Assembly: GCA_902763865.1 (NCBI GenBank)
Contig: CACWTR010000005.1
Span: 22,862 to 86,861 of the forward strand
Direction: 5' to 3'
DNA length: 64,000 nt
From: an uncultured Bacteroidales bacterium
GTDB lineage: Bacteria; Bacteroidota; Bacteroidia; Bacteroidales; Bacteroidaceae
The translations under genes and the position numbers were made by a program. Positions 1-64,000 of the stretch are shown here, in pieces (the first letter of the stretch is position 1; each line of letters starts with the position of its first letter). The notes under the pieces were generated by a model. That model was not told the origin of the DNA. It saw nothing but the letters and a program-made list of their open reading frames with translations, and searched no databases.

Positions 1-1543
1 AACCATCGGGTGGGGTCATGATTTCGCGGATGACGTTGGGGTGCGTGAACATGCCGGCGTACTCCTCCTTCTCATCCTCCGTCCAGAAGAGCTGGCTGTC
101 GCTCTCTACATCGCGTTCCATCAGATAGACGCTCAGTCGCAGTTTCTCGTCCCCAGGCATGATGTCGGGAGCCACGTCGCCTTCCACCTCAACGGTCAGT
201 GTCTCGTGGTCGGCAGCCAGTGTCCCGCCTAAGGACAGGCTGACGAATGTGGGGCGTCTGGCTGCTGCGTCGAACACTCCCTGTGCATCGATGGAGCGCG
301 TCAGTACGTCGAACATCGGTGTGGATGTAGTAGCCATCTGGTAAAGGATGTTCTCCGTAGCCATCGCACGATCTACACTCATTGCGGGGATGCTCACCTT
401 GGACGAGTCGCCGCTGCAGAGCTGTACGGCAAGGGCAGTGGCATCGTCGTCGCCCGTCATGAACTGGTCGTCGAGGTGCTGGCAAACGAAGGTGATGGAG
501 TTGGCCTTACGGGTAACAGGGTCCTGAATGTAGTCGGTGAAGTAGCGGGCCGAGCGGTAATTGTTCTCAGACTCGAAGTACTCCACCAGCGGGCGGCGCG
601 AGTACTGAGCTGCCACACTGCGGGGAATGCCAATCATGTTCAGGGTGCGGACGACGGGGTTGGCAACCTCCTTGCCGTTCACTTTGCTGATGCTCAGTTC
701 CAGGTCGCCCGAATGGAAGCAGTAGATGGGAGCAAGGAATATCTTGCTTGTAGCTCCCGAAGCGATGCTCGCCGTAATGGTCTTGCTCCATGACTGGTCG
801 CCCTGGCGGGACGTCACCTCGATGTTGTTGATTTTCTGCGACCCCATGTTCTTGATGCGCATGATGACATCGCCTGCTTCTTCCGTGAACTGCACACCGT
901 TGTCGGTCAGCAGGTTGATGGCTGGCACGTAGTTGAACGTTCCCTTGGAGTCCCGGATGATGAGCAGGATGGGCAGTATGCCCCTGTCGTTCATGTCCGC
1001 CCAGAGTGGGTTGCCGTCCGCGTCGTTGTCTCCTTCCACCCACAGGAAACAGCTGTTGGGCGTGCCCTTCGGGTAGAGCATCGGGATGGCGCAGACGTTC
1101 TTCTTCAGGGAGGTGGTGAAGCCCACTATCAGCTGGTCGAGGTCCTCGGTAATCTCGTAGGAGGTCATCGTCATGTCGTTCCAGCCCGGATAGGGGTCGC
1201 TGTAGCTGTAGCGCACACTTTTCTTGCCGGAGGAGAGGTTCTCGCCGTTGAAGTCCTTGCGCACGAATCCCTCGTATAGACCTGTCTGTGTAGAGGTGTC
1301 CCATCCGACGCGCATTCCCGCGATGGTACCTCCTACATAGGGGGCAAGCATGTCCTTGGTGAGCCGAATGGCACAACCCACCTTGGCATCGAACTGCAGG
1401 GACAGCCCGTCGTATTCCCATATCTGGTCTTCGTACTTGGCATAGCCCACATACACTTTGCCGGAAGTGTTTTGTGCCAGGCCGTGCAGGTTGCCCGCAA
1501 CGAGCAGGCTCAGTAATAAGAGGTAGGAGCAAATGTGTTTCAT
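1..1543 (-). CDS. Secreted protein, 3' end outside window (possibly Omp28-related)
   Basis: The frame is open from an ATG at 1543 to the left edge, about 514 codons with no stop, so the C-terminus is missing. The N-terminus (MKHICSYLLLLSLLVAG...) is a signal peptide ending near AQ, so the product is exported. The middle is beta-rich with no catalytic motif I recognise. The last visible part (LRLSVYLMERDVESDSQ, then FTHPNVIREI) resembles the late region of Bacteroidales Omp28-like surface proteins. The similarity is from memory and weak, so the family name is tentative. It lies downstream of araB on the same strand, but the 22-bp gap does not prove co-transcription. Existence of the gene is much surer than its name. 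Confidence 0.7.
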   Translation of the reverse strand, partial: MKHICSYLLLLSLLVAGNLHGLAQNTSGKVYVGYAKYEDQIWEYDGLSLQFDAKVGCAIRLTKDMLAPYVGGTIAGMRVGWDTSTQTGLYEGFVRKDFNGENLSSGKKSVRYSYSDPYPGWNDMTMTSYEITEDLDQLIVGFTTSLKKNVCAIPMLYPKGTPNSCFLWVEGDNDADGNPLWADMNDRGILPILLIIRDSKGTFNYVPAINLLTDNGVQFTEEAGDVIMRIKNMGSQKINNIEVTSRQGDQSWSKTITASIASGATSKIFLAPIYCFHSGDLELSISKVNGKEVANPVVRTLNMIGIPRSVAAQYSRRPLVEYFESENNYRSARYFTDYIQDPVTRKANSITFVCQHLDDQFMTGDDDATALAVQLCSGDSSKVSIPAMSVDRAMATENILYQMATTSTPMFDVLTRSIDAQGVFDAAARRPTFVSLSLGGTLAADHETLTVEVEGDVAPDIMPGDEKLRLSVYLMERDVESDSQLFWTEDEKEEYAGMFTHPNVIREIMTPPDG

Positions 1544-1565
1544 ATCAGTTTGTGTTTTGCGTGGT

Positions 1566-3155
1566 TTATTTACATTCAGCGGCTTTCTGCTCGACGGGGA
1601 GGCAGGCCTTGTAGGTCTCGATGTACTTGTTGAAGCCGGCCACGTCCTCTTCCGTGGGAGCAATGCTCACGCCGGTGTTGCCGGCGAAGACTATCTCCTC
1701 GAGGTAATCGGCCAGGGAGAGATGTCCCGGGTTGTTCACCATGTAGCCGGCCAGCAGGGCGATACCCCAGGCACCGCCTTCTCCGGCAGTCTCCATCACG
1801 GAGATAGGAGAGCCCAGAGCTGCAGCCAGCATGCGCTGACCTACGCCTGCGGTCTTGAAGTAGCCGCCGTGACCGGTAATGCGATCTACACGGACGTTCT
1901 CCTCCTTCAGCAGGATGTCGTTGCCAAACTTCAGCACGGCGATAGCACCATAGAGGTGTGCACGCATGAAGTTGGCCAGGTTGAACTTGTCGCCCGCTGA
2001 ACGCAGGAACATGGGGCGTCCTTCCTGCAGACCCGTTACGGGCTCACCGCTCACGTAGTTATAGGCCATCAGCCCGCCGCAGTCGGCATCGCCCTCCAGG
2101 GCCTTGTTGAACAGTCCCGCATAGAGCTTGTTCATATCCACGGGCACGCCCAGCAGCTGCTGGAACTCCTTGAAGAGGCCTACCCAGGCGTTGATGTCGG
2201 AGGTGCAGTTGTTGCAATGCACCATAGCCACGAGGCTGCCGTCGGGTGTCGTCACCAGGTCGATGGGCTCGTATGGCTTGCTCAACGGCTTCTCCAGCAC
2301 AATCATCGAGAACGAGGACGTGCCGGCGCTCACGTTGCCTGTACGCTGCTTCACGGCATTGGTGGCGACCATGCCGGTGCCGGCATCGCCCTCTGGAGGA
2401 CAGACGGGGATGCCTGCCTTCAGGTGTCCGGAGGTGTCGAGCATCCTGGCACCTTCGGGTGTGAGGAATCCGGCCTGCTCGCCTGCATTGAGGCACTCCG
2501 GCAGGATGTCGAGCAGCTTCCAGGAGAAACCCTTTGGCGCAACGAGCTCGTCGAATTTGCGCACCATCCCGGCATCGTAGGTCTTCGTGCTTGGGTCTAT
2601 GGGAATCATGCCTGATGCATCGCCTACGCCCAGCACGAACTTGCCCGTCACTTGCCAGTGGACATACCCGGCCAGGGTCGTCAGGTACTTGATGTTGCCT
2701 ACGTGTTCTTCTCCCTCGAGGATGCATTCATAGAGATGGCTGATGCTCCAGCGCAGGGGAATGTTGTAGTTGAAGAGCTTCGAGAGCTCGGCAGCGGCCT
2801 TGCCCGTGTTGGTGTTGCGCCACGTGCGGAAGGGCACAAGTATCTGCTGCTTTTCGTCGAAGGCCATGTAGCCGTGCATCATGGCCGAGAAGCCGATGGC
2901 AGCCAGTGACTCTATCTCGCAGCCATACTGCTTCTGCACATCCCTCCGCAGGTCGGCATAGCAGTCCTGCAGACCATGCCAGACGGCCTCCGTGCTATAG
3001 GTCCACAGACCATCTACCAACTGGTTCTCCCATTCGTGGGAACCTTGTGCTATAGGCTTGTTCTCCTCGTCGATGAGCACAGCCTTGATGCGGGTAGAGC
3101 CAAACTCGATACCGAGAATGGCTTTACCGGCTTCTATTGTCTGTCTTGCAGTCAT
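1566..3155 (-). CDS. araB: L-ribulokinase (FGGY carbohydrate kinase)
   Basis: A 529-residue FGGY-family sugar kinase. The N-terminal ATPase motif (GIEFGSTRIKAVLID) and a C-terminal glycine-rich segment (ITGHGGYFKTAGVGQRMLAA) are both present. It would phosphorylate L-ribulose to L-ribulose 5-phosphate in the cytoplasm. Sequence alone cannot separate ribulokinase from xylulokinase with certainty. The call rests on the adjacent isomerase and epimerase genes, which complete the L-arabinose pathway. It is the last gene of araD-araA-araB, starting 3 bp after the araA stop, so the genes are very likely one transcript. The protein is shorter than the E. coli enzyme (about 566 residues), as expected for the distinct Bacteroidales form. 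Confidence 0.88.
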   Translation of the reverse strand: MTARQTIEAGKAILGIEFGSTRIKAVLIDEENKPIAQGSHEWENQLVDGLWTYSTEAVWHGLQDCYADLRRDVQKQYGCEIESLAAIGFSAMMHGYMAFDEKQQILVPFRTWRNTNTGKAAAELSKLFNYNIPLRWSISHLYECILEGEEHVGNIKYLTTLAGYVHWQVTGKFVLGVGDASGMIPIDPSTKTYDAGMVRKFDELVAPKGFSWKLLDILPECLNAGEQAGFLTPEGARMLDTSGHLKAGIPVCPPEGDAGTGMVATNAVKQRTGNVSAGTSSFSMIVLEKPLSKPYEPIDLVTTPDGSLVAMVHCNNCTSDINAWVGLFKEFQQLLGVPVDMNKLYAGLFNKALEGDADCGGLMAYNYVSGEPVTGLQEGRPMFLRSAGDKFNLANFMRAHLYGAIAVLKFGNDILLKEENVRVDRITGHGGYFKTAGVGQRMLAAALGSPISVMETAGEGGAWGIALLAGYMVNNPGHLSLADYLEEIVFAGNTGVSIAPTEEDVAGFNKYIETYKACLPVEQKAAECK

Positions 3156-3158
3156 GTC

Positions 3159-4697
3159 TTACTTCAGTGACTTGTTCAACATGTAGTATATCTCGTTGCC
3201 TCGGAGCTGTTGCTTGAACTCGTAGGTCTTCGTGTCCTTGTTAATTTTGACATACTCGATGCCCAGCATCTCGGCGAAGTCTTCCCAGTATTCTTCCGTA
3301 ATGTCGTAGGAGAAGGCACTGTGGTGCGTGCCACCAGCCAGGATCCATGCACCGGCGCCGATCTCGAAGGTGGGTTGAGGCACCCACAGCGCACTGGCGA
3401 CGGGCAGGTTAGGCATGGGCTTCGGCTCAATGCACTCTACCTCCTGAGAAATCAGGCGGAAGCGGTTGCCCAGGTCAACGACGGTAGCCTTGATGCCACG
3501 ACCCGTCTTCGAAGTGAACACCAGGCGGGCTGTCTGCTGCTTGCGGATGCCAATGCCGAGGAAGTGTACCTCGAGCTTGGGCTTGTCGCTGGCAATGAGG
3601 GGACAAACCTCGAGCATATGGCTCTGCAGACAGCTGGAGCGGTCACCTGCAAAGTTGAGCGTGTAGTCCTCGAGGAAGGAGCAACCGGTGGGCAGTCCCT
3701 GAGAGATTACCCACAGCGTGCGATACAAGCAGGCGGTCTTCCAGTCGCCTTCGGCGCCGAAGCCGATACCTTCCTCCATCAGGCGCTGGGAAGCCAAGCC
3801 GGGAATCTGGTCGAAGCCGCAGAAGTCCGGTGCATCGATGTCAGCATCGCCCAGGTCGTCGAAGTTGGTGGTGAAGGCTGTTGCGCCCTCGTCCTTCAGC
3901 ACGCGGCGTAAAGCAATCTCAGCCTTGGCGCTGTTTCTGACTTTCTCCCAATAGACCTCTTCGCCGCTCTCGTCTATCTTGATGGTGTAGAGTTTCTTGT
4001 ATTCCTCAACGAGGTCATCGGCTTCCTTGTCTGTCACCTTTTTGTAGTATTCCATCAGGCTGGAGACGGGATAGTAATCTACGTGATAGCCCATCCGCTG
4101 CTCGAACTCCACGCGGTCGCCGTCAGTCACGGCTACGTTGTTCATGTTCATGCCGAACATGAGGCAGCGCACCTGCCTTGCATCGGCCACACCTGCTGCC
4201 ACACGAGCCCACACGGCAATCTGCTTCTGTGCAGCCTTGTCCTTCCAGTAGCCGCAAACCACCTTGCGGGCTATGCGCATGCGGGTGCAGATGTGTCCGA
4301 ACTCGATGTCGCCGTGAGCGCTCTGGTTCAGGTTCATGAAGTCCATGTCCATCGTCTCCCAGGGAATCTCGGCGTTGTACTGAGTGTGGAAGTGGAGCAG
4401 GGGCTTCTGTAGTGCTTGCAGGCCCTTGATCCACATCTTGGCGGGTGAGAAGGTATGCATCCATGTGATGATGCCGACGCATTTAGCTTCGTTGTTGGCT
4501 GCTTTCATCACGTCCTCAACCTCCTTTGAGCTGTTGGCTGTGCCCTTATAGACAATCTTGATGGGAATGATGCCGCTGGCGTTCAAGCCATCGACCATCT
4601 CCTTTGAGTGTCCGTCAACTTTGGTAACGGCATCGCCTCCGTAAAGGAGCTGTGCACCTGTTACCCACCAAATCTCATACTTGTCAAATGCATTCAT
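3159..4697 (-). CDS. araA: L-arabinose isomerase
   Basis: A 512-residue protein matching L-arabinose isomerase along its full length. It converts L-arabinose to L-ribulose and needs a divalent metal. Typical segments are WWVTGAQLLYG near the N-terminus, GIITWMHTFSPAKMWI around residues 95-110, and GAEGDWKTACLYR in the middle, which carries a metal-ligand glutamate. The C-terminal GGTHHSAFSYD segment is also characteristic. The ATG at 4697 gives the normal family start. It is the middle gene of the ara operon, 35 bp after araD and 3 bp before araB. Confidence 0.96.
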   Translation of the reverse strand: MNAFDKYEIWWVTGAQLLYGGDAVTKVDGHSKEMVDGLNASGIIPIKIVYKGTANSSKEVEDVMKAANNEAKCVGIITWMHTFSPAKMWIKGLQALQKPLLHFHTQYNAEIPWETMDMDFMNLNQSAHGDIEFGHICTRMRIARKVVCGYWKDKAAQKQIAVWARVAAGVADARQVRCLMFGMNMNNVAVTDGDRVEFEQRMGYHVDYYPVSSLMEYYKKVTDKEADDLVEEYKKLYTIKIDESGEEVYWEKVRNSAKAEIALRRVLKDEGATAFTTNFDDLGDADIDAPDFCGFDQIPGLASQRLMEEGIGFGAEGDWKTACLYRTLWVISQGLPTGCSFLEDYTLNFAGDRSSCLQSHMLEVCPLIASDKPKLEVHFLGIGIRKQQTARLVFTSKTGRGIKATVVDLGNRFRLISQEVECIEPKPMPNLPVASALWVPQPTFEIGAGAWILAGGTHHSAFSYDITEEYWEDFAEMLGIEYVKINKDTKTYEFKQQLRGNEIYYMLNKSLK

Positions 4698-4732
4698 AAT
4701 GTTTGTAGGTTTTTGTTAGTTAATGGTATGTC

Positions 4733-5437
4733 TTATTTCTTCTTTTGTCCGTAGTAGGCGTTGGGGCCGTGCTTGCGGTTGTAGTGCTTCTCGATGAGCA
4801 GGGGATTCATCGTGGTGTCGGGATTTACCGAGAACGAGATGAAGGCCATCTTGGCACATTGTTCCATGACCTTTGCGTTGTAAACCGCATTGTCGGGCGA
4901 TGTGCCCCAGGAGAAGGGGCCGTGGTTCCTGACGAGTACGGCAGGCGTGTGGTCGGGGTTAATCTTGCGGATGTTCAGTATCTCGTCAACTATTACGTTG
5001 CCCGTCTCCAGCTCGTACTGGCCTTCCACTTCCTCGCGGGTCATGTCGCGTGTGCAGGGGATGTCCTTGTAGAAGTAGTCGGCATGTGTGGTTCCGATGT
5101 TGGGAATGTCGCGGCCAGCCTGCGCGAAGGCTGTGGCGTAGGTGCTGTGGGTGTGGACGACTCCCCCGATGTTTGGGAATGCCCTGTAGAGCACGAGGTG
5201 GGTGGGCGTGTCGCTCGAGGGGTTGAGGTCGCCCTCGACCACCTTGCCCGTTTGCAAATCAACGACCACCATGTCGGCAGCCTTCATCGCGTCGTAGCTT
5301 ACGCCCGACGGTTTGATGACGACCAGTCCTTTCTCGCGGTCGATACCCGAGACGTTGCCCCAGGTGAAGATGACCAATCCCTGCCTGACCAGGTCCAGGT
5401 TGGCCTTGAATACTTTCTCTTTCAGTTCTTCTAGCAT
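4733..5437 (-). CDS. araD: L-ribulose-5-phosphate 4-epimerase
   Basis: A 234-residue class II aldolase-fold protein that converts L-ribulose 5-phosphate to D-xylulose 5-phosphate. Hallmarks are [23 protein letters not shown] and [14 protein letters not shown], whose HTH provides zinc ligands, then GTTHADYFY and [12 protein letters not shown]. Length and motif order match AraD. It is the first gene of the operon, with a TAnnTTTG promoter on the minus strand about 70 bp upstream. A GH5-GH43 glycanase gene diverges from the same intergenic region, which ties sugar release to sugar catabolism. Confidence 0.95.
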
Positions 5438-5505
5438 AGTATTTCTGTGTAGTGTTATGTGGTCCGAATAGTTCAGTCTGTGCCTTTTCTGTGCACAATC
5501 ATCCG

Positions 5506-5513
5506 CAAATATA
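5506..5513 (-). promoter_or_regulatory. Promoter -7 box of the ara operon
   Basis: Read on the minus strand this is TATATTTG, a match to the Bacteroidota -7 box TAnnTTTG. It would start transcription near 5499, giving an araD leader of about 60 nt. A short dyad (TGTC, 8 bp, GACA at 5542-5557) lies between it and the divergent promoter and could be an operator for an arabinose regulator. The operator idea is a guess. Confidence 0.55.
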
Positions 5514-5640
5514 CGAATTCTTCTTCAATAATGCAAGGAAATGTCTGTTACATGACACAAAAAACAAATAACTTTGTCGTTTAATGGTTCGTCAACCGGA
5601 CTTTTATGGGAAAATAATTGGTTGTTGTCTGTAAGTTTGC

Positions 5641-5648
5641 TAACTTTG
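5641..5648 (+). promoter_or_regulatory. Promoter -7 box of the GH5-GH43 gene
   Basis: TAACTTTG matches the TAnnTTTG box. A TTG-rich stretch (GGTTGTTG near 5620) sits about 20 bp upstream as the -33 element. Transcription would begin near 5655, giving a leader of about 27 nt before the ATG at 5682. Confidence 0.6.
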
Positions 5649-5681
5649 CAGTCAGAAAAAGCTTATAACTAACACCAAACT

Positions 5682-8600
5682 ATGAGAAAACTGATTCTTT
5701 TCGCGTGGGCAGTCCTGTTTTTCGCAGGTATCAGCGCACAGGTCGAGAAGCCGCTGCCTTCTCTGCACGTCGAGGGCAAGTGGCTCTGCGACAGCCACGG
5801 CAACCACGTGGTGCTGCATGGTGTGATGGACACGCCAAACATGTTTTTCAACGACTGGAAGTGGGGTTCGCCCTGGGACGGCTCCGGCACCGGCTACAAT
5901 GCTACCGGTGCACAGAAGTGCCTGAACTATTTCGAGAAGATATTCAAGGGGCTGGAACAGGCTAACTGCGACGTCTTCCGTCTGCACCTGGACCCGGCCT
6001 GGACCAACGACCCCTCTGCTTCCTACGTCTATGCAGGCTCGGAGGGACAGGCGGAGGGGACCGACGGCGAGGCTGACATCTCGAAGTTCAACCCCACACG
6101 CCTGAGGAGCTTCCTCAGCTCGCTCTACTGGCCCCTCATCCAGAAGGCGATGAACCATAAGATGTATGTCGTGGTGCGTCCTCCCGGGGTCTGTCCCGGC
6201 TCCATCAAGGTGGGCGACTACTACAACGACTATCTCATGACGGTCTGGGACATCTTCACCCAGAATGCCAACATCAAGAAATACGCGGGCCAAATCAGCA
6301 TCGAGCTGGCCAACGAACCCGTCTCGCTCCGCAATGCAGAGGGAAAGGACGACCCGAAGGCCCTGCACGACTTCTTCCAGCCCATCGTGGATAAAATCCG
6401 CGCCAACGGTTTCTCCGGTATCATCTGGGCTCCGGGCACGGGCTGGCAAGCCAACTACACGAGCTACGAGTCCTATCCCATCGAGGGCCCCAACATCGGT
6501 TATGCCGTCCACGACTACTGCGGCTGGTACGGTTGCAGCGATAACACCCCTGACCCGCAGAGCAAGATAAACCAGTTCCGCAAGCAAGTGCCCGTCGTGG
6601 ATACAGCACCCATCATCATTACCGAGGTTGACTGGAGCCCGACCAATCCCGATGCGGAGGGCCACTACAACGAACATGGTGAATGGGTGCAGCCGAACTA
6701 TGGCACCTGGGCAACAGGTTCGACGTCGAAATGGGGCAAGGCCTTCAAGACGATGCTCGACCACTACGGCAACATCTCCATGACGCTCTCGGGCACAGGT
6801 TGTCTGATAGACCGCGACATCCTGCTGCAGACGGGTAGGGTGGAGCCAGCCTTCGGCGGACTGGAAGAAGCCTGCGGCAAAGCCTGCATGGACTGGTATG
6901 CCGACTTCTATACCAAGGACTGGGCACATCCCGACTACAAGGACGTATCGCTCAGCGACCAGGGCAATGGGCGCTACAAGAACCCGCTCATCTTTGCCGA
7001 CTTCCCGGACCCCGATGTCATTCGTGTAGGCGACACCTACTACATGGTCTCTACCACGATGCACCACTTCCCCGGCGCCACCATCCTGAAGTCCGCCGAC
7101 CTGCTGAATTGGGAATACTGTGCGCAGCCCCTGGAACAGCTCTCCGCGAAGGACCGCTACAGTCTCCTCGGCGGCGAGAATGCCTATGCCGCTGGCATGT
7201 GGGCCTGCTCCATGACCTGGCACAACGGCAAGTTCTATCTGCTCATCAACGGCAACGATGCCGGAGGATTCGTCCTCACGGCCACCGACCCGGAGGGACG
7301 ATGGGAGAAGAAAGCCTTGCCGCGCATCTACTACGACCCCGGCATGCTCTTCGACGGCGGTAAAGTCTATGTGGCCTGCGGCATCGGCAATATACAGATG
7401 TGCGAGCTGGACGAGAACTTCAACCTTGTCCGCGAACAGAACGTCATCCGCGACAAGGAGGGACTGGAGGGGTCGCACCTCTATAAGATAGGCGACTACT
7501 ATTATATATATGCCACGTACGGCGGCTGGCCCTCCGGTCAGGCTGTCTTCCGCTCGAAGAACATCTTCGGCCCCTACGAGGAGAGGATGCTGGTGGAGAA
7601 GGTCATCAACGGCTCCCCCAACACCGTGCACCAGGGAGCACTGGTCGAGACGCAGACCGGCGAATGGTGGACCATCCTCCAGCAGGACCTTGGAGCCCTG
7701 GGACGTATGCCTAACCTTCAGCCCGTGAAGTGGGAGGACGGGTGGCCCGTCGTCGGTAACAAGGGCGTGCCCTATACCACCTACACCTCCCCCAAGACCG
7801 GCACCGCATCGCCCCGCACCGGCCTGCCTACCAACGACAACTTCCGTTCCTATCCCCTGGGGATGCAGTGGCAGTGGAACCACAATCCCGACGACGGGGC
7901 CTGGAGCCTCTTCGAGCGACAGGGATGGCTGCGGCTCAGGGCATCGGGATCTGCCAACCGCCTGACGCAGGCACGCAATACGCTGACGCAGCGCATCTTT
8001 GCCTTCCACGACAAGGCATCGCAGCCATCGACAGGCACCATCCGCCTCGACATCAGGAACCTGCAGGAAGGAGACCGTGCCGGCATCTGCATCCTGCAGG
8101 ACCCCTACGCCGCCATCGCCGTCGAAGTGAAGGATGGTCGCCGGCAGCTCGTCTGGTGGCAGGACACCCTGCGCACCGACAACAGCTTCACCCCCACGCA
8201 GCAGACAATCCCGACCGATGCCGACAGCATCATCTACCTGCGCGCAGCCGTCACCTACGGCACCGGCAAGACGCAGTTCTACTACTCGCCCGACGGCAAG
8301 ACCTTCACAGCACTCGGCGACCAGACCACCTTGCGCTATAGCCTCACCGTCTTCGTCGGAGCCCGCTTCGGACTCTTCTGCTACAACACACAGAACGGCA
8401 GCAACGGCTATGCCGACTTCGACTGGTTCTCCACCGAATCCAGCTTCGACGAATCCACCTACTTCCCTGCCGACTTCGAAGGCTACAGCAAGGACATGCT
8501 CACGGCCCAAAAGCTGGAACTCGCAACAAACGAGATGGAAGTCATGGTGGGCAGCAGCAAACCCTTGAAGCTTACAGCCACCTTTGCCGACGGACACACC

Positions 8601-9332
8601 GAGGACGTGGCAGCCAAAGCAAGCTACATCAGCGATGCAGAGGGAGTTGTAGCCTTCCAGAACGGCAGTGTCCGCGGCCTCGACGAAGGAGAGACGAGCG
8701 TCCGCATCATCTACACCGACCCCGTAGGAGGCGAGCTGACAGCCAGCCTGAACGTCCGCTCCTCGTTCTTCCCCTTCGGAGCCGAGTACATCAACACCTC
8801 GCTCTTCTCCGAAGGCACCTACACCGAAAGCAGCCGTATCTTCAAGCCCGGACAGTACGGACAGATGGGATGGGAATATCCCAATGGTGCCGACATGTCG
8901 GGCTACAGGTATCTCGTCCTGAACATGAAGCGCATCGCCAGTGCCGCACACCTCAACATCTTCACCAGCGGCAGCATCTGGGGCGATTGCTGTGCTACGC
9001 CCGACTTCGGCTCCAAGAAGCAAGTGGTCATCGACCTCCAGGCGGCCCGCTACACCAGCGGCGACCGGACAGGCGAACCGCTCGACACGAAAAACGTCCG
9101 CATCGTCTCCTTCTGGTCCAACAAGGTCTCCATCGTCGTCGATGACATGTACCTGACCAACAACGACGACTTCTCCCGTCCCATCCCCGACGGCCTGGAG
9201 AGCATCGAGTCCTCACCCGTGGGCGAGGAAATCAGCTACGACATAAGTGGTCGCCGCATCGCAGCGCCCCGTAGCGGCCTCACCATCATCCGTCGTTCCG
9301 ACGGCACGGTCCGCAAAGTCATCCGTAAGTGA
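5682..9332 (+). CDS. Secreted GH5-GH43 bifunctional glycanase
   Basis: A 1216-residue exported protein with two catalytic modules. After a signal peptide (residues 1-19, ending ISAQ) comes a GH5-like TIM barrel, about 25-425. It has the acid/base glutamate in ELANEP (E212) and the nucleophile in ITEVDW (E315). A GH43-like propeller follows from about 433, with the base aspartate in DFPDPDVIRV (D443), a pKa-modulating aspartate in YDPGMLFDGG (D552) and the acid in EGSHLYK (E597). Next is a beta-sandwich resembling GH43 subfamily 12 C-terminal domains (about 770-950), then a Big2-like domain and a final module. Likely substrates are arabinoxylan or a similar branched glycan, since the gene diverges from the arabinose operon. 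Exact specificity cannot be read from sequence. Confidence 0.92.
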   Translation: MRKLILFAWAVLFFAGISAQVEKPLPSLHVEGKWLCDSHGNHVVLHGVMDTPNMFFNDWKWGSPWDGSGTGYNATGAQKCLNYFEKIFKGLEQANCDVFRLHLDPAWTNDPSASYVYAGSEGQAEGTDGEADISKFNPTRLRSFLSSLYWPLIQKAMNHKMYVVVRPPGVCPGSIKVGDYYNDYLMTVWDIFTQNANIKKYAGQISIELANEPVSLRNAEGKDDPKALHDFFQPIVDKIRANGFSGIIWAPGTGWQANYTSYESYPIEGPNIGYAVHDYCGWYGCSDNTPDPQSKINQFRKQVPVVDTAPIIITEVDWSPTNPDAEGHYNEHGEWVQPNYGTWATGSTSKWGKAFKTMLDHYGNISMTLSGTGCLIDRDILLQTGRVEPAFGGLEEACGKACMDWYADFYTKDWAHPDYKDVSLSDQGNGRYKNPLIFADFPDPDVIRVGDTYYMVSTTMHHFPGATILKSADLLNWEYCAQPLEQLSAKDRYSLLGGENAYAAGMWACSMTWHNGKFYLLINGNDAGGFVLTATDPEGRWEKKALPRIYYDPGMLFDGGKVYVACGIGNIQMCELDENFNLVREQNVIRDKEGLEGSHLYKIGDYYYIYATYGGWPSGQAVFRSKNIFGPYEERMLVEKVINGSPNTVHQGALVETQTGEWWTILQQDLGALGRMPNLQPVKWEDGWPVVGNKGVPYTTYTSPKTGTASPRTGLPTNDNFRSYPLGMQWQWNHNPDDGAWSLFERQGWLRLRASGSANRLTQARNTLTQRIFAFHDKASQPSTGTIRLDIRNLQEGDRAGICILQDPYAAIAVEVKDGRRQLVWWQDTLRTDNSFTPTQQTIPTDADSIIYLRAAVTYGTGKTQFYYSPDGKTFTALGDQTTLRYSLTVFVGARFGLFCYNTQNGSNGYADFDWFSTESSFDESTYFPADFEGYSKDMLTAQKLELATNEMEVMVGSSKPLKLTATFADGHTEDVAAKASYISDAEGVVAFQNGSVRGLDEGETSVRIIYTDPVGGELTASLNVRSSFFPFGAEYINTSLFSEGTYTESSRIFKPGQYGQMGWEYPNGADMSGYRYLVLNMKRIASAAHLNIFTSGSIWGDCCATPDFGSKKQVVIDLQAARYTSGDRTGEPLDTKNVRIVSFWSNKVSIVVDDMYLTNNDDFSRPIPDGLESIESSPVGEEISYDISGRRIAAPRSGLTIIRRSDGTVRKVIRK

Positions 9333-9347
9333 GAACACCGGCACCCC

Positions 9348-9398
9348 ACAGGCGTGCTCCGCGCACAAGAAACAGGCGCGGAGCACGCCTGTTTCTTT
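9348..9398 (+). terminator. Strong rho-independent terminator
   Basis: A perfect 17-bp inverted repeat (left arm 9348-9364, right arm 9376-9392, loop of 11) rich in G+C is followed by TTCTTTG. It begins 15 bp after the stop of the GH5-GH43 gene and would end that transcript. Confidence 0.85.
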
Positions 9399-9476
9399 GT
9401 GGGTTTTCCGAATATGACAACTTCCAAAGAGGCCAGGCATCGGCAGACAAACCTCAGCCTCCACGTCATAAAGTTA

Positions 9477-9556
9477 TTTTCAAAGCTTGAAAATATATTT
9501 TCAAACTTTGAAAATTAATTTTCACGACGTGAAAATATATTTTCATGACGTGAAAA
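9477..9556. repeat. 80-bp array of four 17-bp palindromes, copy 1
   Basis: Four palindromic units of the form TTTTCAnnnnnTGAAAA lie at 9477-9493, 9498-9514, 9519-9535 and 9540-9556. They are separated by TATA, TTAA and TATA, so the period is exactly 21 bp. The same 80-bp design recurs at 54343-54422, and both copies are preceded by a CCTCCACG-containing stretch and followed by TAGTTTT. The intergenic stretch 9333-9660 otherwise holds only the terminator. Confidence 0.9.
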
Positions 9557-9660
9557 TAGTTTTATGCCGCGTCGATATGACTAATTATTCTAAATTTTCT
9601 ATCAGTTTTCTTGTGAGAACCAATTAACATTTCAGAGTTACTCACTAACCCGAAAAAGAG

Positions 9661-10488
9661 TTAATTTTTATTCTTCAACATCTTCTTCTCTTCACTTGCC
9701 AAACGTCTCTCTACTTTCTTAACATCCTCTGCTGCCGGCAGGTTCTCTGGAACGATGCCACGTTCAGTAAGCATCTTGCGAACAGCAGCATTGTTGTCAA
9801 CATGTTCTTTGGTGATAGCTGTTTCACCCTGCAGGTCTTTTGTCTGTACGTTGACGCTTGTCATCTCGGCAGCAAAGTCCTTAGCCTTGATGCTGATGGT
9901 GGGAAGAAAATCTGCGAGAGGACGACTTTGTGGTATGCCCATTTTTCGCTTCATCATGTTGGTTCTGAGTCGAAAAAGTGCCTGGTCACCTTTGGAACGG
10001 ATAACGGCAAAGGTCTGGTCGTTCACGCCACGCTCATATAGGATGCCAGAAAGTTTGCGCTCTGTTTCCTGCAACTTGGTGCGGGCCTTGATTCGCTCTA
10101 CCTCCAGCAGCCGCTGCTCTATTAACTCTGCTTTGCGCGTTTGCACTGCAAAGTAGGTTTGCGCAAATGCTATCTGCGGTTTTCGGGGGTCTCCGTTCTG
10201 AGCTACGAGATAGCAGGCATAACGGGTGAGCATGATGTCTTCCACCTCTCGCTCTGCTCCGGATCCGATGGTAACCATTTTATTGACGTCAATAAAATGG
10301 TCGTTTATCAACTGTCCCACGTTCACACAGGCTTCTTTCGCTTTATTAATCACTTTGCAGAAGTTCTGCCAAAGGCTGTATCCAAACAGATTTTGCATTT
10401 CTCTTGCACTCCAGCATTCCGTGTCATCTATTGTGCAAACAGCGTCCTCATAGCTCTTGAATAGAGCAAGTATTTCTTCTTGTTTCAT
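9661..10488 (-). CDS. dinD: DNA damage-inducible protein D (DinD-like)
   Basis: A 275-residue protein that fits DinD in length and motif order. The N-terminal half ([18 protein letters not shown], then [14 protein letters not shown]-like residues) is a BRO-N-type DNA-binding domain. The second half has [17 protein letters not shown] and [19 protein letters not shown], typical of DinD. In E. coli the family is SOS-induced and inhibits RecA filament functions; the role here is inferred. No LexA-type operator is obvious upstream. The gene stands alone, flanked by a palindrome array and a 489-bp non-coding stretch, and its reading frame contains a perfect 28-bp palindrome. Confidence 0.9.
10274..10301. 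repeat. Perfect 28-bp palindrome inside dinD
   Basis: The 14-base half ACCATTTTATTGAC is followed directly by its exact reverse complement. The centre is GACGTC. Because of the symmetry the peptide HFIDVNKMV is read on both strands. Confidence 0.9.
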
Positions 10489-10977
10489 ATTTTCTGGTTC
10501 TGTATTTACTCGCTATCGTAAAGAGATAGATTATTTCATGTGGACTCTTTTGTCCTTATCAGTTCCGTTAATTCCACATCAAGAAGTTCTGGTATTTTGC
10601 AGGTTCGACATTGACGCGATTGATGTCTTTGTCCAGGATGGAATTCTATTGTTCTTGATACAAAGTTACTCATTTTCTCTTAAAGAACACATAAAATGTC
10701 TGGGTATTTAGCAAATAATTATGTTTTTATGTTGTTTCCCCCACTTTTTGCCCCCTTCCTCTGATGTTTGTCTGTCAGTTCTGTCACTTTATGCATAATC
10801 AGCATTAACTGTATCATGTACCGTCACCTACAGCTAAACGCTACCTTCTTCAGCTTACGGAGTTTGGCTATCTGGAAGCCCACGGGGGCAACAAGAACCG
10901 AACCTATCGCAAAAGAGAGAACCTATAATAAGGTCTCTCCATTGTAGTATGATGAAGCTGTCGGTTGCTAATCTTTC
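10489..10977. other. 489-bp non-coding stretch
   Basis: I see no gene here. On the minus strand, 10824-10922 could encode a hydrophobic then basic tail (GSVLVAPVGFQIAKLRKLKK), but there is no start codon and an in-frame stop precedes it, so it is at most a gene remnant. Confidence 0.5.
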
Positions 10978-11616
10978 TCAGACGTAGTAGTTGTGGACTT
11001 TTTCCCAGGCGATGGTGGTGGCGGGGCCGTGGCCGGTGAGGACGGTGGTCTCCTCGGGCAGGGGGAAGAGCTTGCGGCTGATGCTGTCCAGCTCGGCCTC
11101 GAAGTTGCCGCCGGGCAGGTCGGTGCGCCCTATGCTGCCCTGGAAGAGCGTGTCGCCGCTGAAAAGAAGTCCGGAGCTGGGGACGTAGAGTGCGGCGGAG
11201 CCGGGGGTGTGGCCGGGTGTGTGGATGAGGCGGATGGCTGTCTGCCCCAGGCGAAGCTCGTCGCCGTCGCTGAGGAAACGCTCTACGGGCGGCATCCCGC
11301 CTCCGATGGTCAGGCCGAACTGTGCGGCCATGTGGGGCATCTGCCGGTAGGTCTCGGCCTCGTCGATGTGGAAGACGGGCCGCAGCCCGTAGGTGCGATG
11401 AATGAAGGGAAGGCCCAGGGTGTGGTCGAAGTGGGCGTGGGTCTGGAGGGCATACTTGAGCTTCAGGCCGAGGGCTGCGATGCTGCCCTGCAGCAGCTGT
11501 TCCTCCTGCCGGTTCCACATGCCGGGGTCCACGATGGCAGCCTCAAGTGTCTCTTCGTCCCAGAGCAGATAGGTGTTCTCCTGAATCGGATTGAAGGTGA
11601 AAGTCTGGTATTTCAT
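10978..11616 (-). CDS. MBL-fold metallo-hydrolase (glyoxalase II-like)
   Basis: A 212-residue cytoplasmic metallo-beta-lactamase-fold hydrolase. The metal-binding motif THAHFDHTLG is intact. Further metal ligands are in LIHTPGHTPGS, LFSGDTLFQGSIGRTDLPGG and the final TGHGPATTI. It has the size of the small Bacteroidales hydroxyacylglutathione hydrolase-like proteins. The true thioester substrate is unknown. The ATG overlaps the rsmG stop codon (ATGA), so the two are translationally coupled in an nhaC-rsmG-MBL transcript. Confidence 0.92.
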   Translation of the reverse strand: MKYQTFTFNPIQENTYLLWDEETLEAAIVDPGMWNRQEEQLLQGSIAALGLKLKYALQTHAHFDHTLGLPFIHRTYGLRPVFHIDEAETYRQMPHMAAQFGLTIGGGMPPVERFLSDGDELRLGQTAIRLIHTPGHTPGSAALYVPSSGLLFSGDTLFQGSIGRTDLPGGNFEAELDSISRKLFPLPEETTVLTGHGPATTIAWEKVHNYYV

Positions 11617-12239
11617 AGGGGCAGGTAAATCAGTTTCTTTGTTTCAAAGTATTCTTCCCGGAAGTAATCACTGAGGGGCGTTATCTGTGCGGCTTTTCCG
11701 AAGGGCTTGGCTTCCTCCACGAGCTCTCCGCCCTTGAGACAGATGAGTCCGCCGGGCAGGGCATTCAGCTGCTCGCGGGAGATTTTTCCGCGGACTATCC
11801 TGACGAGGTCTGGCAGGGGCATGACGGCACGCGAGACGATGAAATGGAACTGCTCCCTGACCTCTTCGGCACGGCACCATTGCGTCGTGACGTTCTCCAG
11901 GCTCAGTGCCTTCGAGACTTCCTGGCAGACGCGAATTTTCTTGCCGATGGAATCGACGAGGTGGAAGCGGGCTTCGGGAAAGAGGATTGCCAGCGGTATG
12001 CCGGGGAAGCCGCCGCCGGTGCCGAGGTCCATGATGCGGGTGCCGGGCTTGAAGCGGATGAACTCGGCTATGGCAAGGCTGTGCAGGACGTGGTGTTCGT
12101 AGAGATTGTCGATGTCCTTGCGCGAGATGACGTTTATCTTGCTGTTCCAGTCGCGGTAGAGGCCGTCGAGTGCAGCAAACTGCTCTTTCTGCCTGTCCGT
12201 CAGCGAGGGAAAGTACTTGGCTAATAATTCGTGGTTCAT
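11613..12239 (-). CDS. rsmG: 16S rRNA (guanine-527-N7)-methyltransferase
   Basis: A 208-residue class I SAM methyltransferase acting on G527 of 16S rRNA. The SAM-binding motif MDLGTGGGFPGIPLAI is clear, and VISRKDIDNLYEHHVLHSL upstream and VSRAVMPLPDL downstream are RsmG signatures. I chose the ATG at 12239 (MNHELLAKYF). An upstream in-frame ATG would add a low-complexity stretch made from imperfect repeats. The start codon lies 13 bp after the nhaC stop. Confidence 0.96.
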   Translation of the reverse strand: MNHELLAKYFPSLTDRQKEQFAALDGLYRDWNSKINVISRKDIDNLYEHHVLHSLAIAEFIRFKPGTRIMDLGTGGGFPGIPLAILFPEARFHLVDSIGKKIRVCQEVSKALSLENVTTQWCRAEEVREQFHFIVSRAVMPLPDLVRIVRGKISREQLNALPGGLICLKGGELVEEAKPFGKAAQITPLSDYFREEYFETKKLIYLPL

Positions 12240-12252
12240 AGGGCTAATGGGA

Positions 12253-13587
12253 CTAATGGGGCAAATTGGCCTCGTGAGGCTCATCGGGTTCATTGGCCTG
12301 ATAAGCCTCATTGGAGGTGAGGAAGATGTACAGCAGTGCCACCCCTCCCAGGACGTAGGGGTAGTAGAGATAGGGGATGATTTCGAGGGGGCCGATGGCT
12401 GCCAGTCCGCTGGCGATGAGCATCTGTGCACCGTAGGGGATGATGCCCTGGGCCATGCAGCTGAAGGTGTCGAGGATGCTGGCTGCGTGTCGGGGAGCTA
12501 TGTCGTAGCGTCGTGCCATCTGGCGGGCCAGGGGACCCACGCTCAGGATGGCTATCGTGTTGTTGGCCGTGCAGAAGTCGGTCAGCACCACCAGTGCTGC
12601 CATGCTCAGCTCGGCACTGCGGCGGCCTGAGATGCGTCTGCTGAACACCTGCATGAGCCAATCAATGCCTCCCGCCAGGCGGATGACCTGCATGATGCCG
12701 GCTGCCATGAGGGTGACGATGATGAGCTCGCTCATGCCCATGATGCCGTCGTTGATGGCCCGCAGCCAGCCGAAGAACGTCAGCGCATCCGAGGCGATGC
12801 CTATCGCACCGGCCAACAGGGTGGCCGAAGCCAGCACCAGCATCACGTCCATGCCGCACAGCGCTGCCACTATTATATATATATAAGGTATAATGGCCGG
12901 GTAGCAGATGTCGCCCAGGCTGTCAGGCCGGACGTCGGGGGCATGCATGCAACTGTAGAGCGCCAGGCAGATGAGGGCCGCTGGCAGGGCAATACGGATG
13001 TTGGCGCGGAACTTGTCCTTCATCTTGCATCCTAACGTCTGCGTTGCCACAATCGTTGTGTCGGAGATGAAGCTCAGGTTGTCGCCGAAGTAGGCACCTC
13101 CCACCACGATTGCCACCATCATTGCGGCATTGCTGCCCGTCTGCCCTGCCATGCTGCCGGCAATGGGGACGAGGGCTGCAATGGTGCCGACGCTGGTGCC
13201 CGTGGCAAGCGAGATGAAGCATGAGGCCAGGAACAGACTGCTCAGGACAAAGCCGGGCGGGACTACGGCCAGAGCCAGACGAATGGTGGCATCAATGGCA
13301 CCCATCTGCTTCGCTGTCGCAGCGAAAGCACCGGCCAGGATGAATATCCACAGCATCTGCATCACGCCGGGCGAGGATGCTCCCTCGGCCAGATGAGCAA
13401 AGCGCTGCGCCACGGTTTCACCCCTGAGGATGAGCAGGCCGTAGAGCGAAGCCACAAGGAAACTGGCCGTGAGCGGCACGGCATAGAAGTCGTTCTTGGC
13501 AAGGCTCAGAAGCAGGTAGAGCAGCAGGAAAACGGCGAGCGGACTCAGTGCAAGAAGCCCTTTTCGGGTAGGAATGGCACCTTTCAT
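12253..13587 (-). CDS. Na+/H+ antiporter, NhaC family
   Basis: A 444-residue polytopic inner membrane protein with roughly ten to twelve hydrophobic segments. SLATGTSVGTIAALVPIA and the GGAYFGDNLSFISDTT segment are typical of NhaC-type antiporters, which exchange protons for sodium or coupled organic ions. The last 20 or so residues (NEAYQANEPDEPHEANLP) come from an imperfect tandem repeat in the DNA and are probably not functional. It is the first gene of the nhaC-rsmG-MBL set. A TACCTTCG box on the minus strand at 13592-13599 is so close to the ATG that the message would be nearly leaderless. Confidence 0.9.
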   Translation of the reverse strand: MKGAIPTRKGLLALSPLAVFLLLYLLLSLAKNDFYAVPLTASFLVASLYGLLILRGETVAQRFAHLAEGASSPGVMQMLWIFILAGAFAATAKQMGAIDATIRLALAVVPPGFVLSSLFLASCFISLATGTSVGTIAALVPIAGSMAGQTGSNAAMMVAIVVGGAYFGDNLSFISDTTIVATQTLGCKMKDKFRANIRIALPAALICLALYSCMHAPDVRPDSLGDICYPAIIPYIYIIVAALCGMDVMLVLASATLLAGAIGIASDALTFFGWLRAINDGIMGMSELIIVTLMAAGIMQVIRLAGGIDWLMQVFSRRISGRRSAELSMAALVVLTDFCTANNTIAILSVGPLARQMARRYDIAPRHAASILDTFSCMAQGIIPYGAQMLIASGLAAIGPLEIIPYLYYPYVLGGVALLYIFLTSNEAYQANEPDEPHEANLPH

Positions 13588-13696
13588 GCCGCGAAGGTAC
13601 GACTTTTTCCCCTTATACAGCCCCTTTTTACTGTAAAAACTCTTCTATTGTGAAAAATATACATAGCCCGACGTCATCCGTGCTTCTTTTTTTTCG

Positions 13697-13704
13697 TACC
13701 TTTG
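13697..13704 (+). promoter_or_regulatory. Promoter -7 box of the KDG kinase gene
   Basis: TACCTTTG followed by GC matches the Bacteroidota -7 consensus. The expected start of transcription is near 13711, about 30 nt before the ATG at 13741. Confidence 0.65.
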
Positions 13705-13740
13705 CAGTAACAACTAACAAACAAACAAAGAAAACACACA

Positions 13741-14763
13741 ATGGCAAAGATAGTGACAATGGGAGAGATCATGTTGCGTCTCTCCACACCAGGCAACAGC
13801 AGGTTCGTCCAGACCGACAGCTTCGACGTGAACTACGGCGGCGGCGAGGCAAACGTGGCCGTCAGCCTGCAGAATTATGGCAACGAAGCTTATTTCATCA
13901 GCAAGGTCCCCGCAAGCGAGATAGGTCAGGCTGCCGTCAACAGCCTGCGCCGCTTCGGAGTGCACACAGACCACGTCGTGCGCGGAGGGGGACGGCTAGG
14001 CATCTATTATCTGGAGACGGGCTGCAGCCTGCGTCCCAGCAAGGTCATCTACGACCGGGCACACAGCAGCATCAGCGAGGCGACGCCCGATGACTTCGAC
14101 TTCGACGAGATTTTCCGTGGTGCCGACTGGTTCCACTGGAGCGGCATCACACCTGCCTTGAGCGACAGCACGGCTCTGTGCCTCCGGCAGGCGTGCATCG
14201 CGGCAAAGAAAGCCGGAGCAATCGTCAGCTGCGACCTCAACTATCGCAAGAAACTCTGGTCGCCCGAGAAGGCACAGAGCGTCATGCGCCCCCTCATGCA
14301 ATACGTTGATGTATGCATCGGCAACGAAGAAGACGCACAGACGTGCCTTGGCTACCGCCCCGATGCAGACGTGGAGAGCGGCAGGACAGACGCCGAGGGC
14401 TACAAGGACATCTTCCGCAAGGCGATGGAGGAGTTCGGCTTCCGCTACTTCGTGACCACCCTGCGCGAGAGCTTCAGCGCCTCGGACAACGGATGGAAGG
14501 CCATGATCTACGACGGCAAGGACTTCTACGTCAGCCGCCGCTACGAGATAGTGCCCATCGTTGACCGCGTGGGCGGAGGCGACAGCTTCAGCGCCGGCAT
14601 CATTCACGGACTGGCAAACGGAAGGTCGCAGCAGGAAGCACTGGAGTTTGCAGTAGCTGCCAGCGCCCTCAAGCATACGATTCCCGGCGACGTCAACATG
14701 GTTTCTATCGCCGAAGTGGAAAGCCTCATGAACGGAGGCGGGAACGGAAGAGTGGAAAGGTGA
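13741..14763 (+). CDS. kdgK: 2-dehydro-3-deoxygluconokinase (PfkB family)
   Basis: A 340-residue PfkB-type sugar kinase. The N-terminal MGEIMLRL with NYGGGEANVAVSL is typical of KDG kinases, and the C-terminal RVGGGDSFSAGIIHGL holds the catalytic aspartate in the GGGDSF loop. It phosphorylates 2-keto-3-deoxygluconate to KDPG. The KDPG aldolase gene follows 55 bp downstream on the same strand, so together they form the lower Entner-Doudoroff or uronate/pectin branch yielding pyruvate and glyceraldehyde 3-phosphate. Confidence 0.93.
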   Translation: MAKIVTMGEIMLRLSTPGNSRFVQTDSFDVNYGGGEANVAVSLQNYGNEAYFISKVPASEIGQAAVNSLRRFGVHTDHVVRGGGRLGIYYLETGCSLRPSKVIYDRAHSSISEATPDDFDFDEIFRGADWFHWSGITPALSDSTALCLRQACIAAKKAGAIVSCDLNYRKKLWSPEKAQSVMRPLMQYVDVCIGNEEDAQTCLGYRPDADVESGRTDAEGYKDIFRKAMEEFGFRYFVTTLRESFSASDNGWKAMIYDGKDFYVSRRYEIVPIVDRVGGGDSFSAGIIHGLANGRSQQEALEFAVAASALKHTIPGDVNMVSIAEVESLMNGGGNGRVER

Positions 14764-14818
14764 AGTCCGCTTCATGGCGGACTTTGGATTAGGGAATAAG
14801 GATTAGAGATTAGAAATC

Positions 14819-15487
14819 ATGGCAAGATTCGATAAGATACAAGTCCTGCAGAAAATGCAGGAGACGGGCCTGGTGCCTGTGTTCTACCACAGCGATGCAG
14901 AAGTGGCAAAGCAAGTGATAAAGGCATGTTACGCCGGCGGCATACGTGCCTTCGAGTTTACAAACCGTGGCGACTTCGCACATGAGGTGTTTGCCGAGTG
15001 CGTCAAGTTCGCTGCCGTCGAGTGTCCCGAAATGGCAATGGGCGTGGGCTCAGTGGTCGATGCTCCCACGGCAGCCCTCTATATTCAGCTGGGTGCCTGC
15101 TTCGTGGTCGGCCCTCTACTGAACCCCGAAGTGGCCCGCGTCTGCAACCGTCGGCTCGTTCCCTATTGTCCGGGATGCGGCAGCGTCAGCGAGATAGGCA
15201 CAGCTCAGGAGCTTGGTTGCGACCTGACAAAAGTCTTTCCGGGCGATGTCTATGGTCCCGCCTTTGTGAAGGGCATGATGGCTCCCTGCCCCTGGAGCAA
15301 GATTATGGTTACAGGCGGCGTGTCGCCCGACGAAGCGAACCTCACCGCTTGGTTCCGTGCCGGAGCATTCTGCGTCGGGATGGGCAGTAAGCTCTTCCCC
15401 AAGGACAAGGTACAAGCCAAGGATTGGCAGTACGTCACCGACCAGTGCCGCCGCTCGCTCCAGTACATCGCACAGGCGAGGGGGTAG
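14819..15487 (+). CDS. eda: KDPG / 4-hydroxy-2-oxoglutarate aldolase
   Basis: A 222-residue class I aldolase that cleaves 2-keto-3-deoxy-6-phosphogluconate. Typical segments are [28 protein letters not shown] and [15 protein letters not shown]. The Schiff-base lysine is in the ALDOLASE segment [11 protein letters not shown], and the phosphate-binding loop is [13 protein letters not shown]. Length and motif order match Eda/KdgA. It is the second gene of a two-gene unit with kdgK. Confidence 0.94.
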
Positions 15488-15606
15488 CGAAAATAATTGT
15501 GCCGTTCTTGTTACAAATTCCCGGCTCCAGCGTTTATTAGAGTAGAGAGCACACGAAGAGTACCGTCCATTCTCAGGGCGCACCTCGGTGCTAAAGCATC
15601 CGGGAA

Positions 15607-16125
15607 ATGAGCAAGAACTTCCTTATAGAAGCCTACAGGAAAATGCAACAGCGGTTGCAATCCGGCTTTATACATGCAGGAGTCCTGCGGCAGGGAAGCT
15701 GGTCCTTGGACCGAAACCTGCAGGAAGATGCCTTGGGGGATGCCTTTTGCAAGCTCTGGTGTACCAACTACGACCCGGCCACAAGGGAGGAAGGAGAAAA
15801 ATTGCTCTACGCAGCCTCCCGACGAAGGCAGATAAGCCTGTGGCGTAGCATGAAACGACATCCTCAGGCACCGCTCACGGACATCAGGATTGCCGAGCTC
15901 CCGCCCGATACTGAAGCCGAAGAGACTTACCGGCAGGTGTGGGAAATCATACAGACGCAACTGACACCCCTGCAGGTGGATATCCTCTCGCGTCATGACC
16001 TCAACGGCGAAAGCTACAGCGACATAGCCAAGAGGCTCGGGATGCAGGAGGCGGCAGTCAGAATGCAACTGAGCAGAGCACGCAAGAAAATCAGGGAAAT
16101 ATATAGGAGGAAGAACGATGAATAA
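15607..16125 (+). CDS. ECF-type RNA polymerase sigma factor
   Basis: A 172-residue sigma-70-family factor with region 2 (DALGDAFCKLW, then an arginine-rich RRRQISLWR segment) and region 4. The region 4 helix-turn-helix is about residues 118-160: LTPLQVDILSRHDLNGESYSDIAKRLG in two pieces, then EAAVRMQLSRARKKI. It would direct RNA polymerase to a small regulon. The stop overlaps the start of a membrane-anchored protein by 8 bp, the usual place for an anti-sigma factor. A DUF6108-like protein, an MG2-type protein and a carboxypeptidase-regulatory-domain protein follow. Confidence 0.9.
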   Translation: MSKNFLIEAYRKMQQRLQSGFIHAGVLRQGSWSLDRNLQEDALGDAFCKLWCTNYDPATREEGEKLLYAASRRRQISLWRSMKRHPQAPLTDIRIAELPPDTEAEETYRQVWEIIQTQLTPLQVDILSRHDLNGESYSDIAKRLGMQEAAVRMQLSRARKKIREIYRRKNDE

Positions 16126-16513
16126 GGGAAAGGCACAGCACGACTTGTCCTATTGGGAACAGATGGCGGAACGCTACTTCCAGGCAGAGACCACCGAGGC
16201 AGAGGAGGCGCAGTTGCGGGACTTCCTAAGCAGCAGCCTCGCCCTCGATGCACGTTTCGACGAGATACGGGCCACTGTGTCCTTCCTGAGCGTCAGCCGC
16301 CCGAAGAAATCCGGTCACAGTTATCCGCTAAAGGCCTTAGCCATAGCCGCCTGCCTTTGCATAGCAGCTTTCTTGGGATGGTACCAGTATCAGCAGTACA
16401 ACATCAGCAACGTGCGTGTGGCTGGTGAAACGGTCGAGGCTGATGCCTCCCTGCTGATGCAGCAGCAGATGGCAGAAGTAATGAACCCCGTTGATTCAAG
16501 AACAGGCAGATGA
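16118..16513 (+). CDS. Probable anti-sigma factor, single-pass membrane protein
   Basis: A 131-residue protein with a cytoplasmic N-terminal part that holds a short acidic helix (YFQAETTEAEEAQLRDFL). This resembles the start of many Bacteroidales anti-sigma proteins. One membrane helix lies at about 69-88 (YPLKALAIAACLCIAAFLGW), and a short periplasmic tail follows. It overlaps the sigma factor by 8 bp and the next gene by 4 bp. The function is inferred from position and topology, as no zinc-binding anti-sigma motif is present. Confidence 0.7.
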   Translation: MNKGKAQHDLSYWEQMAERYFQAETTEAEEAQLRDFLSSSLALDARFDEIRATVSFLSVSRPKKSGHSYPLKALAIAACLCIAAFLGWYQYQQYNISNVRVAGETVEADASLLMQQQMAEVMNPVDSRTGR

Positions 16514-16932
16514 AAAGGGTACTTGCGTTCATATTGGTTCTTGTAGGCGTATGCTCAAGCATGCAGGCCCAAAAAGGACTGGCCATCAAGTCGGCTTTCG
16601 ATGAACTGGCTGTGAAGGAGAACGCAACGGAGGTGACGGTAGGTGCAGGAAAGCTGAAGAAGTATCACCTCAGCTTCTTCCATAGCCTGGAGATAAAGAC
16701 CCCATCGGCCAAAGAACAACAGCAGGTTGAATCGCTGATGCAGGAAGATGTCCGGCAGGCCATTCTGTACGAAGAGAACGCCGGCCACAAGCTCTATGAA
16801 CTTCCCGCACGTGGAGGTCTGCATCGCTACATCTTCTATCGTTGTTCCCGGCAGTCCCTTATCCTTATATATATAGAAGGGAAAGCCAGCCTGAAACAGA
16901 TAAAGTCGAACTTCCTGAAAACAAAGAACTAA
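16510..16932 (+). CDS. Secreted small protein (DUF6108-like)
   Basis: A 140-residue protein with a signal peptide (MKRVLAFILVLVGVCSSMQAQ). The mature part carries KSAFDELAVKENATEVTVG and a C-terminal FYRCSRQSLILIYIEG strand. It looks like the DUF6108 group that accompanies ECF sigma units in Bacteroides, a family assignment made from memory. Its ATG overlaps the previous stop (ATGA), so it is translationally coupled to the putative anti-sigma gene. No enzymatic motif is visible. Confidence 0.75.
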   Translation: MKRVLAFILVLVGVCSSMQAQKGLAIKSAFDELAVKENATEVTVGAGKLKKYHLSFFHSLEIKTPSAKEQQQVESLMQEDVRQAILYEENAGHKLYELPARGGLHRYIFYRCSRQSLILIYIEGKASLKQIKSNFLKTKN

Positions 16933-16936
16933 ATAT

Positions 16937-19900
16937 ATGAAACGCCGTTGCTACCTATGCGCTATCCTCTTCGTGCTGTTCTGCTGCCCTTCCCTTGTTG
17001 CAGCGCAGAGCGATAGCTTGGAGTGGGACTTTACCGACATCTTTCAGGGGACAAACGCAAGTCCAGCCCTGCCAACCTCGCTGGAGGGATGGAAGGAACA
17101 TCTCGACCTGTTCGGCAGGAACATTCCGCAGGAAGAGGTGTTCGTCCACATGGATAATACATGCTACTTTGCCGGCGACACGCTCTACTTCAAGGCCTAT
17201 GTGCGCAGAAGCGACACCGGTAAACTCACCAACCTGAGTCAGCTGCTCTATGCCGAACTGTGGAATCAGGAAGGCTACATGCTGGAGCGTCGGCTGGTGA
17301 AGCTGAGGGACGGCCAGGGAACAGGTTCCATCGTCCTGAACGACTCACTCTATGGCGGGTTCTATGAGCTGAGGGCCTACACGCGTTGGCAGCTGAACTG
17401 GGGCGAATTCCAGCATCCCCATACCTGGCCTGCAGAGCAATGGTTCTTCAATAAGAAGATGGCTAAGGAGTTCTATCGCGACTACGAGAAGCTCTACTGC
17501 CGCATCTTTCCTCTCTACGACAAGCCGGCAGCCCCCGGCGTCTATAGTCACGACATGACGGAGCGTCCCCACATGCGCTATTACCGCACCGAAGTGAAGA
17601 AGGCCCCGCCCGTCGTGAACCTTTACCCCGAAGGCGGGGTGATAGTGGAGGGGACGAAGGCGCGTGTGGCTTTTGAGGCAAACGAGGCAGACGGCGAACA
17701 CATCTCGGGCACGATGCGGCTCTATGGTCGCGGAGGCCGGCTGCTGCAAGAGCGTCGCACCGAAAACCGCGGACGCGGAACCCTGGAGTTTGACTACGAG
17801 CCCGGAGTCACCTACTCGGCCATCTTCACTGCCGACAGCACCGGAGCCGTCATACGGCAGCGAGTGCCACAGGCCGAGACAGACGGATGTGCCGTGCGTG
17901 CCGACGTGACGGACAGCTTGCTGCTGCTTACCCTGCAGCCTCGCGGTCAAGCAGCCGGCGAGACGCTTGGTGTGACGGTCATGGTGGGCGGAGCGCTGCA
18001 CTACTTTCAGAAGTTTCGTGCACAAGACACACAGATAAGCATCCCTGCGGATTCGCTTCCGACTGGAGTGGCACAGGTGACGGTTTACAATGCCCAGGGA
18101 CGAGTCTATAGCGACAGGCTTTGCTTTGTCCGCCACCAGCAGGACATTGCCGGTGCCGACATGCACTTCAGTGGCATTCGGACCAGCTACGAAGCCTTCG
18201 ACTCCATCCATCTCAGCGTGGAGAACCCGCAGGCCGCAGGATCTACCATATCGTTGGCCGTCAGGGATGCTTCGACATCGGAGTACCTCTACGACAGCAG
18301 CAATATCCTGACCGAGATGCTGCTTTGCAGCCAGATACGCGGCTTCGTGGAGCAGCCCGACTATTACTTTGAGGCAGACGACGAGTTGCATCGCCGCCAC
18401 CTGGACTTGCTCCTGATGGTGCAGGGATGGCGCAGGCACAACTGGATAACGATGGCTACTCCGGGCATCTTCCGCATCAACCATCCCATAGAGAAGACTC
18501 CTGTCTTCTTCGGCGCCGTCTATCGCTACGTTGCCATCGGGCATGAGGGCATCGACGGGTGGGGCAATATGACTGACCAGGAAATCAAGCACTACGACTT
18601 CTCGCGTCCGGAGGGCGGCGAATGGTTCTCGCTCCGGGGACGTGGCAAACCGCAGGGAGTGATTCCGCTCCTGGGGAACGCGGGCGAGGAACGCGACAAG
18701 CACAATGCCTACAGCTACCTGCTGAAGGACAACGAATCCGCCACCTTCGACGGACGCAATTACTACGACGAAGGCAACCTGAGGCGTGAGGTGCGCGTCC
18801 ATGCCGAGTACAGGCAGACATCGAAAGAGGTCGGGCTGAAGAGTCTCTACGGCGACGTTACTACCCGAAACGGACGCTTCGTGCTGGAGCTTCCCGGCTT
18901 CTATCACGACTGCACCTTGGACCTAGCAGCTTCCGACACGACGAAGTGGAAGACGTCGAAGCCGGACAGCAAGAAGATGAAGCGTCTCCAGCGCAAGCGC
19001 CAGAAGAAGTTGGCAAAGGGACGTGCCGTGCCTATGCTCGGACATCAGTGGCTCATGCCCGACGAGACGGAGTACCCCGAGTTCTACGTGCGCCTGACTC
19101 CCTATTACCCGCGCTTCTGCAAGCCCTTCAGCTATTACCACACCCATGTGGCTCCGCCCCGTGAGGGGACGGTGCTGATACCTTCCCTGCGGACGGACCG
19201 CACCTTAGCACAGGTGACGGTGCGCAGCAGGCACGGCGGGCTGCGTGCCTACGACCCTTCGCACCCTGCCGTGGAGCGCGATGCCTACGAACTGTTCAAC
19301 GAATGTGCCGATGCCGGTTTCACGCCGGCCTGGTTCGCAGGCAAGCAGTCGTTTGCGCGGTGGGTGCAGCGCCTGCTGGTCGGCGACATGAACATGTACC
19401 GCCAATATACCACCTACTACGGTAGGAGTGCTTCCGGCGGGGGAATCATCGGAGTAAACTTTTCCGAGCCGATGAGCTGGTCGCTCAACCCATACGGCGG
19501 AACGCAACACTCGAATGGCCTCGGTCAGCCGCAGGCGCCTTCCTATACCACCGACGACATGCGGGCCCTTCGCTATGCCGGGCCGGACCCAGCCGATTCC
19601 TACGCGGCGATGTCGATGTCGCCCGGCAGTCTGCCATTGCTGAGCGGAGGCTGGAGCACCTCGAACCCCGGTGCCTACTCGCGTACCGGCCTCGATGCGG
19701 TGACCCGCTCGCTCGACTACCTCCGTCACCACGACAAGGTGCAGCTCATTACTGACTACGCGCCGCGCATGGAAGGCAGCCCTCGCTACATGTCGAGCAA
19801 CCAGCCAACGGTCGATGTGGGGTTCACTCCGCTCCTCCAGGGGAAGCGCAACACCTATCGCGACCGTCACTACGTCCTGCACGGCTTCGATGTCAGCGAG

Positions 19901-20119
19901 GAGTTCTACAGCCCTTGCTATCGCCAGCGGCCCTTGCCCGAGCTGAAGGACTATCGGCGCACGCTCTACTGGAACCCGAACCTGGAGCTCGACGGGAACG
20001 GACGCGCGGAGGTCACGCTTTGGAACAATAGCTTCTCCACCAGCATTACTGTCAGCGCGGAGGGCATCTCGCCGGAGGGAAAGGTGCTGACGGGCATCAG
20101 CTATCCGGAGGATAGGTGA
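16937..20119 (+). CDS. Large exported MG2-like (macroglobulin-type) envelope protein
   Basis: A 1060-residue protein with a signal peptide ending at VAAQ. Near residue 65 the segment VFVHMDNTCYFAGDTLYFKAYV is the MG2-type repeat found in alpha-2-macroglobulin-like proteins and their Bacteroidota relatives. VVNLYPEGGVIVEGTKARVAFE and the C-terminal TLYWNPNLELDGNGRAEVTLW are conserved in this group. No thioester CxEQ motif or TonB barrel is evident. It follows the DUF6108-like gene by 4 bp and is likely under the control of the ECF factor. The role is unknown; surface assembly or a stress response is a guess. Confidence 0.85.
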   Translation: MKRRCYLCAILFVLFCCPSLVAAQSDSLEWDFTDIFQGTNASPALPTSLEGWKEHLDLFGRNIPQEEVFVHMDNTCYFAGDTLYFKAYVRRSDTGKLTNLSQLLYAELWNQEGYMLERRLVKLRDGQGTGSIVLNDSLYGGFYELRAYTRWQLNWGEFQHPHTWPAEQWFFNKKMAKEFYRDYEKLYCRIFPLYDKPAAPGVYSHDMTERPHMRYYRTEVKKAPPVVNLYPEGGVIVEGTKARVAFEANEADGEHISGTMRLYGRGGRLLQERRTENRGRGTLEFDYEPGVTYSAIFTADSTGAVIRQRVPQAETDGCAVRADVTDSLLLLTLQPRGQAAGETLGVTVMVGGALHYFQKFRAQDTQISIPADSLPTGVAQVTVYNAQGRVYSDRLCFVRHQQDIAGADMHFSGIRTSYEAFDSIHLSVENPQAAGSTISLAVRDASTSEYLYDSSNILTEMLLCSQIRGFVEQPDYYFEADDELHRRHLDLLLMVQGWRRHNWITMATPGIFRINHPIEKTPVFFGAVYRYVAIGHEGIDGWGNMTDQEIKHYDFSRPEGGEWFSLRGRGKPQGVIPLLGNAGEERDKHNAYSYLLKDNESATFDGRNYYDEGNLRREVRVHAEYRQTSKEVGLKSLYGDVTTRNGRFVLELPGFYHDCTLDLAASDTTKWKTSKPDSKKMKRLQRKRQKKLAKGRAVPMLGHQWLMPDETEYPEFYVRLTPYYPRFCKPFSYYHTHVAPPREGTVLIPSLRTDRTLAQVTVRSRHGGLRAYDPSHPAVERDAYELFNECADAGFTPAWFAGKQSFARWVQRLLVGDMNMYRQYTTYYGRSASGGGIIGVNFSEPMSWSLNPYGGTQHSNGLGQPQAPSYTTDDMRALRYAGPDPADSYAAMSMSPGSLPLLSGGWSTSNPGAYSRTGLDAVTRSLDYLRHHDKVQLITDYAPRMEGSPRYMSSNQPTVDVGFTPLLQGKRNTYRDRHYVLHGFDVSEEFYSPCYRQRPLPELKDYRRTLYWNPNLELDGNGRAEVTLWNNSFSTSITVSAEGISPEGKVLTGISYPEDR

Positions 20120-20126
20120 TTGGCTT

Positions 20127-20198
20127 GAGTTTAGAGTTTAGGGTTTAGAGTTTAGAGACAGTGATTGGAGTTTAGAGTTTAGAGTTTAGAGTTTAGAG
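20127..20198 (+). repeat. 7-bp tandem repeat (GTTTAGA)
   Basis: About eight imperfect copies of GTTTAGA lie in two runs between the MG2-like gene and the next start codon (GTG at 20212). This is one of several short tandem repeats placed just ahead of start codons in this window. Confidence 0.85.
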
Positions 20199-20211
20199 AA
20201 AGGGTAGGGAC

Positions 20212-21510
20212 GTGAGACGTTTTGTTTTTCTTCTGTTGATGGGCTTGTCTGCTCTGCTGCGGGCGGAGGTGGCGACGGACTCCGTGACGGCTGTCGTGAG
20301 GGATGCCGATACGGGTGAGCCTATTCCGTACGTCAGTGTCTATGTCTCCCCGTCGTGCGGCACCATCAGCAACTACGATGGCGAGTTCAGCCTGCAGTGC
20401 CTCCCTTCCGACGTGCTGCGCATAACGAGCATCGGCTATCAGCGCGTCACGTGCCTGGCCTCGGAGCTTCCTGCCACCGTCCGGATGAAGCCCATAACGA
20501 CCACGCTGCGCGAGCTGACCGTGACGGGCCCCAACAACATCCTCTACCGGCTGGTGCGCAAGCTGCAGAAGGAAGCCGGCAAGAATAAGAAGGCCGTGGC
20601 TGACTACTTCTTCCGCATGACGACTCAGTACCCGGGCACCGACGAGCTGGCAGAAGTCTTCCTGACGGCCAAGTCGTGCGTGCAGATACGCGACATCGTC
20701 TTCCATAGCGGCAACCGCGGGCTGCTGAAGGAGGACGGCATCCTCGACGCTCCCGACCTGAAGGGCCTTGGCCGGACGAATGTCCACGTCTTCCTGCGGC
20801 TGGCTCCTGTCCTGGCCTTCTACGACTGGTGGGACTTTGCCATTGTTCCGGCTGACATTGTCCTGAGCCGGCGCGGGAAGCTCTACGATGCCACCTGCAC
20901 AACCTTTACCGACGACGACGGGCGGGAAATCGTCAAGGTGCACCTCACCGGCAAACCCGCCAGCAATTCCTACACGATTCTGGAGGGGACGCTCTACGTA
21001 GATAGCAAGAGGTGCGAGATGCTGCGCTTCGACGGACAGATGAAGGGGCTGTACGTCAGGATGTACGACAGCGCCCGCAGGCGTGCGTCGGTCGATACGG
21101 TGGGCTATACCATGCACGTCGATTACACCCGTCAGCACGGCTTCACCGAGATTGCCAACATGTCGGGAACCATCGTCAAGGACAAGGTGAGGCTGCGGTA
21201 CCTTCTCTTCAACCTCGGGGAGAAGGAGATGACGTACAGCAGGGCGGTTCCCGTGGGCGAAAACATGCTGAAGGCCATTGACAAGGTTGGCTACGACTCC
21301 ACGCTGTGGGCCATGACGGGCATCGTGAAGCGCACCCGGATGGAGGAGCGCATCGCCTTCGGCGACAGTACCTTCTTCCGCACGGACAAGTCCAGGTACG
21401 ACGTCCCCCCGTCGGCGCAGGAGCAGGGTGCCAACGACTATCTTCGCAAGGCCATTGGCCGGCTGAAGGCTGGGGCAATGCAGCTGCATCGCGGCCTGCC
21501 CCCGAAATAA
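20212..21510 (+). CDS. Exported protein with carboxypeptidase-D regulatory-like domain
   Basis: A 432-residue protein starting at GTG. A signal peptide (MRRFVFLLLMGLSALLRA) is followed by a carboxypeptidase-regulatory-like beta-sandwich at about 25-105. Its key strands are AVVRDADTGEPIPYVSVYV, GTISNYDGEFSLQ and LRITSIGYQRV. This fold is common in Bacteroidota surface and TonB-linked proteins. The remainder (about 110-430) is of the DUF5686-like type without a clear catalytic site. It is the last gene of the ECF module, separated from the MG2-like gene by a 7-bp tandem repeat tract. Confidence 0.85.
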   Translation: MRRFVFLLLMGLSALLRAEVATDSVTAVVRDADTGEPIPYVSVYVSPSCGTISNYDGEFSLQCLPSDVLRITSIGYQRVTCLASELPATVRMKPITTTLRELTVTGPNNILYRLVRKLQKEAGKNKKAVADYFFRMTTQYPGTDELAEVFLTAKSCVQIRDIVFHSGNRGLLKEDGILDAPDLKGLGRTNVHVFLRLAPVLAFYDWWDFAIVPADIVLSRRGKLYDATCTTFTDDDGREIVKVHLTGKPASNSYTILEGTLYVDSKRCEMLRFDGQMKGLYVRMYDSARRRASVDTVGYTMHVDYTRQHGFTEIANMSGTIVKDKVRLRYLLFNLGEKEMTYSRAVPVGENMLKAIDKVGYDSTLWAMTGIVKRTRMEERIAFGDSTFFRTDKSRYDVPPSAQEQGANDYLRKAIGRLKAGAMQLHRGLPPK

Positions 21511-21546
21511 TTCGTGCTTCATCGTCCGTAATTCATATTTTTTTCG

Positions 21547-21554
21547 TACCTTTG
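21547..21554 (+). promoter_or_regulatory. Promoter -7 box of map
   Basis: TACCTTTG within a T-rich context, about 26 nt before the ATG at 21580. Confidence 0.6.
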
Positions 21555-21579
21555 CGGACAATTTGGAATGTAAAGCTAC

Positions 21580-22452
21580 ATGAAGAAGGCTAAAAAGAAG
21601 AAGCAAAGGTGGTTTGTGCCTGCCGGTCTGGAGCCGACGGAGATGGACCGCATCATCATGGAGTGGGAAGCAAAAGGAAAGCTTGTCCCGACTCCCGGAC
21701 TCATCCGCACCAAGGAACAGATAGAAGGCATCCGGCGTGCCGGCGTGCTCAACACTGCCGTGCTCGATGCCGTGGCAGAGAAGATACGCGAGGGCATGAC
21801 TACCGCGGAGATTGACCGCATTGTCTATGACTTCACGACGCGTCACGGCGGCATCCCCGCGCCGCTTAACTTCGAGGGATTCCCCAACAGCTGCTGCACG
21901 AGCATCAACGATGTTGTGTGCCACGGCATTCCCAGCGAGGACGACGTGCTGGAGGAGGGCGACATCATCAACGTCGATTGCACCACCATCCTGGACGGCT
22001 ACTACGCCGATGCCAGCCGCATGTTCGTCATCGGCAGGACGACTCCCGAGCGCCAGCGGCTGGTCGATGTGGCATGGGAGTGCCTCAAGATAGGCGAGCA
22101 GGTTTGCTCTCAGCCCTACGTCTTCGTGGGAGACCTGGGCAACGCCATTGCCCGGCATGCTCACCAGAACGGCTATACCGTGGTGCGCGACCTCTGCGGA
22201 CACGGCGTGGGCCTTCAGTTCCACGAGGACCCCGACGTGGAGCACTATGGCAAGAAAGGTACCGGCATGTTGCTCGTGCCGGGCATGACCTTCACCATCG
22301 AGCCGATGATAAACGGCGGCGACTGGCAAGTTTGCGGCGACGCCGAGGACCCGACGGAATGGATTGTCCTGACCGAAGACGGCGAGGACAGCGCCCAATG
22401 GGAACACACCTTCCTCATGACAGAGAACGGAGTAGAAACGATAACCCATTAG
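21580..22452 (+). CDS. map: Methionine aminopeptidase, type I
   Basis: A 290-residue M24-family enzyme that removes the initiator methionine from nascent proteins. The metal ligands are in order: INVDCTTILDGYYADASRMF (two aspartates), CGHGVGLQFHEDP (histidine), FTIEPMINGG (glutamate) and QWEHTFLMT (glutamate). A lysine-rich N-terminal extension of about 45 residues (KKAKKKKQRW...) precedes the catalytic domain, as in Bacteroidales MAPs. It lies 15 bp before tsaD, with short TTAGTCCCTA-type repeats between the genes. Confidence 0.96.
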   Translation: MKKAKKKKQRWFVPAGLEPTEMDRIIMEWEAKGKLVPTPGLIRTKEQIEGIRRAGVLNTAVLDAVAEKIREGMTTAEIDRIVYDFTTRHGGIPAPLNFEGFPNSCCTSINDVVCHGIPSEDDVLEEGDIINVDCTTILDGYYADASRMFVIGRTTPERQRLVDVAWECLKIGEQVCSQPYVFVGDLGNAIARHAHQNGYTVVRDLCGHGVGLQFHEDPDVEHYGKKGTGMLLVPGMTFTIEPMINGGDWQVCGDAEDPTEWIVLTEDGEDSAQWEHTFLMTENGVETITH

Positions 22453-22467
22453 TCCCTATTAGTCCCT

Positions 22468-23595
22468 ATGAGTCCTAAAAGTCCCACAACCCCCACATAC
22501 ATCCTCGGCATCGAGAGTTCGTGCGACGACACGTCGGCGGCTGTGTTGCGCGATGGCATCCTGCTGAGCAACGTCATAGCCAGTCAAGCCGTCCACGAAG
22601 CATACGGCGGCGTGGTGCCTGAGCTGGCAAGCCGCGCCCACCAGCAGAACATTGTGCCCGTGGTGGATGCTGCCCTGAAGCGGGCCGGCATCGAGCGCGA
22701 GCAGCTGTCGGCCATAGCCTTCACCCGAGGCCCCGGCCTGCTCGGGTCGCTGCTCGTGGGTGTCTCATTCGCCAAGGGGCTGGCCGCATCGCTCGGCATC
22801 CCCATGATGGACGTCAATCACCTGCACGGCCATGTCCTGGCGCACTTCATAAAAGAGGAGCAAGGAGCAGGGAGCAAGGAGCAAGGAGCTGGGGGCAAGG
22901 GGCAAGAGGATACTTCCAGGCCTGACAATCCTTCTGCCCCCTGCCCCTTGCCCACAGCTCCTCAGTTCCCCTTCCTCTGCCTGCTGGTCAGCGGAGGCAA
23001 CAGCCAGATTATCCTCGTCAAGAGCTATAAGGAGATGGAAATCATCGGGCAGACCATTGACGACGCTGCGGGCGAGGCCATCGACAAGTGCTCGAAGGTG
23101 ATGGGCCTCGGCTACCCGGGCGGCCCCATCATAGACCGTCTGGCACGGCAGGGCAATCCCGATGCCTTCACGTTCTCCAAGCCCAACATACCCGGCTACG
23201 ACTACAGCTTCAGCGGTCTCAAGACCAGCTTCCTCTATAACCTGCGCGACTGGCTCAAGGAGGACCCCGACTTCATCGAGCACCACAAGGAGGACCTTGC
23301 CGCATCGCTCGAGAAGACCATCGTCGATATCCTGATGAAGAAGCTCCGCCTTGCAGCCCGCGACCTGAAGATACGTCAGGTGGCCGTGGCCGGCGGCGTG
23401 TCGGCCAACACGGGGCTCCGCAACGCCTTCCACGACTATGCCCGTCGCTACGGCTGGCAGGTGTTCATCCCCCGCTTCAGCTATACCACCGACAATGCAG
23501 CCATGATAGCCATCGCCGGCTACTTCAAGTACCTCGACCACGACTTCTGTCCCATGTCTGCCCCGGCCTACAGCCGCGTCTCGGTTGGCGTGTGA
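22468..23595 (+). CDS. tsaD: tRNA N6-adenosine threonylcarbamoyltransferase, with an unusual insertion
   Basis: A 375-residue Kae1/TsaD protein that transfers threonylcarbamoyl to A37 of ANN-decoding tRNAs, together with TsaB and TsaE. ILGIESSCDDTSAAV, the iron-binding NHLHGH (H118, H122), CLLVSGGNSQ and VAGGVSANTGLR are all intact. Residues about 129-166 are a low-complexity insertion (EEQGAGSKEQGAGGKGQ, then a proline-rich stretch) between the metal motif and PFLCLLVSGG. The family normally has a short loop there. The insert is encoded by purine-rich tandem repeats and an inverted repeat, and it keeps the frame. The protein is probably still functional because the loop is on the surface. 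Confidence 0.95.
   Translation: MSPKSPTTPTYILGIESSCDDTSAAVLRDGILLSNVIASQAVHEAYGGVVPELASRAHQQNIVPVVDAALKRAGIEREQLSAIAFTRGPGLLGSLLVGVSFAKGLAASLGIPMMDVNHLHGHVLAHFIKEEQGAGSKEQGAGGKGQEDTSRPDNPSAPCPLPTAPQFPFLCLLVSGGNSQIILVKSYKEMEIIGQTIDDAAGEAIDKCSKVMGLGYPGGPIIDRLARQGNPDAFTFSKPNIPGYDYSFSGLKTSFLYNLRDWLKEDPDFIEHHKEDLAASLEKTIVDILMKKLRLAARDLKIRQVAVAGGVSANTGLRNAFHDYARRYGWQVFIPRFSYTTDNAAMIAIAGYFKYLDHDFCPMSAPAYSRVSVGV
22885..22961 (+). repeat. Inverted repeat inserted in tsaD
   Basis: A 20-bp left arm at 22885-22904 and a right arm at 22942-22961 are reverse complements with one mismatch, separated by 37 nt. The left arm continues a run of GGAGCAA-type direct repeats starting near 22857. The whole tract encodes the extra loop in TsaD. 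Confidence 0.85.
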
Positions 23596-23632
23596 CAAAA
23601 TGTAAGCGTTCCCGTTGGGAGGTTTGTCAAAG

Positions 23633-24013
23633 TGTCAATTATTGCACACTTCGGAAAAGGGCTCAAAAGGCCCTTTTTCTCGTTGTTTTGGGGGGCGAAA
23701 CAGGAGCTTGCATCCAACGACTCACGATCCGAAGGCCAACACGTCGCGTCGTGTTGACCGAATCGACGCGATGCACTTGGCGGAACTCTGCGACGGAAAA
23801 GTGTGCAAAAACGGACGAAAATGCCCTGTTTTGCTATGCGCGGTTGGCATTTCTTGGGTTTGCGCTTATTTGTCCATGTTTGCAAGTCCTTGGTATATAA
23901 CGACATCTTGATTTGAGCCATTTTTCCCCCTCGGAGCAGGAAAAGTGCGTCCGGAGCCGAAAAATGCGATTCTGGAGCAAATGCGAAAAATTGGGGTGTA
24001 AGCAAAAAGCCGG
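23633..24013. repeat. Dispersed ~380-bp element, copy 1
   Basis: This stretch between the convergent tsaD and tamB genes is homologous to 33033-33415. Shared blocks are TGTCAATTATTGCACACTTC at the left end, CCAACACGTCGCGTCGTGT in the middle, GGAAAAGTGTGCAAAAACGG, CTTGATTTGAGCC, and GTGTAAGCAAAAA at the right end. TTGCACACTT (23642-23651) and AAGTGTGCAA (23799-23808) form an inverted repeat spanning 167 bp, the same span as in copy 2. It may be a MITE-like element or a structured RNA. No transposase is present. Confidence 0.8.
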
Positions 24014-24019
24014 ATTTCC

Positions 24020-27000
24020 TTACTTTTTGTTCTTCCCTGTGGAGCGGAAGAGCTCCATGAAGCGGGTGAAGTCGCGCTGGAACTTGATGCCGATGCCCTG
24101 AGTGGTGAGCGACGACTGCGTGAAGTAGCGGTCGTTGGTCTGGTTGTAAGCCTTCAGCGAGAAAGGGCTGCGCGGCGAGAGACGATACTGGAGGTCGAAG
24201 TCGCCAATGAAACTGCCGGTGTTCATCTTGTACTTGTTCTCGCGGTAGCCAAAGTTGCCGTTGAACTGCAGCCGGCCCGACAGCATCTTGCCGCTCAGCA
24301 TTCCCTCCACGTCGAGATGCTCCCATCCCGCCTCGCCTGTCCGCAGGTTGGTGCCGAAGGACCAGTTGCTTCCGCCCAGCGCCTGCGACATAATCTGGTT
24401 GAAGCGCGAGCTGAGGGCACTGCTCAGCACGGAGTTCATAGCCACGCCTCCCTTCGTCTGCCTCGTGTCCATCAGCGTGCCGTAGGTGTAGAAACGCCCT
24501 ACGCCAAGCAGATAGATGGCCTGCATGTCGCGTTCCTCCTCGCTGCTGAGCATGGAGCGCACCATCTGCTTCTCGTCCTCGTTGGCATTGGGGAGGTCGA
24601 AGTCGAAGGTGATGGCCGGGTCCTGGATGATGCCTCCGATGCGCATGATGCAATCGACGCGGGTGTTCGCGAGGCCGAGGCCGGTGGAGGACAAGTCGTC
24701 GAGCGAGACGTTGAGCACCGTGTGCTTGGCCGTCAGGTTGAGGGCTGCCTGCATGGCATTCCCGCCGAAGACGACGGTGCCGTCCGGCTGGAAGACGAAG
24801 TCCTTCGTGATGAGGTCGCGGATGGACATGCGGTAGTTGCCTTCGCTGACACGGTAGGTTCCGTAGAGCTGGAAGCGTCCCTTGTTGTAGTAGTTGGCAT
24901 GCAGCCGTCCGTCGCCATAGATGGAGATGTTGTCGCCCGTCCGCGGGTCCATGAGCAGGCGTATCTGAGCGTTGGGGTTGGCATTGATGTTGAGGTTCAC
25001 TCGCAGGTCGGCAGAAGAGGGAAGCGGGGAACCGATGGGAAAGAGCAGGTCAGGGCTGCTTCCGTCCTTGTCGGAGGGGTTGCCTTCGGGAGTAAGACTT
25101 GAAAGCTCGCCCTTCTTCACGTAGGTGACGAAGTCCTCCTCGCTGACAGCTCCCCGCGAGGCTGCATTATATGTCAGGGTGGTTCCGGGCATGGGGGTGG
25201 CCTCCACGTCGATGGTCGTAGTGCCGGGGCCGCCGTAGAGGTGGACCTGTGCGTCGGCGTATGCGGTGCCGTAGAAGTTCGAGCCGCCCTGGTGCGGGAA
25301 GTTATAGCCGAGCAGGTTGTGGGCGTCGATGCTGATGTCGAAGCTCAAGTCCTTGAGGGCATCGTGCATAAGGTGGGCCTCCACTGTCGCCATGTGTTCG
25401 TCCATGCCGGGCATCCCGATGCGGTCGTAGATGCGTGCGCCGTGGAGCCAGATGTTGTCGGCACGGAGGATGACGCTGTCGCCTGCCAGGTGGTAGTCGG
25501 TGCCGATGGCGGGGACGTTCATCTTCATTTCATTGACGTACATGTTTCCCTCGAGGTTGACGACATCGAAGGGGCCGAAGATGCGCATCCGTCCGGAGGT
25601 GCGTCCCTGCAGGTCGCGGAAGATGTCCTTCGTGAACTTCTTCAGGAAGGCAAGGTCGAAGTAGCTCGTCTGAATGTTCAGGTTCAGGCCGTCCGTCTCT
25701 TCCTTGCCGGGGATGATGGTGCCGTTGAGCTGGGTGTGGTGCTGCGGTATCGGGCCTCGCATGTCGGCCTCCAGCAGGATGGCACGTTCCTGCTTGCCCC
25801 AGTTGGCGTAGAGGTCCATGTTGCCGAGATTGGCTTCGTTGAAGGTGAAGTCGTGCACCTGCAGGTAAGCATCGGCGAAGGGCTTCTTCATGAGCGACGT
25901 GGCATAGATGCTGCCCGTCGCCTTGCCGCCGAAATCGACGCTGTGGAAGTTGACCAGGTCCATGACGTAGGCAATGTCGATGTCGGCAAGCTCGGCCCGG
26001 AGCGTATCGGAGTCGAGGGCCGAGATGCGCCCGTTGATGTCGATGTGGCGCTCCGCCTGACTGATGGAGAGATTGCTCACATCGACCACATGGTCGTGGT
26101 AGGAAATGGTGGCAGGCTGGATGTGCCATAGCGTGTCGCCGATGATGACCCGCGAGGAGTTCATTCTGGCATCGAGCATTGTCTGCCCCGTCAGGTCGCG
26201 GTGCACGAAACCCGTCAGGCTGATGTCGCCCGTATAGGCGGCACTGCGTTTGTTGTCCCATCGCAGCCGCGACGTCACCTTGTCGGCGGTGGCGTATGCA
26301 TCGAAGTTGAGCTCCACGGGTTTGCCCTTCATGATGCGCTCGAACTGAAGGCTGGTCTGCAGCGATGCCCGCCCGCCTTCCGTCCGGCAGGTGATGTTCT
26401 GCAAGTGCTGTCCGGCGGCCTGGAGCGTAGGCACGTTCAGCTGCATGGCTATCTGGCCTACGGCATCGCTGATAGTGCCGTCCAGCCAGCTCCATGCAGG
26501 CACGCGGAGGTCGGTGTCGAGCAGTCGCCCGGCCAGAAGGGTGTCCCGCACGAGGATGACAAAGCGGAAGTCGTTGCCCGAAGGTTCAGGATGTTTCTCG
26601 CCAAGCGCGAAGAGGCTTGGCAAGTTCTGCCGGAAGGGGAGCAAGAACGTGGCAGGCAGTGTCTTCCAGTTGAATTTGCCGTCGGCCCTCATCCGCAGGA
26701 AGTCGCTCCCTATGCGCAGGTGGGTGCCGTCGTCGGCCACGTTGCTGGTGAAATCGATGTCGCCTACCTGCAGGTTCCCTTTCTGCTGCGAGGCAAGCTC
26801 CAGACCCCTGAGGTGCAGCTCTCCCTGCAGACGGTTCGGGCTGATGTCGCTGAAGTCGGCCTCTATGCCTACGCTGAAGCGTTCCCCCTCGTAGCGTTTT
26901 GTCAGGTTCATGTTGAAGGGCGCAAAGTCCTTCACCCGGGCGTTGAGGCTCAGCGAGCGCCTGCCCTGCTGCACCGCACTCTCGAAGTGCAGCTGTCCCT

Positions 27001-28510
27001 GCAGGTTGAGTTCCTCTATTGCCGTCTCGCCGCTGTAGTTGTCGCCATTGATGCTGGCGGAGAAAGGAATGTTGCGGTACTCGTAACCTTTATAGGTGAG
27101 GTTGGCAAGCTTGCCTCCTATCTGTAGGTTTGCCTGCCTGTCCTTTGCCGGAAGAGTGCCTGTCACGTTGACCTCTATCGTCGCAGCCGTACCCCTCCCT
27201 TCGCCGGACAGATCCAGCAGGTGGCCCAGTCTGACGTCGCTGGCGCTGATGTCGGCTTCCACCTTCTTCATGCCGTCTATGCGGGCGTCAATGCGTACTG
27301 TGCCTTGTTCCGATTCGGTGCGCAGGTCGGTGCGTAGGTCGCCGTTGCGGTAGGTGATGCTGCCGGATGTCTTGGTGCTGCCCATTCGGGTGAGGACAGG
27401 ACTGACCTCGTGCGTCCGCCCCTGAAGATTCTCCGCCAGGAACTGCTGGACGGATGGACCCGTGCACAGCTCCCTGATGTCGGCCTCTACGCTTGGCGAT
27501 TCCTGCAGCTCGGCGATAGCGGCATCGGACAGCAGCGAGATGTTGTCGCCGTTGTCCTTGAGCGAGAGGTTCTGTAGCCGCACGATGCCCTTGTCCAACC
27601 GGACAGACGAAGAGACGTTGACAATGTCGTCAAAGGACCTCAGGGCAGGACTCAGGGCGGCCAGCTCGTGAGGGCAGATATGGGCAGAAAACTTGCCTTC
27701 CCCCCGCAACGAATCGAGCCGGATGGGTTCGGCAGCGGACAGGAGACGCGCTTTGTCCAGCACGAACTCGGCACTGGCGCTGCTTTCCGGCATCTCAAGA
27801 AGGAAGTCGCGAATGCTGGCGTTGTGCTGTCCGGCCCTCGCCTCGAAGGAAAGCTTTTGCAGGCGAAGCCCACTCTGCTCGCTCAGGGAGAGGTTGCGCA
27901 GGTTCACGGCAAGCGTGTCGGGCATGTGTGCCAAGATACGTGCCGTCAGGTTCAGCTCCTTGATGTGCAGGTGATCAGGGTTCAGCCTGCCGGGAGTGAC
28001 AGGTCGTCCGATACGGTCGAAGCTGACTTCTCCGCGCCGCACGACAAGAGCGCTGATGCCCAGGTCCAGTGGGGTAGAGGTCGTGTCCTGCGACGAGAAG
28101 GCATCCACCAGGAATTGGAAGTTGAAGGGAGCCTCGCCGTCCTTGTAGAGTTTTGCCTGTGCGCCGATAATCTGTGCTGCGGGAATGCGTATCTTCTTCC
28201 TTGGCAGCTGCATCAGATCAATCTTTGCTGCAATACGCGAAGCCCGCAGCATCAGCGTGTCGCTCAGGTCGTAGAGCTTCACGTTGTCCAGTGTGACGTG
28301 CCCCGTCATCTTCAGCCGCAGCCTGCCGATGCTGACCCTTGCACCTGTCTTCTCGGCAAGGTAGCGCGATGCGATGTCGGCTCCCCATGTCTGGACTGCG
28401 GGAAGCGATGTCAGCAGCAACAGAATCAGCTGGATGGCTACCAGTGTGCCGACGAGGATGCGGAAGATGTATTTCGCGGTGTTGATGGCGACAGGGCTGG
28501 TGTTGGATGG
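24020..28510 (-). CDS. tamB: TamB-type translocation/assembly protein (no ATG start)
   Basis: A very long exported protein of about 1,490 residues, made of repetitive beta-strand segments (AsmA/TamB type). It has a C-terminal DUF490 region (about the last 400 residues, with GVGRFYTYGTLMDTRQ and SFIGDFDLQYRLSPR). TamB proteins bridge the inner and outer membranes in envelope biogenesis. The hydrophobic N-terminal anchor (YIFRILVGTLVAIQLILLLL) is encoded upstream of the first usual start codon, TTG at 28420. The open frame continues back to the glnN stop at 28511-28513 with no ATG or GTG. I give the extended frame as the upper limit; the true start is uncertain. The gene follows glnN in the same frame and on the same strand. 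Confidence 0.85.
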   Translation of the reverse strand, partial: PSNTSPVAINTAKYIFRILVGTLVAIQLILLLLTSLPAVQTWGADIASRYLAEKTGARVSIGRLRLKMTGHVTLDNVKLYDLSDTLMLRASRIAAKIDLMQLPRKKIRIPAAQIIGAQAKLYKDGEAPFNFQFLVDAFSSQDTTSTPLDLGISALVVRRGEVSFDRIGRPVTPGRLNPDHLHIKELNLTARILAHMPDTLAVNLRNLSLSEQSGLRLQKLSFEARAGQHNASIRDFLLEMPESSASAEFVLDKARLLSAAEPIRLDSLRGEGKFSAHICPHELAALSPALRSFDDIVNVSSSVRLDKGIVRLQNLSLKDNGDNISLLSDAAIAELQESPSVEADIRELCTGPSVQQFLAENLQGRTHEVSPVLTRMGSTKTSGSITYRNGDLRTDLRTESEQGTVRIDARIDGMKKVEADISASDVRLGHLLDLSGEGRGTAATIEVNVTGTLPAKDRQANLQIGGKLANLTYKGYEYRNIPFSASINGDNYSGETAIEELNLQGQLHFESAVQQGRRSLSLNARVKDFAPFNMNLTKRYEGERFSVGIEADFSDISPNRLQGELHLRGLELASQQKGNLQVGDIDFTSNVADDGTHLRIGSDFLRMRADGKFNWKTLPATFLLPFRQNLPSLFALGEKHPEPSGNDFRFVILVRDTLLAGRLLDTDLRVPAWSWLDGTISDAVGQIAMQLNVPTLQAAGQHLQNITCRTEGGRASLQTSLQFERIMKGKPVELNFDAYATADKVTSRLRWDNKRSAAYTGDISLTGFVHRDLTGQTMLDARMNSSRVIIGDTLWHIQPATISYHDHVVDVSNLSISQAERHIDINGRISALDSDTLRAELADIDIAYVMDLVNFHSVDFGGKATGSIYATSLMKKPFADAYLQVHDFTFNEANLGNMDLYANWGKQERAILLEADMRGPIPQHHTQLNGTIIPGKEETDGLNLNIQTSYFDLAFLKKFTKDIFRDLQGRTSGRMRIFGPFDVVNLEGNMYVNEMKMNVPAIGTDYHLAGDSVILRADNIWLHGARIYDRIGMPGMDEHMATVEAHLMHDALKDLSFDISIDAHNLLGYNFPHQGGSNFYGTAYADAQVHLYGGPGTTTIDVEATPMPGTTLTYNAASRGAVSEEDFVTYVKKGELSSLTPEGNPSDKDGSSPDLLFPIGSPLPSSADLRVNLNINANPNAQIRLLMDPRTGDNISIYGDGRLHANYYNKGRFQLYGTYRVSEGNYRMSIRDLITKDFVFQPDGTVVFGGNAMQAALNLTAKHTVLNVSLDDLSSTGLGLANTRVDCIMRIGGIIQDPAITFDFDLPNANEDEKQMVRSMLSSEEERDMQAIYLLGVGRFYTYGTLMDTRQTKGGVAMNSVLSSALSSRFNQIMSQALGGSNWSFGTNLRTGEAGWEHLDVEGMLSGKMLSGRLQFNGNFGYRENKYKMNTGSFIGDFDLQYRLSPRSPFSLKAYNQTNDRYFTQSSLTTQGIGIKFQRDFTRFMELFRSTGKNKK

Positions 28511-30703
28511 TTAGTGAATGAAGAGCATCTCGCGGTACTTCGGCAAGGGCCAAAGTTCATCATCGACGATGAGTTCCAATTGGTCAACGTGGTAGCGTAT
28601 CTTCTCAATGAGCGGGGCAACGGTGTCGTGATATGCGATGGCCCGCTCGCGACCGTCGCGGATGCGGTTTGCCACGCGGCGTGCCTCGATGAGGCGTTCC
28701 ACGTTCTCAATGATGAAGGTGTTGTGCTCACCCATTTGCCGGATGAGGTTCAGGTTTGGGCTGTTCAGGCGCTCCGCATCTTCTTTCGGGAATATCTCCG
28801 CCATCTTGCGCACGTTGTCGATGAGTTGTGTCTGGTAGCGTGTGCTGGTCGGGATGATGTGGTTCATGCAGATGTCGCCGAAGATGCGTGCCTCGATCTG
28901 TATCTTCTTGATATAGGTGTCGAGCTTGATCTCGTTGCGTGCCTCCAGTTCAGCCTTTGTCAGGACGTTCATGTCAGAGAACATTCTGACGGTCTCGGGC
29001 TTGAGGTACTGGTCAAGGATGAGTGGGGCGCTGGTCTCCGTATCGAGGCCGCGTCGGGCTGCTTCCTGTTTCCATGCCTCGCTGTAGCCGTTGCCGTCGA
29101 AGCGGATAGGCTTGCAGGTCTTGATGTCCTCGCGTACCGTGGAGAGGATGGCCTTTGTCAGTTCCATTCCCTGACTGATACGGGTATCGACGCGCTGCTT
29201 GAAGTCTGTCAGGGCTTCGGCCATAGCTGTGTTCAGGACTATCATTGCAGCGGCGCAGTTCTGTTGGCTGCCGACGGCGCGGAACTCGAAGCGGTTGCCG
29301 GTGAAGGCAAAGGGTGAGGTGCGGTTGCGGTCGGTGTTGTCCTGCGTGAGCTCGGGTATCTGGGGAATGTCAAGGCTGAGCGTTTGTTTGCCGGAAAGGT
29401 TGATGAGCTCGTCGTCGGTGCTGCTCTCGAGATGTTCGAGCAGGTCGCTCAGTTGCTTCCCGAGGAAGCTGGAGACGATGGCTGGCGGCGCTTCCGATGC
29501 GCCCAGGCGGTGCACGTTGGTAGCGCTGATGATGGAAGCCTTCAGCAGTCCGTTGTGGCGATAGACGGCCATGAGTGATTCGACGATGAAGGTGACGAAG
29601 CGCAGGTTGTCGAGCGGTGCCTTGCCGGGTCCGTGCAGCAGGATGCCGGTGTCGGTGGAGAGGCTCCAGTTGTTGTGCTTGCCCGAGCCGTTGATGCCGG
29701 CAAAGGGCTTTTCGTGGAGCAGGCAACGGAAGCCGTGCTTGCGAGCCACTTTCTTCATCAGACTCATGATGAGCATATTGTGATCGACGGCAAGGTTTGT
29801 TTCCTCGAAGATGGGTGCAAGTTCGAACTGGTTTGGCGCCACTTCGTTGTGGCGTGTCTTGCAGGGGATGCCAAGCTCCAGAGCTTTTATCTCCAGGTCC
29901 TTCATGAAGGCTGCCACGCGCATGGGGATGGAGCCGAAGTAGTGGTCGTCCATCTGCTGGTTCTTGGCCGAGTCGTGTCCCATCAGTGTGCGTCCTGTCA
30001 TCATCAGGTCTGGCCTGGCTGCATAGAGTCCTTCATCGACGAGGAAGTATTCCTGTTCCCAGCCGAGGTTGCAGACGACGCGTCTGACGTCGGGATAGAA
30101 GTAGCGTGCTACGGCTGTGGCAGCTTTGTCAACAGCTTTGAGCGACTTTTTGAGCGGTGCCTTGTAGTCGAGTGCTTCGCCTGTGTAGGAGATGAAGATG
30201 GTTGGAATCATCAGTGTGTCGCCCAGGACGAAGACGGGGCTTGTGGGGTCCCATGCCGAGTAGCCTCGTGCCTCGAAGGTGGAGCGTATGCCGCCGCTGG
30301 GGAATGAACTGGCGTCGGGTTCCTGCTGCACGAGCTGTTTGCCGGTGAACTCTTCTATCATGCCGCCTTTGCCGTCGTGCTCTACGAAGCCGTCGTGTTT
30401 CTCGGCTGTGCCTTCTGTGAGGGGTTGGAACCAGTGTGTGCAATGTGTTGCGCCGAGTTCCATTGCCCATTTCTTCATGCCTGCAGCAACGGCGTTGGCT
30501 GTTGCCATGTCGAGTGAGGCCTCGCCGTCGATGACGTCGCACATCTTCCCGTAGGCTTCCGGGGGCAGATACTTTTGCATCTTCTGGCGTGTGAATACGT
30601 ATTTTGCAAAGAATTCGCTGGGCCGTTCTTCGGGGTTGGGTACTTCGACGGCGCGTTTCTTGAAGGCCTCGCCTACTATCTGAAACCTGAGTGTGCTGGA
30701 CAT
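28511..30703 (-). CDS. glnN: Glutamine synthetase, type III
   Basis: A 730-residue type III (GSIII) glutamine synthetase, the form typical of Bacteroidota. It makes glutamine from glutamate, ammonia and ATP. The catalytic core shows CNLGWEQEYFLVD, TRHNEVAPNQFELAPIFE, LHEKPFAGINGSGKHNNWS and NRTSPFAFTGNRFEFRAVG in order, which covers the metal and ATP-binding glutamates. Length matches the family. The stop codon lies in the same frame as tamB downstream. A 7-bp tandem repeat tract (CCATTTA) fills the upstream region where a promoter should be. Confidence 0.97.
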   Translation of the reverse strand: MSSTLRFQIVGEAFKKRAVEVPNPEERPSEFFAKYVFTRQKMQKYLPPEAYGKMCDVIDGEASLDMATANAVAAGMKKWAMELGATHCTHWFQPLTEGTAEKHDGFVEHDGKGGMIEEFTGKQLVQQEPDASSFPSGGIRSTFEARGYSAWDPTSPVFVLGDTLMIPTIFISYTGEALDYKAPLKKSLKAVDKAATAVARYFYPDVRRVVCNLGWEQEYFLVDEGLYAARPDLMMTGRTLMGHDSAKNQQMDDHYFGSIPMRVAAFMKDLEIKALELGIPCKTRHNEVAPNQFELAPIFEETNLAVDHNMLIMSLMKKVARKHGFRCLLHEKPFAGINGSGKHNNWSLSTDTGILLHGPGKAPLDNLRFVTFIVESLMAVYRHNGLLKASIISATNVHRLGASEAPPAIVSSFLGKQLSDLLEHLESSTDDELINLSGKQTLSLDIPQIPELTQDNTDRNRTSPFAFTGNRFEFRAVGSQQNCAAAMIVLNTAMAEALTDFKQRVDTRISQGMELTKAILSTVREDIKTCKPIRFDGNGYSEAWKQEAARRGLDTETSAPLILDQYLKPETVRMFSDMNVLTKAELEARNEIKLDTYIKKIQIEARIFGDICMNHIIPTSTRYQTQLIDNVRKMAEIFPKEDAERLNSPNLNLIRQMGEHNTFIIENVERLIEARRVANRIRDGRERAIAYHDTVAPLIEKIRYHVDQLELIVDDELWPLPKYREMLFIH

Positions 30704-30727
30704 CTTTTTCCTATTTACGAATTAAAA

Positions 30728-30843
30728 CATTTACCATTTAGCCATTTACCATTTACCATTTAGCCATTTACCATTTAGCCATTTACCATTTACCATTTAG
30801 CCATTTACCATTTACTATTTAGCCATTTAGCATTTACCATTTA
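30728..30843 (+). repeat. 7-bp tandem repeat (CCATTTA)
   Basis: About fifteen imperfect copies of CCATTTA or its variants (CATTTAG, CATTTAC) fill the gap between glnN and the carbamoylputrescine amidase gene on the opposite side. Confidence 0.9.
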
Positions 30844-31752
30844 TTGGCATTTGTCCGGGTGTTGGCCTGTGCCGGGTTCGTCTATGTATCTTCTGACGAT
30901 GTCGCCGTATGCGTCTATGCGGCGGTCGCGCAGGAAGGGCCACCACTGGCGGACACTTTCCGTGCGTGCGAAATCGACTTCTACGATGGCTTTCTCTTCG
31001 GCATCCTGACTTGCTTCGTAGAGCAGTTCGCCCTGCTGACCGGCCACGAAGCTGCTGCCCCAGAACTGTATGCCTCCGGTTGTTCCGCTTGGGTCCGGCT
31101 CGTGGCCGACGCGGTTGACGCTGACTACGGGAATGCCGTTGGCGATGGCATGGCTGCGCTGGATGGTCATCCAGGCTTGGCGTTGCCGCTGCTGCTCTTC
31201 GGGCGTGTCGGTGCTTTCGTAGCCGATGGCGGTGGGGTAGATGAGGAGGTCTGCTCCCTGCAGGGCCATGAGTCGTGCTCCTTCGGGGTACCATTGGTCC
31301 CAGCAGACCTGCAGTCCCAGCCGTCCTACGCTTGTCTGGATGGGATGGAAGCCGAGGTCGCCGGGGGAGAAGTAGAACTTCTCGTAGTAGGCAGGGTCGT
31401 CGGGGATGTGCATCTTGCGGTGCATGCCGCAGATGCTGCCGTCGGATTCGAAGACGACTGCCGTGTTGTGATAGAGTCCGGCGGCACGGCGCTCGAAGAG
31501 GCTCGTGACGAGTACGACACGGTTCTCTCTTGCCACCTTTCCGTAGAATTGTGTTGCCTCTCCGGGGATGGGTTGTGCATAGCGGAAGCAGGCTGTGTCC
31601 TCTGTCTGGCAGAAGTAGGGGCTGTCGTGCAGTTCCTGCAGCACGATGAGCTGTGCGCCCCGGCCTGCGAGTTCGGCAATGCCGGAAGCCAGCTTCCTGC
31701 GGTTTACTTCGATGTTGTCGGAGCAGCTTTGCTGAATGATTCCTATCTTCAT
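30841..31752 (-). CDS. aguB: N-carbamoylputrescine amidase
   Basis: A carbon-nitrogen hydrolase (nitrilase superfamily) of about 303 residues, starting at the ATG of MKIGIIQQSC. An in-frame ATG 48 bp upstream would add a non-conserved tail. The Glu-Lys-Cys triad can be seen as LIVLQELHDSPYF (Glu), GMHRKMHIPDD (Lys) and LQVCWDQWYPEGARL (Cys). It hydrolyses N-carbamoylputrescine to putrescine. Agmatine deiminase lies 57 bp upstream on the same strand, giving the two-step route from agmatine to putrescine. The stop codon falls inside the tandem repeat tract. Confidence 0.94.
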   Translation of the reverse strand: MKIGIIQQSCSDNIEVNRRKLASGIAELAGRGAQLIVLQELHDSPYFCQTEDTACFRYAQPIPGEATQFYGKVARENRVVLVTSLFERRAAGLYHNTAVVFESDGSICGMHRKMHIPDDPAYYEKFYFSPGDLGFHPIQTSVGRLGLQVCWDQWYPEGARLMALQGADLLIYPTAIGYESTDTPEEQQRQRQAWMTIQRSHAIANGIPVVSVNRVGHEPDPSGTTGGIQFWGSSFVAGQQGELLYEASQDAEEKAIVEVDFARTESVRQWWPFLRDRRIDAYGDIVRRYIDEPGTGQHPDKCQ

Positions 31753-31809
31753 TGGTCGTTTGGTCGTTTGGGGGATTCTGTGCGGTAGCAAATTCTTCAC
31801 TATTCACTT

Positions 31810-32862
31810 TTACTTTTCACTTCCCACTTGTCTTGGGAACTGCATGGTGCAGCAGTGCAGGCTGCCGTGCTGGATGATGAGGGGCAGGCAGTCGATGCCC
31901 AGGATTTCGTGTTGGGGGAAGGCCTTGCTGAGCTGTTCCTTGGCTACGAGGTCGGTGTCGGGGTTGCCGTAGGTGGGCATCAGGACGGCTCCGTTGATGA
32001 CGAGGAAGTTGGCATAGGTGGCGGGCAGGCGGTTGCCGTCTTCGTCGAAGACTGCCTTTGCCATTGGCAGGGGGATGAGCCGGTAGGGGTTGTCGTCCGG
32101 AGTGCGGAACGTCTTCAGCTGCTCCTCCATGCGGGTGAGCTCGTCGTAGTGCTCGTCGCTGGTGTCGAGGCATTGCACGTAGGCAATCGTGTCGTCGGGA
32201 CAGAAGCGTGCCAGGGTGTCGATGTGGCCGTCGGTGTCATCGCCGGCCAGGTTGCCGTGGTCGAGCCAGAGGATGCGCTCGGCGTGGAGCGTCTTGAGCA
32301 GACGTTCCTCGATTTGTGCCTGCGAGAGCGGTTGGTTGCGGTTGGGTGCCAGCAGGCACTGGCTCGTGGTCATGATGGTGCCGCGTCCGTCGCTCTCGAT
32401 GCTTCCGCCTTCCAGCACGAAGTCCAGGTGGTTCTCGTAGCGTCCTGTCAGGATGCCTTGCCTTGCCATTCTGCGGCAGATGCAGTTGTCGAACTTGGAA
32501 GGGAACTTCTTTCCCCATCCGTTGAACTTGAAGTCGAGCAGGCGGGAGGATGCTTCGGGCGAGATGAGCGTGAGGAACCCGTGGTCGCGAGCCCATGTGT
32601 CGTTGGACGGGGCTTCGCAGAGCACGATGCGGCGCATGTTTGCGGCTGACAGCGTTTTCCTGAGCAGCCGCTGCACCTCATAGGGCTCCGGCGTGACGAT
32701 GATGAGTTGTTGTCGCCCGGCAATGGCTTTCGCCATGTCAAGATAGCATCGGGTGACATCCTTCAGGATGGGTCGCCAGTCGGTGCCGCTATGCGGCCAT
32801 GTCAGCTGCACGGCACTCTGTTCGTGCCATTCTGCTGGTAGTGTGAATTTGTTGTTCCTCAC
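31810..32862 (-). CDS. aguA: Agmatine deiminase
   Basis: A protein of about 350 residues in the PPADF/agmatine deiminase family. It converts agmatine to N-carbamoylputrescine. Typical motifs are WPHSGTDWRP, NDTWARDHGF, DFVLEGGSIESDGRGTIMTT, DDTDGHIDTLARF and the C-terminal GSLHCCTMQFP with the catalytic cysteine. I place the start at GTG 32862 (VRNNKFTLPAEW), because a TATCTTTG promoter on the minus strand at 32887-32894 leaves about 20 nt of leader. The longer frame starting upstream would read through the promoter. It precedes aguB, and both are on the minus strand. Confidence 0.93.
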   Translation of the reverse strand: MRNNKFTLPAEWHEQSAVQLTWPHSGTDWRPILKDVTRCYLDMAKAIAGRQQLIIVTPEPYEVQRLLRKTLSAANMRRIVLCEAPSNDTWARDHGFLTLISPEASSRLLDFKFNGWGKKFPSKFDNCICRRMARQGILTGRYENHLDFVLEGGSIESDGRGTIMTTSQCLLAPNRNQPLSQAQIEERLLKTLHAERILWLDHGNLAGDDTDGHIDTLARFCPDDTIAYVQCLDTSDEHYDELTRMEEQLKTFRTPDDNPYRLIPLPMAKAVFDEDGNRLPATYANFLVINGAVLMPTYGNPDTDLVAKEQLSKAFPQHEILGIDCLPLIIQHGSLHCCTMQFPRQVGSEK

Positions 32863-32886
32863 CAAGGTATTCTGTTTTTTCGTGCG

Positions 32887-32894
32887 CAAAGATA
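32887..32894 (-). promoter_or_regulatory. Promoter -7 box of aguA-aguB
   Basis: Read on the minus strand this is TATCTTTG, with TTTCG just upstream. It sets the upper limit for the aguA start codon. Confidence 0.6.
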
Positions 32895-33032
32895 CGAAAT
32901 AATATCGAGTTGCACACAATCTGAAGGCAGAAAAGACGCTTCCGACTGAATAATTCTTTCCGAAACAGGGGTGGAATGTCCCCGTGCTTAGGTGTCAATT
33001 CGCAACCGGTTAGTGTGGTTATGCTTTCAATA

Positions 33033-33415
33033 TGTCAATTATTGCACACTTCGGAAAGGGTCGAAAAAGGGCGGTTTTCGCGTCGGTTTTGCGGGGAAGA
33101 CGCGGGCTTGCGCCGATAAGCTCACGACGTGTTGGCCAACACGTCGCGTCGTGTGGGCCAACGCGACGGGGAGAGCTTAGTGGAACTTCGTGCTGGAAAA
33201 GTGTGCAAAAACGGCAGAAATCGCTCCTTTTTGCAAGGTGGAGTTGGCAGTTTTGTGCTTTGATTTTAAGCAATCCGAATCGTAAGTTGCTGATAGACAA
33301 TGCTGACTTGATTTGAGCCCCTGCTTATCCTTTGGGGGTAGGAAAGTATGCCGGAGGGCAAAATAATCGTTCCTGGCGCGTTTGCTCTAAAATGGTGTGT
33401 AAGCAAAAACGGCTG
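33033..33415. repeat. Dispersed ~380-bp element, copy 2
   Basis: Homologous to 23633-24013 in the same orientation and of nearly equal length (383 against 381 bp). The inverted repeat arms TTGCACACTT (33042-33051) and AAGTGTGCAA (33199-33208) again span 167 bp. A perfect palindrome (CGACGTGTTGGCCAACACGTCG, arms around 33126-33147) sits inside. On the minus strand 33019-33300 is open, and its translation can be aligned without gaps to the same frame in copy 1. The rest of 32863-33565 holds only promoters. Confidence 0.8.
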
Positions 33416-33533
33416 TTTTGCTTTCATTTTGTCAGAATGCGTCGAATGAGCCAGCCTGTACGGATAAAAGTAAAAAGATGAAGGTTTAGGAAAAATATCG
33501 CACTCATTTCTTCCTTAATTCTGAAAATCTTCG

Positions 33534-33541
33534 TACCTTTG
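33534..33541 (+). promoter_or_regulatory. Promoter -7 box of the Nif3-like gene
   Basis: TACCTTTG followed by CCGC. Transcription would begin near 33548, so the ATG at 33566 rather than an earlier in-frame start codon at 33539 is used. Confidence 0.6.
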
Positions 33542-33565
33542 CCGCGCAATAACATACTGTATCGT

Positions 33566-34381
33566 ATGAGCGTAAGAGTTCAAGACGTGATTGGCGCCCT
33601 TGAAGATTTCGCGCCTCTGCCTCTGCAGGAAAGCTACGATAATGCTGGCTTGCAGGTAGGATTGACAGAGACGGAAGTGTCAGGGGTTTTATTGTGCCTG
33701 GACGTAACCGAAGAGGTGATACGCGAGGCACTGGAGCTGGGCTGCAACATGATAGTGTCGCACCACCCGCTCATCTTCCATGCCCTCAGGCAGCTGACGG
33801 ATGCAGATGCCGTGCAGCGGTGTGTGCGCCTGGCATTGCAGAACGACATTGCCATCTATTCGGCCCACACAAATCTGGATGCGGCAGTGGATGGAGTCAA
33901 CTACATGATGGCCGAAAGGCTGGGGCTGGTGGACGTCGTGCTGCTTCAGCCCCGGCAGGTGGAAGTCGGCATCGGGACGAGGTCGCGCCTCGTGCAGGCC
34001 GGTTCGGGCGTGATAGGCTACCTGCCTCAGGGAGAAGATTCGCTCGCCTTCCTGCAAAGGGTGAAACAGGCATTCAGCGTGGAATGCCTGATGCACAACG
34101 AGCTGCTGACGCGTCCCGTGCAGAGCGTTGCCATTTGCGGCGGGGCAGGGGACTTCCTCCTCGGCGAAGCTCTCCACGCAGGAGCCGATGCTTTCCTGAC
34201 CGGAGAAATGCACTACCACCAGTACTTCGGCCACGACGGACAAATACAGATAGGAGTGCTCGGTCACTACCAGAGCGAACAGTACACGACGGACATCTTC
34301 TCGACGGTGATAGGCGAGAGGTGCCCCAGGCTGCCGCTCTTCAAGACAACCGTCTGCACCAACCCCGTCAAGTACCTGTAG
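33566..34381 (+). CDS. Nif3-like dinuclear metal centre protein
   Basis: A 271-residue NIF3/YbgI-family protein. The N-terminal SYDNAGLQVG, the MIVSHHPLIFHALRQL segment with two metal-binding histidines, SAHTNLDAA, and the C-terminal FLTGEMHYHQYFGHDG and LGHYQSEQ motifs are all present. Family members form toroidal hexamers with two metals per subunit; the cellular role is not settled. The start at 33566 (MSVRVQDVIGAL) follows from the promoter position. A zinc-ribbon coiled-coil gene follows 57 bp downstream, a neighbourhood often kept in Bacteroidales. Confidence 0.93.
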   Translation: MSVRVQDVIGALEDFAPLPLQESYDNAGLQVGLTETEVSGVLLCLDVTEEVIREALELGCNMIVSHHPLIFHALRQLTDADAVQRCVRLALQNDIAIYSAHTNLDAAVDGVNYMMAERLGLVDVVLLQPRQVEVGIGTRSRLVQAGSGVIGYLPQGEDSLAFLQRVKQAFSVECLMHNELLTRPVQSVAICGGAGDFLLGEALHAGADAFLTGEMHYHQYFGHDGQIQIGVLGHYQSEQYTTDIFSTVIGERCPRLPLFKTTVCTNPVKYL

Positions 34382-34438
34382 CCCCCGGCGGAATCAATGC
34401 AAACAAAAATCATAACAAGCGAAACATAAATAAAAAAG

Positions 34439-35266
34439 ATGGCAAGAGAAAAAACAAAGAAAGACCCCGCTGAGTACAGTGTGGAAGAGAAACTGGCAAA
34501 CCTGTATGCCCTGCAGAGCATGCTCTCCGAAATCGACAGCATCAAGACCCTCCGCGGCGAACTGCCCCTCGAGGTGCAGGACCTCGAAGATGAAATCGAA
34601 GGCATGACGACCCGCATCGAGAAGATCGGCGCCGACATCGCAGAACTGAAGCGCGAGATAAGCGACCGCAATGCTAAAATCGCCGAGAACAACGCCAGCA
34701 TCGAGCGCTACAAGCAGCAGATGGACAACGTGCGCAACAACCGCGAATTCGACAGCCTGACCAAGCAGGTAGAGTATGCCGAACTCGACAACCAGCTCCA
34801 CGAAAAGAAAATCCGCGAAGCCAAAGAAGTCGTCGAGGCAAAGACGGCAGAGATGACCCGCTGCAACCTCGAAGTCAACGACCGGCGCGTGATGCTCGAG
34901 ACAAAGAAAGAAGAACTCGAGGAAATCGTCAGCGAGACAAAGGCCGAAGAGGAGAAGCTCCGCGAGCGTGCCAAGAACCTTGAAATCACCATCGAGCCGC
35001 GACTGCTCAACGCCTTCAAGCGCATCCGTCGCAACAGCCGCAACGGCCTGGGCATCGTCTCCGTACAGCGCGACGCATGCTGCGGCTGCTTCAACAAAAT
35101 TCCGCCACAGCGTCAGCTCGACATCCGCAGCCGCAAGAAAATCATCGTCTGCGAATACTGCGGACGCATCATGATAGACCGCGAACTGGCCGGACTCCCC
35201 TCCGAGGCACAGGACACTCCAAAGAAGAGCGCACGCAAGTCGAGAGCCAAGAAGGCCGAAGAATAA
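34439..35266 (+). CDS. Coiled-coil protein with C-terminal C4 zinc ribbon
   Basis: A 275-residue protein. Residues about 15-190 form long charged heptad helices (IEKIGADIAELKREISDRNA and similar), predicted as an antiparallel coiled coil. A C4 zinc ribbon follows, with DACCGCFNKIPP as the first knuckle and IVCEYCGRIM as the second. The last 25 residues are lysine- and alanine-rich. Homologues next to nif3-like genes are thought to bind nucleic acid, but function is not established. It lies between the Nif3-like gene and a PheC-like gene, all on the plus strand. Confidence 0.92.
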   Translation: MAREKTKKDPAEYSVEEKLANLYALQSMLSEIDSIKTLRGELPLEVQDLEDEIEGMTTRIEKIGADIAELKREISDRNAKIAENNASIERYKQQMDNVRNNREFDSLTKQVEYAELDNQLHEKKIREAKEVVEAKTAEMTRCNLEVNDRRVMLETKKEELEEIVSETKAEEEKLRERAKNLEITIEPRLLNAFKRIRRNSRNGLGIVSVQRDACCGCFNKIPPQRQLDIRSRKKIIVCEYCGRIMIDRELAGLPSEAQDTPKKSARKSRAKKAEE

Positions 35267-35272
35267 AAACCG

Positions 35273-36124
35273 ATGGCAAGAGCTGCGGAAATGGCAAGAA
35301 GACCCCTCTGGCTGCTGGTCCTGTTGCTGACCCTGTGCGGACCGGCACTCCTGTGCGCATGTTCCAAGGGCGACACCGCGACAGAGCAGGACATTTCCTC
35401 CAGCGGGAAGGTAGCCGAAATCAAGGCACGGGGCACGTTGCTCGTCGCTACGACAGGAGACTACCGCCCCCTCTCGTTCCGCGAAAGCGACGGCACCTAC
35501 TGGGGCTTCGGCATAGAAGTGGCAAAAGAGATAGCCCGGGGACTGGACGTCGGGATTGCCTTCGTCCAGACCTCGTGGCCCACGCTCTCAGCCGACGTGC
35601 TGGCAGAACCCCAGACCTTCGACCTTGCCATTGGCGGCATCACCATCACCGATGCCCGAAAGGAGACCATGCAGATGAGCGAAGGCTACCTGGCAAACGG
35701 CAAGACCATCCTCTGCCGCACCGCCGAGGCCGACCGCTACCGCTCCCTCTCCGACATTGACCAGCCCGGAGTGAAGGTCATGGTGAACCCCGGCGGACTC
35801 AACGAGAAGTTCGCACGCCAGAACCTCAGCAAGGCCACCATCCTCGTCCATCCGCAGAACGAAGAGATACCGTCGCTCATCGCCGAGGGCGAGGCCGACA
35901 TCATGATAACGGAAATAACCGAAGCCCCCTACTACGTGCAGGCCGACAGCCGCCTTGCCGCCCCCCTGCTCGCCGCCCCCTTCACCCGCGGACAGATAGG
36001 CGTCCTCATGCGCAAAGGGCAGACCGACCTCATGCAGACGGTGAACAGCACCATCCGCAGGATGAAACAGGACGGCACCCTCCGCCGCCTCCATGAAAAG
36101 TACGGACTGATATATGCCTACTGA
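35273..36124 (+). CDS. pheC: PheC-like cyclohexadienyl (arogenate/prephenate) dehydratase
   Basis: A 283-residue exported protein of the SBP_bac_3 fold. The N-terminus has a lipoprotein-type signal (LLLTLCGPALLCAC), so it is likely membrane-anchored and periplasmic. The segments LLVATTGDYRPLSFRE, VQTSWPTL and VNPGGLNEKFARQNL with ILVHPQN closely resemble Pseudomonas PheC. In that protein the binding-protein fold acts as a dehydratase forming phenylalanine from arogenate or phenylpyruvate from prephenate. The alternative is an amino acid binding protein, but no ABC permease is adjacent. It starts 6 bp after the zinc-ribbon gene. Confidence 0.8.
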   Translation: MARAAEMARRPLWLLVLLLTLCGPALLCACSKGDTATEQDISSSGKVAEIKARGTLLVATTGDYRPLSFRESDGTYWGFGIEVAKEIARGLDVGIAFVQTSWPTLSADVLAEPQTFDLAIGGITITDARKETMQMSEGYLANGKTILCRTAEADRYRSLSDIDQPGVKVMVNPGGLNEKFARQNLSKATILVHPQNEEIPSLIAEGEADIMITEITEAPYYVQADSRLAAPLLAAPFTRGQIGVLMRKGQTDLMQTVNSTIRRMKQDGTLRRLHEKYGLIYAY

Positions 36125-36295
36125 GGCGTAACAGTGTCCCCCATCCCCTCCCTTCTTGCATCCTTCTTCAATTGTAGAGGCTTAATGTCGCGCCCCTTCC
36201 ATGCCTTGGAGAAGAAGCAAAAAAGCACTCCACCTCTACCACCTCATCAGGGAGTATAAGCTAATGACATGGTGGGACTGAGTAGGGTGGTTAAG

Positions 36296-36913
36296 TTATA
36301 GCAATGATTTGTAGAAATCAACCACCTCTCTCATTGATGCAATATACATTCTCAATCTCCTTCCGTCAAGCGGTGTCCGCTTGCCATCCATCCAACTCAG
36401 TTCTTGGAATTCCCGACAGAACGTCTCGTAGTCTATCTTGCCCTGTTGATACCATAGCAACGCGTCGGCATAGACAGAGTAATACAGATTGCAGAACGGC
36501 TTGAAGAAGATGAAGTGTTCATCGTCTGCATAGACCTTCTTACAGAACTCCTCTACAACGCTTGGCACAAAGTGTTCATCGGCATATTCTTCCACAAGTT
36601 GCTTGAACTCCTTGTAAGTATCAATACATTCATTCACACTTTCTTCCTTTGTTTGCAAGAAGTCCAACGGTGAGGAATGAATGACAGTCAACTGGTTCAT
36701 CATTGCTGCCATCCGTTCCGCCTGCTGATAGGAAGTCTTCTCTTCACTCATGAACAACTCTCTATGAAGCATCGCCAAGTGATACTTACCGTAAGTCTGT
36801 GTCAACTTACAGGCCAACGTCACATCGAGCGCACGCCGTTGATAGCGTTCTGGCAATCCCTGTTGTGGATTCAGGTGACGGAGAGTCTTTTCAGAGAAGT
36901 ATCTGATGTGCAT
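36296..36913 (-). CDS. Hypothetical protein at the edge of the accessory island
   Basis: A protein of about 205 residues (start MHIRYFSEKTLRHLNP, ATG at 36913), all-helical by composition and rich in Tyr, Phe, Glu and Lys. I recognise no family. The start is chosen because a TAATTTTG promoter on the minus strand (36937-36944) lies just upstream and a longer frame would run into it. It is transcribed away from the CRISPR-IscB locus. Codon use is more AT-rich than in the genes to the left, which suggests acquired DNA. Confidence 0.7.
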   Translation of the reverse strand: MHIRYFSEKTLRHLNPQQGLPERYQRRALDVTLACKLTQTYGKYHLAMLHRELFMSEEKTSYQQAERMAAMMNQLTVIHSSPLDFLQTKEESVNECIDTYKEFKQLVEEYADEHFVPSVVEEFCKKVYADDEHFIFFKPFCNLYYSVYADALLWYQQGKIDYETFCREFQELSWMDGKRTPLDGRRLRMYIASMREVVDFYKSLL

Positions 36914-37062
36914 TATGTTCCTGTGTTTTCTATTTGCAAAATTACACATAAAAACCGATATGTCGAAATTAAATGAATTACTTTAGGGATAAAAAAACAA
37001 GAAAAGAGCCTCTTTTTCCTAAAATTGTTGGTATAGGCTGCGATACTTTGACGAGTTTTGTA

Positions 37063-37070
37063 TATCTTTG
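37063..37070 (+). promoter_or_regulatory. Promoter -7 box reading into the CRISPR array
   Basis: TATCTTTG followed by C. Transcription would begin near 37077, about 65 nt before the first repeat, and run through the array toward iscB. A 7-bp stem (TTGAAAT, loop CAAA, ATTTCAA at 37074-37091) lies at the expected transcript start. The box is a good match, but the -33 element is unclear. Confidence 0.5.
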
Positions 37071-37139
37071 CACTTGAAATCAAAATTTCAATCACTATAA
37101 TCATTACGCCTATGAGAACAGACAATAAAATTAATGACT

Positions 37140-37502
37140 AATGTTTTTACCCACAAAAAACGCTGCCACAAACAGCATATACATCTACCCCGCTTTCACG
37201 TCAAGCATTGTGTTTACCCACAAAAATGCTGGCACTAACAGCGCAGCCTCCGAGCGTCACGAACTAAGCCCATTGTGTTTACCCACAAAAATGCTGGCAC
37301 AAACAGCGTTACCTTGTGCTCAACAGTAGCGCATTGATTGTGTTTACCCACAAAAATGCTGGCACTAACAGCGGCGGCAGCGACAATCTCCACATCGACC
37401 TATTGTGTTTACCCACAAAAATGCTGGCACTAACAGCCGTCATGCACATACAAACAATTAGCGAGTATTGTGTTTACCCACAAAAATGCTGGCACTAACA
37501 GC
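37140..37502 (+). CRISPR. CRISPR array next to iscB: 6 repeats, 5 spacers
   Basis: Five repeats of 36 bp (37207-37242, 37272-37307, 37337-37372, 37402-37437, 37467-37502) begin ATTGTGTTTACCC and end CACTAACAGC. They are identical except for one base in the second. A degenerate first copy lies at 37140-37176. The spacers (37177-37206, 37243-37271, 37308-37336, 37373-37401, 37438-37466) are 29-30 bp and unrelated to each other. Each repeat can fold into two small hairpins (TTGTG with CACAA, and GCTG with CAGC). The degenerate copy usually marks the old, leader-distal end, so the young end would face iscB. No cas gene is in the window. Confidence 0.93.
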
Positions 37503-37597
37503 CTATAGTGAGTAAGCCGATTAGCCTCAGTCATTTAAACATCATATCGAGAATATGAATATTGAATGAACTACGTTAGAAGTGAATGTATAGGCAC

Positions 37598-37746
37598 CTT
37601 GAAATAGTCGTCCAAGTTTCAAGCTCTGCGGTCAGTGATTAAAAGGAGCGAAAGCAACGGTGTTGCTGACAAGAAACCACTTTATAACATTGGCGATGGG
37701 CGCATAACGGGCATTAGCCCGACTTACAGTATTATAAAGAATAGTC
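37598..37746 (+). ncRNA. Putative omega RNA scaffold upstream of iscB
   Basis: The non-coding interval between the array and iscB is strongly structured. A first stem is CTTGAAA (37598-37604) with TTTCAAG (37617-37623). GTCAG (37631-37635) pairs with CTGAC (37666-37670) around a GC-GAAA-GC tetraloop hairpin. CTTTATAA (37680-37687) pairs with TTATAAAG (37732-37739) and encloses CGGGC-ATTA-GCCCG (37708-37721). Position, strand and length fit the omega RNAs that guide IscB, whose targeting segment lies 5' of the scaffold. The limits are estimates. Fold and function were not tested. Confidence 0.7.
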
Positions 37747-37750
37747 TCAT

Positions 37751-39004
37751 ATGGTATACGTATTAAATAAGAACAGTCAACCCTTGATGCCAACAGAGCG
37801 TCATGGCAAGGTTCGACGTATGCTTCGTGACGGCAAAGCTCACGTTGTACGACTTGAACCTTTTACCATTCAGTTGGACTATTCTTCTGGAGAAACAATC
37901 CAGGAAATATCACTCGGCATAGATGCTGGGAGCAAACACATAGGAGTTTCTGCTACGACTAAGAAGAAAGAACTCTTAGCTATTCAGGTTGAAGAACGAA
38001 CGGATATAGTGGAGTTGTTGTCAACACGAAGGGAAGCGCGTCGAACTCGCCGCAATCGCAAGTTACGACACCGTGCGGCACGATTTGACAACCGCCGCCG
38101 CAAGGAAGGTTGGTTGACACCAAGTTCAGAAAACAGGGTAGTGGCACATCTGCGTATCATTCATCTTGTTAATTCCATACTTCCTATAGCAAAGACAACT
38201 ATAGAAGTTGCACAATTTGATTCACAAAAAATTAAGAATGATAAGATTTCTGGTGTTGAATATCAGCAAGGAGAACAGCTTGGTTTCTGGAACGTGAGGG
38301 AATATGTACTTGCAAGGGATGGTCATGTATGCCAGCATTGTAAAGGCAAGTCAAAGGACAAGATACTGAATGTCCACCACATTGAAGGCAGAAAGACAGG
38401 AAGTAATGCCCCTAACAATCTTATCACGCTGTGTAAGACTTGCCACAAAGCATGCCATGATAGGGAAATAACCCTCAAAGTGCGAAGAGGTACAAGTCTG
38501 CGTGATGCTGCTGCAATGTCTATTATGCGATGGGAAGTCTATAATCGTGCTAAACAAGAATTCAAAAACGTGCATTTGACATACGGATATGTTACAAAGC
38601 ATACTCGTATTCATAATAACATAGCCAAAACCCATTGTGCCGATGCACTTTGTATTTCAGGTAATGTGGGAGCTGAACGCCTCTCATGGTTTTATGGAGT
38701 TAGGCTGACAAGACGGCATAACCGTTCGTTGCATTTGTTCAAGCCAAAGAAAGGTGGAATTCGCCAAGGTAATTTGGCTCCTCACTGGATAGGCAAATCA
38801 CGTCTACAACAATATGACTATGTGGAGTGGAATGGTCAGAGGGCTTTTGTTTCCGGTAGTTCGAATGGCAGACCATATCTAAAAAACTTTGACGATAAGT
38901 ATATCATGACACCCAAAGCATCCGTCAACGCTAAGACGGTAAAGTTCATCAGGCGCAAGCGGGGGAGTATGATAATTGAGCAATTACTAAAAGACAGCAT
39001 TTGA
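37751..39004 (+). CDS. iscB: IscB, RNA-guided RuvC-HNH nuclease
   Basis: A 417-residue IscB. In order: PLMP motif (residues 11-14), RuvC-I LGIDAGSKHIG with D58, an arginine-rich bridge helix (about 93-119), RuvC-II with E152 in IEVAQFD, and an HNH domain (about 185-240). The HNH domain has H209/H210, N223 and zinc cysteines C194, C197, C228 and C231. RuvC-III is HCADAL with H295 and D298, and a C-terminal domain follows. All catalytic residues are present, so it should cut both DNA strands under guide RNA control. Known IscBs are ancestors of Cas9 and usually travel with IS200/IS605 elements; no tnpA is seen here. It lies 248 bp after a CRISPR array and 4 bp before a HEPN gene. Confidence 0.96.
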   Translation: MVYVLNKNSQPLMPTERHGKVRRMLRDGKAHVVRLEPFTIQLDYSSGETIQEISLGIDAGSKHIGVSATTKKKELLAIQVEERTDIVELLSTRREARRTRRNRKLRHRAARFDNRRRKEGWLTPSSENRVVAHLRIIHLVNSILPIAKTTIEVAQFDSQKIKNDKISGVEYQQGEQLGFWNVREYVLARDGHVCQHCKGKSKDKILNVHHIEGRKTGSNAPNNLITLCKTCHKACHDREITLKVRRGTSLRDAAAMSIMRWEVYNRAKQEFKNVHLTYGYVTKHTRIHNNIAKTHCADALCISGNVGAERLSWFYGVRLTRRHNRSLHLFKPKKGGIRQGNLAPHWIGKSRLQQYDYVEWNGQRAFVSGSSNGRPYLKNFDDKYIMTPKASVNAKTVKFIRRKRGSMIIEQLLKDSI

Positions 39005-39008
39005 AGCA

Positions 39009-40496
39009 ATGAATACTATTAAACCTACAGACGCATACAAGTCTTTCCTTCACTTTATAAATCTTATTGAGAGCGACAATCCCACTTACACGATAGATTT
39101 CTTAAAAAAAGAAAGTTCGTTTTCTGTCGATGCCAAATTCAAAATTGTAGATAATGGAGATTACGAGCTGTCTTTCTCGACAAAAGAAGTCATTCCTCCC
39201 CAAACATTTCACAACTTCCTTACCATTATACAATCTGAATTGTATAACATTGTGTTTGAGAATATCTATAACCAGCAAGTACAAATAAAGATAAGTAACT
39301 CTGAAAGTTCTGTAGAATATCGAATAACGACAAAATCCTTTCGCAGTACGATAGAAGACACTTTGGATGATACTTATTTTTGTTCATTTTTTAAATACGA
39401 CCATAATGTGTTTAATCCAGATAAAACATGTATTTTAGGTTTCAGCCACAAACCTATTGAGATAAAAATAGAAGAGTGTGAACTAATAATCTTTTGGGGT
39501 GACAAGACAGCAACAGATGGCACTACTAAAGATGAAAGATACCTAATGTTTTTTTCCAAGAACAAAACTAAACAAACAACATTCAACAGATTGGTTGATG
39601 CAATTAGAGTTACATGGGGATTAATTTCGGGGTATTATATAGGAAAAAATGTGTATTATTTATCATGTAAGCCGGAATTAGGTTTGAGTGAATTGAACTT
39701 TTCCTATAATAACTTACAAGAGGAAATTATTACATATCGTGGGATGTTAGATTCAAAATTGTACGATAACATACCTGAAGATGAAACGCATCTTACGATT
39801 GTTGAGTTTGAACGCTTAGTCACTCTTTTTTATAACAACGATTCTTTTCATAGGGCTGGATTATTTCTAATTCACGCAAGCAAAGATGTTGGCTTATCAA
39901 AAGGTGGAATGGCTGCTGTAGCATTAGAAACAATTACAGGAGAAATAGAAAGAAATGTAAACGCGAAGAAGAGAGGTGATACAAACGAGTTTAAATTGCC
40001 TGAAGCATTAAATAAAGAACTAGAAAATGTTATTACTCGATTCAAAGAGGCAAATAAAATAACCGATAAGCAACAACAACACTACTTAAAGAAATTGGAG
40101 AATTTCTCAACTCCTTTTAACTCAGATAAACTATCCAACCCGTTTAGACTACTTAAAATTACATTGTCTAAAACAGAAAAAGGCATCATTGAAAATAGAA
40201 ACAAAATACTGCACGGCAGTTTACCTAAGAAGGGCAGAGGCTTAGAGTTCGTTGCTAATCTAAATGATGACGAACTTGTATTTTACGTATCCAATAAGTT
40301 AATTATGCTTTGTACGATGTTGTTATTCAGAATGGCCGACAAAAATATCGACAAACGCATCAATGACTGGGGGGTAACCATTATTGTTAAGAAACACTTG
40401 ATTGAGAAGGGAAAATATATAGGGAATGGCGGAATAAAACATCGAATGATATCTGAAATGAATCCAATGGAAGATTCACCAGAATGGCTGGCATAG
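39009..40496 (+). CDS. HEPN-motif protein co-oriented with iscB
   Basis: A 495-residue protein not recognised as a named family. Residues 1-280 are beta-rich and resemble the N-terminal part of ApeA-like proteins only in general character. The C-terminal half is helical and contains ENRNKILHG, giving R397-N398-x3-H402. This fits the RNxxxH ribonuclease motif of HEPN domains, many of which are RNases in abortive-infection and CRISPR systems. The ATG is 4 bp after the iscB stop, so the two genes are almost certainly co-transcribed and perhaps coupled. DNA is strongly AT-rich compared with the housekeeping genes. A role as an effector activated with IscB is speculation. Confidence 0.8.
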   Translation: MNTIKPTDAYKSFLHFINLIESDNPTYTIDFLKKESSFSVDAKFKIVDNGDYELSFSTKEVIPPQTFHNFLTIIQSELYNIVFENIYNQQVQIKISNSESSVEYRITTKSFRSTIEDTLDDTYFCSFFKYDHNVFNPDKTCILGFSHKPIEIKIEECELIIFWGDKTATDGTTKDERYLMFFSKNKTKQTTFNRLVDAIRVTWGLISGYYIGKNVYYLSCKPELGLSELNFSYNNLQEEIITYRGMLDSKLYDNIPEDETHLTIVEFERLVTLFYNNDSFHRAGLFLIHASKDVGLSKGGMAAVALETITGEIERNVNAKKRGDTNEFKLPEALNKELENVITRFKEANKITDKQQQHYLKKLENFSTPFNSDKLSNPFRLLKITLSKTEKGIIENRNKILHGSLPKKGRGLEFVANLNDDELVFYVSNKLIMLCTMLLFRMADKNIDKRINDWGVTIIVKKHLIEKGKYIGNGGIKHRMISEMNPMEDSPEWLA

Positions 40497-40621
40497 TCAA
40501 TGCTCACATCAGAAACCTTGTTAGAAACAATGGTTTTAATGGCGTATCATTCTCTGAAGCCGTAATAAATTCAGAGGCTTATAAATTAGATATCCAACCT
40601 TATAATTTTCCTAATCAATAA
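40484..40621 (+). CDS. Possible 45-residue ORF overlapping the HEPN gene end
   Basis: An ATG at 40484 opens a 45-codon frame that overlaps the HEPN gene by 13 bp and ends at TAA 40619-40621. The peptide (MAGIVNAHIRNLVRNNGFNG...) has no recognisable motif. The overlap resembles translational coupling, but so short a frame could be chance. The next gene on the minus strand ends 7 bp away. Confidence 0.35.
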   Translation: MAGIVNAHIRNLVRNNGFNGVSFSEAVINSEAYKLDIQPYNFPNQ

Positions 40622-40627
40622 CTTATA

Positions 40628-41656
40628 TCATTCATCAATGTGTAACGTGATAGCATGATACTCTTTCAGGTACTTTACCAAAGGCTCGTAAGCCGATAAT
40701 GAACGAGATTTTCGAGGAACGACCTTTATCAAGTCGGCCAATGACATGCTATAAGTACCAGCATCATAGAACGAGCCGAAGAATTTCTTAAGAGCTTTGA
40801 TGGACTTCAAATAGTTTTTATTGATGACGCTCTTCTCCATGAGAAGTCTTAGTTTTATTTCCAGTTTCATTGACTGATCATCACTAGCAACATCTTCAAT
40901 AAAACCAGCAATTGGTATTCTCCAGTATTGGTTAGCGATAAACGCATCATCTATGTATCCAATAACAGAATTCATGTCAGTACGTATTGCAACTTGATTC
41001 TTTTTGTAAAGCTCCCCAAATGTATCGAATGTTACGGTATGGCCGATATTCCGCTTTATAAAATCTGAATATCTTTTATACTGTTCGTTGGAACAAATAG
41101 TTGATAATATCAAATCAGTTTGATATGGAAGAGTGTATGTGTTATGAAATTCCTGCAAATATGATATGTTGACTCTTTCAAAACCCATGCATGAACAGTC
41201 AAGAGTTGCCCAATAGTGCTTACTACAAGTCATAATCCAACTTACGGTTTCTGTGTCATATCGTCTTATGTAACCAAGTTTACGACCAAGCATGCGGATA
41301 ACGATGGCGTTGGGGTCATACTCATTCCATGGTTCATATTCTAAATCCAGCACTTGACCATTATAATATTTGTCGCCCAAAAGATACAGGTCGTTACGAT
41401 AAAAGTGGAAATCTATTCCTGCAATATCGAATGAATCTTTGCGTTCAACAACAAAATCTCGTTTGAACTGCCTTTTGGAAGGGGTAATAGGTTGAAGATA
41501 CTTATGATTAAATAAAAGGCCTGTTTCTATTCCTTCTAATAGATGTGCATCCATTATTTTAGGGTCTTTTTCGTACCACATAATAATATAATTAAGGGGA
41601 TTTGCTACTATTTGAAACTGATGGTTATAACCTATTAACTTTAATTCACCAATCAA
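40628..41656 (-). CDS. HIRAN-domain protein
   Basis: A 342-residue protein. Residues about 72-135 match a HIRAN domain: FDIAGIDFHFYRN, then LDLEYEPWNEYDPNAIVI and LGRKLGYIRRYD. HIRAN domains bind DNA ends or stalled replication forks and are often found in repair or phage-related proteins. The rest is helical and of unknown function; there is no helicase or nuclease motif. The ATG overlaps the preceding alpha-CTD-like gene by 11 bp, so they form a unit with the two small genes upstream. It converges with the iscB-HEPN transcript. Confidence 0.8.
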   Translation of the reverse strand: MIGELKLIGYNHQFQIVANPLNYIIMWYEKDPKIMDAHLLEGIETGLLFNHKYLQPITPSKRQFKRDFVVERKDSFDIAGIDFHFYRNDLYLLGDKYYNGQVLDLEYEPWNEYDPNAIVIRMLGRKLGYIRRYDTETVSWIMTCSKHYWATLDCSCMGFERVNISYLQEFHNTYTLPYQTDLILSTICSNEQYKRYSDFIKRNIGHTVTFDTFGELYKKNQVAIRTDMNSVIGYIDDAFIANQYWRIPIAGFIEDVASDDQSMKLEIKLRLLMEKSVINKNYLKSIKALKKFFGSFYDAGTYSMSLADLIKVVPRKSRSLSAYEPLVKYLKEYHAITLHIDE

Positions 41657-41996
41657 TCCCCAACTTCATCAGTGCCTTTTTAGTGCGGAGCAATGTTTCG
41701 TAGCCGACGTTTTCCAACTCCAGCAATTCGCCTGGCGTGAGAGACAAAAATTCTTCCAGTGTTTTGATATTCCGCTTTTTGAGAGCCGACTTTAATCGGT
41801 ACGCCAAAGATTTCTTTTTCCCGAACTCCCTGTACAAGTCTTCTAACGTATATCCAACCTTGAAGTCAGATTCCAATGGTAAAGGAAATCCCCCAGGAGC
41901 CACCTGTTCACTATCATTCAGAGAAAGGTACTCCCGAATCTCCTTCACCTCTCTCTCAACACTCTCCAACCTATCTATGATTTCCTTTCGATCCAT
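41646..41996 (-). CDS. Small protein with RNA polymerase alpha-CTD-like domain
   Basis: A 116-residue protein. The N-terminus is a short coiled coil (RLESVEREVKEIREYLSL). The C-terminal half (RNIKTLEEFLSLTPGELLEL, then ENVGYETLLRTKKALMKLGI) is a helix-hairpin-helix of the kind found in the C-terminal domain of RNA polymerase alpha. It could bind DNA or act in transcription, but no target can be named. It overlaps the HIRAN gene by 11 bp and follows an unknown gene by 11 bp on the same strand. Confidence 0.75.
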   Translation of the reverse strand: MDRKEIIDRLESVEREVKEIREYLSLNDSEQVAPGGFPLPLESDFKVGYTLEDLYREFGKKKSLAYRLKSALKKRNIKTLEEFLSLTPGELLELENVGYETLLRTKKALMKLGIDW

Positions 41997-42007
41997 GGCC
42001 TATCATT

Positions 42008-42415
42008 TTATTCTTCTATTTTGAAAGTATCACCAAAGCGAGAGCGACCACGTGCTTCTTTGATTTTACGAGCCTCTTCCTTTTCTTTCTTTTGTGCCAT
42101 CCATTCGAGGAGTTCTTGTCTGTTATACTTCTGCATCCATTCGAGAGTGAGCGGTGGAAGTTCTTTCGTGTTTTGGTCGATTACAATTTGTTCATGCGAC
42201 TTTGGATTTTCGATGATAATACGATATCCCGTGGCCTGAACGAAAGGGATTAGCCAACGCATATCTGTTTTCCAGCTACGAAGATCGGCATCGGACAGAT
42301 GATTACCTTTTTCTTTGGGCGTGGGTGTATTGTTGTTGTATGAGTTTCTTGCATTATGCTCCATAATGGAGGCTGCTGTATAGCGTGCAAGACCACGAAT
42401 TAGGAAAGAAGGCAT
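42008..42415 (-). CDS. Hypothetical protein
   Basis: A 135-residue soluble protein with no recognised domain. The N-terminus (MPSFLIRGLARYTAASIMEH) is helical. The tail is a highly charged, lysine- and glutamate-rich helix (KKEKEEARKIKEARGRSRF). It lies between a membrane protein gene and the alpha-CTD-like gene, all on the minus strand with gaps of 11-20 bp, so a shared transcript is likely. Confidence 0.65.
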   Translation of the reverse strand: MPSFLIRGLARYTAASIMEHNARNSYNNNTPTPKEKGNHLSDADLRSWKTDMRWLIPFVQATGYRIIIENPKSHEQIVIDQNTKELPPLTLEWMQKYNRQELLEWMAQKKEKEEARKIKEARGRSRFGDTFKIEE

Positions 42416-42434
42416 AAATAGTTACTATTAAAGG

Positions 42435-42896
42435 TTAAACTATTTTTGTAATGAGTGTACCATTACCATCTGTTATTTTCATGTGGCATCCCGTGAGACG
42501 AAAAGCACGGTGTAAATCATCGAAAGATTTCTCTTTTGCCATGTTTTTCACAATTCTTCCACACTGTAGTAAATCTTCTTTCTTATCTTCCTCTGTGATA
42601 TTCTTTTTAGCCACTTCTATAATCTGATGAAATACTTTGCCCCATTGACAATCCCCAGATTCTACTTTTATCGGAATATTATACATCAGAGAAAGGTTTA
42701 TTATTCGCAGTTCTCGTGGTATTATAACACGTTCAAGATATATATGACAAGTAATCAAACCTATTGTAATGAAAATGAAAATAATGGCATAGCAATACTC
42801 TCTAATGTTAATCAATGAGATGATTACATAAGGGAGGAATACATAAACGAAAAGAAGAAGGGCAATTTGCCCTATATATACTGGTAATTTTTCCAT
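42435..42896 (-). CDS. Hypothetical membrane protein
   Basis: A 153-residue protein with two hydrophobic helices in the first 60 residues (IALLLFVYVFLPYVIISLI and CYAIIFIFITIGLITCHIYL). A soluble C-terminal domain of about 90 residues follows. No family is recognised. It is the first gene of a four-gene minus-strand set ending with the HIRAN gene. Base composition is AT-rich, like the rest of the island. Confidence 0.65.
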   Translation of the reverse strand: MEKLPVYIGQIALLLFVYVFLPYVIISLINIREYCYAIIFIFITIGLITCHIYLERVIIPRELRIINLSLMYNIPIKVESGDCQWGKVFHQIIEVAKKNITEEDKKEDLLQCGRIVKNMAKEKSFDDLHRAFRLTGCHMKITDGNGTLITKIV

Positions 42897-43374
42897 TATT
42901 AATTATGAGTTAAATCACTTATTATTTTGGAATGAAAAAACGTGAGCAATCTACTTCGCTTACGTTTTCCGAGGCATTGGGGATGGCCTTTGTAGCTTAA
43001 ACGAGTAAATGCCGGAACAATCGACTTAAGTTCTTCGGCTCTAGCCTCAGGCGCAGGCGGAACTTCGTCTGTAGCCTCAGGCTCAAGCGGTACTTCGTCT
43101 GCCCTCCGTCGCGAATGGGGACCCGCCTTACCCTCCGTCGCCATAAGAGATATGTCTCCCCTCATCGGGCACGGAAAAACATTCAGTCTTTCCTCTGAAG
43201 GCCTTCTTCGCCCTCTGCGGGGCCGCCATGACATTCAGTCATGGCTCTTCGACCCCGTTCGCCCCAATTGTCAGAAACAAGAATCAAAAGTGGATGTCCA
43301 GTCTTATGTCCTATTATCTTTTATCTGTCCATCGGTTTTTCAGTTTTGTGATTCTACATTATATACTATATATA
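42897..43374. other. 478-bp stretch without a convincing gene; contains a 30-bp tandem duplication
   Basis: A 30-bp unit starting TAGCCTCAGGC is repeated directly at 43042-43071 and 43072-43101 with three changes. A minus-strand frame of 111 codons (42899-43234) covers the repeats, but its product is low-complexity and lacks a recognisable domain, so I do not call it a gene. Confidence 0.6.
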
Positions 43375-43608
43375 CTATGCGGCATGCCCCATCTCGTAAA
43401 GCCTTTCGGGGGCAATGTCAGCACCGTTCTTCCAGAAGATGGTCTGGTCGAGGCCGAACTGGACGAACTCGTTCTTGTCGCGCAGTTCCTCAAAAGCAGG
43501 ATATGAGAGCAGAGGTGTGAGGTCAACCTTGCGGCGCTCGCCCGTGCTGAACGTACAGAGCAACGTGTAGTCACCCAAATACTCTACATCTGTAATCGTC
43601 AGTAACAT
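43375..43608 (-). CDS. DUF2442 domain protein
   Basis: A 77-residue protein with the DUF2442 pattern: ITDVEYLGDYTLLCTFSTGE, a DLTPLL strand, and FWKNGADIAPERLYE at the end. DUF2442 proteins commonly sit beside DUF4160 proteins and are suspected to form toxin-antitoxin-like pairs. The biochemical role is not established. It lies 81 bp downstream of the DUF4160 gene on the same strand. Confidence 0.85.
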   Translation of the reverse strand: MLLTITDVEYLGDYTLLCTFSTGERRKVDLTPLLSYPAFEELRDKNEFVQFGLDQTIFWKNGADIAPERLYEMGHAA

Positions 43609-43689
43609 AATCTGTCCTCCTTATCTTATTTTTGTTATTTTCTCGCCACGTTGTGCTCTGTCCCTTAGTTGAACTTCGTTCTTCCTCTG

Positions 43690-43944
43690 TCACGACTCGG
43701 CAAAATTGAAACAAGTTTCATTTTGCACTCGCTGCTCCATCGGTTCCATCAGCTCTGCCTCGTGCTCGTCGATGAAGTCGTTGATAATCTTAACCGACTT
43801 GGAGCGGGCCTTACCCTCAATCACACGGTCTTGGATGGTGATAGAGAAATTGTCTGTACCGCTCCGCACATGGATGTGCGGCGGATTATGGTCAAAGGCG
43901 TAGATGTAAATCAGGATGCCCTGTATGATGAATATCGAACCCAT
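43690..43944 (-). CDS. DUF4160 domain protein
   Basis: An 84-residue protein with the DUF4160 core FDHNPPHIHVRSG, then a helix rich in Lys and Glu. It precedes the DUF2442 gene on the same strand, the usual arrangement of this pair, and may be its partner in a toxin-antitoxin-like system. That role is inferred from family context only. Confidence 0.85.
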   Translation of the reverse strand: MGSIFIIQGILIYIYAFDHNPPHIHVRSGTDNFSITIQDRVIEGKARSKSVKIINDFIDEHEAELMEPMEQRVQNETCFNFAES

Positions 43945-44252
43945 GCGATTTGACTGTTTTTGTTGAATAGGTCTTCTATATTTTCATGTGTTGAATGAAT
44001 GGCAAACGCCAATTCATTGCCAATATGTCTTCGGGAACTGCATTTTAAGCGGAATCCTTTGCAAAAGTACTAAAAAGAATCCTAAATGAAGCAAGAATCT
44101 CCGAAAATGTTCACCAGCCAAAGCAGAAATATCAGCACTTTATCATCTTTTCACCCTTCGGCAGTCGGAATGTGATTCTTTCTTTGTGTCTTGCACATGT
44201 TTTATATGGGGCTGGAAGCAGAATGCGGAGCCAGGTAACTACGACGGGTTCG

Positions 44253-44318
44253 TTGCTTCATCGTGAATAAGCAATTGCTTCATCGCGATGAAGCAATCAC
44301 TCCATCGCGATGAAGCAA
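44253..44318. repeat. Tandem array of 22-bp palindromic units
   Basis: Three 22-bp units follow each other without spacing: 44253-44274, 44275-44296 (a perfect palindrome, TTGCTTCATCG and its complement) and 44297-44318. A decayed fourth unit follows. The stretch 43945-44348 has no other feature. Confidence 0.8.
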
Positions 44319-44348
44319 CGAATACATCGTGTCGTGTCGCTGCGTGCC

Positions 44349-44807
44349 TCACGGGGCAATCACCTCCTCGTAGCGCGGAATGTCTTCCACGAAACGGTAG
44401 CTGCCGCTCTCGTAGTCGATTTGGCAGCAATAGTGTCGCAGGCCGTTGCTCACGATGAGCCACTTCACGCGTAGCCGGATGTTGTATCGGCTTATCTGCT
44501 CGAACACGCTCTGAGTGATTTCCACCTGCGGCGCTTTGTACTCCACTATCATTGTTGGCTCTGCGTTGCATCCATAGACAACCGTGTCGCAACGCTTCTT
44601 CGTGCTGCCCAGCGAGATGGAGACTTCATTGCCGATGCACTCCGCAGGATAGCCCTTGTGCTGAACCAGGTAGTGGACAAACTGCTGGCGCACCCATTCC
44701 TCGGGCGTCAAAGCAACATATTTGCGCCTGAAAATGTCGAAAACACGCTGCTTGCCATCCTTTATGATGACTTTTAGGTCAGTTTTCGGAATGCTAAGTA
44801 CCTGCAT
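44349..44807 (-). CDS. HsdR N-terminal-type (restriction endonuclease-like) domain protein
   Basis: A 152-residue stand-alone protein of the type I restriction R N-terminal class. It shows GNEVSISLGSTKKRCDTVVY (with the acidic residue of the PD-(D/E)XK fold) followed by MIVEYKAPQVEI, which supplies the ExK pair, then IVSNGLRHYCCQID. Such solitary proteins are common in Bacteroidales and need not belong to a restriction system; no hsdM or hsdS is near. I take the ATG at 44807 (MQVLSIPKTDL). The gene is divergent from amn. Confidence 0.85.
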   Translation of the reverse strand: MQVLSIPKTDLKVIIKDGKQRVFDIFRRKYVALTPEEWVRQQFVHYLVQHKGYPAECIGNEVSISLGSTKKRCDTVVYGCNAEPTMIVEYKAPQVEITQSVFEQISRYNIRLRVKWLIVSNGLRHYCCQIDYESGSYRFVEDIPRYEEVIAP

Positions 44808-44822
44808 ATCGATTTTTTTTCG

Positions 44823-44830
44823 TATATTTG
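44823..44830 (+). promoter_or_regulatory. Promoter -7 box of amn
   Basis: TATATTTG followed by CTGC, about 20 nt before the ATG at 44850. Confidence 0.55.
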
Positions 44831-44849
44831 CTGCAAAATTACATAAAAG

Positions 44850-45626
44850 ATGAAGACTAAACAAGAAATAGTGGAAAATTGGTTGCCAAGATACACCCAA
44901 ATGCCGCTCGAAGCCTTCGGCAAATACATCCTGCTGACGAACTTCAACAATTATGTGGATATCTTCTGCGACAACTTCGGCATAGAAAAGCCTGAATACA
45001 GTTCCAACATGCGGTGCGCAACGGCAGACGGCATAACCATCATCAACTTCGGAATGGGAAGTCCCAATGCCGCTATCATCATGGACCTGCTCAGTGCCAT
45101 ACAGCCGAGGGCATGTGTGTTCCTGGGAAAGTGCGGAGGCATCTCCGCGAAGACCCTGCGGGGCGACCTGGTGCTCCCCATTGCCGGCATTCGCGGCGAA
45201 GGAACCAGCAACGACTATTTTCCCCCGGAGGTGCCCGCATTGCCGGCCTTCATGTTGCAGCGAGCCCTCAGCAGCACCATCCGCGACATGGGCTTCGACT
45301 ACTGGACCGGAACCGTCTATACAACCAACCGCCGGGTATGGGAGTACGATGACCGCTTCAAGGAATACCTGCGCACCACCCGCGCAATGGCTGTAGATAT
45401 GGAGACGGCAACCCTTTTCACTTGTGGCTTTGCCAATCATATCCCTACCGGAGCACTCCTGCTTGTCAGCGATAACCCAATGACCCCCGAGGGTGTCAAG
45501 ACAACCCAGAGCGACAAACAAGTGACGGCCAGCTATGCCATAAACCACGTCAACATGGGCATTCAGGCCCTTGAGATGATAAAGCAAGACAAGAAGACGG
45601 TCCGCCACCTTAAATTCGACTACTAA
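44850..45626 (+). CDS. amn: AMP nucleosidase
   Basis: A 258-residue purine phosphorylase-fold protein. INFGMGSPNAAIIMDLLSA, VFLGKCGGIS, DYFPPEVPALPAF and AVDMETATLF match the AMP nucleosidase group, which splits AMP into adenine and ribose 5-phosphate. It is the short form without the extra N-terminal domain of the E. coli enzyme, as usual in Bacteroidales. The holA gene starts 8 bp downstream. Confidence 0.9.
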   Translation: MKTKQEIVENWLPRYTQMPLEAFGKYILLTNFNNYVDIFCDNFGIEKPEYSSNMRCATADGITIINFGMGSPNAAIIMDLLSAIQPRACVFLGKCGGISAKTLRGDLVLPIAGIRGEGTSNDYFPPEVPALPAFMLQRALSSTIRDMGFDYWTGTVYTTNRRVWEYDDRFKEYLRTTRAMAVDMETATLFTCGFANHIPTGALLLVSDNPMTPEGVKTTQSDKQVTASYAINHVNMGIQALEMIKQDKKTVRHLKFDY

Positions 45627-45634
45627 AAGAATCT

Positions 45635-46654
45635 ATGGCAGCACGTGGCACTACATACGAGGACATCCTGCGCGATGTCAAGGCACAGAAGATAGCTCCC
45701 GTCTATTATCTGATGGGAGAAGAGGACTACTACATCGACAAGCTGAGCGATGTCATAGTGGATGCCGTGCTAAGCAAGGATGAACGTGACTTCAACCTTG
45801 ACATCCTGTATGGGGCTGAAGCTGATGCCGATAAGGTTATCGAGCTGGCACACGCCTATCCGATGATGGCCGAGCGACGCGTCGTACTTGTCAGGGAGGC
45901 GCAAGCCATGCGTTCACTGGACGGGCTGGAAGTCTATCTCAACCACCTTACGCCTACCACCGTACTCATCTTCTGCCACAAGCACGGCAAGCTGGATATG
46001 CGCAAAGCCGTGTCAAAAGCCATGATGCAAGTCGGGGTCGTCTTCGAGAGCAAAAGACTCTATGACAACCAGGTTCCGCCCTTCATCTCCCAGTACTTCC
46101 GTCAGCACGGCGCGGACATCGAGCCGAAGGCCGTCCAGATGCTTGCCGGGCACGTCGGCGCTGACCTGAGTCGGCTGACAACCGAAATGGACAAGCTCCT
46201 GCTGGCGTTGCCCGAGGGAAGCAGGGTAGTGGAGGCTGCACTCGTGGAAGAGCTGACAGGCATGAGCAAAGACTTCAACGACTTTGAACTCCTGGCAGCA
46301 CTCGCCGGGCGCAACATCTTTCGCGCCAACCAAATCGTGAAATACTATCAGGGGAATCCCCGCAGCTTTGCCATAGTACGAACACTTACCAATTTGTTTA
46401 CATTCTTTTCCGACGTAATGCTGGCATACTACGCGCCGGACAAGACCGATGCAGGTATTGCCGCCTGGCTCGGGAAGAGTGAATGGAAGGTCAGACAGGA
46501 TGTCGGTCCGGCCCGCAGAAACTACTCCGGAGTGAAGGTGATGCAGATTCTGGGCGAAATACGCAAAACTGATGCCAAAAGTAAAGGAGTAGGGGGCTGC
46601 AGAACCCCTCATGAAGAGCTTTTACAGGACCTGATCTTCTTCATTCTGCACTAA
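45635..46654 (+). CDS. holA: DNA polymerase III, delta subunit
   Basis: A 339-residue clamp-loader delta subunit. The N-terminal PVYYLMGEEDYYIDKLSDVIV with FNLDILYG, the RRVVLVREAQAM segment and the domain II-III GMSKDFNDFELLAALAGRNIF in part are typical. It opens the beta sliding clamp as part of the gamma complex. It is co-transcribed with amn. The last residues (GGCRTPHEELLQDLIFFILH) are conserved in Bacteroidales homologues. Confidence 0.94.
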   Translation: MAARGTTYEDILRDVKAQKIAPVYYLMGEEDYYIDKLSDVIVDAVLSKDERDFNLDILYGAEADADKVIELAHAYPMMAERRVVLVREAQAMRSLDGLEVYLNHLTPTTVLIFCHKHGKLDMRKAVSKAMMQVGVVFESKRLYDNQVPPFISQYFRQHGADIEPKAVQMLAGHVGADLSRLTTEMDKLLLALPEGSRVVEAALVEELTGMSKDFNDFELLAALAGRNIFRANQIVKYYQGNPRSFAIVRTLTNLFTFFSDVMLAYYAPDKTDAGIAAWLGKSEWKVRQDVGPARRNYSGVKVMQILGEIRKTDAKSKGVGGCRTPHEELLQDLIFFILH

Positions 46655-47434
46655 TCTCTTTCTATTTGGGTGCAAAACGTGACACCTTTTTATAGCTCAT
46701 TATTCGTTGGGATAAAGGACTTTATGCAGGTTCTTGACCCTCTGAGAATCGCGTAGAATTCGTCGAGCTTGCCTTTCGCCCGAAAGACGGCAAAAATCAT
46801 CGATTTTCGTAATTTAAGCCTGTTTTTACCGTTGCGGGGTGTAAGTCACGATGTTTTGATTTGCAAATCTAAACAGCACAGACCTTTGCGCAGGAACATT
46901 CCCCGTACCGCCCTGTTCACATACTTGCTATATGGTCCACATGTGTGTTTTGCATTGTAAATCGTGGTTCCAAAATCAAAACAAGCTGATTCGCATAATC
47001 AAACGAAATGTTATGCATTAGGTAAAGAAGAGATTATTGCTTTGAAAATCAGTTATTAGGAATAAGTTTGTTAAAATAGAATGTACGAGTTATTGCACAC
47101 TAAGCCTCTTTTGTACCCTTTATCATGAAGAATGCCGCCCTTATCCTATTTATATATGTTCATTGTTGGCTTTAAGCCAATAAATTGCCCTACACCCGTG
47201 AAACCTGCATGCTTTAAGCTGATTATGGGGCACATAACGTGCTAAAGAAGTTAAATTCACATTTTAATACCGGGTAAATTTGAATTTCAAAACAGGACAT
47301 TTGTGAATGTGAATCACGCGAAGTTGCGGCAAATTTGTAAACGCAAAGTTTGGAAGTTTGAATTAAATTTTGTACCTTTGCAATCGATTTACGTAACTAA
47401 ACAGGCGTAACACCTGATAGCAGTACAAATAATT
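46655..47434. other. 780-bp stretch without a recognised gene
   Basis: Only short open frames occur, none above about 65 codons and none with a recognisable product. A TACCTTTG promoter (47373-47380) near the right end drives the HTH gene. A TTATTGCACAC string at 47092-47103 echoes the edge of the dispersed 380-bp element, but the rest does not align. Confidence 0.6.
47373..47380 (+). promoter_or_regulatory. Promoter -7 box of the HTH gene
   Basis: TACCTTTG followed by CAATC, about 55 nt before the ATG at 47435. Confidence 0.6.
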
Positions 47435-47890
47435 ATGAAGGATCGCATTCTTTCTCTCATGAAACATTTGGGGATGTCGCAGAAAGTTTTTGCGGCTGAA
47501 ATATGCATATCGGAAGGAGCACTCTCGAGCATCTTCAGCGGTAGGACTAAGCCGACACTCAACACAGTGAACAACATCCATGAACGTTTTCCCGAGGTCA
47601 ATATGAGTTGGCTGATGGACGGTAAGGGCGAAATGTTCACTTCGCCGCCTTCCGTTCCTCAGTTTGCAGACACGACTGATGCAGGTTATTCTGCTCCTGG
47701 TTCCAGAAGCGGCGGCATTCCTGTTCAGACAAACTTCATGGACCAGTTCGCAGGGTCAGGTTCACCCTCCCCTCAAACTCTGAATATGATGCCTGAAGGG
47801 AAAAATAACGACAAACCGATGCGTCGCATTGCAGAAATCAGGGTCTTCTATGATGATGGAACCTTCGAAACTTTCTCTGCTAAGCAATGA
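47435..47890 (+). CDS. XRE-like helix-turn-helix regulator
   Basis: A 151-residue protein. Residues 1-60 form a Cro/XRE-type HTH (LGMSQKVFAAEICISEGALS, then NTVNNIHERFPEVNMSWLM). The WLMDGKGEMF segment is typical of Bacteroidales regulators of this kind. A flexible, Ser/Gly/Pro-rich middle follows, and the C-terminus is a short strand (EIRVFYDDGTFETFSAKQ). It is a likely DNA-binding repressor, but its targets are unknown. A rho-independent terminator separates it from pyrK. Confidence 0.88.
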   Translation: MKDRILSLMKHLGMSQKVFAAEICISEGALSSIFSGRTKPTLNTVNNIHERFPEVNMSWLMDGKGEMFTSPPSVPQFADTTDAGYSAPGSRSGGIPVQTNFMDQFAGSGSPSPQTLNMMPEGKNNDKPMRRIAEIRVFYDDGTFETFSAKQ

Positions 47891-47896
47891 AAAATG

Positions 47897-47928
47897 TCGG
47901 AACATGCTTCTTGTTCCGATATTTTTTG
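47897..47928 (+). terminator. Rho-independent terminator after the HTH gene
   Basis: An 8-bp stem, TCGGAACA (47897-47904) and TGTTCCGA (47912-47919), is followed by TATTTTTT. The pyrK promoter begins at its 3' end. Confidence 0.8.
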
Positions 47929-47936
47929 TACCTTTG
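47929..47936 (+). promoter_or_regulatory. Promoter -7 box of the pyrK-pyrD-trmD operon
   Basis: TACCTTTG overlapping the end of the preceding terminator T-tract. Transcription would begin near 47943. Confidence 0.65.
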
Positions 47937-47961
47937 CATAGCATTTATATATATAATGTAT

Positions 47962-48741
47962 ATGAAGAAGTACATTTTAGACTTGCGCATCACCGCTGTT
48001 GAGCAGCTTAGTGAACGCTACTTGCTGCTTGTTGCAACGAATCCCGACGCGGCTCTGCCCGAGATGAAGCCGGGACAGTTTGCACAGCTCCGCATCGATG
48101 ACAGCAAGGAAACCTTCCTGAGGCGCCCCATCAGCTTGCACTTCGTTGACCGGCAAAGGAATGAAGTGGGATTCCTTGTACAGAAGGCTGGACCCGGTAC
48201 TGCTTCACTCTGGGAGAAACGTCCCGGTTCGACCCTGAACGCTGTCCTTCCTTTGGGAAACGGCTTCACGATGCCAGCATCGCCAGAGCAGAAGTTTCTG
48301 CTCGTAGGTGGCGGTGTCGGAGTAGCACCGCTCCTGTTCCTGGGGGCTGAGATGAAAAGGATGGGGGCTCGCCCCACGTTTCTGCTTGGCTCCCGCAGCA
48401 AGTCGGATCTGCTCCGGCTCGATGTCTATAGGGGCTGTGGTGACGTTTATGTAACGACGGAGGATGGCTCGGAAGGCGAGAAAGGCTTTGTTACCCAACA
48501 CAGCATCCTCCGCAATGAGAAGTTTGACAGAATAGCAGTTTGCGGCCCTAAGCCCATGATGATGGCAATGGCTTCCTATGCTAAATCGGTTGGAACGCCC
48601 TGTGAGGTGAGTCTGGAGAACACGATGGCCTGCGGCCTGGGAGCTTGTCTGTGCTGCGTAGAAGACACGGCGGAAGGCAATGTCTGCGTTTGCAAGGAAG
48701 GGCCGGTATTTGACATAAAGAAACTGAAATGGCAGATTTAA
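47962..48741 (+). CDS. pyrK: Dihydroorotate dehydrogenase B, electron transfer subunit
   Basis: A ferredoxin-reductase-like protein of 259 residues that carries FAD and a [2Fe-2S] cluster. It links PyrD to NAD+ in pyrimidine synthesis. [10 protein letters not shown] is the FAD-binding RxxS motif, [15 protein letters not shown] the NAD-binding loop, and the C-terminal CGLGACLCC...CVC the cluster ligands. The frame is open further upstream, but the promoter at 47929 puts the start at the ATG of [10 protein letters not shown] or the ATG 6 bp before it. It overlaps pyrD by 13 bp. Confidence 0.94.
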
Positions 48742-49637
48742 GAGTAAACATAGCAGGGTTGCAGCTTGCAAATCCTGTGCTTACGGCAAGCGGGACGTTT
48801 GGCTATGGCATAGAGTACCAGGACTTCGTTGACTTGAGTCAGCTTGGCGGCATCATTGTCAAGGGCACTACGCTCCGCCCTCGTGAGGGCAACCCTTATC
48901 CCAGGATGGCTGAGACGGCACAGGGAATGCTCAATTGTGTGGGGCTTCAGAACAAGGGTGTTGACTACTTCTGCACTCATATCTACCCGCAGATAAAGGA
49001 TATCCGGACCAACATGATCGTCAATGTGTCGGGCAGCAGTCCGGAGGACTATGCAGAGTGCGCGGCACGTATCAACGAATTGGACTGCATTCCTGCGATA
49101 GAGCTCAACATTTCCTGTCCCAACGTCAAGCATGGCGGTATGGCTTTCGGAACGACCACCGAGGGAGCTGCCAGTGTGGTGAAGGCTGTGCGCAAGGCAT
49201 ATACGAAGACGCTTATCGTGAAGCTTTCGCCCAACGTGACCAGCATCGCGGACATAGCCCTTGCCGTCCAGGATGCCGGAGCCGATGCTGTCAGCCTTAT
49301 CAATACGCTGATGGGGATGGCCATCGACGTGGAGAAGCGCAAGCGCATCCTCAGCATAGGGACAGGCGGGTTGAGCGGTCCTTGCATCAAACCTGTAGCC
49401 CTGCGAATGGTCTATCAGGTGGCTCATGCCGTGCAGATTCCCGTCATTGGCTTAGGCGGCATCAGTTGTGCGAAGGATGCATTGGAGTTCCTCATCGCCG
49501 GAGCTTCAGCCATAGAGATAGGAACAGCTAATTTCCTTGACCCAACCATCAGTGTGAAGGTGGCGAGAGGCATTGACGAATACCTCGAGAGACATGGCTT
49601 CTCGAGCTTGAAAGAGATTATCGGAACATGCGAATAG
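48729..49637 (+). CDS. pyrD: Dihydroorotate dehydrogenase B, catalytic subunit
   Basis: A 302-residue FMN enzyme of class 1B that oxidises dihydroorotate to orotate. [44 protein letters not shown] (with the catalytic cysteine) and [18 protein letters not shown] are all present. It forms a heterotetramer with PyrK, whose gene overlaps it by 13 bp. trmD overlaps its 3' end by 10 bp. Confidence 0.96.
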
Positions 49638-50353
49638 ACATTATCACCGTCTTGCCGGAACTGATTCGTGGCTTTATGCAGGAATCCATTGTAGGCAGAG
49701 CACAGAAGAAGGGATTGGCGGAAATACATATCCACAACCTGCGCGACTACACCCTGGACAAGTGGCGGCGCGTGGATGACTATCCTTTCGGCGGTTTTGC
49801 GGGTATGGTCATGCAGTGCGAACCCATTGACCGCTGCATCTCGTCGCTAACGTCTGAACGTCACTACGACCAGATCATCTTCACTACGCCGGACGGCGAG
49901 CAGTTCAACCAGCCGATGGCCAACTCGCTTTCCCTCTGCGAGAACATCATCATCCTGTGCGGACATTACAAGGGGATTGACTATCGCATCCGCGAGCATC
50001 TCATTACCAAAGAGGTGAGTATAGGCGACTATGTGCTGACCGGCGGCGAGCTGGCCGCGGCGGTCATGGCCGATGCCATTGTCCGCATCCTGCCCGGCGC
50101 TATTGGCGACGAGCAGAGTGCCCTGTCCGACTCGTTCCAGGACAATCTGCTGGCTGCCCCCGTCTATACGCGTCCAGCCGAGTACAAAGGCTGGAAGGTG
50201 CCCGAGGTGCTGCTTTCGGGCAACGAAAGGCTGATAAAGGAATGGGAGCTTCAGCAAAGCCTGGAGCGCACTCAACGCCTCCGTCCCGACTTGCTTGCCG
50301 GAACAGCGTTTGCCAACGACACTAAGGTGAAGTCGGGGAGGGGCAAGCGGTGA
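49628..50353 (+). CDS. trmD: tRNA (guanine-37-N1)-methyltransferase
   Basis: A 241-residue SPOUT methyltransferase with a trefoil knot. [53 protein letters not shown] and the C-terminal [12 protein letters not shown] are classical. It modifies G37 of tRNAs to prevent frameshifting. It overlaps pyrD by 10 bp, so a housekeeping tRNA gene sits in the pyrimidine operon. A zeta-like toxin gene follows directly. Confidence 0.96.
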
Positions 50354-50397
50354 GCATGTCCCGCCTCACGAACAAGAAACTATCAAACATAGACAAT

Positions 50398-51006
50398 ATG
50401 GAAAAGAAGGATATGAAGCTATACATCATCGCCGGATGTAACGGTGCGGGCAAGACGACTGCCTCGTTCACCGTCCTGCCGGAGATGCTTGGCTGCCGCG
50501 AGTTCGTCAATGCCGACGAGATTGCCGCGGGCCTTTCTCCCTTCAATCCGGAGGGAGTGGCTATTCAGGCCGGGCGGCTGATGATAGATCGCATCATCTA
50601 TTTGCTCAAGGAGGGCCAGACGTTTGCATTCGAGACAACGCTGGCAACGCGCTCCTACGTCAAGCTCATCCGGCAGGCGCAGAAGCGCGGCTATTTCGTC
50701 ACGCTGCTGTTTTTCACCCTGAGCACGCCCGAGCAGGCCGTGGCGCGTGTGGCACGGCGCGTGGCGATGGGAGGGCACAACATTCCAGAGGATGTCATAC
50801 GCCGCCGTTACGAGGCTGGCCTGAGCAATCTGTTCCAGCTCTACATGCCGGTTTGCGACAGCTGGTCGCTCTACGACAACAGCGACTGCCCTGCTGTTCA
50901 CATTGCTTCCGGCTTGGGCGGAGACAAGGTTGTGGTTTATAACACGGAGGCCTATCGCCGGCTTCAGAAAAAGTATGTTAAGCCGGAGGAGGGCGTGAAG
51001 GCATGA
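50398..51006 (+). CDS. Zeta toxin-like P-loop kinase
   Basis: A protein of about 202 residues in the zeta toxin / AAA-like kinase group. The Walker A motif is IIAGCNGAGKTT, followed by FVNADEIAAGLSPFNP and FAFETTLATRSYVKLI. A late PEDVIRRRYEAGLSNL helix is also typical. Zeta toxins phosphorylate UDP-N-acetylglucosamine, but this group could have another substrate. I choose the ATG at 50398; the frame is open to 50350, overlapping trmD. The next small gene overlaps the stop by 4 bp and may encode the antitoxin. Confidence 0.82.
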   Translation: MEKKDMKLYIIAGCNGAGKTTASFTVLPEMLGCREFVNADEIAAGLSPFNPEGVAIQAGRLMIDRIIYLLKEGQTFAFETTLATRSYVKLIRQAQKRGYFVTLLFFTLSTPEQAVARVARRVAMGGHNIPEDVIRRRYEAGLSNLFQLYMPVCDSWSLYDNSDCPAVHIASGLGGDKVVVYNTEAYRRLQKKYVKPEEGVKA

Positions 51007-51221
51007 AGGAGAAGGAGATACTGGAGATGCAGCGCCTGATAGACGAAGGTGTGCGTCGTGCTCAGATCAGACTTTGGCAACGTGCCGGAGCTGCGAATCA
51101 GAGCCTTGTGGTCTGCCGTAACGGTAAGATAGTGGAGATGGTGCCCGAGGTTGAGGTGGAGCAGGGCTTGGCAGACAGCAGCTGTGGCGATCCATTGGCT
51201 CGCCGCCGTGCGCTGCGGTAG
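51003..51221 (+). CDS. Small partner of the zeta-like protein (putative antitoxin)
   Basis: A 72-residue protein whose ATG overlaps the toxin stop codon (ATGA). The N-terminus is a charged helix (KEKEILEMQRLIDEGVRRAQ), followed by SLVVCRNGKIVEMVP. Proteins of this size and order are found after zeta-like genes in Bacteroidales. Antitoxin function is inferred from position only. In classical epsilon-zeta pairs the antitoxin comes first, so the order here is reversed. Confidence 0.7.
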   Translation: MKEKEILEMQRLIDEGVRRAQIRLWQRAGAANQSLVVCRNGKIVEMVPEVEVEQGLADSSCGDPLARRRALR

Positions 51222-51265
51222 CGACGGGTTTCCGAAAAGACTTTGTTCCGGACCTTCTGTGCTTC

Positions 51266-52747
51266 CTACTCGGAGAGGCTGATGTTAATCAGTCGGACCA
51301 GGTCGCCGATGGAGATGCGCCCGTTTCCATCGACATCGTCGATGTCGTCCTCGTCGTTGGCAATCTTCTCCGACATCAGCTGTATGTCATTGAGGTCGGT
51401 TATGCCGTCGAAGTTGGGGTCGTAGGGAGTCCAGTTCTCTGCCGTGAGCTGCGGTCCGGGCTGCAACGTCCATTCGCAGGTGCCGGCGCTCTCGAACATG
51501 TAGGCCCATTGTTCGGGATGTGACTGGGTGAAGGCCCATCCGCTGTCTGCTCCGTCATTGCTGCCGACGAGGAAGAACTTGTGCGACTCCTGTCCGGAGA
51601 TGGCGCTGCTGTGGTTCTTGTCATTCACGGGGTCGTCCCATGTGGCATCAAGGGCATACCATTTGCCGTTGTCCATCTGTATGTAGTTCCACATGTGTCC
51701 TGCGGGGTTGCCCGAGGGGGAGTCTGCTGCGTAGCCTGCCATCAGGATGCATGGGATTCCCATCTCGTCGCAGAGCACCTTCATGGCCCGTGAATAGCCT
51801 TCGCAGACGGGTGCTTCCGGATCGGTTGTTCCCTTCAGCGCACTCAGGGGGCTCCAGGGCAGGTCGCCCGTGATGTTTGTGCCGTAGTTCTTGTAGTAGT
51901 ACCAGTTGTAGCAGTTGTGTGTGGTGATCCAGTCGTGGACTTCGCGGAGTTTCTTGTAGCGTGTCTTGCCTGTGCTTTGGCTTAGGATGTTCTTTACGGA
52001 GGAGTTGAGTAGCTTTACTCCAGCAGCGATATTGGCTGTGTTGCGGAAGTTGTTGTTGTTGTTGCCTTTGAGCCGGAAGTCAAAGTTGCCTTCCACTCGC
52101 TTCAGCCAAAGCATCAGCGACAGTGTCAGGGTGTATTTTCCCTCTCCTGTTGCCGTGTTGAAGCTGATGGAACCGCCCGAGGAGTAGCCGTAGTTGAAGG
52201 TATTTCCTATCCAGAAGATATTGGGGTGGTCGTAGTTGACGGTGAGCATGGTGTAGGGGAGGAAGGATGACAGCGTGTCGATATTTTCGATGATTATCGG
52301 CATGGATGCGTCCAGCGCTGCCTGCTTGATGACATCCACTCCGGAGCCGACGGGGAAGCTGAAGTCAATGATTTTCTCTACCACGTTCAGGGGGTAGTAG
52401 TAGTCCGTTGAGAATCTTGAGCCTTTTGTCGGGTCGTTCAGCCAGTTCGTTCCGCCGGCGAGGACGGCGTTGCCTGCCTCGACATACTTGTCTATGAAGT
52501 CGCTGAGGTAGGCCGGCAGGTTGGAGATGCGGTCCCTGTAGCTGACGACTTCTCCGCCGGCATCCTCTGCCAGCTGCTTCACCTTGACGGGGCCGGCGGG
52601 GGAGGCGTTGTCCGGTCGGAAGTTGCGCAGGTCGGCCTGGAATGACGCTGCCGGCCCTTGCAGGTTCTCGATGGTGACTACCTGGGATGCTGCGGGGATG
52701 CTGATACAGAAGAGCAGTGCGGCTGCAAGGGTGTGTGGTGTCCTCAT
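51266..52747 (-). CDS. Secreted transglutaminase-like protein with C-terminal dockerin-like repeats
   Basis: A 493-residue exported protein (signal peptide ending PAASQ). A transglutaminase-like core at about 270-390 has the Cys in PVCEGYSRAM, the His in PAGHMWNYIQMDNGKWYALD, and the Asp in ALDATWDD. The last 60 residues carry two calcium-binding F-hand-type repeats (DPNFDGITDLNDIQL and DVDGNGRISIGDLVRLI), as in type I dockerins. Such modules attach proteins to cohesins; no cohesin gene is in the window. Substrates are unknown, and a protease or cross-linking role is possible. The gene stands alone on the minus strand, 47 bp after the OMP gene. Confidence 0.88.
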   Translation of the reverse strand: MRTPHTLAAALLFCISIPAASQVVTIENLQGPAASFQADLRNFRPDNASPAGPVKVKQLAEDAGGEVVSYRDRISNLPAYLSDFIDKYVEAGNAVLAGGTNWLNDPTKGSRFSTDYYYPLNVVEKIIDFSFPVGSGVDVIKQAALDASMPIIIENIDTLSSFLPYTMLTVNYDHPNIFWIGNTFNYGYSSGGSISFNTATGEGKYTLTLSLMLWLKRVEGNFDFRLKGNNNNNFRNTANIAAGVKLLNSSVKNILSQSTGKTRYKKLREVHDWITTHNCYNWYYYKNYGTNITGDLPWSPLSALKGTTDPEAPVCEGYSRAMKVLCDEMGIPCILMAGYAADSPSGNPAGHMWNYIQMDNGKWYALDATWDDPVNDKNHSSAISGQESHKFFLVGSNDGADSGWAFTQSHPEQWAYMFESAGTCEWTLQPGPQLTAENWTPYDPNFDGITDLNDIQLMSEKIANDEDDIDDVDGNGRISIGDLVRLINISLSE

Positions 52748-52794
52748 GATGTTTGTAGGTTATGTGTTGTATATATATAAATAATGTATATCGT

Positions 52795-53436
52795 TCAGAA
52801 GCAGTAGCCCAGGTGTACGGCAGATTCGCGCACTCCGGGGAATTTGCTGGAGTCGCGGAAGTCGCGCGAGTAGCTGACGCCCAGGTAGTAGCGGTTCAGG
52901 TAGAAGCGCACGCCGGCCTGCCATGCCACCTGTACGCTTTTCCATCCGCCGGTGTCGAAGAGGCTGGTGCTCTTTGCTCCCGTGCGCTCGCGTGCCATGG
53001 CGATGGCGCGGAGGGAGACGCCTGCAAAGGGGGCGATGGCGTAGTCTTTCTCCTTCGAGAGATAGATTTTGTAGAGGACGTTGACGGGGATGCGGAAGGT
53101 GAGAACCCGGGCCTCCATCGGACTCTTATTCCACGAGAACTTGATGCCGGCTCCTGCCTCGACGAAGTAGGGCATGTCCTCCAGGACCTGGATGAGACGG
53201 TTGTAGCCCAGCTGGAACTCGTTGAAGTTCACGCGGCTTTCGTCGCTGACCTTGTAGCGGGCGTGAGAGTAGTGCAGGTAGATGGCGTTCTTGTACTCCT
53301 TGTGTTGCGGTTTCGGTTCCTCTTCCTCGTCCAGGGTCCATTCCTCCACCTCGTATTCCTCGTCGTACTGTGCCCGCGCATTGAGGCTCAGGCACAGAAT
53401 GGCCAGCAGGGCCATTATCTTGTGGGTTAGTCTCAT
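52795..53436 (-). CDS. Outer membrane beta-barrel protein
   Basis: A 213-residue protein with a signal peptide (ending NARAQ). A very acidic linker (EEYEVEEWTLDEEEEPKP) is followed by alternating strands that end in an aromatic residue (HLGYCF), as outer membrane barrels do. It resembles the small OmpW/OmpA-like porin family of Bacteroidales. The ligand is unknown. It precedes the transglutaminase gene on the same strand. Confidence 0.85.
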   Translation of the reverse strand: MRLTHKIMALLAILCLSLNARAQYDEEYEVEEWTLDEEEEPKPQHKEYKNAIYLHYSHARYKVSDESRVNFNEFQLGYNRLIQVLEDMPYFVEAGAGIKFSWNKSPMEARVLTFRIPVNVLYKIYLSKEKDYAIAPFAGVSLRAIAMARERTGAKSTSLFDTGGWKSVQVAWQAGVRFYLNRYYLGVSYSRDFRDSSKFPGVRESAVHLGYCF

Positions 53437-53473
53437 GGCTTCCCTCCTGCTAATAAGTGGTGACGGGGGCTTC

Positions 53474-53635
53474 CTACGAGCGCTTCGTCATGACGATATG
53501 CGTGACGATGCCGACGATGATGAGGAGCAACGCGCCGATGTTGTAGAAGTTGTAATCTACGAAGTCAGCGAAGTAGCTGATGATAAGCATCAGTGCACCG
53601 AGCACGATGAGGATGATACCCAGATTCTGTTTCAT
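53474..53635 (-). CDS. Small membrane protein
   Basis: A 53-residue protein (MKQNLGIILIVLGALMLIIS...) with two transmembrane helices joined by an aromatic turn (FADFVDYNFYN). Tiny two-helix proteins of this kind are conserved in Bacteroidales and lack an assigned role. The ATG at 53635 is chosen because a TAACTTTG promoter on the minus strand (53680-53687) is about 45 bp upstream. Confidence 0.8.
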   Translation of the reverse strand: MKQNLGIILIVLGALMLIISYFADFVDYNFYNIGALLLIIVGIVTHIVMTKRS

Positions 53636-53761
53636 AGTTGTATGTGTTGTTATGTGTTGTTTTTTATGTGTTTGTTCTGCAAAGTTATAAAAAAGTAGGG
53701 ACTTTGGAGCCAAGTGGGTGAAAAAAATCATCTTTTCCCCTGCCTCCTTCGTCTTTTTCTC

Positions 53762-54181
53762 CTAAAACTGCCACCATTTCTTCTTCGGTTCGTGCACTTC
53801 GGAGCCCAGGCGCTCGTTGAGTATCTGTTCGTAGGTCTTCCGCTCGGAAATCATCTGGTAGATGGTTCCCCAGTCGGGCAGTCCTCCAATGTTGCGGTCA
53901 TCTATCCACACGTCGGCCTTCAGCTTGCGGCTGAAAGTCTGGTTTTTGGAGAGGTCCTCTTCGGGGAAGTCCTTGTTGACGGCATAGAATTCCACTCCGC
54001 GCTTGCGGCACCATTCTACGGCGTCTTCCAGCAGTTTTCCCTCGCGTACGCTCCAGAGGATCAGCTTGTGTCTGTCCTCGATGAGCATCTTCAGGGTCTG
54101 GGTGGCAAAGGGCAGTTCCTTGCCAATCTCAGGGTAACGGTGTTCGACGATTGTTCCGTCGAAGTCAACAGCTATGGTCAT
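53762..54181 (-). CDS. HAD-superfamily hydrolase-like protein (BT0820 type)
   Basis: A 139-residue protein with the HAD motif I DFDGTIVEH at the N-terminus, motif II-like LILWSVREG, and DVWIDDRNIGGLPDW as motif IV. It is short and lacks a cap domain, as in the Bacteroides BT0820 group of small HAD phosphatases. The substrate is unknown. A TATCTTTG promoter (minus strand, 54215-54222) lies about 35 bp upstream. It is divergent from the palindrome array and the ABC operon. Confidence 0.88.
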   Translation of the reverse strand: MTIAVDFDGTIVEHRYPEIGKELPFATQTLKMLIEDRHKLILWSVREGKLLEDAVEWCRKRGVEFYAVNKDFPEEDLSKNQTFSRKLKADVWIDDRNIGGLPDWGTIYQMISERKTYEQILNERLGSEVHEPKKKWWQF

Positions 54182-54342
54182 ACTATTTTTGTGTACTTTG
54201 TCTTATTCTCGGCACAAAGATACGAAAAATTATCAAGACTAAGGAATTATAGGCCAAGAAATTTAATAAATTTAAGTTTCTTCTGCTTCGGGAAGGTCCG
54301 AAGAGCGCGTCAGGAAATCCTCCACGACGCAACATAAAACTA

Positions 54343-54422
54343 TTTTCAAGCTTTGAAAATCAATTTTCACGTCATGAAAATATATTTTCACGGTTTGAAA
54401 ATTAATTTTCACGTCATGAAAA
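54343..54422. repeat. 80-bp array of four 17-bp palindromes, copy 2
   Basis: Units of the form TTTTCAnnnnnTGAAAA lie at 54343-54359, 54364-54380, 54385-54401 and 54406-54422, with spacers TCAA, TATA and TTAA. The period is 21 bp, and the length equals that of the copy at 9477-9556. Unit sequences differ between the copies while the architecture is kept. Confidence 0.9.
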
Positions 54423-54453
54423 TAGTTTTCCGACACGTTGCGGAAAGTTTTCC

Positions 54454-54514
54454 GACCCGCGGCGAAGAATTTTGCCACCCGCGGCGAAGAATTTTGCCAC
54501 CCGCGGCGAAGACT
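54454..54514. repeat. GC-rich tandem repeat (ACCCGCGGCGAAGA)
   Basis: About 2.5 direct copies of a roughly 22-bp unit beginning CCCGCGGCGAAGAATTTTGCC. It follows the palindrome array in the 54182-54673 intergenic stretch, which otherwise holds only promoters. Confidence 0.85.
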
Positions 54515-54578
54515 TCCCCGAAATGTTAAAGTTGTGTTAAAACCGAGTGAAGACTTGGTTCGTAAAAGGTAATTGTCA

Positions 54579-54586
54579 TATCTTTG
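54579..54586 (+). promoter_or_regulatory. Promoter -7 box of the ABC-GntR operon
   Basis: TATCTTTG followed by CAG, about 85 nt upstream of the ATG at 54674. Confidence 0.6.
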
Positions 54587-54673
54587 CAGTGTCCTATTAA
54601 ACTATTACACAAGTACAGACAACCCGACACCCCTGTCACTAACCAATAATACTCAACATAAAACTATCCTACT

Positions 54674-55372
54674 ATGATTGAAATTAAGGACGTTACATTC
54701 GCTTACAGAAGCCATCAGCCAGTGCTGGACGGCTTCTCGCTCCAGTTCGCACGGGGCGGAATCTACGGTTTGCTCGGCAAGAACGGCACGGGCAAGAGTA
54801 CATTATTATATTTAATGATGGGGCTGCTCCGCCCGCAGAAGGGCGAAGTCACCATCGACGGCATCTGGGCCTCGCAGCGCCGTCCGGAGGTGCTGGGCGA
54901 GATGTTCCTCGTGCCCGAAGAGTACGACCTGCCGCCCATCTCGTTGCAGAAGTACGTCAGCGCCGTCCGTCCTTTCTATCCGCGCTTCAGTCAGGAGCTG
55001 CTCGAGAAGAGCCTCCAGAACTTCGAGATGACACGGGACATCAACCTCGGCCAGCTCTCGATGGGGCAGAAGAAGAAGGTATATATGAGCGTAGCCATCG
55101 CTTCCGGCACCCGCTATCTCCTGATGGACGAGCCCACCAACGGCCTCGACATCCTCTCGAAGAGCCAGTTCCGCAAGGCAATCATCGACAGCATGACGGA
55201 CGACAGAACCGTCATCGTCTCCACCCACCAGGTGCACGACGTGGAGCGACTGCTGGACCACGTCTGCATCATCGACCGCAACCGGGTGCTCCTGAACGAA
55301 CCCCTCGTGGAGAAGGACCAGGCCATCGACCTCGAAGAACTCTTCATCCGGACCGTAAAAGACCCTCTCTAA
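54674..55372 (+). CDS. ABC transporter, ATP-binding subunit
   Basis: A 232-residue ATPase. Walker A is GLLGKNGTGKSTL, the signature LSMGQKKKV, Walker B YLLMDEPTNGLD, and the switch histidine is in VIVSTHQVHD. It belongs to the subgroup found with YtrA-type GntR regulators. It would energise the membrane protein encoded 104 bp downstream. The exported substrate is unknown. Confidence 0.94.
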   Translation: MIEIKDVTFAYRSHQPVLDGFSLQFARGGIYGLLGKNGTGKSTLLYLMMGLLRPQKGEVTIDGIWASQRRPEVLGEMFLVPEEYDLPPISLQKYVSAVRPFYPRFSQELLEKSLQNFEMTRDINLGQLSMGQKKKVYMSVAIASGTRYLLMDEPTNGLDILSKSQFRKAIIDSMTDDRTVIVSTHQVHDVERLLDHVCIIDRNRVLLNEPLVEKDQAIDLEELFIRTVKDPL

Positions 55373-55475
55373 CTCTCCATTAAAGGGAGAAAACCAGGGC
55401 AGAATAGATTATAAATTACGAAATTGCCAAATCGTAAATAAATAGTAAATAGTAAATCGTCAAATCGTAAATAAG

Positions 55476-56321
55476 ATGAAATCCTTTAACCTTCGTCGTT
55501 TCCTCAACGTCGCACGCTGGGACCTCACCGTCAACCGCCAGTTCTATACCCGCTCGGTTCTGCTCATGCTGGCCGTCACCTGCATGCCCGTCGTGCTCTT
55601 CTACTTCTTCGGTAAGCGCACGATTCCTTATTTCTCCGAGCTGAACAAATATGACAGCATCGAGATTTTCGTCGTTCCCATGAGTCTGATAGGCCTGGCC
55701 TACCTCATCATCTCGTCGGGATATATGTTCCATAACCTGCTCACCCGGCAGGGCCGTGTGAGCGAGCTCACCCTTCCTTCGTCCAACCTGGAGCGTTTCC
55801 TCTGGCACTTCGTGGTCATCGTATTCGGCGTGCAGGTCGTCTTCTTCTGCGGAGTCGTGTTGGCCGACGTGCTCCACGTCCTCTTCCGCCTTGCCATTCC
55901 GGGTGCACAAATCAAGTCGTTGGCCTACAATTTTCTTATCGGAGTCTGGTCCGTTATTCCAAGCTTCAGCGACGACAGCCGCATTGATTTCGGCCTCACC
56001 CTGTTCATCTACATCATGATGTGCTGCTACGTCCGCAGCTTCAGCCTCGCCAATGCCTGGAAGTATCGCTACAATATCCCCTGGACGTTCTTCATCTACT
56101 TCCTGTTGCAGACCTTCGTTCCGCTCCTTCTGCTGTCCGTCGGCACCCAGTTCATCTCGATTGAACGCGTGGAGAGCTTCTTCAACTGGATAAGCCAGAC
56201 GAGTCCGATGGCCTGGATAGTCGGGATAAACATTGTGGCCCTCCTGCTCTACGTCGGCATCTGGCTGCTTACCTATCGCCTCTACTGCCGCGCTCAAATC
56301 ACCACTAAACGCAACCCCTGA
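55476..56321 (+). CDS. ABC-type membrane protein
   Basis: A 281-residue polytopic protein with about six hydrophobic helices, for example VLLMLAVTCMPVVLFYFF near residue 30 and IVGINIVALLLYVGIWLLTY near the C-terminus. It has no ATPase motif. Between the ATPase gene and a GntR regulator, it is probably the permease of this small ABC system. A short AT-rich repetitive tract (TAAATAGTAAAT) precedes its ATG. Confidence 0.85.
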   Translation: MKSFNLRRFLNVARWDLTVNRQFYTRSVLLMLAVTCMPVVLFYFFGKRTIPYFSELNKYDSIEIFVVPMSLIGLAYLIISSGYMFHNLLTRQGRVSELTLPSSNLERFLWHFVVIVFGVQVVFFCGVVLADVLHVLFRLAIPGAQIKSLAYNFLIGVWSVIPSFSDDSRIDFGLTLFIYIMMCCYVRSFSLANAWKYRYNIPWTFFIYFLLQTFVPLLLLSVGTQFISIERVESFFNWISQTSPMAWIVGINIVALLLYVGIWLLTYRLYCRAQITTKRNP

Positions 56322-56323
56322 CT

Positions 56324-56671
56324 ATGGAATTCAAGAATCATAAACCCATCTTTCTGCAGATAGCGGAACGCATCTGCGACGAAATCCTCCAAGGGCACTA
56401 CCCCGAAGGCGAGCGCATGCCAAGCGTCCGCGAGTATGCAGCCGAAGTGGAGGTCAACGTCAACACCGTCGTCCGCAGCTTCGACTGGCTCAGCCAGCAG
56501 GACATCATTGCCAGCCGCCGCGGCATGGGCTACTTCGTCAGCCAGGGAGCAAAGGAAGTCATCCGCCGCAACCTGCGCGAAGCCTTCTTCCAAGAGACGC
56601 TTCCTGAGTTCGTAGGACAAATGCAAAAGCTCGGCATCACAGTCGAGGAAGTGGAACAAGCCATGAAATAG
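56324..56671 (+). CDS. GntR-family regulator (YtrA-like)
   Basis: A 115-residue regulator with an N-terminal winged HTH: PIFLQIAERICDEILQG, then YPEGERMPSVREYAAEVEVN and NTVVRSFDWLSQQ. A short helical tail replaces the ligand-binding domain, which is the YtrA type that controls adjacent ABC genes. It begins 2 bp after the permease stop and probably autoregulates the operon. Confidence 0.92.
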   Translation: MEFKNHKPIFLQIAERICDEILQGHYPEGERMPSVREYAAEVEVNVNTVVRSFDWLSQQDIIASRRGMGYFVSQGAKEVIRRNLREAFFQETLPEFVGQMQKLGITVEEVEQAMK

Positions 56672-56700
56672 AAAAGGTGAAAAGGTAAAATATTGAAAAG

Positions 56701-57627
56701 GTGAATAAGAAGATAAAGAAAGGATGCGGCTGCCTGCTGGGAGTAGGTCTGCTGCTTGCCATCGCCGGCGCCATAACTATGCATGTGCTCAAACCCAAAT
56801 GGCACGACGAGTATGGAGAACGCTTCACGGATATCGCCTACGGAAGCCGTGAGCACAACACCTACGACCTGTATCTGCCCCATGATGCCGCCTCGAAGGA
56901 CAGCCTGGCGCTCATGCTCTTCATTCATGGCGGCTCGTGGTTGGGAGGCGACAAGAAGGACCATCACCGGGACTGCTACAACTGGGTGCAGAAAGGCTAT
57001 GCCACAGCCACCATCAACTACAGCCTGCTCAGTGAAGAAGAAACCCCATTCTTTACTATGCTCGACGAGATAGAAGCTTGCATCCGGCACATCAAAGGCT
57101 TTGCCGAGGAGAAAGGCGTCCACATCAGCCAGATGTCCATCGGCGGCACATCAGCAGGCGGGCACCTCGCCATGATGTTTGCCTACGCCCATCAGCACCC
57201 GCTTCCTATCAAGTTCGAAGCCATCAGAGTGGGACCTGCCGACTTCCGCATCCTTTTCCCCAGCGACGAGAACGCTAAGCAGAAGCCCGAGGACGTGAGG
57301 AACTTCGTGTACGGATGCACAGGCGAGCACACGGACATCACCTCGCTCACGCCGGAACAGGCTGACAGCATCAAGCTCCTTGTCTCGCCGGTACACTATA
57401 TCAGCGACTCAACAGCCCTGCCCGCCATCTTTGCCTATGGTGAGAAGGACGGCATCGTCAAGCCCGGACACTATCATGCCCTGCAAGCCCTCTACGACAG
57501 TCTCGGCAAGCCCTACGATCTGATTGTCTTCCCCAATTCAGGGCATCCCCTCATGGGCGACAAGGATTGCAGCCAACGCTACGACAGCACCTTGGCAGAC
57601 TATTGCAAGAAGTATTTCGGATATTAA
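56701..57627 (+). CDS. Membrane-anchored alpha/beta hydrolase
   Basis: A 308-residue hydrolase starting at GTG. An N-terminal hydrophobic stretch (GCGCLLGVGLLLAIAGAIT) anchors or exports it. The oxyanion motif is MLFIHGGSWLGGD, the nucleophile serine is in GGTSAGGHLAM, and the late FPNSGHPLMGD supplies the histidine. This places it in the esterase/lipase BD-FAE group. The substrate is not known. It follows the GntR gene by 29 bp, through a short GAAAAGGTGA-type repeat. Confidence 0.9.
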   Translation: MNKKIKKGCGCLLGVGLLLAIAGAITMHVLKPKWHDEYGERFTDIAYGSREHNTYDLYLPHDAASKDSLALMLFIHGGSWLGGDKKDHHRDCYNWVQKGYATATINYSLLSEEETPFFTMLDEIEACIRHIKGFAEEKGVHISQMSIGGTSAGGHLAMMFAYAHQHPLPIKFEAIRVGPADFRILFPSDENAKQKPEDVRNFVYGCTGEHTDITSLTPEQADSIKLLVSPVHYISDSTALPAIFAYGEKDGIVKPGHYHALQALYDSLGKPYDLIVFPNSGHPLMGDKDCSQRYDSTLADYCKKYFGY

Positions 57628-57645
57628 CTAAACATCGAAAAGAAC

Positions 57646-57939
57646 ATGAACAAGCGAACAATCAAGATTGCTGCCATTGCAGCTTTGACATCATTAACGA
57701 CATCACTCGTTTCCTGTGTTATCGACACTTCGCAAACAATCGCATGGAGCTATTATTATTGTGCCAAAGACACATTGGAAGCTGGCGACCCCTACGCAGC
57801 ACAGGATTACCTGAAAGGAGCGACTCCTGGACGTGACAGTATCCTTGACCGCAAGGTAGATTCCTTGAGGCTCGTCATAGAGAAAGCTATCGAGGAAGAT
57901 AAAAAGACAGAAAAAGATTCTTTAACCATTAAACAGTAA
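57646..57939 (+). CDS. Small lipoprotein, copy 1 of a tandem pair
   Basis: A 97-residue lipoprotein (lipobox LVSC in SLTTSLVSCVIDTS). The body has AGDPYAAQDYL and a C-terminal charged helix (LDRKVDSLRLVIEKAIEEDK). No family is recognised. The next gene is a paralogue and starts at its stop codon. Stretches of the two genes are nearly identical in DNA, so the duplication is recent. Confidence 0.8.
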   Translation: MNKRTIKIAAIAALTSLTTSLVSCVIDTSQTIAWSYYYCAKDTLEAGDPYAAQDYLKGATPGRDSILDRKVDSLRLVIEKAIEEDKKTEKDSLTIKQ

Positions 57940-58223
57940 TGTATATGAAACTTCGTAACATCAAGATTGCTGCCATTGCAGCTTTGACAGTAACTACAGC
58001 ACTTCTCAGTTCCTGTGTTTTGGACACTAAAGAATCAATGGCGTGGGGAGATTATCATAAGGCCAAAGACTCATTGGATGCTGGCAATCCCTACGCTGCA
58101 CAGGAGATTTTGAAATATCATGGCAAAGGAGGGAGAAGTGTCCTTGACCGCAAGGTAGATTCCTTGAGGCTCGTCATAGAGAAAGCTATCGAGAAAGACA
58201 AAAATAAAGCAACAGAACAGTAG
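57939..58223 (+). CDS. Small lipoprotein, copy 2 of a tandem pair
   Basis: A 94-residue paralogue of the preceding lipoprotein (lipobox LSSC). AGNPYAAQEIL and the same LDRKVDSLRLVIEKAIE helix are kept, while the middle has diverged. The first base overlaps the preceding stop codon. A start at the second ATG (MKLRNIKIAA) is equally possible. Confidence 0.8.
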   Translation: MYMKLRNIKIAAIAALTVTTALLSSCVLDTKESMAWGDYHKAKDSLDAGNPYAAQEILKYHGKGGRSVLDRKVDSLRLVIEKAIEKDKNKATEQ

Positions 58224-58271
58224 AAGAAACTGAAAGTGTGACGAAAGTTTGCAGAAGTAGAAATAACACCG

Positions 58272-58279
58272 TATCTTTG
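58272..58279 (+). promoter_or_regulatory. Promoter -7 box of the DUF975 gene
   Basis: TATCTTTG followed by CAGAC. The leader contains a short TTAACTCTTAATTC tandem repeat before the ATG at 58333. Confidence 0.55.
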
Positions 58280-58332
58280 CAGACAAATCAGAACTTAACT
58301 CTTAATTCTTAACTCTTAATTTCATCAAAGCA

Positions 58333-59013
58333 ATGATTTCCTCAGCATCACAATTACGTCAGAAGGGCGCCAACGACCTCAGCGGTCGCTGGGGCGAAGC
58401 AGCCCTCCTCACATTCGTCTATTATGTCGTAGCCAGCATCTTCAGCGGCACCGTCACGGCAGGAGGCGACATCTTCGTGCCCGGACTCGGCACCGTCCTC
58501 TCCGTCCTCCTCATTCCGATGGGGTGGGGAGTCTGCGTGGCATTCCTCGACAACCATAGACGGACGACCAACGACCCGTTCCACATCGGCTGCCTCATCG
58601 ACGGCTACCGCGACTTCGTGCGCATCTTCCTGACGCTCCTCCTGTCGAGCGTCTATACCCTGCTCTGGGCGCTTCTGCTCATCGTCCCCGGCATCATCAA
58701 GGGCCTCTCCTATGCCCTGACACCCTACATCCTGCGCGACTATCCCGAACTGCAGTACAATGCTGCCATCGAGAAGAGCATGGCCATGATGGAAGGGCAC
58801 AAGGCAGACCTCTTCTGGCTCTACCTCTCCTTCATCGGATGGATTCTCCTGTGCGTCCTCACCCTCTTCATCGGCTTATTCTGGCTGCAACCATACATGA
58901 ACAGCACATTGGCAAACTTCTACGAGGAAGTGAAGCAGGAATACGAACAGGGCGGAGTGACGGAAGCAACGATCATCGAAGAAGAAACCGGTTACAACAA
59001 GTCTGAAAGATGA
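58333..59013 (+). CDS. DUF975 family membrane protein
   Basis: A 226-residue integral membrane protein with about six helices. ASQLRQKGANDLSGRWGEA at the start and the IVPGIIKGLSYALTPYILRD loop are typical of DUF975. The function of the family is not established. Its stop overlaps the start of the head-GIN gene by 4 bp. Confidence 0.9.
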   Translation: MISSASQLRQKGANDLSGRWGEAALLTFVYYVVASIFSGTVTAGGDIFVPGLGTVLSVLLIPMGWGVCVAFLDNHRRTTNDPFHIGCLIDGYRDFVRIFLTLLLSSVYTLLWALLLIVPGIIKGLSYALTPYILRDYPELQYNAAIEKSMAMMEGHKADLFWLYLSFIGWILLCVLTLFIGLFWLQPYMNSTLANFYEEVKQEYEQGGVTEATIIEEETGYNKSER

Positions 59014-59828
59014 AAACACGAACCCTCCTCTCAGCCCTCATGCTGAGTGCAGGACTTGCATGTCTCGTTTCCTGCAAAAAGCTGATGTCGGAAGCTATGT
59101 CAGCCGTCATGGAATCTGCATTCAACCACGACTACCAGGACTCCGAGAAGTGGGGCAAGGTCGTCACGCAGAGCGTGCCCGTACTTGCCTTTCACGAGGT
59201 GGAGCTCAGTGGAGCCGTCCGCCTGGAATACACGCAGGACAGCATCTACTTCCTCGAAGTCTATGGCAATGAGAAAGCCATCGAAGCCTATGCCATCTCG
59301 GTCGAGGACGGAGAACTCGAAGCATCCCTGAAGGAAAACGGCGGTTCGGTAGGCAAGAACACACCGGCCATCACCTTGCGCATCACGGCTCCCAGCCTCT
59401 CGGAAATACAAGGAGCAGGAGCTGCCGACATCGTCTTCAAGGACAGCATCGCCCAGGACGAAGAGATGGACATCAGCATCAGTGGCGCAGGCAAGCTCGA
59501 CCTCGGCACCTACCTCAAGCTGAACGCCCTCGACATGACCGTGAGCGGTTCGGGCGAAGTCAGCATGCCGAGCCTCTGCTGCACCGAAGACGTCGAGATG
59601 GACCTGATGGGCGTAGCAGACATTGACGGCAAAATATCCTGCCGCAAGCTGAAACTGAAGATGAGCGGGGCCGGCGACGGCAAGCTCGACATCGACTGCC
59701 GGCAGGCACGCATCTCGACTTCGGGCAGCGTCAACGCCACCCTCAGCGGCCAGTGCGATGACATCTCTTACACCGCAAGCGGCTCGTCAACAGTGAAGAC
59801 GGACGGCCTGAAGACGGGAAAAGAATAA
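59010..59828 (+). CDS. Head-GIN domain (DUF2807) lipoprotein
   Basis: A 272-residue exported protein with a lipobox (LACLVSC). The rest is a right-handed beta-helix of the DUF2807 type, with repeated DISISGAGKLDLGTYL, DMTVSGSGEVSMP and DLMGVADIDGKI turns. These are the GSG/GAG head-GIN signatures found on Bacteroidota surface proteins. Adhesive or structural roles are assumed but not shown. It overlaps DUF975 by 4 bp. Confidence 0.9.
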   Translation: MKTRTLLSALMLSAGLACLVSCKKLMSEAMSAVMESAFNHDYQDSEKWGKVVTQSVPVLAFHEVELSGAVRLEYTQDSIYFLEVYGNEKAIEAYAISVEDGELEASLKENGGSVGKNTPAITLRITAPSLSEIQGAGAADIVFKDSIAQDEEMDISISGAGKLDLGTYLKLNALDMTVSGSGEVSMPSLCCTEDVEMDLMGVADIDGKISCRKLKLKMSGAGDGKLDIDCRQARISTSGSVNATLSGQCDDISYTASGSSTVKTDGLKTGKE

Positions 59829-59890
59829 GAAAAAGGAAAGAATAAGAAAAATAATTCTTGAATCTTCTTTCTTAATTCCTTATTTCTTCT

Positions 59891-59898
59891 TACCTTTG
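59891..59898 (+). promoter_or_regulatory. Promoter -7 box of the tRNA-Arg gene
   Basis: TACCTTTG followed by CAGG, about 53 bp before the mature tRNA end. Confidence 0.55.
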
Positions 59899-59950
59899 CA
59901 GGCGCTTTGGGTTCAGAGTCCGCAAAAATCTGAATTCAAGTCGTAAGGTT

Positions 59951-60025
59951 GGTCTGGTAGCTCAGTCGGATTAGAGCAACAGCCTTCTAAGCTGTGGGTC
60001 ATGGGTTCGAGTCCCATCCGGATCA
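59951..60025 (+). tRNA. tRNA-Arg (TCT)
   Basis: A 75-nt cloverleaf. The acceptor GGTCTGG pairs with CCGGATC (two G-U wobbles), the D arm is GCTC/GAGC, and the anticodon stem ACAGC/GCTGT encloses the loop CTTCTAA with anticodon TCT. The T arm is ATGGG/CCCAT with loop TTCGAGT. The discriminator is A, and CCA is not encoded. Confidence 0.96.
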
Positions 60026-60073
60026 CTAAAAGCATCAGGCAGGTTGCCAGAATCTGTCAGACAATCCTCCACG

Positions 60074-60101
60074 AAACCTCAGTAAAAGCTGGGGTTTTGT
60101 G
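60074..60101 (+). terminator. Rho-independent terminator after tRNA-Arg
   Basis: AAACCTCAG (60074-60082) pairs with CTGGGGTTT (60089-60097) with one G-T pair, and a T-run follows. Confidence 0.7.
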
Positions 60102-60209
60102 CTTTCAGAGAAGGTCATGCCAAATCATATATCAAGAGAATTGCTTTTTTCGCTGATGATTTTTTTTGCCAGGATAGAATGTTTAATTAGTAACAGAAAA
60201 GACTGAACC

Positions 60210-62423
60210 ATGAAAAAACTGTTTTTATTGGCAATGGTAGTTCTGGCGGGACTACAGGGAAATGCACAAGATGTCAGTGTCGGCAAGGCGCTTTTCCGTC
60301 AAGGCGACGATATGAACTGGGCAAAGCCAGAGATGGACGATGCATCTTGGAGTGAAATCGACATTACAAAACAATGGGACAAACAGGGCTTTCCCAAAAA
60401 CAACCATGCATACGGCTGGTATCGTATCCGTGTGGACATTCCCAAGAGTCTGCTCTGTGGTGCAGACCAGCAGAATGTTGTCATCTTCGAAATGCCCAAG
60501 GCCGACGATGTTGACGAGTGCTACCTGAACGGAAAACTGATAGGCAGCACAGGTCGTATGCCGACCGATCCGTCAGGCTATTTCTGCGGTGTCGATATCG
60601 TCCGCAACTATCCTGTTGATGCCAAGAAGGGCGGTATCCGCTGGGATGCGGAGAACGTCGTAGCCGTCCGCGTCTATAATCGCGGCGGTTCGGGCGGATT
60701 GTTTTGGCGTCCGCTGACAGTCCGTTGCCCAAATGCTGCGGAAGGACTTGCCATGCAACTTACCGAGGATAACAACGGACAGTCCAGATGCGACGTCGAA
60801 ATCAGTACGGCCTATGCTTCGGCAACCAACGGAACATTTACAGCCACGCTGACCGACCGCGAGACAGGAGCAAAGCTCACTTCGCTTACCAAAAGGCTTT
60901 CCATCAAGCGAGGCAAGCCTGCACGCGTGTCCGTACCCTACGACAAGCATAAGATGTGTCTGCTGACGGCAACTTATACCGATGCAAAGACCGGAAAGGT
61001 GCTGAGCGAGAGCAAGCAAATGAAGTACATCCTGACCCCTGCGGCACCTGCTACGCCTCGATTCAACAATGCCCCGCTCTATGGCGTGCGTCCAGGTTCG
61101 CCCATCATCTACCGTTTCCCCGTCTCGGGCGAAAAGCCCATGAAGTTCACCTGCAACAATCTGCCCGAAGGCTTGCAGCTCTCGGAAAGTGATGGTGCCC
61201 TGAGCGGGAAAATAGACAAGCCGTGCGTCCTGACCTTCACCGTAACAGCCGAGAATGCACGGGGGAAAGCTTCGCAGGACTTTACGCTGAAGGTGGGCGA
61301 AAACATGATAGGCCTCACTCCGCCGATGGGATGGAACTCATGGAACTGCTTTGGGCTCAGCGTATCGCAGGAGAAGGTGATGTCTTCCGCTCAGGCTTTG
61401 ATTGACAAAGGTCTCGCCGACTTCGGCTATGGCTATATCAACATCGACGACGGATGGGAAGCCCCGGAGCGTAACCCCGACGGCACTATCGAAGCCAACG
61501 AAAAGTTCCCCTCGATGAAAGGGATGATAGACTGGCTTCATGAGCGTGGACTGAAGTTCGGTATCTACAGTTCGCCCGGCGAGACCTCCTGCGGCGGCTA
61601 TCTGGGAAGTCTTGACCATGAGCGGCAGGATGCAGAAGTCTGGAACAAATGGGGCGTGGACTATCTGAAATACGACTGGTGCAGCTACGAGCGTGTACGT
61701 GAGAAGGATAATGACTGGGGCTTCGCCAGCTGTGTGCGTCCCTATCTGCTGATGCAGAAGTTCGTCCGCCAGCAGCCTCGCGACATCTTCTACAGCCTCG
61801 GCCCCCTGGGCGGGACGCAGGTCTATCTGTGGGGAATCTACTGCGACGGCAACAGTTGGCGTACAGCACAAGACATCGACGACACTTGGAAGTCTATTCT
61901 TGATGTAGGGTTCCGGCAGCAGGCAGGGCTGGCCAGGTATTCCTCTGTCGGCCATTGGAACGACCCCGACATGCTGGTTGTAGGCAAAGTTGGTTGGGGG
62001 GCCAACCTTCGCGAGACGCGTCTGACTCCCGACGAACAGTACACACACATCACCCTTTGGACCCTCCTGGCCTCCAATATGCTCATAGGTTGCGACATCG
62101 CACAGATGGATGAATTCACGCTGAACCTGCTTTGCAACAACGAGGTGAATGCCGTCAATCAGGACATTCTCGGCAAACAGGCCGACCGCGACCGGAAGGA
62201 AGGCAACATCGAGGTGTGGAGTCGTCCGCTCTCCGACGGAGCCATTGCCGTAGGCATCTTCAATGTGGGCGACAAGGACCTTCAAGCAGACATGGAATCA
62301 CTCATCCCATCCTGGGAACCTGTCAGGACCGTCCGCGACCTCTGGCGCCAGAAGGATATGTCTGCCGACGAACTTCGCTGCACAATTCCCGCACACGGTT
62401 GCAGGTATCTTAAAGTGTTTTGA
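60210..62423 (+). CDS. Secreted alpha-galactosidase, GH27
   Basis: A 737-residue exported enzyme. The signal peptide ends GNAQ. Residues about 25-175 form a galactose-binding-like sandwich (AYGWYRIRVDIP, CYLNGKLIGSTG). A putative Ig domain follows (about 280-365, LPEGLQLSESDGALSGKI). The GH27 barrel starts at LTPPMGWNSWNCFG. The nucleophile is D489 in YLKYDWC and the acid/base is D555 in RTAQDIDD. The C-terminal beta domain is complete. It would release terminal alpha-galactose, or possibly beta-L-arabinopyranose, from plant glycans. It stands alone after the tRNA terminator. Confidence 0.94.
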   Translation: MKKLFLLAMVVLAGLQGNAQDVSVGKALFRQGDDMNWAKPEMDDASWSEIDITKQWDKQGFPKNNHAYGWYRIRVDIPKSLLCGADQQNVVIFEMPKADDVDECYLNGKLIGSTGRMPTDPSGYFCGVDIVRNYPVDAKKGGIRWDAENVVAVRVYNRGGSGGLFWRPLTVRCPNAAEGLAMQLTEDNNGQSRCDVEISTAYASATNGTFTATLTDRETGAKLTSLTKRLSIKRGKPARVSVPYDKHKMCLLTATYTDAKTGKVLSESKQMKYILTPAAPATPRFNNAPLYGVRPGSPIIYRFPVSGEKPMKFTCNNLPEGLQLSESDGALSGKIDKPCVLTFTVTAENARGKASQDFTLKVGENMIGLTPPMGWNSWNCFGLSVSQEKVMSSAQALIDKGLADFGYGYINIDDGWEAPERNPDGTIEANEKFPSMKGMIDWLHERGLKFGIYSSPGETSCGGYLGSLDHERQDAEVWNKWGVDYLKYDWCSYERVREKDNDWGFASCVRPYLLMQKFVRQQPRDIFYSLGPLGGTQVYLWGIYCDGNSWRTAQDIDDTWKSILDVGFRQQAGLARYSSVGHWNDPDMLVVGKVGWGANLRETRLTPDEQYTHITLWTLLASNMLIGCDIAQMDEFTLNLLCNNEVNAVNQDILGKQADRDRKEGNIEVWSRPLSDGAIAVGIFNVGDKDLQADMESLIPSWEPVRTVRDLWRQKDMSADELRCTIPAHGCRYLKVF

Positions 62424-62540
62424 AAGCCGAACCCTGAGGTGTCAGATAAAACAGCGTGCCGTGTTACAATAAGCGTGCTTTATGGCATTTTGAGGAACGT
62501 GCCAGGATGCCATCGTCGTTGCGCCGCAGCGCAGGAAGGG

Positions 62541-63170
62541 CTACATTGCGGTTGCTTGCGTCAGTGTAGCGTGGAGTGAAGTGGGGGGGGTCTTGTCTTC
62601 AAGCCAACGGCAGAGGTAATCTACCTCTTCCTTGCTGTTGCCCATGAAGACGGCACACTCCTTGTGCCCTTCATACTGAGGCGTCACACCGTCCATTGCG
62701 CTGAGGGCGGAAACGGTCAGGAGTTCGCGCTCAGCCGGACTGAACTGGTCGCAGGCATAAATGTCTCCAAAGAGGTGCGACTTCATGTAGTAGTCAGCCT
62801 GCGGACAGAAGGTGTAGTCCCAGGGCGTGCCGCCTTCGTCGCGGGTCTGCATCTCGGTGCCGAACTGCAAGGACAGTGCGGCGTCATCCCACGTGGCAGG
62901 ACGGCGGAAGGGCTTGCCCTCATTGTCCTTTATTCCCTTTGCCTGCCGCTCTGTGAGCACCCGCTCAAGCGTGTTCAGCGCATTCAGTGCACGCGGGAAA
63001 CCGGTATAGGCATACAGCTGTGCAAAGGCATCCTTCATTTCGTTCACGCATACGCCGCCGTCCAGTGCATCCTGTATGGCAAGGGCAAGGCGCTCCAAGT
63101 CGCCCCGAGCTTCCAGTGCGGCACAGGCACAGAGCAGCAGCATCCGCCTGGAGGGTTTATTTGTTTCCAT
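62541..63170 (-). CDS. Carboxymuconolactone decarboxylase family protein
   Basis: A protein of about 209 residues (start METNKPSRRM, ATG at 63170). It is entirely helical. The C-terminal ERELLTVSALSAMDGVTPQY, then GHKECAVFMGNSKEEV, is the CMD/AhpD-type core. The usual CxxC pair is not present, so a peroxidase role is unlikely. In Bacteroidales such genes sit near flavodoxin and aldo-keto reductase genes. The longer frame upstream would read through a TAACTTTG promoter (minus strand, 63197-63204). Confidence 0.88.
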   Translation of the reverse strand: METNKPSRRMLLLCACAALEARGDLERLALAIQDALDGGVCVNEMKDAFAQLYAYTGFPRALNALNTLERVLTERQAKGIKDNEGKPFRRPATWDDAALSLQFGTEMQTRDEGGTPWDYTFCPQADYYMKSHLFGDIYACDQFSPAERELLTVSALSAMDGVTPQYEGHKECAVFMGNSKEEVDYLCRWLEDKTPPTSLHATLTQATAM

Positions 63171-63196
63171 ATAGTTGTTATTTAGTTTTCTCGTTG

Positions 63197-63204
63197 CAAA
63201 GTTA
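63197..63204 (-). promoter_or_regulatory. Promoter -7 box of the CMD-family gene
   Basis: Read on the minus strand this is TAACTTTG, giving a leader of about 20 nt before the ATG at 63170. Confidence 0.55.
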
Positions 63205-63382
63205 CTGATTTTTCGGTAATGGGTCATTGATGGTAATTACATATTTATATCTTTAACATGTAATTACCATGTAATTGCTCAATTATATTGCTGTCCGAGG
63301 AAAAGCACCTCCCCATTCCTACTTGCTTATGTCCCTGTCGTCCTCCGTTGCCATAATCGGGTAGGGGGCAGTTGCTCGCTGT

Positions 63383-63940
63383 TCAGCGATTAGCTTCCAC
63401 CCACTTCTGCAGTTCTGCTTTTGAAGCTCGGTTCAGGAGCTTGCCTTCCTTCCAATTCAGTTTGGGGTAGGCAGCCTTCAGGTCTGCACAGGCTTTCTTG
63501 ATGTTGCTGCCTCCTGATGTAGCGAAGGGGATAATCGTCTTGCCCTGGAAGTCGTAAGCCTCCATGAAGGTGTTGATAATCGTGGGGCAGGTGTACCACC
63601 AGATGGGGAAGCCCACATACACCACATTATATTCCTGCATATTCGGGAGCTTGGCGGTGATGGCCGGACGCGAATGCTTGTTCTGCATCTCGATGGTGGA
63701 ACGGCTTTGCTTGTCATTCCAGTCGAGGTCGGCATCCGTATAAGGCTGTTCCGGCTTAATCTCGTGCAGGTCTGCACCAGCCACCTCAGCCAGCTGCTGG
63801 GCTGCTCCCTTGGTTGTGCCCGTTGCCGAGAAATAGGCCACTAACACTTTCTGTTCCTTCATTGTCTCTGTTTTCTTTTGCGAGCAGGCATTGAGGCTGA
63901 CAGCCAGCAGTGCCGCAAGCATCATCATGATTTTCTTCAT
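63383..63940 (-). CDS. Flavodoxin-like lipoprotein
   Basis: A 185-residue protein with a lipoprotein signal ([13 protein letters not shown]), so it is probably anchored in the periplasm or envelope. The flavodoxin fold shows [20 protein letters not shown] as the FMN phosphate loop, [13 protein letters not shown] as the 50s loop region, and [12 protein letters not shown]. Such proteins carry electrons or act as quinone or nitro-reductase partners. An upstream gene ends 3 bp before its start, so it is the second or later gene of an operon that runs off the window. Confidence 0.93.
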
Positions 63941-63943
63941 ACG

Positions 63944-64000
63944 TTATCTTTGTTTGTTGAATATGAGTTTCATCGTTTCCGGGTCGAGGGGCTGCATGTT
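63944..64000 (-). CDS. C-terminal end of a gene cut by the right edge
   Basis: The last 18 codons of a minus-strand frame end at TAA 63944-63946 (MQPLDPETMKLIFNKQR at the end). The stop is 3 bp before the flavodoxin start, so the two are co-transcribed. The family cannot be named from so little. Confidence 0.55.
   Translation of the reverse strand, partial: NMQPLDPETMKLIFNKQR

Follow-up and report, generated by a model that had tools for sequence, protein, structure and literature searches.

A maintained CRISPR array linked to iscB in a Bacteroidales genome, with a last repeat that reads as an arm of the omega RNA

The window, which is the whole stretch of 64,000 nucleotides analysed here from an uncultured Bacteroidales bacterium, carries an IscB that is linked to an array and maintained in that form; it belongs to the known kind called CRISPR-associated IscB. 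The last repeat of its CRISPR array directly adjoins the omega RNA scaffold, where it can be read as the 5′ arm of the first omega RNA stem (P1). This arrangement is found in the window and in two related loci, and the sequences indicate that array and omega RNA make up a single unit with IscB. IscB, the presumed ancestor of Cas9, is a small RNA-guided DNA cutter. The host genome is probably that of a Prevotella relative. All parts of the window locus from the leader to the partner gene lie on the plus strand.

CRISPR Array and Leader

The array (37139-37502) consists of a divergent promoter-proximal repeat of 38 nt, R0 (37139-37176), and five repeats of 36 nt, R1 (37207-37242), R2 (37272-37307), R3 (37337-37372), R4 (37402-37437) and R5 (37467-37502), which alternate with five spacers, S0 of 30 nt (37177-37206) and S1 (37243-37271), S2 (37308-37336), S3 (37373-37401) and S4 (37438-37466) of 29 nt each. 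Four of the five 36-nt repeats are identical and the fifth, R2, has one mismatch; the start-to-start distance is 65 nt in all four steps, and the five spacers, even in length, all differ. A CRISPR array is defined here by three or more nearly identical repeats that separate unique spacers of even length. The window array has these features, and with five 36-nt repeats in one period it is real beyond doubt. The canonical 36/30 array with six repeats and five unique spacers proposed in the earlier note is correct in its counts but not in its dimensions, which are really 36/29-30 with an R0 of 38 nt. A repeat core with up to three mismatches is found nowhere else in the own genome (84% complete) than in the window array.

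A promoter had been proposed ahead of the array. A -7-like element, TAnnTTTG (37063-37070), which we take to be of the Bacteroidota -7 type, is kept in the window and in the two related loci, L006 and L027, but no clear -33 box is seen ahead of it, and a sigma-70-like site at 37074-37101 is of a kind about as frequent in shuffled sequences. A short leader reading frame of nine codons (37112-37141), the stop of which overlaps R0, has an ATGAGAA start that is kept in all three array loci, and the first repeat is divergent in all three as well.

IscB and Omega RNA

The iscB gene (37751-39004) encodes an RNA-guided endonuclease of 417 aa, with a score of 349.9 bits for NCBIfam guided_IscB (NF040563) against a cut-off of 175 and with Pfam RRXRR and HNH both above cut-off. 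D58, E152, H209/H210 and D298, which are the RuvC and HNH catalytic residues, align with the solved IscB. The gene directly downstream of the array on the same strand is thus intact, as had been claimed. Judged from codon changes, IscB is under purifying selection (dN/dS = 0.11, window versus L006). The scaffold is 89-98% identical between the loci even though synonymous sites are at or close to saturation in the comparison with L027.

The structured non-coding region noticed earlier between the array and iscB corresponds to an omega RNA scaffold of the HEARO type (37503-37730, 3′ end estimated). The Rfam HEARO covariance model (RF02033) matches 37470-37708 with an E value of 1.2e-14 and 73.1 bits, which is below the gathering score of 83, and the scores lie below the gathering score in all three array loci. 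The match starts 3 nt inside the last repeat in the window, 5 nt inside it in L006 and 18 nt upstream of it in L027. An anti-repeat with one bulged U, the putative 3′ arm of P1 (37512-37521), starts 9 nt after R5 and pairs with nucleotides 1-11 of the repeat, giving 10 of 10 anchored pairs, a result matched by 16 of 200000 shuffled repeats. The repeat also begins where P1 should begin, its first base pairing with the base immediately before the conserved UAGCC; in all six non-array relatives examined, the 3′ arm of P1 likewise ends just before UAGCC, in other letters. Repeat positions 1-11 are invariant across the three array loci, and covariation therefore gives no support for P1 there. On this evidence, R5 most probably forms the 5′ arm of P1.

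Judged by folding energy alone, the stem between repeat and anti-repeat is not favoured. The inner four pairs of P1 have folding probabilities of 0.25-0.31 in the window, 0.03-0.04 in L006 and 0.40-0.50 in L027, and those of the other six pairs are about 0.01 or less. The lowest-energy fold in the window and L006 contains a hairpin within the repeat instead of P1, and in the fold of L027, as also in co-folding of the window RNA, nucleotides 2-7 of the repeat are paired with the scaffold's 3′ end. When repeat and scaffold are separate molecules, their predicted pairing is no better than that of shuffled repeats in any of the three loci.

Related Loci and Their Hosts

A search for the same repeat beside other iscB genes had been proposed in the earlier note, and the arrangement recurs at L006 and L027; the IscB proteins of these two relatives are 87% and 83% identical to that of the window. 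The three array-linked IscBs form one clade with a support of 99/97 in a tree of 14 rows. The leader, the divergent first repeat, the repeats and the omega RNA are common to the three loci in otherwise different surroundings, and none of their nine spacers is shared. L027 has three identical full repeats and spacers of 29-30 nt, the same length as in the window, which suggests a ruler, and L006 has a single A-rich spacer of 28 nt. A search for array loci gave a match at the E limit in 3 of 399 genomes of the family, 1 of 393 of the order and 1 of 395 of the phylum, the own genome being counted each time, and a viral scan with the 22-nt repeat core gave 0 matches. L030 (G405), the contig of which ends before the upstream side, was left out of array scoring.

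Cas1 was found in none of the three host genomes, including the 84% complete own genome. A Cas9 profile gave no match over cut-off in these hosts, nor did it in the 14 control genomes of that search; of two weak matches in G012, one of the hosts, one is iscB itself. In these Cas1 and Cas9 searches, the combination of cas9 with cas1-cas2 that characterizes type II CRISPR-Cas was not seen in the hosts. The description of the locus as one without cas genes stands. The finding that the earlier note named as a refutation, cas genes with this repeat at another place in the genome, was looked for in the 84% complete own genome and did not turn up.

Spacer Targets

The protospacers that the earlier note proposed to look for in phage, plasmid and Bacteroidales genomes did not appear in the searches below. 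The window array gave no match to phages and plasmids at E up to 10. In a scan of IMG/VR for the exact 3′ ends of the window spacers (the last 17 nt, or 15 nt in the case of S1), 28 contigs were found for S1, 4 each for S0 and S3, and 2 each for S2 and S4; the best extensions, 20/30 for S0, 20/29 for S1 and S4, and 22/29 for S2 and S3, are read as chance. Among 139 genus genomes, 88 gave a match to the window array at E up to 1, with no more than 5 candidates scored per genome, and among the candidates scored, the array itself and G012 aside, all have E values of 0.025 or worse and are read as chance. The L027 array matched 21 plasmid records, at best with E 0.2 and partly on the repeat, and 12 phage records with E 3 or worse. 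Thus, no protospacers beyond chance were found for the window array in phages, plasmids, IMG/VR and the genus genomes or for the L027 array in phages and plasmids. The L006 spacer was compared with its own locus only. None of the nine spacers matched its own locus better than shuffled sequences (lowest p 0.155), and autoregulation by array spacers was rejected on this ground.

Partner Gene behind iscB

The companion gene (39009-40496) starts 4 nt after iscB and encodes a protein of 495 aa with a HEPN-like C-terminal region (RNxxLHG). Its designation as a HEPN gene, already made in the earlier note, has weak but fair support from sequence: a homologue, L117, matches HEPN_Apea at E 0.0048, below cut-off. 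PDB sequence searches with the protein and with its three-protein profile gave no match, and a predicted structure of the protein alone, with a mean pLDDT of 35, was discarded as uninformative. Relatives were found in none of the phages, nowhere in the viral scan, on one plasmid and in one other genus genome among 139 searched.

A putative defence gene starts 4-14 nt after iscB in all three array loci and differs each time, being HEPN-like in the window, a CAP12/Pycsar-type TIR gene in G012 and Trypco2-like in L006. Such a close and varying partner behind an array-linked iscB is possibly new. If the partner genes matter, RNA-guided cutting by IscB would be linked to abortive-infection effectors. 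In a composite immune operon of this kind, a cas-less array-guided IscB and an exchangeable abortive-infection effector would be co-expressed, the effector acting with DNA cutting or backing it up, and spacers would join at the omega-RNA end, making the newest spacer the guide of the single-molecule omega RNA. We hold this proposal to be rather doubtful, the more so as closely following genes also stand behind 3 of 10 intact non-array relatives.

Proposed Mechanism and Alternative Explanations

The explanation that we consider likely is a CRISPR-associated IscB without a nearby transposase, in which the 5′ arm of P1 and the guide preceding it have been multiplied into an array, with one copy still on the scaffold. 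A single transcript from the leader would carry the array, the omega RNA, iscB and the partner gene. By homology, S4, R5 and the scaffold would constitute a ready single-guide omega RNA, S4 being the presumed guide from its position 5′ of R5 and the scaffold. Alternatively, the lone anti-repeat may form its stem with any of the repeats upstream, either in cis or once the RNA has been processed, allowing S0-S3 to act as extra guides in what would be a proto crRNA:tracrRNA arrangement. It is plausible, and predicted here, that IscB uses several spacers as guides and is array-guided in that sense. The HNH and RuvC sites of IscB, the residues of which are observed, would then cut foreign DNA that matches the guide. 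Because no Cas1 was found in the hosts, acquisition of spacers would need Cas1-Cas2 from elsewhere, or recombination. New units may arise from the scaffold-proximal repeat, as is suggested by the divergence of R0 at the promoter end and by full repeats that are specific to each locus.

A competing possibility, to which we give somewhat less than an even chance, is that the scaffold-proximal spacer is the only guide and that the units upstream of it persist as fossils of former guides that nothing removes. The single A-rich spacer of L006 and the poor predicted pairing of a separate repeat with the scaffold fit this possibility, as does the presence of guide and scaffold on one RNA in known IscB systems. 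However, the near-identity of the full repeats in the window and their identity in L027 argue for recent growth or upkeep, although recent growth alone would also yield such repeats. It is unlikely that IscB here is a homing or transposon-like nuclease the cassette of which has spread without a role in defence, leaving spacers that are remnants of the flanks of earlier targets. IscB proteins typically belong to mobile elements, and the cassette stands in otherwise different surroundings in three genomes, with homology that begins at the leader and ends 13-17 nt short of the iscB stop; but the spacers are even in length and resemble their own surroundings no better than shuffles do, and no transposase domain is present in the 10 window reading frames scanned (35.2-44 kb), four of which have no domain match.

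CreTA is a guard-type system, and the putative toxic effector close behind each array-linked iscB could suggest a similar arrangement in which IscB with an array guide represses a downstream toxin-like gene. The absence of any spacer match to the own locus beyond that of shuffles makes this very unlikely. Least credible of all is the idea that the array is an orphan from an ordinary cas system and came to stand next to iscB by chance. Cas1 does occur in 44 of the 139 genus genomes, and some of these have 36-nt repeats with that period, but the window repeat can be read as a piece of the omega RNA, recurs with iscB in three of three loci and was not found outside the array in its own, 84% complete genome, so that this reading is largely refuted and the claimed tie between array and IscB is upheld.

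Comparison with Known Systems

CRISPR-associated IscB was reportedly described by Altae-Tran and colleagues in 2021. The statement in the earlier note that CRISPR-linked IscBs had been reported was right: with Zhang et al. 2025 Nat Commun, CRISPR-associated IscB has been published, and the window locus does not introduce a new kind. The common feature with the window is, by description, an IscB with a linked CRISPR array, and the partner effector genes and the divergent first repeat are possible differences. PMC10910872 presents a Cas12 CRISPR locus with OMEGA-IscB, which likewise places an IscB at a CRISPR-array locus, but the array there serves Cas12, and no Cas12 was seen in the window reading frames scanned (35.2-44 kb). 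As for an IS200/IS605-type transposon, the 10 frames scanned contain no transposase domain, and the ends are seen only as limits of homology.

With OMEGA IscB and HEARO (RF02033), the locus has in common the IscB equivalog score and a HEARO-type omega RNA 5′ of the gene, and it differs in two ways: the arm of the first stem and the guide occur in multiple copies, as an array, and the HEARO score is below the gathering score. With type II CRISPR-Cas9, mainly II-C, it shares a spacer 5′ of the repeat and an anti-repeat in the scaffold RNA, and several arrays of the genus also have a 36-nt repeat with a period of 65-66. The repeat sequence itself is not convincingly alike: its likeness to genus type II-C repeats (forward 17/2000, reverse 71/2000 shuffles) was set aside, as two orientations were compared with eight repeats only, one entered as 33 instead of 36 nt. 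In contrast to type II CRISPR-Cas9, no cas gene is linked, and the anti-repeat RNA is still attached to the array. The locus has the appearance of a living intermediate on the way from the nucleases of jumping genes to CRISPR-Cas9, in which, as in its two relatives, repeat and anti-repeat still lie within one RNA gene beside a 417-aa IscB, and it makes testable how one scaffold may serve many guides and how an array may change its spacers in hosts without detected Cas1.

Organization of the Array-Linked iscB Locus

A CRISPR array in an AT-rich stretch of the window (GC 33–46% over 36.0–43.5 kb, taken in 1-kb steps, against 54% for the window) runs with zero gap from its last repeat into a conserved non-coding stretch, which is followed by iscB (37751–39004, 417 aa). 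The array consists of a divergent first repeat (R0, 37139–37176) and five 36-nt repeats (R1–R5) starting at 37207, 37272, 37337, 37402 and 37467. The six repeats and five unique spacers counted in the earlier note stand, but the spacers, every one different, are 30, 29, 29, 29 and 29 nt long rather than uniformly 30 nt. The same note described the adjacent IscB as intact, in agreement with a score of 349.9 bits against NCBIfam guided_IscB (cut-off 175), RRXRR and HNH domains over the Pfam cut-off, and, in alignment with solved IscB chains, retention of D58, E152, H209/H210 and D298, which we take to be catalytic residues. The structured non-coding region proposed between the two coincides with a match to HEARO, the Rfam omega RNA family, at 37470–37708 (E 1.2e-14), which starts 3 nt into the last repeat and at 73.1 bits falls short of the gathering score (83). 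Between the promoter and the first repeat, each of the three array loci described here keeps a very short reading frame that starts with ATGAGAA (37112–37141 in the window) and differs in length among them.

Recurrence and Conservation

The earlier note had suggested looking for the same repeat beside other iscB genes; the arrangement recurs in two loci, L006 and L027. L006, from a Prevotella MAG of the sheep abomasum, is the only one of 20 genome-collection loci, some of which have less than 300 nt of upstream DNA, to show the arrangement, and was recognized by alignment; to judge from L006, the host of the window is probably related to Prevotella; a simple array detector missed it because its two repeats differ, and other two-repeat arrays may also escape. 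Among 139 genus genomes, a close IscB is present only in the host genome of the window and in G012, which carries L027, and two further genomes give weak HNH-region matches. The L006 array comprises R0, one A-rich 28-nt spacer and one full repeat; in L027, R0 is joined by three full repeats, and the spacers measure 30, 29 and 30 nt. By letter comparison, none of the nine spacers is common to any two loci.

The three array-linked IscBs form one clade with a support of 99/97 in a 14-row tree, outside which lie L033, a phage-collection record in which no array was detected, and L030, which is cut at the contig end. Window DNA is homologous to L006 and L027 from the leader to 13–17 nt before the iscB stop; outside this span, 11.7 kb around L027 gave no homology, and 9.2 kb of L006 gave two short stretches only. 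The array-linked IscB locus is maintained. The scaffold identity between array loci is 89–98%, and dN/dS is 0.11 for the window–L006 pair and 0.04 for L006–L027 (dS 2.75); substitutions between the window and L027 are saturated.

Two stretches of about 87 bp behind the array locus (42926–43012 and 43262–43348) are shared in like orientation with L006 (8415–8643), and relatives of the segment that separates them occur elsewhere in G012. They may mark an island border or be a small dispersed repeat. Among other iscB loci, L031 (1988–2945 of a 132-kb IMG/VR contig) carries a ROOL RNA and a tRNA directly upstream of its HEARO RNA and iscB. The Clostridiales MAG Nc350_bin65 contains a large IscB expansion, accounting for 13 of the 20 genome-collection loci (L009, L010 and L015–L025), many of them partial.

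The Last Repeat as a Probable Arm of the Omega RNA

The repeat is, in our reading, most likely the 5′ arm of P1, the first stem of the omega RNA, with an anti-repeat in the scaffold. This pairing would place repeat base 1 outermost in P1, at the border of guide and scaffold. In all six non-array relatives examined (L007, L010, L012, L031, L032 and L033), the 3′ arm of P1 ends right before the conserved UAGCC. The ten bases at this position in the window (37512–37521) can form 10/10 pairs with repeat bases 1–11 with one bulged U. Among 200000 shuffled repeats, 16 pair as well as this, and so do 5 of 18284 positions sampled in the window. Folding energies argue against this pairing: the inner four pairs have probabilities of 0.25–0.31 in the window, 0.03–0.04 in L006 and 0.40–0.50 in L027, and the outer six of about 0.01 or less. 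Furthermore, the lowest-energy fold of the window and L006 has a hairpin within the repeat, and in L027 repeat nt 2–7 pair with the scaffold 3′ end. Pairing of free repeat and scaffold is no better than that of shuffles in any of the three loci, and covariation is silent because P1 is invariant across them. The HEARO match is below the gathering score in all three, and its start in L027 lies 18 nt 5′ of the last repeat. With the last repeat read as a probable omega RNA arm and the arrangement recurring, the observation of the earlier note is confirmed, and its main point, that the array belongs to IscB, is supported.

Array Polarity and the Source of Spacers

Near the repeat start, R0 has ATG in all three loci, versus TTG in 9/9 full repeats. 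Full repeats differ from locus to locus, and within a locus 4/5 are identical in the window and 3/3 in L027. Copies of the promoter-proximal repeat should resemble R0, whereas the full repeats resemble the scaffold-proximal repeat, suggesting that the array grows or is homogenized from the omega-RNA end. R2 of the window has one base in common with R0, and so a simple age order of repeats is not clean. With growth at the omega-RNA end, the newest spacer would serve as guide of the single-molecule omega RNA.

Consistent with the claimed absence of cas genes, Cas1 gave zero matches in the host genome of the window (84% complete), G012 (91%) and the L006 genome. No Cas9-profile match was over the cut-off in these hosts, and the same held for 14 control genomes, so that the reach of this search is unproven; of two weak matches in G012, one is iscB itself. 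Cas1 occurs in 44/139 genus genomes, and hence its absence from three hosts is unsurprising by itself and a Cas1-Cas2 donor is near at hand. In several Cas1-carrying genus genomes, repeats are 36 nt long and recur about every 65 nt, a geometry equal to that of the window array. The proposed spacer search found no targets for the window array in phages, plasmids, IMG/VR or the 139 genus genomes, nor for the L027 array in phages or plasmids. A weak HNH match in G095, not itself a close IscB, has near it (L029, 1942–2200) three occurrences of a 20-nt word at a spacing of about 79 nt, which may represent a further CRISPR array or a tandem repeat.

Partner Genes behind iscB

A same-strand gene, different each time, lies 4, 14 or 14 nt past iscB in the three array loci. 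The window partner (495 aa) has only sub-cut-off and unrelated Pfam matches. A distant homologue in G134 matches HEPN_Apea below the cut-off (E 0.0048), RNxxLHG is invariant in the three aligned proteins, and a Chryseobacterium plasmid homologue has two Abi family genes and one for a restriction endonuclease in its vicinity. The L027 partner is a CAP12/Pycsar TIR protein (138 bits, cut-off 24.7) and PADLOC candidate PDC-S35, and the L006 partner is Trypco2-like, with 21.8 bits falling short of the 24.2 required. In L030, a frame of 61 aa lies 6 nt past iscB. In the control set of ten intact non-array relatives (L007–L013 and L031–L033), a frame of at least 50 codons, determined mechanically and not as a called gene, starts no more than 20 nt from the iscB stop in three (L009, L032 and L033), and so close spacing by itself is a weak sign. 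It is the nature of the three partners that makes an effector role worth testing. That an exchangeable effector is paired with an array-fed IscB, judged from three loci, seems rather unlikely to us, and slightly more so because of the control count.

Two of the three array loci have a HIRAN-domain gene in convergent orientation behind the partner gene (window, 40628–41656, minus strand; L107, 9129–10451, minus strand, under the Pfam cut-off); that of the window also matches PADLOC PDC-M03B. The window also contains a DUF2442 and DUF4160 gene pair (43375–43608 and 43690–43944, both minus strand), possibly toxin-antitoxin-like.

Relation to Known Systems

CRISPR-associated IscB, a kind already known, was reportedly described by Altae-Tran and colleagues in 2021. 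It is, by title, the subject of Zhang et al. 2025, and PMC10910872 describes a Cas12 locus containing an IscB. Titles and abstract starts of the matches listed hold no description of IscB with such partner genes. Two features of the locus are worth following: the possible growth of the array from the omega-RNA end, and the candidate exchangeable effector partners.
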